This document shows, one piece after another, positions 1-32,296 of a stretch of DNA of 32,296 nt (positions within the stretch are counted from its first letter, which is position 1; each line of letters opens with the position of its first letter). The DNA lies in contig JADHXQ010000059.1 in assembly GCA_016782885.1 (NCBI GenBank), positions 1 through 32,296 on the forward strand, given 5' to 3'. The notes beneath the pieces were generated by a model, which did no database searches, was not told the DNA's origin, and was given only the letters and a program-made list of their open reading frames with translations. The stretch is from Phycisphaerae bacterium. Lineage in GTDB: Bacteria; Planctomycetota; Phycisphaerae; SM23-33. A program made the translations under genes and the position numbers.

Positions 1-248
1 TCCCTCGATGCCGAAACGTACTCCGCCTCCATGTCTCGAACGAAACTGCCCGGAAGCCGCCCGATGTCCCTTGCCAGCAGGACCATCACATGGTCGTAGC
101 TGCCCGCCGCTTTTAACACGTCATCGGGAGAGATGTCTTCATGGCCTACTGTTATCGTCATCGGGAAGACGCGATCCCTCAGCTTCTCCAGAATCTGCCC
201 GCCAAGCCCGCCATTCCGCCTGTTCAGCAGCCGATCGTCCCGCGTCAG
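1..248 (-). CDS. Unrecognised protein, N-terminal 82 residues, runs off the window
   Basis: Just beyond the stop of the kinase-like gene, another minus-strand frame stays open to the window edge and reads like real protein (for example GHEDISPDDVLKAAGSYDHV followed by MVLLARDIGRLPGSF). The frame opens after a TAG inside the upstream gene. The only start giving the whole segment is a CTG at 248 whose CTGA overlaps the upstream stop by 4 bases, an arrangement seen in translationally coupled genes. The first ATG is at 161 and would skip 29 residues. No clear ribosome binding site precedes either. I do not recognise the family. The overlap suggests the product works with the upstream kinase-like protein. 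The frame is short and partial, so moderate confidence only. Confidence 0.5.
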   Translation of the reverse strand, partial: MTRDDRLLNRRNGGLGGQILEKLRDRVFPMTITVGHEDISPDDVLKAAGSYDHVMVLLARDIGRLPGSFVRDMEAEYVSASR

Positions 249-1981
249 CCGTTTTCCAGCGGTATCGAGCTATTCGATCGGTCCATGTGCTTGAAAAGTT
301 CAAAGTTACAGATTCGCACCGCGGGTATACCCTGGTCATCTTTAACGAGGCTGCCGGACCGGTCCAGCGAAAGCAGCAGGTGGCTGCCCCTGAGATTCAG
401 ATCTTCGATTCCCGCCCGGGCCAGTCGCCGCCCGGTCGCCTCAACGACGCAAGTATACTCCTCTTCCGTGATCCGGCCTTGTCCGTATGCCGTCAGTGCG
501 TCAACCCCCTTGTAGATTTCTTCGTCTTTGGCGGCCAGCAGTTCATCTGGTCCGTTCCAGTATCCCCAGATGATTATATGTTCGTGATGCTTGCCGAGGA
601 CCGGATGACCGTGGGGAGTTTTCAGGTGCTTGTGGCTGTCGTACCTGCTGTTATCGACAAGATCCGGTGCGATTTCAGACTTGTGCCCCGTCATGTAGAT
701 GGCCCGCGGATAAACTGTTTCTATCCCGCTTCTGGTCAACTCCATGCTCAGGGAGACTTCCTCGAATGGGCTGTTATACCCGTAGGCGCCAATGGCTTCC
801 TCGTCTATTACAAGCGGATCGGCATCCGGTTTCTTCCCAACGCGCGAGATGCGCCAGACGAGATGTATGCTGTCCTTGGTCACGGTGTGGTAAACGTGAT
901 GTGTAGCCGAAAGCTCTGTCCTCGGCGTCTTGCGCCATTTCTCAGGGAGAAAATACTCAAAGAGCGCGGCGTCCCTTCCCACGACCCACAGCCTTCCGCC
1001 CGTGCTCTTGACCTGCCCGTAGACGTAGTCCACTGACATAATGTTGACTGCTGCCAGGTCCGGGGGGAAGTTGTTTTCGGCCTCAAAACGATGCGCCTGC
1101 TTGACCAGGTAGGTTTTGCGCTTTGCCATCCTGACGGTTTGCTCTCGCTGAGGTGTCCGTTCGAGGAGTTCAAAATCGACCAGGGCATACAGGATATTCC
1201 CCTTCGCGTCGCTTAAGAGCTGCCCGTCGCTCCGCGGTCTGACGATGATGTGGTGCGGTTTGCTGTCTCGAACGAAGAATCCCTTGTGTTCCATCTCCCG
1301 ATTTGAGCGAAGTATCAAGCCCCTCATGGTTTCGTCATCGAATAGTCCCGCCTTAAAAGCCTCGGCGGCATCTATGCCCTTTATCCACTCATAGATGACG
1401 GCATATTGCCTGTTCAGGTCCAGCGTGATCTGCTCATGATTCCTCTGGACCCCGTCGAGTATGTACTTCTTCCGCCCCATTCTCTCGGCCTCGACGTATT
1501 GGCGGGGCACATATATGCCCAGCGGCTTGTGGGTATAAAGCTGCCCAGCCGTCTCGTAGCGTGTATTCCGCATTTCGATGACGAGGCTGAACTCCTCGAA
1601 AGGGCTGTTGAACTTGGCGCCGGCAAGGTCTGACGCCTCGGTCTCGCCGGGGATGTCCTGCCCCATGCGATTCCATTTCAAAACGATGTCCTTGGAGATT
1701 CCCGCGACTTCCTTGGTCCGGGCTTTGTAAATGGCGCTCGTCCCGGCCAGTTTAACGCGGTGTGCGGCGAACCAGTCTCTGTCGGCACAGTGGTTCTCCG
1801 GTAGGAGATGCCTGCTGAACGGGCGCCCGTATTCGGTCAGGTACAGGTCGCTCCCGTCTTCGAGTTGCAGGTGCAGGTACTCGACTCCCAGGATGGCAAT
1901 CCTGGGTCGCAGCGCCAAGTGGGCGGCGACAGCGTCGAATTTGTCAGTGTCGAAAACCACCAAAGCATTGTAGTTGCCCAC
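245..1981 (-). CDS. Tandem kinase-like protein (kinase-like domain plus pseudokinase-like domain)
   Basis: 578 aa, GTG start at 1981 with no obvious Shine-Dalgarno; the frame is open only about 75 bases further upstream. The protein has two related halves. Half 1 (about 40-276) shows IVLKW (K102), a helix with NSPFEE (125-130), a hinge-like YAVIYEWIKG (193-202), DSKPHH (239-244) like the kinase DxKPxN loop, and VDFELLER with D269 like the DFG aspartate. Half 2 (about 316-566) repeats NSPFEE at 403-408 and the loop and FEL segments at constant spacing (H244 to D269 and H534 to N559, both 25 residues). There both aspartates are asparagine (N529, N559) and the lysine is not evident. That suggests an active kinase-like domain with a dead partner. 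No signal peptide or membrane segment is seen. The fold is my inference from motifs. The substrate is unknown, and small-molecule or protein phosphorylation are both possible. Confidence 0.7.
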   Translation of the reverse strand: MGNYNALVVFDTDKFDAVAAHLALRPRIAILGVEYLHLQLEDGSDLYLTEYGRPFSRHLLPENHCADRDWFAAHRVKLAGTSAIYKARTKEVAGISKDIVLKWNRMGQDIPGETEASDLAGAKFNSPFEEFSLVIEMRNTRYETAGQLYTHKPLGIYVPRQYVEAERMGRKKYILDGVQRNHEQITLDLNRQYAVIYEWIKGIDAAEAFKAGLFDDETMRGLILRSNREMEHKGFFVRDSKPHHIIVRPRSDGQLLSDAKGNILYALVDFELLERTPQREQTVRMAKRKTYLVKQAHRFEAENNFPPDLAAVNIMSVDYVYGQVKSTGGRLWVVGRDAALFEYFLPEKWRKTPRTELSATHHVYHTVTKDSIHLVWRISRVGKKPDADPLVIDEEAIGAYGYNSPFEEVSLSMELTRSGIETVYPRAIYMTGHKSEIAPDLVDNSRYDSHKHLKTPHGHPVLGKHHEHIIIWGYWNGPDELLAAKDEEIYKGVDALTAYGQGRITEEEYTCVVEATGRRLARAGIEDLNLRGSHLLLSLDRSGSLVKDDQGIPAVRICNFELFKHMDRSNSSIPLENG

Positions 1982-2024
1982 CGGGACAACTTCAATAATG
2001 GGCTCGCGGGCGACAACAGCGCCC

Positions 2025-2053
2025 TTGACCCCTTGGGCGGCGGGTGTTAGGCT
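2025..2053 (+). promoter_or_regulatory. Possible sigma70-like promoter for the small protein-fdhD operon
   Basis: TTGACC (2025-2030) and TAGGCT (2048-2053) are separated by 17 bases, 27 bases before the ATG at 2081. The -10 match is weak. This 99-base gap separates divergent genes. Confidence 0.3.
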
Positions 2054-2080
2054 CGGGGTTTACGATTTCAGGAGAACATT

Positions 2081-2257
2081 ATGACCCCGGAAGAACTTCG
2101 TGAAGCGATTCAAAACCAGGCCGTCGAAGGCAGGGTCGCGTGCAAGGCTATGCTGGATCTGGCCCGCGAGAGCGAAATCCCCTCGCGGCAGATCGCCAAG
2201 ATCTGCAACGAACTGAAGATCAAGATCTGCGCCTGCCAACTGGGCTGCTTCAAATGA
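2081..2257 (+). CDS. 58-aa Cys-rich small protein coupled to fdhD
   Basis: ATG at 2081 is preceded by a strong GGAGA at 2071 with good spacing. The product is 58 aa: an N-terminal helix-rich segment (MTPEELREAIQ), a middle that could be a small helix-turn-helix (SEIPSRQIAKICNEL), and a Cys-rich end KICACQLGCFK. Four cysteines (in ICNEL, ICAC and GCF) could bind metal. The stop overlaps the fdhD start as ATGA, so the two are translationally coupled. From memory, small proteins ending in a similar QLGCFK motif occur near molybdoenzyme genes, but I cannot verify that here. Role unknown; a regulatory or accessory part in formate dehydrogenase or molybdenum-cofactor maturation is the natural guess from context. 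Confidence 0.85.
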   Translation: MTPEELREAIQNQAVEGRVACKAMLDLARESEIPSRQIAKICNELKIKICACQLGCFK

Positions 2258-3063
2258 ACGACACCCCCGACCCCCCTGACGGACTGATCCGGGACTGCCC
2301 CATCCGCCGATTCGAAAACGGGCGGGCGGAGGCGATGGTCGACAAGGTCATCACCGAAGCCAGAATCGAACTGGACATCAACGATGGAAAGCACAACCTC
2401 GCGATGCTCTGCATGCCGCATGATCTGGAATCGCTGGCGGTGGGTTTCCTGGTCGGAGAAGGCGCCCTGCGCGACCGGGGCGCACTGCACGATGTCCGCG
2501 TCAACGTCGAGAACAACAAGGTATTCCTCCGCGGCGACTTCGATGAAGACGCCCTTGAAGCGATGGCCAACCGGTGGACATGGGGAACCGGGTGCGGTTC
2601 GGGCGGTACGGGCCGAGACCTCGACGAATCGGCATTCGGACGCGTGGGACAGGGCCTGGCGATAGGCCCCGGCAAGTTAATCGAGTTGGCGAAAATATTC
2701 ACCGGAAAAGCCGACATGTGGAAGTCCACCGGCGGGCTTCACGCCTGCGCGCTGGCCGACACCGAGAAGATTCTCCTGTTCGCCGAAGATGTCGGAAGGC
2801 ATAACGCATTCGACAAGATCATGGGGCGGGCATTTCTGGATGAAATCGACGTGACCGACAAACTGGTCCTGATGACCGGGCGGCTGTCGGCGGAGATCGT
2901 CTCCAAGGCCGTCGCGTGCGGACTGTCGATGCTGGTGTCGCGCTCGGCGGTAACGGCGTTGGGCGCCAAACTGGCCGGGCGATTCGGGCTGACGCTGGTA
3001 GGCTTCCTGCGTGGAAAACGCCTGAACGTGTACACGGGCTTCGATCGAATCGTCCCGGAATGA
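2254..3063 (+). CDS. fdhD: FdhD-like formate dehydrogenase accessory sulfurtransferase
   Basis: 269 aa, started at the ATG that overlaps the preceding stop by 4 bases. FdhD proteins pass sulfur from IscS to the molybdenum cofactor of formate dehydrogenase in the cytoplasm. Family hallmarks are visible: LAVGFLVGEG (about 61-70), STGGLHACAL, EDVGRHNAFDKI, and the C-terminal block SRSAVTALGAKLA with GFLRGKRLNVYTG. The usual CxxC loop is replaced by GTGCGSGGTG, so only one cysteine (C114) remains. In E. coli FdhD both loop cysteines have been studied, the first being more important, so this variant may work by a single-Cys route or serve another molybdoenzyme. No formate dehydrogenase gene lies in the window. 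Confidence 0.93.
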   Translation: MNDTPDPPDGLIRDCPIRRFENGRAEAMVDKVITEARIELDINDGKHNLAMLCMPHDLESLAVGFLVGEGALRDRGALHDVRVNVENNKVFLRGDFDEDALEAMANRWTWGTGCGSGGTGRDLDESAFGRVGQGLAIGPGKLIELAKIFTGKADMWKSTGGLHACALADTEKILLFAEDVGRHNAFDKIMGRAFLDEIDVTDKLVLMTGRLSAEIVSKAVACGLSMLVSRSAVTALGAKLAGRFGLTLVGFLRGKRLNVYTGFDRIVPE

Positions 3064-3087
3064 CAAAACAGGCTTGCCTGGGGGCGG

Positions 3088-3963
3088 CTACTGCTGCGCC
3101 CTGACCGCTTCCACTGCCTTCTTATGGGCGGCCTGGGCTTTCTTGTACGCTTCGATCTGCTGCTTGGTGGGCTTCTTCTTGTTATTATTTTGGCGTCTGC
3201 GGTTCCTGTTGTTTTTGTCGTTGTTCTTTTTTGGGTCTTTTTTGGGCGGGACGCGGATACCGAGCTTCTTTTTCTGACCGTCGTCGAGCAAGCCGATCGC
3301 CAGTGATTGCAGTTGCGCTTCGGCCCGACCGGCGGAAACCGACCCCTTCACGATCCCTGCACCAGCCTGCATGCAGTACGACTTGAGTTTGCCAACCTGG
3401 TCGGCCTTCAGCGCCTTGCCGAGCTTTCCGCTCAGTATCTTGTTGCAGAGTTTGTGTCCGAGCAGGGTGGCCTTCTGCTGAGGGGTGAGGATGGCGAGAA
3501 TCTCCGGTTCGTACCGCCTCTCGATTGCACTACGCTCGGCCGACAGTTGGCGGATCTGTCCCATTGCGCCCGCGGCCTTACTCTTCTCTTCAGGCGTACT
3601 GGCCGTATCGGCTGCGGCCTGGAGTTCCAGGAGCTTTTGGCCCTTGGGCGATGCATCCCACGCATCCAAAGCGGTCTGGAGTTTCTGCTGGATGGCTTCA
3701 AACTTCTCCCGCTGGCCGGGCTTGAAGTCCATCTTGGCGTAGATATCACTGTTGCTGAATTGTTTCTGGACCCCACCGGCCTTGCCCTTATTCCGGGGAG
3801 CCTTCTTCTTGGCGGCAGCGGCCTTCTTCTTGGCGGCAGGCTTCTTGACGGCAGGCTTCTTCTTTTCGGCGGCGTCGGCCTCGGTCGCCACAACGAAGGC
3901 CAGCATCATTGCAACCGCCAAAACACCACTGGTTATCCACCGATATGCTCTTGCAGATTTCAT
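3088..3963 (-). CDS. Secreted Lys/Ala-rich LTxxQ-motif protein (Spy/CpxP-like)
   Basis: 291 aa. I start at the second in-frame ATG (3963) because GGAG lies 9 bases upstream; an ATG 15 bases earlier has no such site. A signal peptide (positive residues, then GVLAVAMMLAFVVA, cut near ADA-AEK) is followed by a Lys/Ala/Pro-rich linker (about 33-65). A helical region then has two LTxxQ-like stretches (DFKPGQREKFEAIQ and ILTPQQKATLLG), a pattern known from periplasmic Spy/CpxP chaperones and common in planctomycete secreted proteins. The tail is a strongly basic Lys/Asn/Arg run (about 243-268) and another helix. Two Cys are present in the middle region. Probable periplasmic protein; chaperone or nucleic-acid/polyanion binding are both guesses. 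It converges with fdhD, 24 bases apart. Confidence 0.8.
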   Translation of the reverse strand: MKSARAYRWITSGVLAVAMMLAFVVATEADAAEKKKPAVKKPAAKKKAAAAKKKAPRNKGKAGGVQKQFSNSDIYAKMDFKPGQREKFEAIQQKLQTALDAWDASPKGQKLLELQAAADTASTPEEKSKAAGAMGQIRQLSAERSAIERRYEPEILAILTPQQKATLLGHKLCNKILSGKLGKALKADQVGKLKSYCMQAGAGIVKGSVSAGRAEAQLQSLAIGLLDDGQKKKLGIRVPPKKDPKKNNDKNNRNRRRQNNNKKKPTKQQIEAYKKAQAAHKKAVEAVRAQQ

Positions 3964-4037
3964 AAATGAAGGCTCCATAAACTACGCATAATTGCCGCCT
4001 CAGGCGGCGCAGGCACAGTATGTATATACGACGCCCT

Positions 4038-4068
4038 ATTGTAACCCGTAGATTCGTCATCCGCACAA
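4038..4068 (-). promoter_or_regulatory. Possible promoter for the LTxxQ-type secreted protein gene
   Basis: On the minus strand TTGTGC (4068-4063) and TACAAT (4043-4038) are 19 bases apart, about 75 bases upstream of the start at 3963. Between them and the gene sits a short perfect inverted repeat GCCGCCT/AGGCGGC (3994-4008) with a 1-base centre. Confidence 0.3.
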
Positions 4069-4180
4069 GAAAAAAATAACAAAATTACAGGAAATCGCCC
4101 TGCCAGGCTTTGCCTGCCTGAACCACTGCATTCAGGGGGATTGGCGCCGGGTCTTAGAGTATCAAATAGCGAGATTCGGC

Positions 4181-4208
4181 TTGCCCGGGGTATCGCGATG
4201 AATACAAT
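4181..4208 (+). promoter_or_regulatory. Probable sigma70-like promoter for the CoA-disulfide reductase gene
   Basis: TTGCCC (4181-4186), a 16-base spacer and TACAAT (4203-4208) lie about 72 bases before the ATG at 4281. Good -10 match; no operator recognised. Confidence 0.42.
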
Positions 4209-4280
4209 TGCTACCGGCGCCCCGCGAGCCCGGGATATTTCATCGCGGAGAGAGACTATCGTGTGAAAGGCGGTGTGGAA

Positions 4281-5942
4281 ATGTCCGAACGTAAACGTAT
4301 CCTGATAGTGGGCGGTGTTGCCGGTGGCGCATCGGTCGCAGCGCGGGCCAGGCGACTGTCCGAAGACGCCGAGATCGTGATCTTCGAGCGGGGCGAGCAT
4401 GTTTCGTTCGCCAATTGCGGTCTGCCATACCATATCGGCGAGGTGATCCCGAATCGCGAGAGCCTGCTGATCCAGACGCCGGAATCGATGACCAGCCGAT
4501 TCGCAATTGACGTACGCACGCGCTGCGAAGTTGTGTCGATCAATCCGAAGGCACACAGCATCCTCGCCCGGAACCTCGACAGCGGCGCCGAGACCACCGA
4601 GGCGTACGACAAACTGATACTCAGCCCCGGCGCGGCGCCGGTCGCCCCGCCGATCAGCGGCGTAAACCTGAGCGGCGTGCATACCCTCAGAAACATCGCT
4701 GACATGGACGCGATCAAACGCGTTGTCGACGAGGACGCCCCCCAGCGCGCGGTTGTGGTTGGAGGGGGATACATCGGTCTGGAGATGACCGAAGCGTTGC
4801 GGTTGCGCGGTTTGGAGGTGACGCTTGTGGAACTGGCCGACCAGGTGTTCATCGCGGCCGACGGCGAAATGGTCGCCCCGATCCACCAGCAGCTTGAACT
4901 GCACGGAGTGGACCTGCGCCTGGGCGTATCGGTAAGCGCTATCGAAACTGCCGGTGAAAAGCTGAGGGTCGCAGTGAGCACCGGTGAGTCGATCGAGTGC
5001 GGGCTGGTGATAATGGCTGTCGGCGTGCGGCCCGAGATTGCGCTGGTCCGCGAGGCGGGGCTCGATATCGGTCAGACCGGCGGGATCGCCGTTGACGAAC
5101 ACATGCAGACCAGCGATCCGGATATATTCGCCGTTGGCGACGCGGTGGAGGTTACGGGATTCGTCGACGGGGGCAAGACGCTGATCCCACTGGCCGGACC
5201 GGCCAACAGGCAGGGGCGCATCGCCGCGGACAACATTTTCGACCGCCCCAGCGTCTACCGCGACACGCAGGGGACGGCTATCTGCAAGGTGTTCGATCTG
5301 GCGATCGGTATGACGGGACTGAGCGAGAAGTCCCTGGTGAAGAGCGGGCTGAACTACGAGAAGATCTACATCCATCCGGCCAGTCACGCCGGTTATTATC
5401 CGGGCGCCGCGCCGATGAGCGTCAAATTGCTGTTCGATCCGAACGATGGCAGGATCCTGGGCGCCCAGTGTGTCGGTAGCGACGGTGTCGATAAGCGTAT
5501 TGACGTGCTGGCCGTGGCGATCCGCGCGGGCCTGACCGTGCAGCAGTTGCAGGATCTGGAACTTTCGTACGCCCCTCCGTACGGATCAGCCAAGGACGCG
5601 GTCAACTATGCCGGATTCGTTGCTTCCAACGTTCTGTCCGGTGACGTGAAACTCTGTCACACGCCCGACTTGATCGACCCGCGCGGCGATCAGGTGCTTC
5701 TGGATGTCCGCACCATCGCCGAAGTCGACGCCGCTGCGATCGACCATGCCGTCAACATACCGCTTGACGATCTGCGGGGTCGCCTGGCGGAACTGCCCCG
5801 AGACAAGGAATTGCTCGTTTTCTGCGCCGTCGGGCTGCGCGGATACCTGGCCTGCCGCATCCTGTCGCAGAACGGTTTTGCATGCAGGAACCTCACCGGA
5901 GGATACAAGACATACCAAGCCGTCATGACCCTTCGATCCTAA
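4281..5942 (+). CDS. CoA-disulfide reductase / NADH oxidase-type flavoprotein fused to a rhodanese domain
   Basis: 553 aa from the ATG at 4281, chosen over the in-frame GTG at 4263 because AAGG sits about 10 bases upstream of it. The N-terminal FAD site is IVGGVAGGAS (9-18). The family's single redox-active cysteine is C46 in SFANCGLPYHIG, which in CoADR cycles through a CoA mixed disulfide. A second Rossmann motif, VVVGGGYIGLEM, binds NAD(P)H, and FAVGDAVE closes the FAD site. The dimerisation domain ends near the SYAPPYGSAKD motif. The last ~95 residues are a rhodanese domain with active-site loop CAVGLRGY (C515). This two-domain form is known as CoADR-RHD and is thought to handle CoA disulfide or persulfide/polysulfide in anaerobes. 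Cytoplasmic. Its stop overlaps the convergent gene's stop. Confidence 0.95.
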   Translation: MSERKRILIVGGVAGGASVAARARRLSEDAEIVIFERGEHVSFANCGLPYHIGEVIPNRESLLIQTPESMTSRFAIDVRTRCEVVSINPKAHSILARNLDSGAETTEAYDKLILSPGAAPVAPPISGVNLSGVHTLRNIADMDAIKRVVDEDAPQRAVVVGGGYIGLEMTEALRLRGLEVTLVELADQVFIAADGEMVAPIHQQLELHGVDLRLGVSVSAIETAGEKLRVAVSTGESIECGLVIMAVGVRPEIALVREAGLDIGQTGGIAVDEHMQTSDPDIFAVGDAVEVTGFVDGGKTLIPLAGPANRQGRIAADNIFDRPSVYRDTQGTAICKVFDLAIGMTGLSEKSLVKSGLNYEKIYIHPASHAGYYPGAAPMSVKLLFDPNDGRILGAQCVGSDGVDKRIDVLAVAIRAGLTVQQLQDLELSYAPPYGSAKDAVNYAGFVASNVLSGDVKLCHTPDLIDPRGDQVLLDVRTIAEVDAAAIDHAVNIPLDDLRGRLAELPRDKELLVFCAVGLRGYLACRILSQNGFACRNLTGGYKTYQAVMTLRS

Positions 5943-7996
5943 CGTCCGGCCTCGTCAGCGCCGAGGTCGGGTTTTTCTCCGCGTTTCCCGCGGTCGATGT
6001 CGTCTGTGACTTCCGGGCGTTTTTTGGCCTGGTCCACTACTTCCGGAAGGGGAGTTTTCAGATGCAGGTTCCCTGCGGTCGGGTCTGCGAAAGCTGCGGT
6101 GATATCCTTGACGAGGTTGTTTTCGATAGTGACCTTACCCTTCGATTCATTGCGCGGCGGCGGTCCGCTGAGGATATTCTCAGCTACCAGCAGTCCGTCA
6201 GAAGCACCAAGAATGCGCACCAGGCGGCGCATCCGGCTGCGGGGCTCGTGAATCGTGTTGTTCAGGATTTTGCAGTCGGACGTGTGGGCCGCAAGCACGC
6301 CGGCCTCCGGCGCGCGGGTGATAAAGTTGTTGCGTACGATGCAGCGTCGAGCGTGCAGTTTCACGCCGCGGTTCTTCGGCATGTACGAGTTGCCCAAGCT
6401 GACGCCCTTGTCGCAGTCGATGATGATATTGCGTTCGACGGCGCAATCCTCGATCTCGTGCCAGAGGAAGATCGCACCCCGCCCTTCGCGCGTCCGCCCC
6501 TGGATCCTCAGGAACACGTTGTCGCTGATGGTCCAACCCCTGGCGTACATCACGTCGATGGCGCCGATGTAGTTTCCACCGAAGTTTTTGGCGGTGTCGG
6601 CTTCGTCGTCGCCGTATTTCTTGGCCCGGTCGTTGTAGAACAGGCAGTATTCCACGCGGCAGTCGCGCGGTTGCAGTTTCCGGCGGTCCTTTTCCGGTAC
6701 GATCACACCCTTAACCCCCCGCTGCCATACGTTGCGGATCACGCAGTTATAGATTCGAAGGCGCTGCACGCCGGTCTCCGAGTCGATCTTGAATCCGTTC
6801 CACTTGACGTTCTGTATCGTCAGGTCGGCCACCGTGACGTCGCTGCATGCCGTGAAAGCCACCAGCTCGCCTATCCCCCCGCCGTCCAGGATCACATCGT
6901 TGCGGTTGCCCGTAGCCCCGCGGAGCGTCACCCGGTCAGTTTTGATCCCCAGGCGGCGTGAGAGCCTGTAATGCCCCGCTGCCACACTGATCGTACCGCC
7001 CGGGCGGACTTTCCCCGCCGCATCAAACAACTCGCCCGCGGAAGCAACCTTGATGACCTGCCCCTTAGGCGCGGCCAGGGCGGGCGCTTTGGGCCACCAC
7101 GACTCATCGGGCACAGACGACGCCTTCTTGATTGGGGCGGGCTTTTTCGCGGCGGGCTGTTTTCCAGCGGTCGACAGGACCGCGTCCATCACCTCGACGT
7201 ATGCCTTCAGCGTCAGATAGCTGCGAAGGTTGAAACCGTTGTGCCTAAGGCCTTCGGCGCTGAAGTCCCTTCCCCACTTGGCGGGATTACTGGGATGTAC
7301 TCCGTCGCCCGCGATCAGTGTGGGCACTTCATAGGTCTTGTAGCCCTTGAACTTCGCGGCCGTACCGTTCCAGTCATCGGGTCGGCGTTTGAGACTCTCA
7401 GCGTGGAAGTCGCTCAGCGGAACGTTGAGCTCCTTTGCGATTTTTCGGGCGACTTTCGCGTACTCGGCGGCCTTGGTTTCGCGACCGTTGCGAGGCGGGA
7501 TCGTACTCAGGATCACCACCGAACCGTTGGCCAGACACCTGGCGACCAGTTTGCGCAAACCTTCCTCGTATTTCTCGACAGAAACACCGCCCAGATCGTT
7601 GGTCCCGAACATTATCAGCACGACCTCGGGGTTCAACTTCGCAAGCCAACCATCAACATTGCTGTTGGCCCAGGCGACGGTCTTACCGCTGTAGTTACCG
7701 TATTTCGGACCCTTCCAACCTCGCCAGCAATCCTTGAGCATGTACTTCAGGACCTTCTGCCGCGATTCTTCAAAACCGTCCTCCGCCTTGGCGGGCTTCC
7801 ACTGCAGCGAACTCCAGAAGGCCATCGAGTACGTGATTGAATCCCCGAAGTGAGCGAAGGTTCCGCTCTTGCCCTTGAAGTCAGCATGCACCTTTTTCAT
7901 AGCCGGCACCCAGGCAGGCTGCTCTGCCGCACCCGCAACGCCAACCTGCAACAAAAACGCCGCCAACAGGATGATCCCAACGCTGTGTAACCGCAT
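5939..7996 (-). CDS. Secreted SGNH/GDSL hydrolase with C-terminal right-handed beta-helix domain
   Basis: 685 aa; ATG at 7996 is used because GGAG lies 7-8 bases upstream, whereas the GTG two codons earlier is too close to it. Signal peptide at residues 1-23 (SVGIILLAAFLLQVGVAGA). The SGNH esterase domain covers about 35-280: GDSI with nucleophile S53, the MFGTNDLGG block (N133), and the catalytic pair in GDGVHPSN (D231, H234). After a Lys/Pro/Ala linker, about 310-660 is a parallel beta-helix, with SAGELFDAAGKVRPGGTI and repeated turns of the DUF1565/NosD or pectate-lyase type. Families like this remove acyl groups from polysaccharides, and the helix may bind or cleave the glycan. Last gene of a three-gene exported operon, 2 bases after the upstream stop. 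Confidence 0.9.
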   Translation of the reverse strand: MRLHSVGIILLAAFLLQVGVAGAAEQPAWVPAMKKVHADFKGKSGTFAHFGDSITYSMAFWSSLQWKPAKAEDGFEESRQKVLKYMLKDCWRGWKGPKYGNYSGKTVAWANSNVDGWLAKLNPEVVLIMFGTNDLGGVSVEKYEEGLRKLVARCLANGSVVILSTIPPRNGRETKAAEYAKVARKIAKELNVPLSDFHAESLKRRPDDWNGTAAKFKGYKTYEVPTLIAGDGVHPSNPAKWGRDFSAEGLRHNGFNLRSYLTLKAYVEVMDAVLSTAGKQPAAKKPAPIKKASSVPDESWWPKAPALAAPKGQVIKVASAGELFDAAGKVRPGGTISVAAGHYRLSRRLGIKTDRVTLRGATGNRNDVILDGGGIGELVAFTACSDVTVADLTIQNVKWNGFKIDSETGVQRLRIYNCVIRNVWQRGVKGVIVPEKDRRKLQPRDCRVEYCLFYNDRAKKYGDDEADTAKNFGGNYIGAIDVMYARGWTISDNVFLRIQGRTREGRGAIFLWHEIEDCAVERNIIIDCDKGVSLGNSYMPKNRGVKLHARRCIVRNNFITRAPEAGVLAAHTSDCKILNNTIHEPRSRMRRLVRILGASDGLLVAENILSGPPPRNESKGKVTIENNLVKDITAAFADPTAGNLHLKTPLPEVVDQAKKRPEVTDDIDRGKRGEKPDLGADEAGR

Positions 7997-7998
7997 GA

Positions 7999-9669
7999 TC
8001 ACGCTCCTTTCTTTCGATGGTCCGGTAGGTCAACGCCCACTGGTTTAACCGCGCCGTCTTTTTCATGGATGTAATAGAACGAGCCGCTCAGAGAGACATT
8101 CACCGTGACCTTCTTGTATCCGGGGATGTCAACCTCGACGCCTTTCTTGTCGCCCTTTGGCGCATGGGCATACAGAAGCCACTCCCGCTTCGGTTTCTCG
8201 CCGATCACGCGCGCCAGCGTGAAAACCGGCAGTATGGAATTGAGCTTCAGCGGGTATTTCGGGTCGAGGCTGGTGTGTAGATGATACCACCGGTTCCTGT
8301 CCTTGAGCCATTGGGGCACGTTCGTCTGGAACGGGTGCAGGTTTTCGGACGGCTGGACCAGTACGCCTTTCCGCCAGAATCGCGCCAGAACCTTGTCGTT
8401 ATGCACCAGGTCCACCGCCCGGACAATCGCATTGAAGTACGCCTCCCAACGCTCACGCTTGTCGGCGCTGGAACGGAACTCCCGCGCGACCCGCGGGGTC
8501 AGCAACCACATGCCATACTGCACCCATCCGCAATAACGCTCCGGAGACGGCGGGAACCCCTTCTCGGTATAGGTCGTGTAACGGTCGTTGGTCTTGCCGG
8601 GCAGATTACCATCCCAGAAGATCACTTCGTGCCAGAACTCCGGCTTGATCTTCAGGGCCTCGGTTTTCAGGAGGACCATGTTCATCGCCTCTGTCTGGCA
8701 GCTCCAGGCGCCCCAGATCGACTTCTGCGGCTGCCAGTGGTTGTCGTAGTATTCCGCGATCGCGCCGTCCCAGATAACCGGACCGGGATCGACATGGTCT
8801 TTCGTGATCAGGGAGTATGTCTTCCACGCGCTCCACCGCCCGAGGTGGTTGGGTCCCAAAGCGCTGTAAGCCGCAAACCGGCTGCTGGTCTTCCAGGCGT
8901 CCTTGACCAGGGCGCCGCGCATTGCGGTGAGCATTGCCCGGTAGCGCTCGATCCAGCCATCGGCGACTACCTTGCGTTTGAAGGCCCCGTCCCCGTCTTT
9001 CCCGTATTTGTCGAGATAGCGTTTGGACTTCTCCTCGACTTCATGCCACCGCAGGTCGTTGGCTTCATTGTTGCTGACGATGATGACCATGGGCGGGTCG
9101 GGATAGGCTTCCTGGATCGCCTTCATCCCGGGCGATCCCATCCAATACTCCCCCACCTCGCGCCACGGGCCAATCGCGCCGAACGGGCTGAGCTGCTTAG
9201 CCGTGGGTTTTATCTTGCCATCCTTTCCCTTGATCTCAGCGACCGGTACGACCAGGGGACTCTGGGCGGGCGGCAGCGACCGCCATTTCAGCTTGTGATC
9301 GTAGAGCGTCGCCTCCCACTGCCCGCCCGTTATGAGGACGAAAGGCATCTTCCACTTGCGAAGCTTCTTCAGCCCGGGTTCATTGTCGCCCAAGGCGCGA
9401 CTCGCGTCGCCTTGCGGGACGGGAGTGGGCATCCAGGGCAGCAGATGATGGCCTTTGGATATCCGAGCGATCTGGTATGAGAGCGGGTAATACCGCCGAT
9501 GCCAATGCGCCGCAAGAGGCAGGGGGCGGCCGGCGGGACTGTTGTTTTTCCGGAGCGCCTCGGCGCGGATAACCTTTGCGGCCGCAGGGAGTGTGTCGTC
9601 AGCCAAACAGGCAGAAACGCCCGCAATCGCAGCGAAGAGGCAGCCACAGAACATTCCTGACGATTTCAA
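7999..9669 (-). CDS. Secreted protein of unrecognised family, possible glycoside hydrolase
   Basis: 556 aa; TTG start at 9669 with AAGGAGAG about 8 bases upstream, overlapping the preceding stop (TTGA). Signal peptide about 1-23 (FCGCLFAAIAGVSACLA). The body is rich in Trp/Tyr/His. VIIVSNNEANDLRWHE (about 195-210) places Asn-Glu (E202) after a hydrophobic strand, as the acid/base Glu sits in clan GH-A TIM barrels. Later strand-like blocks VIWDGAIAEYYDN and HEVIFWDGN could carry the partner acid. The last ~100 residues look like a beta-sandwich (EWLLYAHAPKGDKKGVEVDI). I cannot name a family; the GH assignment is inference from motif shape and from its two hydrolase neighbours. Probably periplasmic or surface, acting on the same glycan. 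Confidence 0.85.
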   Translation of the reverse strand: MKSSGMFCGCLFAAIAGVSACLADDTLPAAAKVIRAEALRKNNSPAGRPLPLAAHWHRRYYPLSYQIARISKGHHLLPWMPTPVPQGDASRALGDNEPGLKKLRKWKMPFVLITGGQWEATLYDHKLKWRSLPPAQSPLVVPVAEIKGKDGKIKPTAKQLSPFGAIGPWREVGEYWMGSPGMKAIQEAYPDPPMVIIVSNNEANDLRWHEVEEKSKRYLDKYGKDGDGAFKRKVVADGWIERYRAMLTAMRGALVKDAWKTSSRFAAYSALGPNHLGRWSAWKTYSLITKDHVDPGPVIWDGAIAEYYDNHWQPQKSIWGAWSCQTEAMNMVLLKTEALKIKPEFWHEVIFWDGNLPGKTNDRYTTYTEKGFPPSPERYCGWVQYGMWLLTPRVAREFRSSADKRERWEAYFNAIVRAVDLVHNDKVLARFWRKGVLVQPSENLHPFQTNVPQWLKDRNRWYHLHTSLDPKYPLKLNSILPVFTLARVIGEKPKREWLLYAHAPKGDKKGVEVDIPGYKKVTVNVSLSGSFYYIHEKDGAVKPVGVDLPDHRKKGA

Positions 9670-10745
9670 GAAAGCTCTCCTTTCGGCGTTGATAGAGCCA
9701 GATGCTTCTTAAACATCGCCTTTGTTTTGGCCCACATCTTTTTGGAGAGCACATGGCCCGTGCCCGGTTCTACGAAGTACGAGAACTTGTCTTTGGCGCC
9801 GGCGGCGGCGTAGGCCTCTGCAATCCGTTTGACGCCTTCTCTGACCTCTTTGATAGGCGACCCGCCGTCGGTCTCGCCGAAATTCAGGTGCAGCGCGCGC
9901 GGAGCAATCAGGGCGGCAATGTCGGGCGTGTCGCCGTATTGATAAAAGCCGGGGATGAAATTCGGGAAGCAGTGAAGCAGGCGTGTGCGATGGATGGCGC
10001 TGTAAGTCGGCAGGCAACAATTGCCCACCATGCACTTCAGGCGCGGCTCCCATGGGCCGACGAGCCAGGTGTGTGTGGAGCCCATGGAGTGCCCGTAGCA
10101 GCCCAGACAATCGGCTTTCACGTCCGACCGGGCCGCCAGGCAGTCAATCGCCCGCCGCATGTCGAGGATGTTCCTCCAGGCCATGCAGTTGCCCGCGACC
10201 AGCGACCGCAGGAACTCAAACCGTTCGTAGGCGCCGCCCTTGAGTTTCCCCGTCGGGTCCTGGCGATCTTCGAAGCACAGCGCATCGGGACACAGGACCA
10301 CATAGCCCTGCTTTACGAGCGCCACGCCCGTATGGTGCATCTTGTCGCCCGCAAGGCCCGCGGGCTCGGATTTGCCCAGATGGTATTGCCCGTTGTGCTG
10401 ATGCCACACCGCGATCGCGGCGGCCGGAGATGTAGCACTGACGCCATCGGGTATCAGAACAACCGCCGCCACGCGATCGCCCGGCTGGGTCTCGTAGCTG
10501 ATCGGCTGGCATTGATACCCGTCCTTCTTCTCGGTCCTGGCAACTTTAACGCGCAGATCACCGGCCTCGGGCCACGCCCCGCCCAGACAACTCAGCAGTT
10601 TTTCGCGTAGAGACGCTCCTGCCGGTTGTCCGCCCGCACCGTCGGTAGAAACCCCGCCGGCGCACCCGCCCGCGACCGCCGCGCCGCCCGCAAGAGCCAT
10701 CGATGTCTGAAGGAATTCTCTGCGATCTGAGCGTGATGAATCCAT
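9666..10745 (-). CDS. Tat-exported lipoprotein alpha/beta hydrolase (acetyl esterase/dienelactone hydrolase type)
   Basis: 359 aa. The N-terminus SDRREFLQTSMALAGG is a twin-arginine signal and is followed by a lipobox-like AGGC (C28), so the enzyme probably folds in the cytoplasm and is anchored outside it. The hydrolase domain shows VAAVVLIPDG, the nucleophile elbow CYGHSMGS with S220, an acid candidate in NFGETDGG (D293) and the histidine in PGTGHVLSK (H331). Resembles acetyl-xylan-esterase-like hydrolases used in planctomycete glycan clusters. First gene of the operon; its stop overlaps the next start by 4 bases. Twelve or so cysteines, unusual for an exported protein of this size. Confidence 0.92.
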   Translation of the reverse strand: MDSSRSDRREFLQTSMALAGGAAVAGGCAGGVSTDGAGGQPAGASLREKLLSCLGGAWPEAGDLRVKVARTEKKDGYQCQPISYETQPGDRVAAVVLIPDGVSATSPAAAIAVWHQHNGQYHLGKSEPAGLAGDKMHHTGVALVKQGYVVLCPDALCFEDRQDPTGKLKGGAYERFEFLRSLVAGNCMAWRNILDMRRAIDCLAARSDVKADCLGCYGHSMGSTHTWLVGPWEPRLKCMVGNCCLPTYSAIHRTRLLHCFPNFIPGFYQYGDTPDIAALIAPRALHLNFGETDGGSPIKEVREGVKRIAEAYAAAGAKDKFSYFVEPGTGHVLSKKMWAKTKAMFKKHLALSTPKGELS

Positions 10746-11005
10746 GTCTGACCTTTCGTTACGGGGACTCTGGGCCGAGCCCTTAGAATATGCTTTTCAT
10801 CCAACAAAGCCAGCGGATTTCTTTCCCGGCAAGGCCTGCTGCGCTTTGCGTGCCGGAACTGCTCATCCGCTCTCGATGCAAACCGGAAAGAAATTAAATA
10901 CGATTGTGATGGATTTTCCAGCAAAAGAGCTTGATGTTATGTTTGTATTCTGTCAGGGTATCATAATAAGCTGGTTCGCCAACATCAAACCAGGGAGAAA
11001 TACAG

Positions 11006-11989
11006 ATGCTTGCCGGGCATGTGGAGATGGGGTTTATGACTGAAGTTCTGTTGGCCCGGCGTAAGGCGGCGGTGTTGGCGCCGTCGCAATTGGCGTGTCT
11101 GGCGAAGCTGCCGACTGTCAATCTGACGGCCGGATGCGCCCATGACTGTGTATACTGCTATGCGCGGAGCTATAGTCAGAATCCAGGGAAGGGGCGGATC
11201 ACACTCTACGCCAACACACTGGAGATGCTGCGGGAGGAACTTCCCCACAAACGCAAACGCCCGCCAGCGGTCTACTTCAGTCCCTCCAGCGACGCCTTTC
11301 AGCCAATCCCCCAAGTGCTGGAGCTTACTTACAAGGTCTTCGAGTTCCTGCTCGCCCGGCGAGTCGGCGTGGCGTTCCTGACCAAGGGAAGGATACCGGA
11401 TCGTCACATGGATTTGCTCAAGGCTAACGCGCCGAATATCCATGCCGGGATCGGGCTTACAACGCTGGATGAACGTATCTCCCGAGCGTTTGAGCCAAGC
11501 GCCGCGCCGCCGGAGGTGCGTGTGGCGCAGATCGCCGCTCTCCGGCAAGCCGGAATCGACACCCAAATTCGCCTCGACCCGATCCTGCCTGGCCTGACCG
11601 ACGACGAGGAGACCCTCGACGCGGTTTTTGCTACGTTGGGGCGATTGGACGTCCGCGATGCAGCGATCAGCACCGCTTTCATGAGGCCGTCCATTGCCCG
11701 AACTGTACGCCATCATGTCCATGATAAGAAACTGGCTGAGACCTTCCTCGACCACTATACCCCCGGAGCAAAACTGACTATGCATGGGGCTGGAACTTCC
11801 GTCATCATGCCCCCCGCCGCGACGCGCAAAGCGATCTACGAGCGAACCGAGCGAATAGCCGCCCGTTACGGTGTTTCCGTCAAGATATGCGCGTGCAAGA
11901 ACGGTGACATCGCCGCCGGCTCGTGCCATATCGCCGGAGATCTGAGCGGCAAGACCCATGAGCCCCAGCAAGGCACCTTGTTTGGATGA
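11006..11989 (+). CDS. SPL-family radical SAM protein (SplB-like)
   Basis: 327 aa; AGGGAGA about 10 bases before ATG 11006 supports this start. GCAHDCVYCYAR holds the CX3CX2C cluster motif (C44, C48, C51) that binds the 4Fe-4S of radical SAM enzymes. Strand motifs VYFSPSSDAFQP, VAFLTKG and HAGIGLTTLDE fit the COG1533 family that includes spore photoproduct lyase. A C-terminal Cys-rich stretch (VKICACKNGDIAAGSCHI) adds three or more cysteines not needed for the SAM cluster and might hold a second cluster or the substrate. No sporulation genes are nearby, so repair of spore photoproduct is not assured. Converges with the methyltransferase gene, 11 bases apart. Confidence 0.92.
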   Translation: MLAGHVEMGFMTEVLLARRKAAVLAPSQLACLAKLPTVNLTAGCAHDCVYCYARSYSQNPGKGRITLYANTLEMLREELPHKRKRPPAVYFSPSSDAFQPIPQVLELTYKVFEFLLARRVGVAFLTKGRIPDRHMDLLKANAPNIHAGIGLTTLDERISRAFEPSAAPPEVRVAQIAALRQAGIDTQIRLDPILPGLTDDEETLDAVFATLGRLDVRDAAISTAFMRPSIARTVRHHVHDKKLAETFLDHYTPGAKLTMHGAGTSVIMPPAATRKAIYERTERIAARYGVSVKICACKNGDIAAGSCHIAGDLSGKTHEPQQGTLFG

Positions 11990-12000
11990 ACCTTCCGTAT

Positions 12001-13002
12001 CTAAGCTTTGCACGCCTGGACCACCGCGTTCATCTGTTCGTCGGGGTTCAGGAGGGCTGGGTCGGTGAATCCGGCGGATTGGAGGTCTTCGCTTAGTTCG
12101 TCGAAGGTGAATGTCCCGCCGGCGGACGTGTGGACGAGCATGTTCACCGCAAACAAGGCGCCAAACGGAGGGAGTGTGCGGGAGTCGTCCATCACCACGT
12201 CGCGGATGAGGATTCGCCCGCCGTCGGCGAGTGCGGCGTGGATCTTGGCGAACAGTTCGCGATTCTGCTCGCGCGAGTTCTGGTGGACAATCGCGCTGAC
12301 CCACGCCAGGTCCGCCCCACCGGGTAGGGTCTCGTCGGTCTCGAAGTTCCCCTCGACGAAGCTGACGCGGTCTTCCATCCCGGCGGCGGCGATGTGGCGC
12401 CTGGCGATGGGGATCGCGTCGGGGAGGTCGAACAGCGTCGCCCGCGAAGCACCTCTGGCGTTCAGCATCGCGATGGTCCACGTACCGGGCCCGCAGCCGA
12501 AGTCGATCATGTGTTCGAACTCCGGCGGACCGATCGCCGCTACAAGCGAATCGGCCGTCCGGCGGGAAATATCGTTCATCGCCTCGATGAAGTCCTCGCG
12601 ATCGGCCTCGGGGCCGCGAACGCTCGCAGGGCGGGGATCGAGCGGTTTCCCCGTTTGCGCAATGGCGCCCAACTCGGCCCAGTTTCGCAGGCAGTTGCCC
12701 GAGAGACGAACCATCGCAAGCACGCTGTCCGATCCGCCTTCAGTGAGCGTATCGGCAACGCCCGGGGCGAGGCGGTAAGTGTCGCCATCCTTCACGAGCA
12801 ACTCGATAGACGCCAGTGCGTCGGCGAGGATCTTTATCCCGCGATAATCCGCGTCCAATTGCTCGGCGAGCGCCTCGGCACTCAGCGCCTGGCCGTCAAA
12901 CTCGCCGAACACGCCCAACTCGGCGGCAGCGTTCAAAACGCACGGGACTTGAAACGCCCGCGCCAGTTCCAGCACGTCATCGCCCGTCCAATGCTTACTC
13001 AT
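12001..13002 (-). CDS. SAM-dependent O-methyltransferase-like protein
   Basis: 333 aa from ATG 13002, which has GGAG 7 bases upstream; a longer in-frame start exists but lacks such a site. The N-terminal ~90 residues form a winged-helix dimerisation domain (AFQVPCVLNAAAELGVFGEF). The Rossmann fold follows: motif I DFGCGPGTWTIAML, acidic loop ATLFDLPDAI, and AWVSAIVHQNSREQN near the active site. The layout matches the hydroxyindole/caffeate O-methyltransferase-like family, including methyltransferases of antibiotic and carotenoid pathways. No catalytic His with certainty (VHQN is a candidate). No biosynthetic neighbours, so the substrate is open. Divergent from the beta-propeller gene. Confidence 0.9.
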   Translation of the reverse strand: MSKHWTGDDVLELARAFQVPCVLNAAAELGVFGEFDGQALSAEALAEQLDADYRGIKILADALASIELLVKDGDTYRLAPGVADTLTEGGSDSVLAMVRLSGNCLRNWAELGAIAQTGKPLDPRPASVRGPEADREDFIEAMNDISRRTADSLVAAIGPPEFEHMIDFGCGPGTWTIAMLNARGASRATLFDLPDAIPIARRHIAAAGMEDRVSFVEGNFETDETLPGGADLAWVSAIVHQNSREQNRELFAKIHAALADGGRILIRDVVMDDSRTLPPFGALFAVNMLVHTSAGGTFTFDELSEDLQSAGFTDPALLNPDEQMNAVVQACKA

Positions 13003-13091
13003 GTTTGTCTCCGGTGTCTGAATTCCGCGATTCATTGTAACCCCCGGCCCGTCCGGTGGCACTTACATTGTGAGCGCCAGACGACGAATCG

Positions 13092-13121
13092 TTGCCAAAG
13101 AGACCGGAACTGGTGTAAAAT
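13092..13121 (+). promoter_or_regulatory. Probable sigma70-like promoter for the beta-propeller gene
   Basis: TTGCCA (13092-13097), 18-base spacer, TAAAAT (13116-13121), 49 bases before the ATG at 13171, which has AAGGA upstream. Lies in the 168-base divergent gap with the methyltransferase gene. Confidence 0.42.
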
Positions 13122-13170
13122 ACCGCCTTCGCAGACCATACCGCCACTGAGAACTTAAGGACCCGAATCC

Positions 13171-14472
13171 ATGAGTAAGCGTTTTGCCGCATATTGTATA
13201 TCTATCCTGCTGATCGCAGGCTCACTGTCGGAACCGCTGTCGGCGGAGAACTGGCCGCAGTGGCGCGGGCCCGCCTTCAACGGGACGACCACCGAGACGA
13301 ACCTGCCGGCAAAGTGGTCGAAAACCGAAAACGTACTCTGGAAGGTCGACCTGCCCGGGATCGGAGGCGCCACGCCGATCGTCTGGGATGACCGCGTCTT
13401 CATAATCGCCCAGGAAACCAAAGCCAAGAAAACCTGGGCTCTCTGCCTCAACCGCAAGGACGGTGCAGTGCTGTGGAAGCATCACATCGCCGGGGCGTAC
13501 TCCAACAGCCAGGGCAACTCAGCGGCTTCCGGTTCGCCGATCACCGACGGAAAGACCGTCTGGTTCTTCGCCGGTACGGGCGAACTCGTCGCATACGACA
13601 TGGACGGAAAGCAACTCTGGAAGCGGAGCATCACCGACGATCACGGGAAGTTCGAGATACTCTGGAAATACGGCGCCAGCCCGATGCTCTACAAGGGACG
13701 CCTTTACCTGGCGGTGCTGCACGGCGAGTTCAAGAAGAAGTCCGACGCCAAGTGCTATGTTTTATGCATCGACGCGAAAACCGGAAAGGACATCTGGAAG
13801 CACATCCGCTACACCGAAGCCAAGGCCGAGTCGAAGCAGGCCTACACCACGCCCTACCCGTTTGAAGGCCCCAACGGTCTGAGGATCATAATCGTCGGCG
13901 GAGACCGCACCACCGCTCACGATCCGAAAGACGGGAAAGAGACGTGGCGATCGATCAACTATAACCCCAAGGACGGCAAGTGGCTTCGCATAGTACCGTC
14001 GGCAGTGGCGTGCAAGGGCGTTATCTTTACCGGGGCACCAAAGGGCGGGTTCATGTTTGGCATTAAGTCGGGCAAGTCCGGCAAGCTGACCGCCAGCGAC
14101 AATGCCTGGCTGGACAAGAACGACTCGCCGGACGTCTGCACGCCTGCGGTGCATAACGGGCGGTTCTACATCCTCGACGGCAGGAGGAAAAAGTTCGTCT
14201 GCAAAGACGCCCTGACGGGCAAGAACATCTGGCGAGGTTCGCTCGAGACGAAGAAAGTGCTCCAGGCCTCCCCCACCATCGCGGATGGAAAGATATACTG
14301 CATTTCGCTCGGCGGCGAGGTCGTCGTGCTCGAACTGGGCGATGAATTCAAGGTCATCCACCGCACGAACATGGGCGGAAAGGACAGCAAGTCGACCATC
14401 GTCGCGGCACAAGGCAACCTGTTTGTCCGAGTGGACGACAAGCTCTACTGCATCGGAAAGAAAGGCTCGTAA
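13171..14472 (+). CDS. Secreted PQQ-like beta-propeller repeat protein
   Basis: 433 aa with signal peptide (about 1-26, AAYCISILLIAGSLSEPLSA) followed by ENWPQWRGPAFNG, the typical opening of planctomycete PQQ-like propeller proteins. Repeated blades are visible, each with an aromatic-rich strand and a K-D/T-G-K turn (LNRKDGAVLWKH, YDMDGKQLWK, IDAKTGKDIWKH, DPKDGKETWR, DALTGKNIWRG), giving roughly seven or eight blades. No dehydrogenase domain or heme motif, so a cofactor is not implied. These proteins are abundant in the phylum, and a scaffold or ligand-binding role outside the cytoplasm is likely. Convergent with the next gene, 19 bases apart. Confidence 0.93.
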   Translation: MSKRFAAYCISILLIAGSLSEPLSAENWPQWRGPAFNGTTTETNLPAKWSKTENVLWKVDLPGIGGATPIVWDDRVFIIAQETKAKKTWALCLNRKDGAVLWKHHIAGAYSNSQGNSAASGSPITDGKTVWFFAGTGELVAYDMDGKQLWKRSITDDHGKFEILWKYGASPMLYKGRLYLAVLHGEFKKKSDAKCYVLCIDAKTGKDIWKHIRYTEAKAESKQAYTTPYPFEGPNGLRIIIVGGDRTTAHDPKDGKETWRSINYNPKDGKWLRIVPSAVACKGVIFTGAPKGGFMFGIKSGKSGKLTASDNAWLDKNDSPDVCTPAVHNGRFYILDGRRKKFVCKDALTGKNIWRGSLETKKVLQASPTIADGKIYCISLGGEVVVLELGDEFKVIHRTNMGGKDSKSTIVAAQGNLFVRVDDKLYCIGKKGS

Positions 14473-14491
14473 CCGGCGCCGCCCGACGGGA

Positions 14492-16480
14492 TCACTTCAT
14501 AGCGTATATCTTTACGCCGGCCAGGCAGATGTAGGTTCTGCTGTCTCCGGTCAGCCCTATGCGGACGTACCGCGCCCTTACGGGCGTCTTGAGATTGACT
14601 GTCCATGTCGGCTGGGCTTTATCTCCCTGCCAGATATTCTTCCACCGCTTGCCGTCCAGCGAAACCTCGACGCCCAACCCCATCGTCCGCCCACCCAACC
14701 AGCCGCGCCTGTTCTCGATGACAATCAGCTTGAGCAGTTCGGGCTTCTTCAGAGCAATCGTCACATGGGGCTTGACCTCCCGGTCGGTGTGGATCGCGTG
14801 GGAGTCTCCTTCGTGGAGTTTGCCCTCGCCTGTAAGAAATGCCGGGAGCGGAGGATAACTACCGTATTCGCTGGAGACCTTGAATGTCGCATCCTTCGAC
14901 ACCCATTTGGTCGCCAGGTCGATCGGATCGAGCAATCGCAGACTGACCGCATGCCAGACAACTTCCGAAGAGTAGGTCCCCAGTCCGAAGGTCTTGGACT
15001 TCATCCTCCAGGGGTGATACAAGCTCAGTGAAGACTGCTTGCCCGACCAGGCGATGAACTTCTTTCCGTTCAGCAGCGCCTTGATCTCGGCGTTCTCGTC
15101 TTTGAGCCTCACGCTGACGTCCAGGGTGGTTTTTGCCCCTTCCTTGACCAGCGGTTTCCTGTACTCACTCTTTACTCTGCTTGGATTTGAACTCGAAGAC
15201 GCATCCCGACCGTCGATGCTGCTCAGCCCGCTGTACCTTCCGCTCCACCCGCCGATCATCAGTGAGGTGAATCCTGACCCTACCGGAAGCATCACGGCCG
15301 CTTCGGTGTCTTCGATAATAGTGAACACCATCTTCAGGTCGTATCCCCCCCAGGCTGTCGCTGGAACGGTAATAAGCTGACGTCCGCTGCGGTAGCAGGC
15401 AAGAGCGCCTTTGCTGACGGTCCATTTACCATCAACAGTGTGCCTGGCGGGGTCGATCAGCTTCAGGAGGTCCACCCACTTCGACGCAACAACTGCGGCG
15501 GTGAGCCCGATACCGAGCTTCCTGGCCTGCGCATCCAGCCGCTTCAACGCAAGCTTGGCGCGCACGACGTCTATGTCATTGGCCTCATGAACAGCGAGAA
15601 ACTGCCGATAGTATGCGGTCGCCCGCTTGTAGGCAGTGGTCCTGGCCGCGAGGGTGGCGGCATTGCTGAGAAGCTGGGTGTACCATTTTCCGAGATCCAT
15701 GCAGGAGGCCTCGGTGGTCTTGTCGATCGGTCCGGCGGCTAGAGGTATGTACGTTCGGAGGTACTGGTCCATATCCTCCTTGAGCAGTTTCGCCGCCGCC
15801 TCCGGATTATCGAATTCCAGCAGTTCGAGCATTACCAGTTCCTCGCGGAGCGCCGCATCGGAGGGATCCTTGGCGACCTTAGCCTTCAGTACGTCGCGGC
15901 GTTTCTCGAGAGCGACTTGACTGGCAGCAAGCTTGATCATCGCGGAAATCTCGCTGACGCGACTTCTTCGATAGGTCCTGGCCAGGAGCAGCGCCTGACG
16001 ATACGCCGCGATCGCTTCGGTCGCCTGACCGGCTGCGTTCCTGGTCTCGCCAACCACAATGAGCTGGTCGAGATACGCGATGGCGGCATCCGACCGCGCC
16101 GACCCGCGAGCCGCCTGGTAGACGGCCCGGCGGACGTTCAGGCGGAGGGTTTCCCATTCGGCCCTGCGCTTGGGAAGGGTTTCGACGAGCATGTCGACGG
16201 CCTTCATCGCCGCTGCATGCCCGACGGGGTCTTTGGAACCAAACTCCGCCGCCTTCTGATAGAGCAGCACCTTCAGGTCCGGTTCGTCCGCGAGCATCCC
16301 GCATGCCTTCAGAAACGCATTGGCAAGTTCGGCGTCGTCTTTGGCGGTGGCGGTGAGCGCGGCCTTGCGGACATCATCCCCGAAGAGCGTCTTGAAATTC
16401 TCCTCGGGAGTGGCGGCGACGGCGGCGACGGCGAAACCGCCCACCACCAGGCAGATAACGATCAGCAATCGTCGGTTCAT
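14492..16480 (-). CDS. Large secreted protein: helical repeats, LamG-like middle, discoidin-like C-terminus
   Basis: 662 aa; ATG 16480 follows AAGGAG by 7 bases (a GTG one codon earlier is too close). Signal peptide about 1-23 (LLIVICLVVGGFAVAAVAA). Residues 25-320 are Ala-rich helices resembling tetratricopeptide-type repeats (NAAGQATEAIAAYRQALLLA). About 330-510 is a beta-sandwich with LIDPARHTVDGKWTVSKGAL and YDLKMVFTI, like the LamG/DUF1080-type sugar-binding domain common in Planctomycetota. The last ~140 residues look like an F5/8 type C (discoidin) domain: LKLIVIENRR, VEVSLDGKRWKNI, VRARYVRIGL. Likely an exported carbohydrate-binding protein; no catalytic site seen. Confidence 0.88.
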   Translation of the reverse strand: MNRRLLIVICLVVGGFAVAAVAATPEENFKTLFGDDVRKAALTATAKDDAELANAFLKACGMLADEPDLKVLLYQKAAEFGSKDPVGHAAAMKAVDMLVETLPKRRAEWETLRLNVRRAVYQAARGSARSDAAIAYLDQLIVVGETRNAAGQATEAIAAYRQALLLARTYRRSRVSEISAMIKLAASQVALEKRRDVLKAKVAKDPSDAALREELVMLELLEFDNPEAAAKLLKEDMDQYLRTYIPLAAGPIDKTTEASCMDLGKWYTQLLSNAATLAARTTAYKRATAYYRQFLAVHEANDIDVVRAKLALKRLDAQARKLGIGLTAAVVASKWVDLLKLIDPARHTVDGKWTVSKGALACYRSGRQLITVPATAWGGYDLKMVFTIIEDTEAAVMLPVGSGFTSLMIGGWSGRYSGLSSIDGRDASSSSNPSRVKSEYRKPLVKEGAKTTLDVSVRLKDENAEIKALLNGKKFIAWSGKQSSLSLYHPWRMKSKTFGLGTYSSEVVWHAVSLRLLDPIDLATKWVSKDATFKVSSEYGSYPPLPAFLTGEGKLHEGDSHAIHTDREVKPHVTIALKKPELLKLIVIENRRGWLGGRTMGLGVEVSLDGKRWKNIWQGDKAQPTWTVNLKTPVRARYVRIGLTGDSRTYICLAGVKIYAMK

Positions 16481-16814
16481 CACGACACTCCTTTCGCATC
16501 CGCCTCGCGCCGGCGGCGCGGGCCGGACAGCGGTATCATACCGGAGACGCGGCTTGCTTGTCGAGATTAAGGTAATTGCAATTAGCCGGTTACCAATGAC
16601 ACTGAAGGGACACTAGATTGGGAAGGCCGGTATGGATTTTCCCTCGCTGCCGGGAGGCGCTTGGGGTCACCGGCGGCGAAGACTTGTCGCAAGCCACGCA
16701 ACAAAAGGAACTTAACACTTGAAATCGACCGTCCTCACTAACATCAAACTTTCAGGCGACCGGCCGGGGCGGTGTAGCCCCCAATCCGGTCACGAATAAC
16801 AGGAGATCTGAAAA
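16481..16814 (+). other. Intergenic gap between divergent secreted-protein genes, no gene seen
   Basis: 334 bases. It holds the ribosome binding site AAGGAG of the minus-strand gene at one end and AGGAGA of the EF-hand gene (about 16800) at the other. I see no convincing -35/-10 pair, RNA gene or coding frame. A GC-rich inverted stretch (CGCCGGCGGCGCG, about 16508-16520) is compositional only. Confidence 0.6.
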
Positions 16815-17231
16815 ATGAAGAAATGGTCAATAGTACTGGCGGCACTGTTTGCAACCTCGCTGTTCGTTCATGTTGTGGTAGCGAAAGAAAAGAAAGAAGG
16901 CAACAAGCCCCGCGTCCGCAAGGCCCGCGGTGAAGGCGCCGAAGGCCGACCCAAACGCGGCGGCCCGCGCCCGGGCATGGGTGGAATGCTGCTGATGCGC
17001 GCGATCGACGCCAACCAGGACGGCGCACTGTCCGCCGAGGAAATCGCCGGGGCCGTAGAGGCCATCAAAAAGCTCGACAAGAACGGCGACGGGCAGATCA
17101 CCAAGGACGAGTTGCAACCCCCCAAGCGCAAAGGTGAAGGCGACAAAGGCAAGGGGAAGCGCCCGAAACGAGGCGGTGGTGAAGGCGGCAAAGGCGGCCG
17201 CAAACGCCCCAAGGCTGAAGGCGATAAATAG
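16815..17231 (+). CDS. Small secreted EF-hand protein
   Basis: 138 aa; AGGAGA 8 bases before the ATG. Signal peptide about 1-23 (WSIVLAALFATSLFVHVVVA), then a Lys/Arg/Gly-rich linker. Two canonical EF-hand loops follow: D65-N67-D69-x-S73-E76 and D88-N90-D92-x-T96-E99, with all ligand positions filled, so calcium binding outside the cytoplasm is expected. The tail (about 103-138) is again Lys/Gly/Arg-rich and probably disordered. Planctomycetota encode many such short EF-hand proteins and their function is unknown. A strong terminator follows, so it is likely a single-gene transcript. Confidence 0.93.
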   Translation: MKKWSIVLAALFATSLFVHVVVAKEKKEGNKPRVRKARGEGAEGRPKRGGPRPGMGGMLLMRAIDANQDGALSAEEIAGAVEAIKKLDKNGDGQITKDELQPPKRKGEGDKGKGKRPKRGGGEGGKGGRKRPKAEGDK

Positions 17232-17270
17232 CCTCCAACCTCCACCATGTTACTGAAGTTCTGACCGTTC

Positions 17271-17322
17271 GCGGGGAGACCCATGCCGACACCGGCAGGT
17301 CTCCCCGCGGCGGTCTTTTTTT
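17271..17322 (+). terminator. Rho-independent terminator after the EF-hand gene
   Basis: Perfect 11-base arms GCGGGGAGACC (17271-17281) and GGTCTCCCCGC (17298-17308), extended inside by TGCCG/CGGCA, followed by GGCGGTC and seven T (17316-17322). It sits 40 bases after the EF-hand stop. Confidence 0.92.
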
Positions 17323-17645
17323 CGCATCACTTCATTGGTTGGATATCAACACCGCTGCGCGCGTAACTTTTCGGCTTTCCGCAGACCGGAACCATCGCTC
17401 GCACGGACGATTGACATTGTCGTCCGGGTGATCTAAACTCCGTCGTTATCGGGTGATGCCGCAGCATCTCAAATGTTGCGGGAAAGGCAGAACAGTGGAC
17501 TGGTATTATGCGGTGGGTAGTGAGGGATTTGATTCTGATTTTGCATTTTTTCTTGTCATGTCCAGTTGGTGTCTCTATTCTCCTACGTAATTATGGGTAG
17601 AAATCACATTTATGTCAGCACCTTAAGGAAAGAAAGGGGCGTACA
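17323..17645 (+). other. Gene-free leader region of the MoxR operon
   Basis: 323 bases with no coding frame that looks real. It contains the promoter at 17411-17439 and a hairpin CCGCAGCAT/ATGTTGCGG (17459-17467/17473-17481, one G-U pair, 5-base loop) about 20 bases after the -10. This leaves a leader of roughly 200 bases before the GTG at 17646. The 3' half is AT-richer than its surroundings. No known riboswitch recognised. Confidence 0.5.
17411..17439 (+). promoter_or_regulatory. Sigma70-like promoter of the membrane protein/MoxR operon
   Basis: Exact TTGACA (17411-17416), a 17-base spacer and TAAACT (17434-17439). The best promoter match in the window, placed just after the upstream terminator and ahead of five collinear genes. 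Confidence 0.55.
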
Positions 17646-18524
17646 GTGACACAGCGAAATTTTCAACCGATGACCATTGGACAGATTCTGGACAACTCAT
17701 TCAGGCTCTACCGCCAGAACTTCATCAAGTTCCTTGCTATCATGGCGGTTATCTACGTACCTCTGGCGCTGGTCCAGATGGGTTGGACCCAAATGATTCT
17801 CTCGGGGATTCAGGCAAGCGGGGGCCGACAATCACCCGATCCCGGCATACTTATCGGCGGCGCCCTGGTGACGATATTCATCGCCATCATCGCTACGACA
17901 CTGGGATCCGCTGCGCTGATTCGCAGCGTCTCGCAGAGCTACCTCGGCAAGGCAACGTCGATTGGCGAGGCCTACGGGGCCGTGCTTCCCAAGCTCCTGA
18001 CGCTGATAGGCGCCGCGATACTGGTCATGCTCCTTGTGATGCTGGGCCTGTTGCTGCTGATTATCCCGGGAATTATCTTCGCTCTGCGATACTCGCTGAC
18101 CTCGCAGTCGATCGTTATCGAAGACCTCGGGGCCACAGAAGGGATGGGGCGCAGCAAGAATCTCGCCGCGGGCAACCTGGGCAAGATATTCGGCGTTACT
18201 TTTCTGATGGGCCTGATCACCTTCGTCATCACTTGGGGAATTCAACAGGGCGGCGGCCTGATGATCGAGGCGCCCACGCCGGAAAACCTCAGCCGCGTCG
18301 TCATGAGCACCCAGATAGTTGCGACGGTGGCTGAAATTCTCGTCGCGCCGCTCAGTGCAATAGCGCTGATCCTGCTATACTACGATATCCGGATTCGCAA
18401 GGAAGGGTTCGACCTGGAGATGTTGGCACGAGGCCTGGGCAATGAAGAAGGTGTGCAGCCAATTGGAGTATCACTCGAAAGCCCGGAGAACGATGGACCT
18501 CCGCCCACGCAGCCGTCGATGTAA
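17646..18524 (+). CDS. Multi-pass membrane protein (GPDPase membrane-domain/DUF975-like)
   Basis: 292 aa, GTG start with AGGGG about 7 bases upstream. Opens with MTIGQILDNSFRLYRQNFIKF, the usual amphipathic lead of this membrane family, followed by about six hydrophobic helices (FLAIMAVIYVPLALVQM, ILIGGALVTIFIAIIATTLG, LIGAAILVMLLVMLGLLLLI with PGIIFALRYSL, VTFLMGLITFVITWG, IVATVAEILVAPLSAIALIL). The central PGIIFALRYSLT is typical. Cytoplasmic C-terminus. No enzymatic motif. First gene of the MoxR operon; the next gene starts inside its last 32 bases. Confidence 0.88.
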   Translation: MTQRNFQPMTIGQILDNSFRLYRQNFIKFLAIMAVIYVPLALVQMGWTQMILSGIQASGGRQSPDPGILIGGALVTIFIAIIATTLGSAALIRSVSQSYLGKATSIGEAYGAVLPKLLTLIGAAILVMLLVMLGLLLLIIPGIIFALRYSLTSQSIVIEDLGATEGMGRSKNLAAGNLGKIFGVTFLMGLITFVITWGIQQGGGLMIEAPTPENLSRVVMSTQIVATVAEILVAPLSAIALILLYYDIRIRKEGFDLEMLARGLGNEEGVQPIGVSLESPENDGPPPTQPSM

Positions 18525-19248
18525 GGCCCGGTTGTCCGGACTTCGGGCGGGATTCGTCGCTGTGCTGATCTGCCTCCTTGCGGTCGTTTTGCAGTGCGCC
18601 GCCGAAACGGCGACATCGGCGCAGGGATATCAGCGTCCCGACGCCGCCACGATTAAGTCGCAGACCCGCGAGGTACTCTCGGATTCTCGCTACGCCCCCC
18701 GCGTTTCCTTCTGGCAGTGGTTTGCGACCAAAATGTCGAGTTGGGACGCTCCCGACATCGACCCGGGCAAATCGCTGGCCAGGATAGTGCTCTGGATAGT
18801 CACCATCTGGTGCGTCCTTGCGCTGGCGGCCATCCTGGCGCACTTCATCTGGACGATAATCGTGCTCATCGGACCGTCGCGAAGTGCCGGTCGCGATACC
18901 CCGCACGATGATATGTTTTCCGAACTGTCAAGATGCTCCTACGAGGAATTGCGCAGGCGAATCGACGCGCTGGCCCGCGAGGGCAGGTTCCGTCCGGCCG
19001 TCGGCGCCATGATGCTCGCGCTGCTGCGGTGGCTCGACCGGTACAGGGTGGTAGTGTTTCACGAAAGCAAGACAAACGCCGACTATCTGGGCGAATATCC
19101 CGCCCGCCGGCCGGAAACAGCGAAATTCAGGAACTTCGTCGCCGCCTTCGACGGGGCCATCTACGGCGGGCACACGTGCGATCGGAGATTGTTCGACCGG
19201 ATGAGCGGCCTTTTTGAAGAGATCAGCAAAGATGTCGGACAAGAGTAA
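18493..19248 (+). CDS. DUF4129-domain membrane protein
   Basis: 251 aa from ATG 18493, chosen because CGGAG precedes it; a longer frame begins 51 bases earlier inside the upstream gene. A hydrophobic N-terminus (GFVAVLICLLAVVLQCAAE) may be a signal anchor. A second membrane helix (IVLWIVTIWCVLALAAILAHFIWTI) splits an outer segment from a cytoplasmic DUF4129 domain with YEELRRRIDALAREGRFRPA and MMLALLRWLDRYRVV. DUF4129 proteins are usual neighbours of MoxR and DUF58. No catalytic motif is known for the family. Its end overlaps the next start by 17 bases. Confidence 0.88.
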   Translation: MDLRPRSRRCKARLSGLRAGFVAVLICLLAVVLQCAAETATSAQGYQRPDAATIKSQTREVLSDSRYAPRVSFWQWFATKMSSWDAPDIDPGKSLARIVLWIVTIWCVLALAAILAHFIWTIIVLIGPSRSAGRDTPHDDMFSELSRCSYEELRRRIDALAREGRFRPAVGAMMLALLRWLDRYRVVVFHESKTNADYLGEYPARRPETAKFRNFVAAFDGAIYGGHTCDRRLFDRMSGLFEEISKDVGQE

Positions 19249-20497
19249 CAAGTTTGAATACGTAATCCTGATCGTGCTGCTGGCTGCGGTCATCGCATTC
19301 GTGTGGTTCTTTTCGCGGAGGCAGCCCTACAGCCACGAACCGGTCGTCCGTTCGACGCTGTCGTCCAACGTCGAGAGCCTGTTGGTCTACTACACTCTGT
19401 GCGGGCGCCTGGGCCTGGAGGTCACCAGGTCACGCGGCATCCTGGTGGAGGGCGGGCTGTCGGAAAATGTCAGCGTCCTGTTCTTAATAAGCCCCCGGGT
19501 ATCGATAAATGACGGGGAACTCAGGTTCCTCAGGCAATGGGTGGGCGATGGAGGGGTGCTGGTGACTACGACCGACTGCGACAGACTCATCGATTATGTC
19601 ATCGACGACGACGTGAGCGTCGATTTTGATTTCCACATGCCGTGGCAACGGGAGCGGGTAGACGATGGCAAATCCGTTACCGAGGTCGACCGTCCCCAGG
19701 CGCCGCTGGCCAGGGACGTGCACAGCGTGTGCTTTTCGAACGATAACATGCTTGACGAGACCGCCGGCGGCGATGCGTTGGTCACGCCGCTTTTCAGCGA
19801 CAGTAAGGGCGTACGGATTGTCGAGGCCGTGGTCGGACGAGGGCGGTTGATCGTGCTGGGGGACAGTTCGTTCATGGCTTCGGGAAGGATCGATCAGGCC
19901 GATAACGCGATCCTGGCGACAAACCTGGCATCCTATGCCGTCTGGCGGGCGGGCGGAAGGCAGATCGCTTTCGACGAATATCACTTCGGATACGGCGGCG
20001 CCCAAGGCGGATGGCGGGCGCTGATGAGCGTGATCTTAAACACAACCGCCGGTTGGGCGGTCCTGACAGTCACCGTCGCCGGCGTGCTTTGGATGATCTA
20101 CAAGGGGCGTCAGTTCGGAAGCAGATACACGCCCTACACCGGCAGGAGACGATCGAAAATGGAGTTCGTCGAATCCGTCGGTACGGTTTACGAGGCGACC
20201 GGCGCCAACCGTGTAACGTTAAGACAGATTTATCGCTGGTTCCTCCGCCGCTGCGCCGCCAGTGTGGCGCTGAGCGAAAACGCCGCGCCTGGCGACATCG
20301 CCGCGCGCCTGGCCCAGCGAACCGGGCGGTCCGCAAGTTCACTGAACAGTGTGTTCGACCGCTGTCGCAAAGCGCTCGAAAAGAAGAAGATCAGCCGGGG
20401 CAGGTTCTCGGCGATAATAGAGGCACTCAGGAAGATAGAGATGGAGATTTCGTATGGATATCCCAAGCGCAAGCAGGATCACACAGGACGTCCTTGA
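19232..20497 (+). CDS. DUF4350-domain membrane protein
   Basis: 421 aa from ATG 19232, with a weak GAAGAG site; an alternative start lies 18 bases earlier. N-terminal helix YVILIVLLAAVIAFVWFFS, then an outer DUF4350 domain with SSNVESLLVYYTLCGRLGLEV, VLFLISPRVSINDGEL and GDGGVLVTTTDCDRL, and strands leading to LIVLGDSSFMASGRIDQADNA. A second membrane helix (WAVLTVTVAGVLWMIYKG) precedes a helical cytoplasmic tail of about 130 residues. The domain resembles the glutamine-amidotransferase-like fold proposed for DUF4350, without a visible catalytic triad. Third gene of the operon; the MoxR start lies 44 bases inside its end. Confidence 0.88.
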   Translation: MSDKSNKFEYVILIVLLAAVIAFVWFFSRRQPYSHEPVVRSTLSSNVESLLVYYTLCGRLGLEVTRSRGILVEGGLSENVSVLFLISPRVSINDGELRFLRQWVGDGGVLVTTTDCDRLIDYVIDDDVSVDFDFHMPWQRERVDDGKSVTEVDRPQAPLARDVHSVCFSNDNMLDETAGGDALVTPLFSDSKGVRIVEAVVGRGRLIVLGDSSFMASGRIDQADNAILATNLASYAVWRAGGRQIAFDEYHFGYGGAQGGWRALMSVILNTTAGWAVLTVTVAGVLWMIYKGRQFGSRYTPYTGRRRSKMEFVESVGTVYEATGANRVTLRQIYRWFLRRCAASVALSENAAPGDIAARLAQRTGRSASSLNSVFDRCRKALEKKKISRGRFSAIIEALRKIEMEISYGYPKRKQDHTGRP

Positions 20498-21410
20498 CGA
20501 GCTTTCGAAAGTCATTGTCGGACAGCAGCGTGCGCTGGAAGAGATGACAATCGCAATGCTCTCCGGCGGACACGTGCTGCTCGAAGGCGTACCCGGAACA
20601 GGCAAGACGCTCATGGCACGCACGCTTGCCGCCCTTACGGGGGCCTCGTTCAAGCGTATTCAGTTTACACCCGACCTGATGCCCTCGGACATCCTCGGCG
20701 TAAACGTGTACAATACCGCCACCGGCGACTTCGCCTTCAGGCCCGGTCCGATCTTTGCGGACATCGTACTGGGCGACGAGATCAACCGTGCACCGGCCAA
20801 GACGCAGTCGGCGATGCTGGAGGCCATGCAGGAGCAGCAGGCTTCGATCGACGGGGTCGTCCACGAACTTTCGAACGTCTTTACCGTCTTCGCAACGCAG
20901 AACCCGGTGGAGTTTGAGGGCACCTATCCCCTTCCCGAGGCCGAACTCGACCGTTTCATGATGAAGGTCCGGGTTGCGTACCCCCCCGAGGAAATGGAAG
21001 CGTCGATTCTCGACAACTACCACGCGGGTTTCGACGACAAGGATCTGGCCAGCGCGGATATTCGTCAGGTCATGGATATCGAGTCCATGCGCGACCTGCG
21101 CCGTGTGGTCCGCGGCCTGCACATCGAACGGGATGTGCGGCGTTATATTACCGCTATCGTGCGCAGCACCCGCACCGTTCCGCAGGTTGCAATGGGCGCA
21201 AGCCCGCGAAGCGGCGTGATGCTGATGCACGCGGCAAAGGCGAAAGCCGTCCTCCTGGGACGCGAATTCGTAACGCCCGACGACGTCAAGCAGATCGCAC
21301 TGCCCGTACTCCGCCATCGAATATTGCTGCACCCCGAAGTGGAAGTGGAAGGACGCACCACCGACGACTGCCTCAATCAACTGCTGGCGTCAATCGAAGT
21401 GCCTCGCTGA
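20454..21410 (+). CDS. moxR: MoxR-family AAA+ ATPase
   Basis: 318 aa, ATG 20454 with GGAG upstream, overlapping the preceding gene. Walker A GVPGTGKT (45-52), pore/substrate-side segment FTPDLMPSDILGV, Walker B IVLGDEINRAP (D108, E109), sensor 1 FATQNPVEFEG, LPEAELDRFMMK with the arginine-finger region, and sensor 2 near MGASPRSG. These are MoxR hallmarks. MoxR ATPases act as chaperones for assembly of protein complexes and nearly always sit beside a DUF58/VWA gene, as here (15-base gap). Cytoplasmic, likely hexameric. Confidence 0.96.
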   Translation: MDIPSASRITQDVLDELSKVIVGQQRALEEMTIAMLSGGHVLLEGVPGTGKTLMARTLAALTGASFKRIQFTPDLMPSDILGVNVYNTATGDFAFRPGPIFADIVLGDEINRAPAKTQSAMLEAMQEQQASIDGVVHELSNVFTVFATQNPVEFEGTYPLPEAELDRFMMKVRVAYPPEEMEASILDNYHAGFDDKDLASADIRQVMDIESMRDLRRVVRGLHIERDVRRYITAIVRSTRTVPQVAMGASPRSGVMLMHAAKAKAVLLGREFVTPDDVKQIALPVLRHRILLHPEVEVEGRTTDDCLNQLLASIEVPR

Positions 21411-21425
21411 GGAAAACCGCAAACC

Positions 21426-22736
21426 GTGATACCATCCGTCCGATTCATACTGCTTGTCCTGATGGCCGCCCCGCTGTTCCTGGTGGGCGCCTTCATCGAG
21501 GCCATGACGGCCATCGGGATACTCTACGTGGGCTTCCTGGCCCTCTGGGCGCTGTCGGACATGCTGCTGGCGACGCGCAAGAGCAGGATCCTGACCACCC
21601 GCGTCGCACCGGTCCGCTTCTCGCTGGGTGTGCCCACGCGAGTGATAGTCAAGGTCGAGAACTCCAGCCGCCGCACGGTCCACCTCCGGTTGGCCGAACG
21701 CCTGAGTGAGGGCATGGAGGTCGTCCGCGAAGCCCCGGAGGTCCGCCTGGGGCCCGGGGAGCGACGGCAGGTCGAATACCGCCTGCTGGCCAGGCGGCGG
21801 GGCAAGTACCTCTTGTCGCAAATGGATGTTCGCGTCAGACCGAAGAGAGGACTGTTCATCAGGCAGTTCCGCCGCGACCTTCCACAGGAGATCCAGGTCT
21901 TCCCAAACCTCGCGAACGTCAGGAAGTACGAGTGGCAGTTGCGAAAGGGACTCGCAATCGAGCAGGGACTCGCCAGGCTCAGGAAGATCGGGCAGGGCTC
22001 GGAGTTCGAGAGTCTCCGCCTGTACGCACACGGAGACGACCTGGGGCACGTCGACTGGAAGGCCACCGCAAAACGCGCCGAACTGCTCGTCCGCAACTAT
22101 CAGCCCGAACGCCAGCAGAGCGTGCTGGTGGCGATCGACGTCGGACGCGCTACCGCCGGAGAGTTCGAAGGCATAAACCGCCTGGATTACCTGGTCAACT
22201 CGACGCTCATGCTCGCCTACGCCGCGCTGAGGCACGGCGACTGGTTCAGCCTCGTGGCGTTCAGCGACCAGATCGAAAGCTACCTTCCGCCGGTGAGAAA
22301 CATCAAGTGCATCGAGCAGGTCGCCCAGGCACTCTACAGGCTCGAACCGAAACTCACAGAAGCCGACTACGCCATGGCGTGCAGGTTCCTCGGTCTCAAG
22401 AGCCGCAAACGCAGCCTTATCTGCCTGATGACCGACGTGATAGACCGCCAGGCCAGCGACGTGATGATAGCCTACATGTCACGCTTCGCACGCCGCCACC
22501 TTCCGCTCGTGGTGACGCTGGCCAACACCGAAATCATGGACGCCGCCGATCAACCGCTCGCCAAAATGACGAACCCATATCGAAAGGCCGCCGCCCTGGA
22601 TGTCATGACCGCGAGGAAAGAGGCTCTCGTCGCCATGCGGCGTTACGGCGTGGGCGTACTCGACGTCCCCCCCAAGGCGATGACGCCCGAACTGATCACA
22701 CGATACATCGAGATCAAATCCTCAGGCCGCCTGTAG
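21426..22736 (+). CDS. DUF58 domain protein (VWA-like partner of MoxR)
   Basis: 436 aa, GTG start with GAGGAA about 12 bases upstream. Two N-terminal hydrophobic segments (LLVLMAAPLFLVGAFIE and MTAIGILYVGFLALWALS) anchor it. A beta-rich outer part follows (VIVKVENSSRRTVHL), then the DUF58 core with GSEFESLRLYAHGDDLGHVD and WKATAKRAELLVRNY, followed by a VWA-type fold (VLVAIDVGR, DWFSLVAFSD, LICLMTDVIDR). The metal-binding DxSxS pattern of a full VWA site is altered to DVGRA. Paired with MoxR, as in many bacteria. Confidence 0.95.
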   Translation: MIPSVRFILLVLMAAPLFLVGAFIEAMTAIGILYVGFLALWALSDMLLATRKSRILTTRVAPVRFSLGVPTRVIVKVENSSRRTVHLRLAERLSEGMEVVREAPEVRLGPGERRQVEYRLLARRRGKYLLSQMDVRVRPKRGLFIRQFRRDLPQEIQVFPNLANVRKYEWQLRKGLAIEQGLARLRKIGQGSEFESLRLYAHGDDLGHVDWKATAKRAELLVRNYQPERQQSVLVAIDVGRATAGEFEGINRLDYLVNSTLMLAYAALRHGDWFSLVAFSDQIESYLPPVRNIKCIEQVAQALYRLEPKLTEADYAMACRFLGLKSRKRSLICLMTDVIDRQASDVMIAYMSRFARRHLPLVVTLANTEIMDAADQPLAKMTNPYRKAAALDVMTARKEALVAMRRYGVGVLDVPPKAMTPELITRYIEIKSSGRL

Positions 22737-22813
22737 TTGCCCGGCTATTGCGGATTAACGACCGCGGCGGGCATCCGACCGGCGGTTGTTGCGCCGCGGG
22801 GAAATCATCGGTG

Positions 22814-22833
22814 TTTATCCGCGTTCATCCGCG
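22814..22833. repeat. Tandem decamer of the ATCCGCG type (probable dispersed intergenic repeat)
   Basis: TTTATCCGCG (22814-22823) is followed directly by TTCATCCGCG (22824-22833), 9 of 10 bases identical. Similar ATCCGCGTTCATCCGCG strings recur between genes of many environmental bacteria, though I cannot count copies here. The minus-strand reading of the unit provides the last residues and stop of the SpoIIM-like gene. Confidence 0.6.
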
Positions 22834-23807
22834 GCGGAAAGGGGAGTTCGCCCTCGCCCGACCATCAGCAGCCAGGCCAGCACCGTACCCAGGGCAAGCA
22901 ATCCGATGAGTATCTTCGCGATTCCGGAAATGTACGCCGGCGTAATAAACGATTCGATTGCTCCGGCGATAATGAACATTGGAATCGTCCCCAGCACCAG
23001 CAGTACAGCCTCCCTGGCGCCCGTCCGGAGCGAGGCCTTGCGGGTCAGCCTGCCGGGCAGCACCATCGACAGCCCAAGCCTCAGACCCGCCCCCCCAGCC
23101 ACCAGGATAGCGAAAATCTCCAGCGCGCCGTGCGGGACCAGGAAGGACCAGCACTCGTAACTAAGCCCGTGATTGGCGAAATGCCCGAAGAATCCCCCCA
23201 GCATCATCCCGTTGAACAGCAGAACGTAACACGTCCCGATTCCCGCCGCGATCCCCATCGCAAATGCATAGAACGCGACGCCGATGTTATTGGTCGTGAT
23301 AGCGCTGGCCATTATGCTTCCGGATATCTGCCTGTAACGCTCGCCGACATCCTCTTTCGACACATCCGGTCCGCCCGCCACGTCCAGCCCGCCCGGTACG
23401 AACAGGTAGGCCGTTGACGGGTTCACCCGAACGGTAATGTAGGCGCAGATTGAAACGGTCATAAAGATCGTCAGCGACAGGAGAACGTAGAACCTCAGTT
23501 CCCGGAACAGGCAGGGATAGTCGTGCCCCAGAAACCGTCCGACGGCACGAAGCGGGCGGCTGCGCTTGCGGCGGTACAGCAGCCCGTGGGCCGCAATCGC
23601 CAACTCGTTGATGTATCGGCGGGTGTTGTCCCCCATTCCGTACATCTTCGCCCGGGCCGTATCGACGGCGACCGTCGGATACAGCTTCGCCAGTTCCTGG
23701 AGTTCTTCTTCCCGAAGCGCCGAGAGTCTGCGGCGCCCTTTCCCGGTCAACTCCTCCAAACGCTTCCAGACGGGCTTTCGCAATTCCAGGAACTTCGACG
23801 GGCTCAC
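22815..23807 (-). CDS. SpoIIM-like (stage II sporulation protein M family) membrane protein
   Basis: 330 aa; GTG start at 23807 overlaps the RDD gene stop (GTGA). The first ~110 residues are a soluble helical region (VWKRLEELTGKGRRRLSALR), then about five membrane helices: VLLSLTIFMTVSICAYITV, ITTNNIGVAFYAFAMGIAAG, YVLLFNGMMLGGFFGHFA, LVPHGALEIFAILVAGGAG and ILIGLLALGTVLAWLLM. The NNIGVAFYAFAMG and PHGALEIFAIL stretches are the family signature. This family is widespread in non-sporulating bacteria beside RDD and MoxR genes and does not imply sporulation. The C-terminal residues ADERG and the stop come from a repeat. Confidence 0.92.
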   Translation of the reverse strand: MSPSKFLELRKPVWKRLEELTGKGRRRLSALREEELQELAKLYPTVAVDTARAKMYGMGDNTRRYINELAIAAHGLLYRRKRSRPLRAVGRFLGHDYPCLFRELRFYVLLSLTIFMTVSICAYITVRVNPSTAYLFVPGGLDVAGGPDVSKEDVGERYRQISGSIMASAITTNNIGVAFYAFAMGIAAGIGTCYVLLFNGMMLGGFFGHFANHGLSYECWSFLVPHGALEIFAILVAGGAGLRLGLSMVLPGRLTRKASLRTGAREAVLLVLGTIPMFIIAGAIESFITPAYISGIAKILIGLLALGTVLAWLLMVGRGRTPLSAADERG

Positions 23808-24607
23808 GGTGCTCCCCCAATCGGGCCTCTCGGCGGCGAAGGCGGCGCAGAAGCCTGATTGGCGGCCTCAATGATCGTCGCCAACTGGCGCTCGATTGCC
23901 TTGGTGTCGTAGTCCAGGGAGTGAATCCCGTTTCGCTCGAGGATCGGGCGAACGAGCGTTCTGAGCAACCGCCCCCGCGCCGCCAGGGTCAACTGGTAGC
24001 GGCGCTTCCAGTAGTTCATCAGCACCTGGTATTCCTCGGGCTTCAGATTGGTCGCCTGCAGCGCCTCGGGGGGCGCCTGCACGTCCCAGACCTGCCCTTT
24101 GTTTCGTTTATCGTGCGAAGCCGAGTAATCGCAGACAATCTCCGAGATTACGACCGTACCGGCCGCCAGATCGCCAAGCCTCTGCCATTTCTTCGTAAAG
24201 AACATGCAGAAGATGCCCGCGGGCGCGTCGATCACGCGCAGCAGGTTACGTATCGCGACCTCCGTGAAACCCACCCCGCCGCCGCCGTCCTTGACCACTC
24301 GAAGCTTCTGCGATTTCTTGCCCGGAGTCTGACCGTTGGTCCACAACTCGAAGAAGACAAAATAACCCCAGAAGAGCAGGAACTGTATCACGATGAAAAC
24401 TGCTATCATCAATGCCCCTTCGGTGAACATGCTTTCGATAAACGCCCCCCAGCCGGCGATCAACAGCACAATCAGCATTATCAGCATGACAGCGAAGATG
24501 AGCAGCAGATCGAGCAGGCAGGCGACGAAACGCGTGCCTATACCGGCGAGGTCTCGCTCCAACTGCACGTTTTCGGGCGTCTCGATTACGTCAATGTCGA
24601 AAACCAT
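23804..24607 (-). CDS. RDD-family membrane protein
   Basis: 267 aa from ATG 24607, with AAGGG about 9 bases upstream; an earlier in-frame start adds 18 unlikely residues. TPENVQLERDLAGIGTRFVA opens the RDD domain (the R and D residues occur along helix 1). Helices: VACLLDLLLIFAVMLIMLIV, MIAVFIVIQFLLFWGYFVFF and a third around LLRVIDAPAGIFCMFF. NGQTPGKKSQKLRVV and WQRLGDLAAGTVVI are the usual loops. The C-terminal ~100 residues are soluble and helical. The stop overlaps the SpoIIM-like start, so the two form an operon that converges with the MoxR operon. Confidence 0.92.
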   Translation of the reverse strand: MVFDIDVIETPENVQLERDLAGIGTRFVACLLDLLLIFAVMLIMLIVLLIAGWGAFIESMFTEGALMIAVFIVIQFLLFWGYFVFFELWTNGQTPGKKSQKLRVVKDGGGGVGFTEVAIRNLLRVIDAPAGIFCMFFTKKWQRLGDLAAGTVVISEIVCDYSASHDKRNKGQVWDVQAPPEALQATNLKPEEYQVLMNYWKRRYQLTLAARGRLLRTLVRPILERNGIHSLDYDTKAIERQLATIIEAANQASAPPSPPRGPIGGAP

Positions 24608-24850
24608 CTCAATATCCCTTGCCTGAGACCGTCCCTGAGCCGACCGGAGACAATATGACACCCGATCCCGGTCTCGTCAAGGCCAAATAAGGAAGTGTTC
24701 GTCTCGTCTGATCAGTCATCCCAGGGCAATTCGGGCTCCCGGCAAACCTCGCGGCGGACATGTTCGAGGAAGTCGGAATCGACCTCGCAGGTGATACCGC
24801 CATCCGCTGGAAAATGTTGCGAAATCGGACCGCTTGGCGACAATAGCGGC

Positions 24851-26902
24851 ATGACTACACAAGTACATCTCCGTCATCCGCGTCATTTCCGCTTTCACGC
24901 CGCCTGGTGCGTCACGCTTCTTGTCGCAACCGCTTGCGGTTTCGCCGACGTTCTACCGAAGACAATCGACGGAGGTCCGCCCGGCGACATGATGAAGCGA
25001 TACCTGCTCAAGCAGTCCCTCGACGCCTGCGGGCTGTGGCGCAAGCGATACGAGCAACTCAAGACACCCGAGCAGATCGCCGAATACCAGAAACGCCGGA
25101 AGACCTTCTTCGCCAGGCAGCTCGGCGACTGGCCCAGGCGAACACCGTTGAATCCGCGGGTGGCGGGCAAAGTTCAACGCCCCGGGTTCACCGTCGAGAA
25201 AATCGTCTTCGAGTCCCAGCCCAAACACTACGTGACGGCTGCAATGTTCATGCCCGACCCAACGCGGCACAAACCGCCCTACCCCGGCGTGCTCGTACCC
25301 TGCGGACACAGCGCGCTGGGCAAAGGCTGCGACCCGTATCAGCGCGCCGCGATGCTGCTGGCGATTAACGGAATCGCCGCGCTGGTGTTCGACCCGATCG
25401 ACCAGGGCGAGCGAGGACAATTGCTCGACAGCAAAGGCCGCCCGCCGATGTGGGGCACCAAGGCCCACACCATGCTCGGCGTGGGCAGCATCCTGGTCGG
25501 ACGAAACACCGCGTGGTTCGAGATTTGGGACGGTATGCGGGCCATCGACTACCTGCAATCGCGCCGCGAGGTCGATCCCAAACGCATCGGATGCACGGGC
25601 AACAGCGGCGGCGGTACGCAGACATCGTATCTCATGGCGCTCGATGAGCGTATATCCTGTGCGGCCCCGGGCTGCTTCCTGACCAGCAGCCAGCGCCTCG
25701 CACAGACGATAGGCCCCGGGGACTCCGAACAGAATATCTACCGCCAGACCGCCTTCGGGATGCACGAAGCCGACTACGTCCTGATGCGGGCGCCGAAACC
25801 AACGCTTATATGCTGCGTCACCAGAGACTTCTTCGACATCAGCGGAACGTGGGACACCTTCCGCAACGCCAAGCGAATCTACACGCGACTGGGCTTCTCC
25901 GAGCGCGTGGATCTCGCCGAACAGGATGAGAAACACGGTTTCCACATGCAGTTGCGGGTGGCGATGGTGCGTTGGATGATGCGATGGCTCGACGGGAAAG
26001 ACAAAGCGATCACCGAACCGGACGATCTGAAGCCCCTGACCAAAACCGATATCCAATGCACGCCTACCGGACAGGTCATGGCGATCAAAGGCGCCCGCTC
26101 GGTCTACGACATAAACGACGACCATGCAGCCGTGCTCGCAAAACGGCGCGAAGAACTCTGGAAACCCGAGCGGCAGGTTGAAACGCTCAAACAGGTCGCC
26201 GAACTGGCGGGCATACGCCCCCTGGACCAATTGCCCGCGCCGATCGTGACCCGGGCGGGCAGCGTCAAACGAAGCGGATATAGCATCGAGAAACTCGTAA
26301 TCAAACCCGAAGCGGGCATCTACCTGCCGGGATTGCTGTTCACGCCGGACAAGAAGGCAGGCGCCCCGCCGGTGCTGTATGTCCACGAGAGCGGAAAGAC
26401 CGCCGACGCCGGAGACGGAAAACCGATCGACAAACTCGTCGCAAGCGGGCGCGTCGTTCTCGCGGTCGACCTGCGAGGAATCGGAGAAACCGCCCAGAAA
26501 AGCCAAAGAAAATTCTCATCACACTTCGGCGGCGACTGGAAGGACTTCTACTCGGCATATCTGCTAGGCCGATCGTACGTGGGAATGCGCGCCGAAGACG
26601 TCCTCCTCTGCGCCCGATGGCTCGCTAAACACGAAAAGAACGCCTCGGTAGCCCTAACCGCCGTCGGACACGTTGGCGTTCCCGCACTGCATGCCGCGGC
26701 AATCGAATCCGATCTGTTCGCTTCGGTCAAACTCGCCGGGACGCTTACGTCATGGTCGGACGTCCTGGCAAAACGCATCGTCAAGAGACAACTGATAAAC
26801 ACCGTCCACGGAGCCCTGGAAGCCTACGACCTGCCCGACCTGACGGGCGCAGTCGGCAAGAAACTAACCATCGTAGATCCCACAAGCGCAACTGGAAAAT
26901 GA
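24851..26902 (+). CDS. Secreted double-domain esterase-like hydrolase (acetyl xylan esterase-like; second domain lacks Ser)
   Basis: 683 aa; I start at ATG 24851, where a signal peptide begins (AAWCVTLLVATACGFA, perhaps with a lipoprotein cysteine C29), although no good Shine-Dalgarno precedes it. An earlier in-frame start gives an implausible N-terminus. Domain 1 (about 100-440) has the nucleophile elbow GCTGNSGGGT (S252), an acid candidate in CCVTRDFFDISG, and histidine in DEKHGFHMQL, like the abhydrolase/acetyl xylan esterase families. Domain 2 (about 500-683) repeats the fold (YLPGLLFTPDKKAGAPPVLY, VVLAVDLRGIGE), but the elbow reads AVGHVGVPA, with V608 in place of Ser. Likely a non-catalytic copy. 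Exported deacylase of a sugar operon. Confidence 0.85.
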   Translation: MTTQVHLRHPRHFRFHAAWCVTLLVATACGFADVLPKTIDGGPPGDMMKRYLLKQSLDACGLWRKRYEQLKTPEQIAEYQKRRKTFFARQLGDWPRRTPLNPRVAGKVQRPGFTVEKIVFESQPKHYVTAAMFMPDPTRHKPPYPGVLVPCGHSALGKGCDPYQRAAMLLAINGIAALVFDPIDQGERGQLLDSKGRPPMWGTKAHTMLGVGSILVGRNTAWFEIWDGMRAIDYLQSRREVDPKRIGCTGNSGGGTQTSYLMALDERISCAAPGCFLTSSQRLAQTIGPGDSEQNIYRQTAFGMHEADYVLMRAPKPTLICCVTRDFFDISGTWDTFRNAKRIYTRLGFSERVDLAEQDEKHGFHMQLRVAMVRWMMRWLDGKDKAITEPDDLKPLTKTDIQCTPTGQVMAIKGARSVYDINDDHAAVLAKRREELWKPERQVETLKQVAELAGIRPLDQLPAPIVTRAGSVKRSGYSIEKLVIKPEAGIYLPGLLFTPDKKAGAPPVLYVHESGKTADAGDGKPIDKLVASGRVVLAVDLRGIGETAQKSQRKFSSHFGGDWKDFYSAYLLGRSYVGMRAEDVLLCARWLAKHEKNASVALTAVGHVGVPALHAAAIESDLFASVKLAGTLTSWSDVLAKRIVKRQLINTVHGALEAYDLPDLTGAVGKKLTIVDPTSATGK

Positions 26903-26914
26903 AGGAGCCGCACC

Positions 26915-28432
26915 ATGCCGCAATACCTGCTGGCCCACGATCTCGGGACGTCCGGAAACAAGGCCGCCCTCTTCGACACCGACGGGCAAATGGTCGCCTC
27001 GCAAACCAGCGCCTACGACACGAACTTCTTCAATAACAACTGGGCCGAGCAGAACCCCGCCGACTGGTGGCGGGCGGTCTGTGAATCGTCCCGGGCGCTG
27101 CTGACCGAAATAGACCCCGGAGACGTCGCGTGCGTCGCGCTCAGCGGGCAGATGATGGGATGCCTACCCGTCGGCGCAGACGGCGAGCCCCTTCGACCGT
27201 CGATGATCTACTGCGACCAGCGGGCTACCGAACAGGCCGACCGCCTGACCAGCGAGATCGGGCCCGAAGAGTTCTACGCCATCGTCGGACACCGCATAAG
27301 CGCATCCTATTCGATCGAAAAGTTGATGTGGCTCAAAGACAACGAACCCGACACCTACGCGGCCACCGCACACATGCTAAACGCGAAAGATTACGTCAAC
27401 TTCAAGCTCACCGGGCAAATCGCAACGGACTATTCCGACGCCTCGGGGACAAACGCTTTCGATCTGAACACGTTCAAATGGTCCCAGCCGATCGTCGAAG
27501 CCGCCGGCGTCAGCGCCGCGATGCTGCCCGAAACTCGCCCATCTACCGACATCCTGGGCAAGATCACCAGCGCCGCGGCTGGGGCGACCGGACTTGTCGA
27601 AGGCACGCCGGTGGCGGTCGGCGGAGGCGACGGCAGTTGTGCGGCCGTCGGGGTCGGGTGCGTCCGGGCGGGCATGGCGTACGGGTATGTCGGCTCATCG
27701 TCGTGGATCGCGCTGGCCTCGGAAAAACCCATCGTCGATCCGCAGATGCGCACGATGAACTGGGCTCACGTCGTGCCAGGTTACCTCCACCCGGCAGGGA
27801 CGATGCAAACCGCCGGATCGTCGTATCAATGGCTCAAAAACGAGATCTGCCGCGCCGAAGCCGCCGAGGCCGCCGCACAAGACATTGATCCATACGCACT
27901 TATAGATGCACAAATCGCCGACTCACCGCCCGGAGCAAACGGTCTGGTCTTCCTTCCGTACCTGATGGGCGAACGCACACCGCGATGGAATCCCAACGCG
28001 CGCGGGGCGCTGGTCGGCCTGACACTCGCCCATAAACGCGCCGATATGCTGCGGGCCGTGCTCGAGGGCGTCACGTATAACCTCTGCATTATCGCCGACA
28101 TCTTCCGCTCGCATGTACCGTTCGACAGCGTCACCGTTATCGGCGGCGGGGCCAAGGGCGCCGTCTGGCGCCAAATGATGGCCGACATCTACAACTGCCG
28201 CATCCAGAAACTAAACGTGCTGGAAGAGGCCACCTCGATGGGCGCCGCGGTGACAGCGGGCGTGGGCGCCGGCGTGTTCGAAAACTTCGACGCGATCGAC
28301 CGCTTCATCAGCATAGACAGCACCTGCCAGCCGGACGCCGACGCCGCCGCCCAATACGAAAAGATCAAACCGATCTTCGAGAAGTGCTACCACGCGCTCG
28401 TCGACGTTTACGAAGACATGGCGGAATTATAG
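26915..28432 (+). CDS. FGGY-family carbohydrate kinase (xylulokinase-like)
   Basis: 505 aa; AAGGAG 8 bases before the ATG and 12 bases after the hydrolase stop, so same operon. The N-terminal HDLGTSGNKAALFD is the phosphate-binding loop, WAEQNPADWW and ALSGQMMGCL are FGGY landmarks, and IYCDQRA contributes the catalytic aspartate region. GGGDGSCAAVGVG is the adenosine/phosphate loop of domain 2, and VIGGGAKGAVWRQMMAD is the FGGY signature. Length fits xylulokinases (about 480-500). FGGY kinases phosphorylate xylulose, ribulose, fuculose and others. I favour xylulose because the upstream protein resembles xylan esterases, but this is not proven. Cytoplasmic. Confidence 0.93.
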   Translation: MPQYLLAHDLGTSGNKAALFDTDGQMVASQTSAYDTNFFNNNWAEQNPADWWRAVCESSRALLTEIDPGDVACVALSGQMMGCLPVGADGEPLRPSMIYCDQRATEQADRLTSEIGPEEFYAIVGHRISASYSIEKLMWLKDNEPDTYAATAHMLNAKDYVNFKLTGQIATDYSDASGTNAFDLNTFKWSQPIVEAAGVSAAMLPETRPSTDILGKITSAAAGATGLVEGTPVAVGGGDGSCAAVGVGCVRAGMAYGYVGSSSWIALASEKPIVDPQMRTMNWAHVVPGYLHPAGTMQTAGSSYQWLKNEICRAEAAEAAAQDIDPYALIDAQIADSPPGANGLVFLPYLMGERTPRWNPNARGALVGLTLAHKRADMLRAVLEGVTYNLCIIADIFRSHVPFDSVTVIGGGAKGAVWRQMMADIYNCRIQKLNVLEEATSMGAAVTAGVGAGVFENFDAIDRFISIDSTCQPDADAAAQYEKIKPIFEKCYHALVDVYEDMAEL

Positions 28433-28434
28433 CA

Positions 28435-29430
28435 ATGAGTATTCGACAGCGCACCATCGACGCGATCGAACACCGCCCGCTCGACAGCGTCCCCTACCAC
28501 ATCCGCTTCACGCAACCCGCCCGCGAAAAGATGGCTCACCTTTACGGCGACCCCGACTTTGAAGCATCACTGGGCAACTGCCTGTCGGTCTATCGCCCTC
28601 GCCGCCTGACGGAGATTCGAGCGAACATCTGGCGGGATGAATTCGGCGTGGAGTGGGACCGCACCGTCGACAAGGATATCGGCGTGGTGGCAGGCACGCT
28701 CATCACGCCCGAAACGCTCGCCGACTTCCAGTTCCCCGACCCCGACGCCCCGGCGATCTATGCGGACTTCGAAACCACCGGTAACGAGTTCGGCGACACG
28801 CTGGCCGTAGCCAAGCTCAGCTACAACCTCTACGAACGAGCCTGGTCGCTGGCGGGAATGGAGAACCTGCTGACGGCGATGATGACGGATCCACAATTCG
28901 TCCACAACCTGCTCGACCGCATCACCGAGTACAACCTCGCCGTAATCGAAAACGTCTGCAAATGGAACATCGACGCGATCCTGTTTGGTGACGACTGGGG
29001 CTGCCAGGGCGGACTCCTCATGGGCCCGCACCTCTGGCGGGAGTTCATCAAACCACGCATCGCACGCCTTTACCAGGGGGCCAAATCCCATGGCAAATAC
29101 GTCTTCATCCACTGCTGCGGACGTGTGCAGGAATTGTTTGACGAGTTGATCGAATGCGGTATGGACGTGTTCAATCCGTTCCAGCCCGAAGTGATGGACG
29201 TATTCGAAATGAAAAAGCAATTCGGCGACCGCCTGACCTTCTACGGAGGCATCAGCACGCAGCAGACCCTGCCATTCGGCACCGTTGCGAACGTAAGAGA
29301 CGAAGTGCGCCGCCTCCTTGACGAAGTAGGCCAATCAGGCGGATACATAGCCGCCCCCGCCCACGCCATCCCCCCGGACGCAAAACCCGAAAACATCGCG
29401 GCAATGATAGAAGTCCTGCAAAACCAGTAA
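28435..29430 (+). CDS. Uroporphyrinogen decarboxylase (URO-D) family protein, methyltransferase-like subtype
   Basis: 331 aa from ATG 28435, two bases after the kinase stop. URO-D family traits: PLDSVPYHIRF near the start, FGDDWGCQGGLLMGP, and the cavity block HCCGRVQELFDELIECGMD with FYGGISTQQTLPFG. The true HemE motifs (RPVWLMRQAGR near the N-terminus) are absent, so this is not haem synthesis. It fits the MtaA/CmuA-like group that moves methyl groups with corrinoids, or the unassigned group found in carbohydrate operons. The HCCG pair of cysteines could bind zinc. Placement after an esterase and a sugar kinase suggests removal of methyl groups from sugars, or another role in the pathway, by inference only. 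Confidence 0.9.
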   Translation: MSIRQRTIDAIEHRPLDSVPYHIRFTQPAREKMAHLYGDPDFEASLGNCLSVYRPRRLTEIRANIWRDEFGVEWDRTVDKDIGVVAGTLITPETLADFQFPDPDAPAIYADFETTGNEFGDTLAVAKLSYNLYERAWSLAGMENLLTAMMTDPQFVHNLLDRITEYNLAVIENVCKWNIDAILFGDDWGCQGGLLMGPHLWREFIKPRIARLYQGAKSHGKYVFIHCCGRVQELFDELIECGMDVFNPFQPEVMDVFEMKKQFGDRLTFYGGISTQQTLPFGTVANVRDEVRRLLDEVGQSGGYIAAPAHAIPPDAKPENIAAMIEVLQNQ

Positions 29431-29489
29431 TATAGGCTCTGTTGCCAAGCAATAAACGGGGAAATATGCAAAAAACTCTTGAACAATAC

Positions 29490-29552
29490 TTGACATAAGA
29501 CTAAACTATTTTCCTGATATAGTCGATTTTCTTAAACAGGAAATGTTATACT
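29490..29552 (+). promoter_or_regulatory. Promoter/operator region of the AbiE-like pair
   Basis: TTGACA (29490-29495) with TGATAT (29515-29520) at 19 bases is one candidate promoter. TATACT (29547-29552) is another -10 that would start transcription almost at the ATG 29562 (leaderless). An inverted repeat TTTCCTG (29510-29516)/CAGGAAA (29537-29543) and a third AGGAAA (29556-29561) lie between them, a layout suited to binding by the wHTH antitoxin. AGGA is only 2 bases from the ATG, too close for a normal Shine-Dalgarno. Confidence 0.4.
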
Positions 29553-29561
29553 ATTAGGAAA

Positions 29562-30689
29562 ATGCTAACAACAAAGGAAATCTTGGCGAGGATTGAGGAC
29601 CAAGGCGGTCTCGAGTTGAGTCCTGTCAAGCTTACGCGGGATATCACAAGTATTACAACCGATGAGGCGCCAGGATATGAGCCAATAGCAACTGTCCATC
29701 TCCAAACTCAGATATCGGGGAAGGACTTTTTCTTTGTGTCTTCGATCAGTGCGGTCAGCACGCCTAAAGCACTACAGGGAACCATCGATAGCGCCATCGA
29801 CCAGGCCAAGCTGTACGCCGGGGCGTGGGGGTCGTGTTTTCCCGACATGGTCTACTTACCCTTGGTTATCGCCCCCTACCTGTCCCAGGATCGTCTGGAT
29901 GAACTGCAAGAGCAGAAATGCTGCGGCGTGGACCTTTGCGGTAACGGCGTTATCGTGGCTGAGGGAGTGTTGATCTACAGAACCGGCAAACCGAATCGCT
30001 ACCCCAACACCGCTGAGATTCGCAACGTGTACAGACGGAAGTGCGCTCTGATTCCGCAAGCACTTATTCTCAAACCGTTGTTTGGGGCCGTAAAGGAACT
30101 CGTCGAATTCATCAACGCCCGCGGCGGGAACATAACCTTCGCAACGGTGTCCAAGGTTCTCAAGCAGTTGGAAGAAGACCTGGTTATCGCGCGTGAGGCG
30201 AAGTCCCTCCGCCAGATTCAACCGGAGAAGATCCTCGACGCCCTCAGCACGAACTACCGGCCACCCAAGATTACAAGCAACTGGATCGGCAGGTGCAACG
30301 TCGCCAGCCTGACGGAACTGGTCGCCCCACTACAACAGGCCGCCTCGGCACAAGATAAACGATTTGTTCTGACCGGAGCAGCATCGGCCAATCAGTATTG
30401 CACCTTCGGCGGCGAACAGATTGTCTCGGTTTATACAGACGCATCCATTGCCCCACTTCTGGAGGCTTCCGGCGGACAATACGAGGAAGGGAAGCGATTC
30501 GCCAATCTGGAGATATTCCAAACCTTCTCAGACTGGGTCTATTTTGACCCGAGGGACAAAGACGGGCTGCAGGTTGCTTCCCCGATCCAGGCGTACATCG
30601 AATTGGCCAATGGCGACTCACGCCAGCGGCAGGCGGCCGATCAGATTCGCCAGCGGATTCTGGCGGACCTGGCCGATAGGAGCGAGTAA
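29562..30689 (+). CDS. AbiEi-like antitoxin/transcriptional regulator
   Basis: 375 aa. The N-terminal ~160 residues are mixed alpha/beta, with VYLPLVIAPYLSQDRLDEL and CGVDLCGNGVIVA, resembling the (V/I)DL(S/C)GN strand block of AbiEi-type proteins. A winged helix-turn-helix (about 172-225, VKELVEFINARGGNITFATV then SKVLKQLEEDLVI) probably binds DNA. The C-terminal part, with RFVLTGAASANQYCTF and IVSVYTDASIAPL, matches AbiEi C-terminal domains. These antitoxins repress their own promoter and block the toxin. The stop overlaps the toxin start by one base (TAATG). Codon use and GC are lower than in the operon to the left, consistent with acquisition. Confidence 0.85.
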   Translation: MLTTKEILARIEDQGGLELSPVKLTRDITSITTDEAPGYEPIATVHLQTQISGKDFFFVSSISAVSTPKALQGTIDSAIDQAKLYAGAWGSCFPDMVYLPLVIAPYLSQDRLDELQEQKCCGVDLCGNGVIVAEGVLIYRTGKPNRYPNTAEIRNVYRRKCALIPQALILKPLFGAVKELVEFINARGGNITFATVSKVLKQLEEDLVIAREAKSLRQIQPEKILDALSTNYRPPKITSNWIGRCNVASLTELVAPLQQAASAQDKRFVLTGAASANQYCTFGGEQIVSVYTDASIAPLLEASGGQYEEGKRFANLEIFQTFSDWVYFDPRDKDGLQVASPIQAYIELANGDSRQRQAADQIRQRILADLADRSE

Positions 30690-31576
30690 TGATGATGGAA
30701 GACTGGTCCATGGGCGTTCTCAAGAGTTGCCTTCTCGATCTGTTGCGGGAGTTGGAGGACAAGAATTTCCCCCTCATTCTTTGCGGTGGTTTCGGACTGT
30801 ACCTCAAACAACTTGATCTGCAGGAGCGCGGTGACAACTATCATCCACTGCTTCCGAACGAACAGTGGCCACGCCCCCGAACCACCAGTGATCTGGACAT
30901 CCTGATTCGAACGGAAATACTGGTTGACACAGAACGATTCAAACTGCTCAGGGGGATCCTGGACAATTTGGGATACAAACCAATTCCCGGAGCGGAGTAC
31001 ATGCAGTTCGTTCGCCGCCTTAACAATGGCAACGATGTGAAGGCCGACCTGCTGACCGGACCGGTCGCCACGACACTGGTCAATAAGCTCAATATCGGAG
31101 ATCGACGGATCCGCCCAGCCGAACAATCGGTCGGCCTGCATGCATACAGAACCGATGAGGCGGTAGGCTTCCAGGAGAACATGCAAACGATCCAGATCGA
31201 AGGCTATTGCACAGACCAACGCCCTTACCGCAACAGCATATCGGTTCCTCAGGCAGTTACATTTCTGATGATGAAGCTATTCGCCTTTCGCGACCGCAAC
31301 CAGGACCCTGACAAAGACTTCGCCCGACATCATGCGATGGACATCTACCGTGTGGTGGCTATGCTGGATCATGACGAGTTCCGTCAAACCCGGTCGGCCA
31401 TTTGCGATTACTGGGACCGCGATGTTGTGCAGGAAGCAGGTAAACTCGTGAATGAGCATTTCTCCGAGTCAACAGCTCTGGGTCTGATCCGTCTGCGGGA
31501 ACACGACCTGTTCGACTCTGAAATGGACGTGCAGGAGTTCTCGCGAGCCCTGGCCGACCTCTTCGCAAAACCGTGA
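30689..31576 (+). CDS. AbiEii-like nucleotidyltransferase toxin
   Basis: 295 aa; AGGAG 7 bases before ATG 30689 (the following ATG codons are alternatives). The nucleotidyltransferase signature is CGGFGLYLK (G33-G34) and TTSDLDILI (D68, D70), with a third acidic candidate in VKADLLTG. The later block MMKLFAFRDR with DKDFARHHAMDIYRVV is the conserved K/R..D helix region of AbiEii toxins. Members transfer nucleotides (MenT-type enzymes to tRNA ends) and arrest growth, giving abortive infection against phage. Whether this pair acts that way is inference from family and order. A terminator and tRNA fragment lie just downstream. Confidence 0.88.
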   Translation: MMMEDWSMGVLKSCLLDLLRELEDKNFPLILCGGFGLYLKQLDLQERGDNYHPLLPNEQWPRPRTTSDLDILIRTEILVDTERFKLLRGILDNLGYKPIPGAEYMQFVRRLNNGNDVKADLLTGPVATTLVNKLNIGDRRIRPAEQSVGLHAYRTDEAVGFQENMQTIQIEGYCTDQRPYRNSISVPQAVTFLMMKLFAFRDRNQDPDKDFARHHAMDIYRVVAMLDHDEFRQTRSAICDYWDRDVVQEAGKLVNEHFSESTALGLIRLREHDLFDSEMDVQEFSRALADLFAKP

Positions 31577-31591
31577 AGCAGCCACAAGAAA

Positions 31592-31615
31592 AGCCCGGAT
31601 CTTTAATTCCGGGCT
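31592..31615 (-). terminator. Terminator, oriented for the former tRNA-Gly gene
   Basis: Perfect 8-base arms AGCCCGGA (31592-31599) and TCCGGGCT (31608-31615), 8-base loop. On the minus strand the stem is followed by TTTCTTG, whereas the plus side continues CTTCAAG. It lies 20 bases after the 3' end of the tRNA fragment, as a tRNA terminator would, and may also end the AbiE transcript. Confidence 0.6.
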
Positions 31616-31634
31616 CTTCAAGCGTTTCCGATAC

Positions 31635-31678
31635 AGCGGCCGAAGGGATTCGAACCCTCGACGTTCAGCTTGGGAAGC
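31635..31678 (-). other. 3' fragment of tRNA-Gly(CCC): candidate att site of an integrated element
   Basis: On the minus strand GCTTCCCAAGCTGAACGTCG and GAGGGTTCGAATCCCTT run into CGGCCGCT, i.e. the anticodon loop TTCCCAA (anticodon CCC), the 3' anticodon strand, variable loop, a complete T arm and the 3' acceptor strand with discriminator. CCA is not encoded. The 5' half (acceptor GCGGCCG, D arm) is missing: the preceding bases do not pair with the acceptor and lack D-loop GG. Such 3' tails are what site-specific integration leaves at the distal end of an element. By orientation the element lies to the right and an intact tRNA-Gly would be further right, beyond the window. Confidence 0.7.
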
Positions 31679-31875
31679 GGACTTGTCGTGCCCTTAGCCT
31701 TTGTAAGGACAAACGGTTACAACGCGGCAGCGCACTGGGTGACCAACTCGGTGCCGGAATTCCGGGCACTGTTGTCCACCATTGGCCGACATTGGGATAA
31801 TCAGTAAATGTATGGTGCAGAAACTCGCTGATCCGGGGTAGTAGAAAGGAATCCTCAATTGTTCTTCGCCGACGG

Positions 31876-32193
31876 TCATTTCTTCTGATTGCGTTTCATA
31901 TCGAAGATCATCTTGTTGGTAAGTTTGAATTTCAGGCGGTTGCTCAGGAGCGTCATGTTCGTGCCCCGGCTTGACACGGCTTGCCTCAACCCTTTCAGAA
32001 ACTCCCGATCCTGTATTTCCCGACGGGTTCTGGGGAGTTTCTCACTGCCGCCGGGACAGTACATCAGTTGTAGCGAGATGATGTCTCCGGCCTTGGCCTT
32101 GATATGCCGCGGCAGGGAGGGGAAGTTCACGAATTTCACGTGAGTACTCGTGGCCCGATCGACCGCTAGCCCAACCTTCGCACTTTGGGGTCA
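31876..32193 (-). CDS. Hypothetical small protein, possibly the 3' part of a broken gene
   Basis: A frame starting at GTG 32139 gives 87 aa (MKFVNFPSLPRHIKAKAGDI at the N-terminus, LSNRLKFKLTNKMIFDMKRN near the end), basic, with no signal peptide. There is no ribosome binding site, and the sequence looks coding already upstream of the GTG (GLAVDRATSTHVK), back to an in-frame TGA at 32193-32191. The same frame remains open from that TGA to the window edge. So this may be the 3' half of a gene broken by a stop, or a small gene with an unrecognised start. No family recognised. It lies on the presumed mobile-element side of the tRNA fragment. Confidence 0.4.
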
Positions 32194-32295
32194 ATCTGTG
32201 ACGTAAGTCCTTTGTTTACATTCAAACAGGCCGTAGGTCTTCACTACAGGCCGGGCGTTTTCTCGGCCGGCGAGGGCGGAATCTGTTCGGTGGTG
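32191..32295 (-). pseudogene. Possible 3' end of a frame interrupted by TGA, running off the window
   Basis: The minus-strand frame ends TDSALAGRENARPVVKTYGL then FECKQRTYVTD and the stop. It is in the same frame as the basic protein downstream. Too short to prove coding and no family recognised, so this is listed only as a candidate partner of the neighbouring frame. Confidence 0.25.
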
Positions 32296-32296
32296 A

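Follow-up and report, generated by a model that had tools for sequence, protein, structure and literature searches.

Islands that enter tRNA genes by way of tyrosine integrases are well described, and the 3' part of the target gene commonly marks their passage. In the Islander survey, 3' fragments were left by 3760 of 3919 islands, 2083 islands were anticodon-centred, and 125 tandems of two or more were counted (PMC4383910). The integration modules of phage lambda and KplE1, as well as SGI1, are the other described systems closest to the locus reported here. This locus contains a 5'-less fragment of tRNA-Gly(CCC), which is very probably the attR-type remnant of a tyrosine-integrase island that entered this gene, with the island lying to its right and the chromosome to its left.

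The analysed window of 32,296 nt is the whole of contig C51 of its source genome (G000), a 91%-complete assembly of 187 contigs. Two sister species of the same genus (G001 and G002) served for comparison, 41 genomes were included in the motif census, and further fragment sites were taken from a public genome collection (JAACET010000132, JAGXKT010000030, and JAAAPI010000355) and from the IMG/VR contig IMGVR_UViG_3300011118_002165 (L165). Positions relative to tRNA sequences are given as negative upstream of a 5'-less fragment and as positive downstream of a tRNA 3' end.

The interval 31635–31678 on the minus strand is the exact 3' 44 nt of a tRNA-Gly(CCC), comprising two bases of the 5' anticodon stem, the loop TTCCCAA, the 3' anticodon stem, the complete T arm, the acceptor 3' strand, and the discriminator. 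The fragment is collinear with its tRNA, like the displaced 3' fragments of tRNA-targeting tyrosine-integrase genomic islands, and the match to the intact tRNA-Gly(CCC) of G002 is not due to chance, because 47 of 48 positions are identical (97.9% over 48 nt, E ~1e-16, BLAST). The anticodon loop, with GC/GC on either side, is the presumed crossover region. No tRNA was called in the window by ARAGORN or Rfam, and a 5' half was not detectable in 31679–32296 (best local score 9 vs a shuffle maximum of 12); elsewhere in the assembly, the sole match was a tRNA-Gly(GCC) gene. After the fragment, a strong hairpin with a T-run at 31592–31615 (-) folds at -21.4 kcal/mol (z = -4.25) and constitutes the original tRNA terminator, retained on the chromosomal side. 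A simple consensus scan did not list it; its region is homologous, at 83% over 64 nt of which 17 nt belong to the tRNA, to the terminator region that follows a comparable remnant in G002. The preliminary description of this DNA, a 3' part of tRNA-Gly(CCC) lacking its 5' half and followed by a terminator, is thus confirmed, and a nearby 5' half, which it had named as evidence against an integration scar, was not encountered. Some tRNA-Gly fragments of relatives are broken by short GC-rich, REP-like hairpin inserts (L064:8767-8917, L089:8051-8095, L165:1-125), which repeatedly hit the T loop just 5' of GAATCC or a similar sequence.

Among the tRNA-Gly genes of the source assembly, TCC and GCC are present, and an intact tRNA-Gly(CCC) was not found at 91% completeness, as would be expected were the rebuilt gene to sit in the unassembled gap. 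No integrase gene was identified in the window, the visible part of the island included, and none of the integrases elsewhere in the assembly is linked to this site; the predicted intact tRNA-Gly(CCC) with an adjoining integrase could therefore not be recovered from the source genome. Contig C113 (L137, right end) carries a second att scar of the same genome: an integrase frame at the contig end that runs into the 3' half of a tRNA-Ser(TGA). Two closely related integrase genes (G000:C184:6-518 and G000:C29:6-506) are both truncated by the contig start at an identical position, which suggests that an integrase 3' end or an att region is repeated.

Alignment of the sequences that precede 3' fragments in other genera revealed the 17-nt motif GCACCRAGTTGGTCACC, which occurs in the window at 31738–31754 (-), 75–76 nt from the scar. 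Its first 16 bases have 16 exact matches in the 41 genomes, compared with none for a reversed control pattern; 14 of these matches are at tRNA-Gly genes or fragments, and two fall within coding-like DNA. At tRNA-Gly sites the motif takes two positions only, namely -75/-76 of 5'-less fragments and approximately +186 to +238 after tRNA 3' ends. The upstream position is occupied, besides in the window, at eight displaced tRNA-Gly fragments: G016:C61, G016:C98 (TCC), G012:C2, G011:C57 (two mismatches), JAACET010000132, JAGXKT010000030, JAAAPI010000355 (TCC), and, at -75 of a tRNA-Gly(GCC) fragment, L165. The downstream position is found after intact tRNA-Gly genes on G016:C154, G016:C22, G012:C20, and G006:C67, often as paired copies 31–32 nt apart, and more diverged copies are present in G026 at +196 and +259. 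The two positions are the two sides of attP, split to attR and attL on integration. A variant, GCACCATTTTCGGCACC, lies in G007 at +197 of an attL (C191) and at -77 of an attR (C27), as expected for two ends of one island type, and a third version, GTGCAAGGATTCGTAC, was detected in G023 and JAGXKT010000030.

For the family as a whole, position and conservation thus indicate that arm-type sites recur at set distances to either side of the core, as in a lambda-like att site, and the window displays the right arm. On these grounds we read the window copy, GCACCGAGTTGGTCACC, which starts 76 nt from the scar at the right end of the element, as a putative arm-type site, which would be bound by the N-terminal, arm-binding domain of the integrase. 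Between core and arm, a TAANNNNTTR sequence, present in the window as TAACCGTTTG at 31710–31719 (-), recurs at -40 to -42 in seven of the nine fragments of this arm class, the window included; by analogy with lambda, it resembles an IHF/HU bending site at the position of H' and may serve as such. Apart from these spaced arm and IHF-like sites, the DNA upstream of the fragments differs between relatives. The C-terminus of a protein gene was considered as the source of the conserved upstream sequence and ruled out, as frames and stop positions are not common to the loci and the neighbouring genes differ. A scan of viral contigs with a composite pattern returned chance matches only, and one with the bare motif a single real site, L165. 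This contig is filed as viral, and the cargo beside its fragment comprises a type I restriction methylase and a CD-NTase with an AGS_C sensor domain, so that it looks like the end of a defence island.

Intact-tRNA ends of such islands carry integrase genes in relatives. A phage-type integrase gene (PF00589) converges on the intact tRNA on G016:C154, G012:C20, and G007:C191; on the first two contigs, a few hundred bases separate its end from the tRNA, placing integrases at the attL of islands with the same arms as in the window. The PF00589 integrase on G007:C191 runs up to the tRNA, its open frame extending into the tRNA sequence, an arrangement noted for some integrases (PMC4383910). Moreover, both arm sides flank one and the same fragment at G016:C61, G011:C57, G007:C27, and L143 (JAACET010000132); these sites are islands stacked in tandem.

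On the chromosomal side, window positions 24817–29429 are collinear with G002:C22:90929-95555 (80% identity) and positions 27752–29430 with G001:C252. Both syntenies stop at the end of a URO-D-like gene (29430), and comparison of these sequences confirms that the DNA up to this point is chromosome. Synteny does not run on to the scar itself: the URO-D-like gene is followed in G001 and G002 by a large convergent repeat-protein gene and in the window by an AbiE-like gene pair. The HEAT-repeat-like gene that occupies this place in the sister species was not found among the loci of the source genome that were examined. In G002, the same chromosomal flank leads to the homologous terminator and remnant; 3.6 kb beyond these lies an intact tRNA-Gly(CCC), oriented as predicted. 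The tRNA-Gly(CCC) site has therefore been used before in this genus. The gene to the right in G002 has no orthologue in the source genome; a DNA search then showed that G002 DNA 7.7 kb beyond the intact tRNA is collinear with contig C92 of the source genome up to position 22234, with 2.9 kb of non-syntenic DNA between this position and the contig end. This places the island between the right ends of contigs C51 and C92. The equivalent interval in G002 is 22.7 kb of variable DNA, including the intact tRNA-Gly(CCC) and the decayed fragment, and 31679–32296 has no counterpart in G001 or G002. Between conserved flanks, the left one and C92 on the right, the DNA thus differs in close relatives. Among the relatives, this exact left flank was not seen next to an empty site, the flank in G002 carrying a remnant as well.

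The motif at -76, the left synteny, and the arrangement in G002 independently support the polarity initially proposed, with the element running right from 31679, and with it the view of the fragment as a scar left by an integrase at a tRNA-Gly 3' end. In G002, an intact tRNA-Gly(CCC) occupies the place and orientation predicted for the far end of the element; the source assembly contains none.

The AbiE-like pair (region 29431–31576, genes at 29562–31576, plus strand) deserves separate consideration. It encodes a 375 aa HTH protein and a 295 aa nucleotidyltransferase-like protein, and its naming derives from a sub-threshold AbiEi_2 match of the former (E = 0.12) together with a reading of the sequence of the latter; Pfam, NCBIfam, and PADLOC yielded nothing above cut-off for an AbiE assignment. 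The second protein has no relative in G001 or G002 and was matched (45% identical) only in G005 among 40 relatives. The GC content of the region is 53.3%, compared with a minimum of 56.9% among the 2.1-kb windows to its left (chromosome 60%). Because of this low GC and the lack of a sister-species relative, the pair is accessory DNA; it lies on the chromosomal side of the scar, as had been supposed, but is not core chromosome. Its foreign-like composition and absence from the sister species, as well as the tandem junctions that do occur at this site in relatives, would fit an element to the left that carries the pair, the fragment then being its tRNA-side end or a tandem junction. Such an element is improbable. 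The original terminator follows the fragment, no left-arm motif was found within 400 nt to the left even with up to four mismatches, no arm motif occupies +186 to +240, where elements have their other arm, and 29430–31590 contains no second tRNA-Gly end (score 12 vs a shuffle maximum of 14). That a 3' half stands alone might also recall a tRNA gene that is split or holds an intron, its 5' half lying elsewhere. This is hardly credible, given that the fragment begins two bases ahead of the anticodon loop rather than at an intron splice point, that the genome yielded no 5' half, that relatives possess an ordinary uninterrupted tRNA-Gly(CCC), and that the upstream DNA varies between relatives outside the spaced sites. 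An assembly chimera, conceivable in a genome of 187 contigs, is very unlikely as well, since the distance between fragment and arm agrees within one base with that at eight independent sites in other assemblies.

How much of the island persists is a question of a different kind, since a scar from which most of the island has been lost would be a later state of the same integration event and overlaps with the preferred reading. The island is visible for approximately 490 bp (31679–32166, 53% GC), its boundary being set by comparison with other attR sites and by composition; this half kilobase is too short a stretch on which to call the island undescribed, as the preliminary description did. Within this tip, 31876–32139 (-) is the 3' end of a protein gene without a Pfam or NCBIfam match, which has a paralogue on contig C52 (76% nucleotide identity) and is cut at 32167 by a multicopy repeat. 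This repeat (32167–32296) has 99–100% identical copies at the ends of C16, C52, and C107, is probably an insertion-sequence end, and accounts for the contig break. A lone truncated gene and a multicopy repeat starting 0.49 kb into the island are what would be expected if the fragment, the right arm, and a few hundred bases remained, overgrown by insertion sequences and gene fragments, and G002 holds a clearly decayed remnant of this kind, broken by a hairpin insert. The window fragment, however, is intact over 44 nt, and its arm and IHF-like sites fit the consensus, arguing for a recent or maintained end. We regard extensive loss as a possibility of some weight, though one we are inclined to doubt; the island may be a degraded or decayed remnant rather than a functional element.

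We thus favour an island that inserted at tRNA-Gly(CCC), and the course of events may be pictured as follows. Recombination in the anticodon loop would have brought an island with a tyrosine integrase into the tRNA-Gly(CCC) gene. With the copy of the tRNA 3' end that the island carried, a complete gene would have been restored at the far end on the right, up to which an intact island could extend, while the original 3' end with its terminator would have been pushed to the left end, yielding the fragment seen today. The GCACCRAGTTGGTCACC site, 76 nt inside the island, would be contacted by the arm-binding domain of the integrase, and a bending protein of the IHF/HU type could act between it and the core, in a layout like that of the phage lambda P' arm.

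Taking the sites in other genomes into account, we tentatively propose, at somewhat less than even confidence, a widespread, mainly planctomycete group of defence-carrying islands that target each of the three glycine tRNAs at its anticodon loop. Their arm codes, GCACCRAGTTGGTCACC, GCACCATTTTCGGCACC, and GTGCAAGGATTCGTAC, would be interchangeable at constant spacing, and members with differing codes would stack in tandem at one tRNA, each being excised only by its own integrase. This offers a testable claim on how islands stacked at a single tRNA are kept apart. Motif and spacing also provide a sequence handle with which to find and bound glycine-tRNA islands in uncultured planctomycetes, useful where the integrase and the second end escape notice because assemblies are fragmented.

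SGI1 is not known to use tRNA-Gly, and its hosts are unrelated. It resembles the present family in that repeated integration results in tandem arrays whose members are separated by a copy of att (PMC2297512). With the lambda and KplE1 (tRNA argW) modules, the family shares a core that lies within or close to a tRNA 3' end, short arm-type sites repeated at fixed distances on both sides, and, between core and arm, a probable site for a host bending protein; it differs in its putative arm sequence, which is unrelated, in its glycine tRNA targets (CCC, TCC, and GCC), and in that the little cargo seen is island-like rather than phage (PMC2951348). Islander-type tDNA islands have in common with it the displaced 3' fragment, a presumed anticodon-loop-centred crossover, tandem arrays, and, here seen in relatives, a tyrosine integrase and a tRNA regenerated at the other end (PMC4383910); the island described here differs in being only partly assembled and in showing a recognisable arm motif, specific to the lineage, at a fixed distance. 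The mechanism is the established, textbook one of tRNA islands, to which this locus and its relatives add an arm motif that spans lineages at constant spacing.
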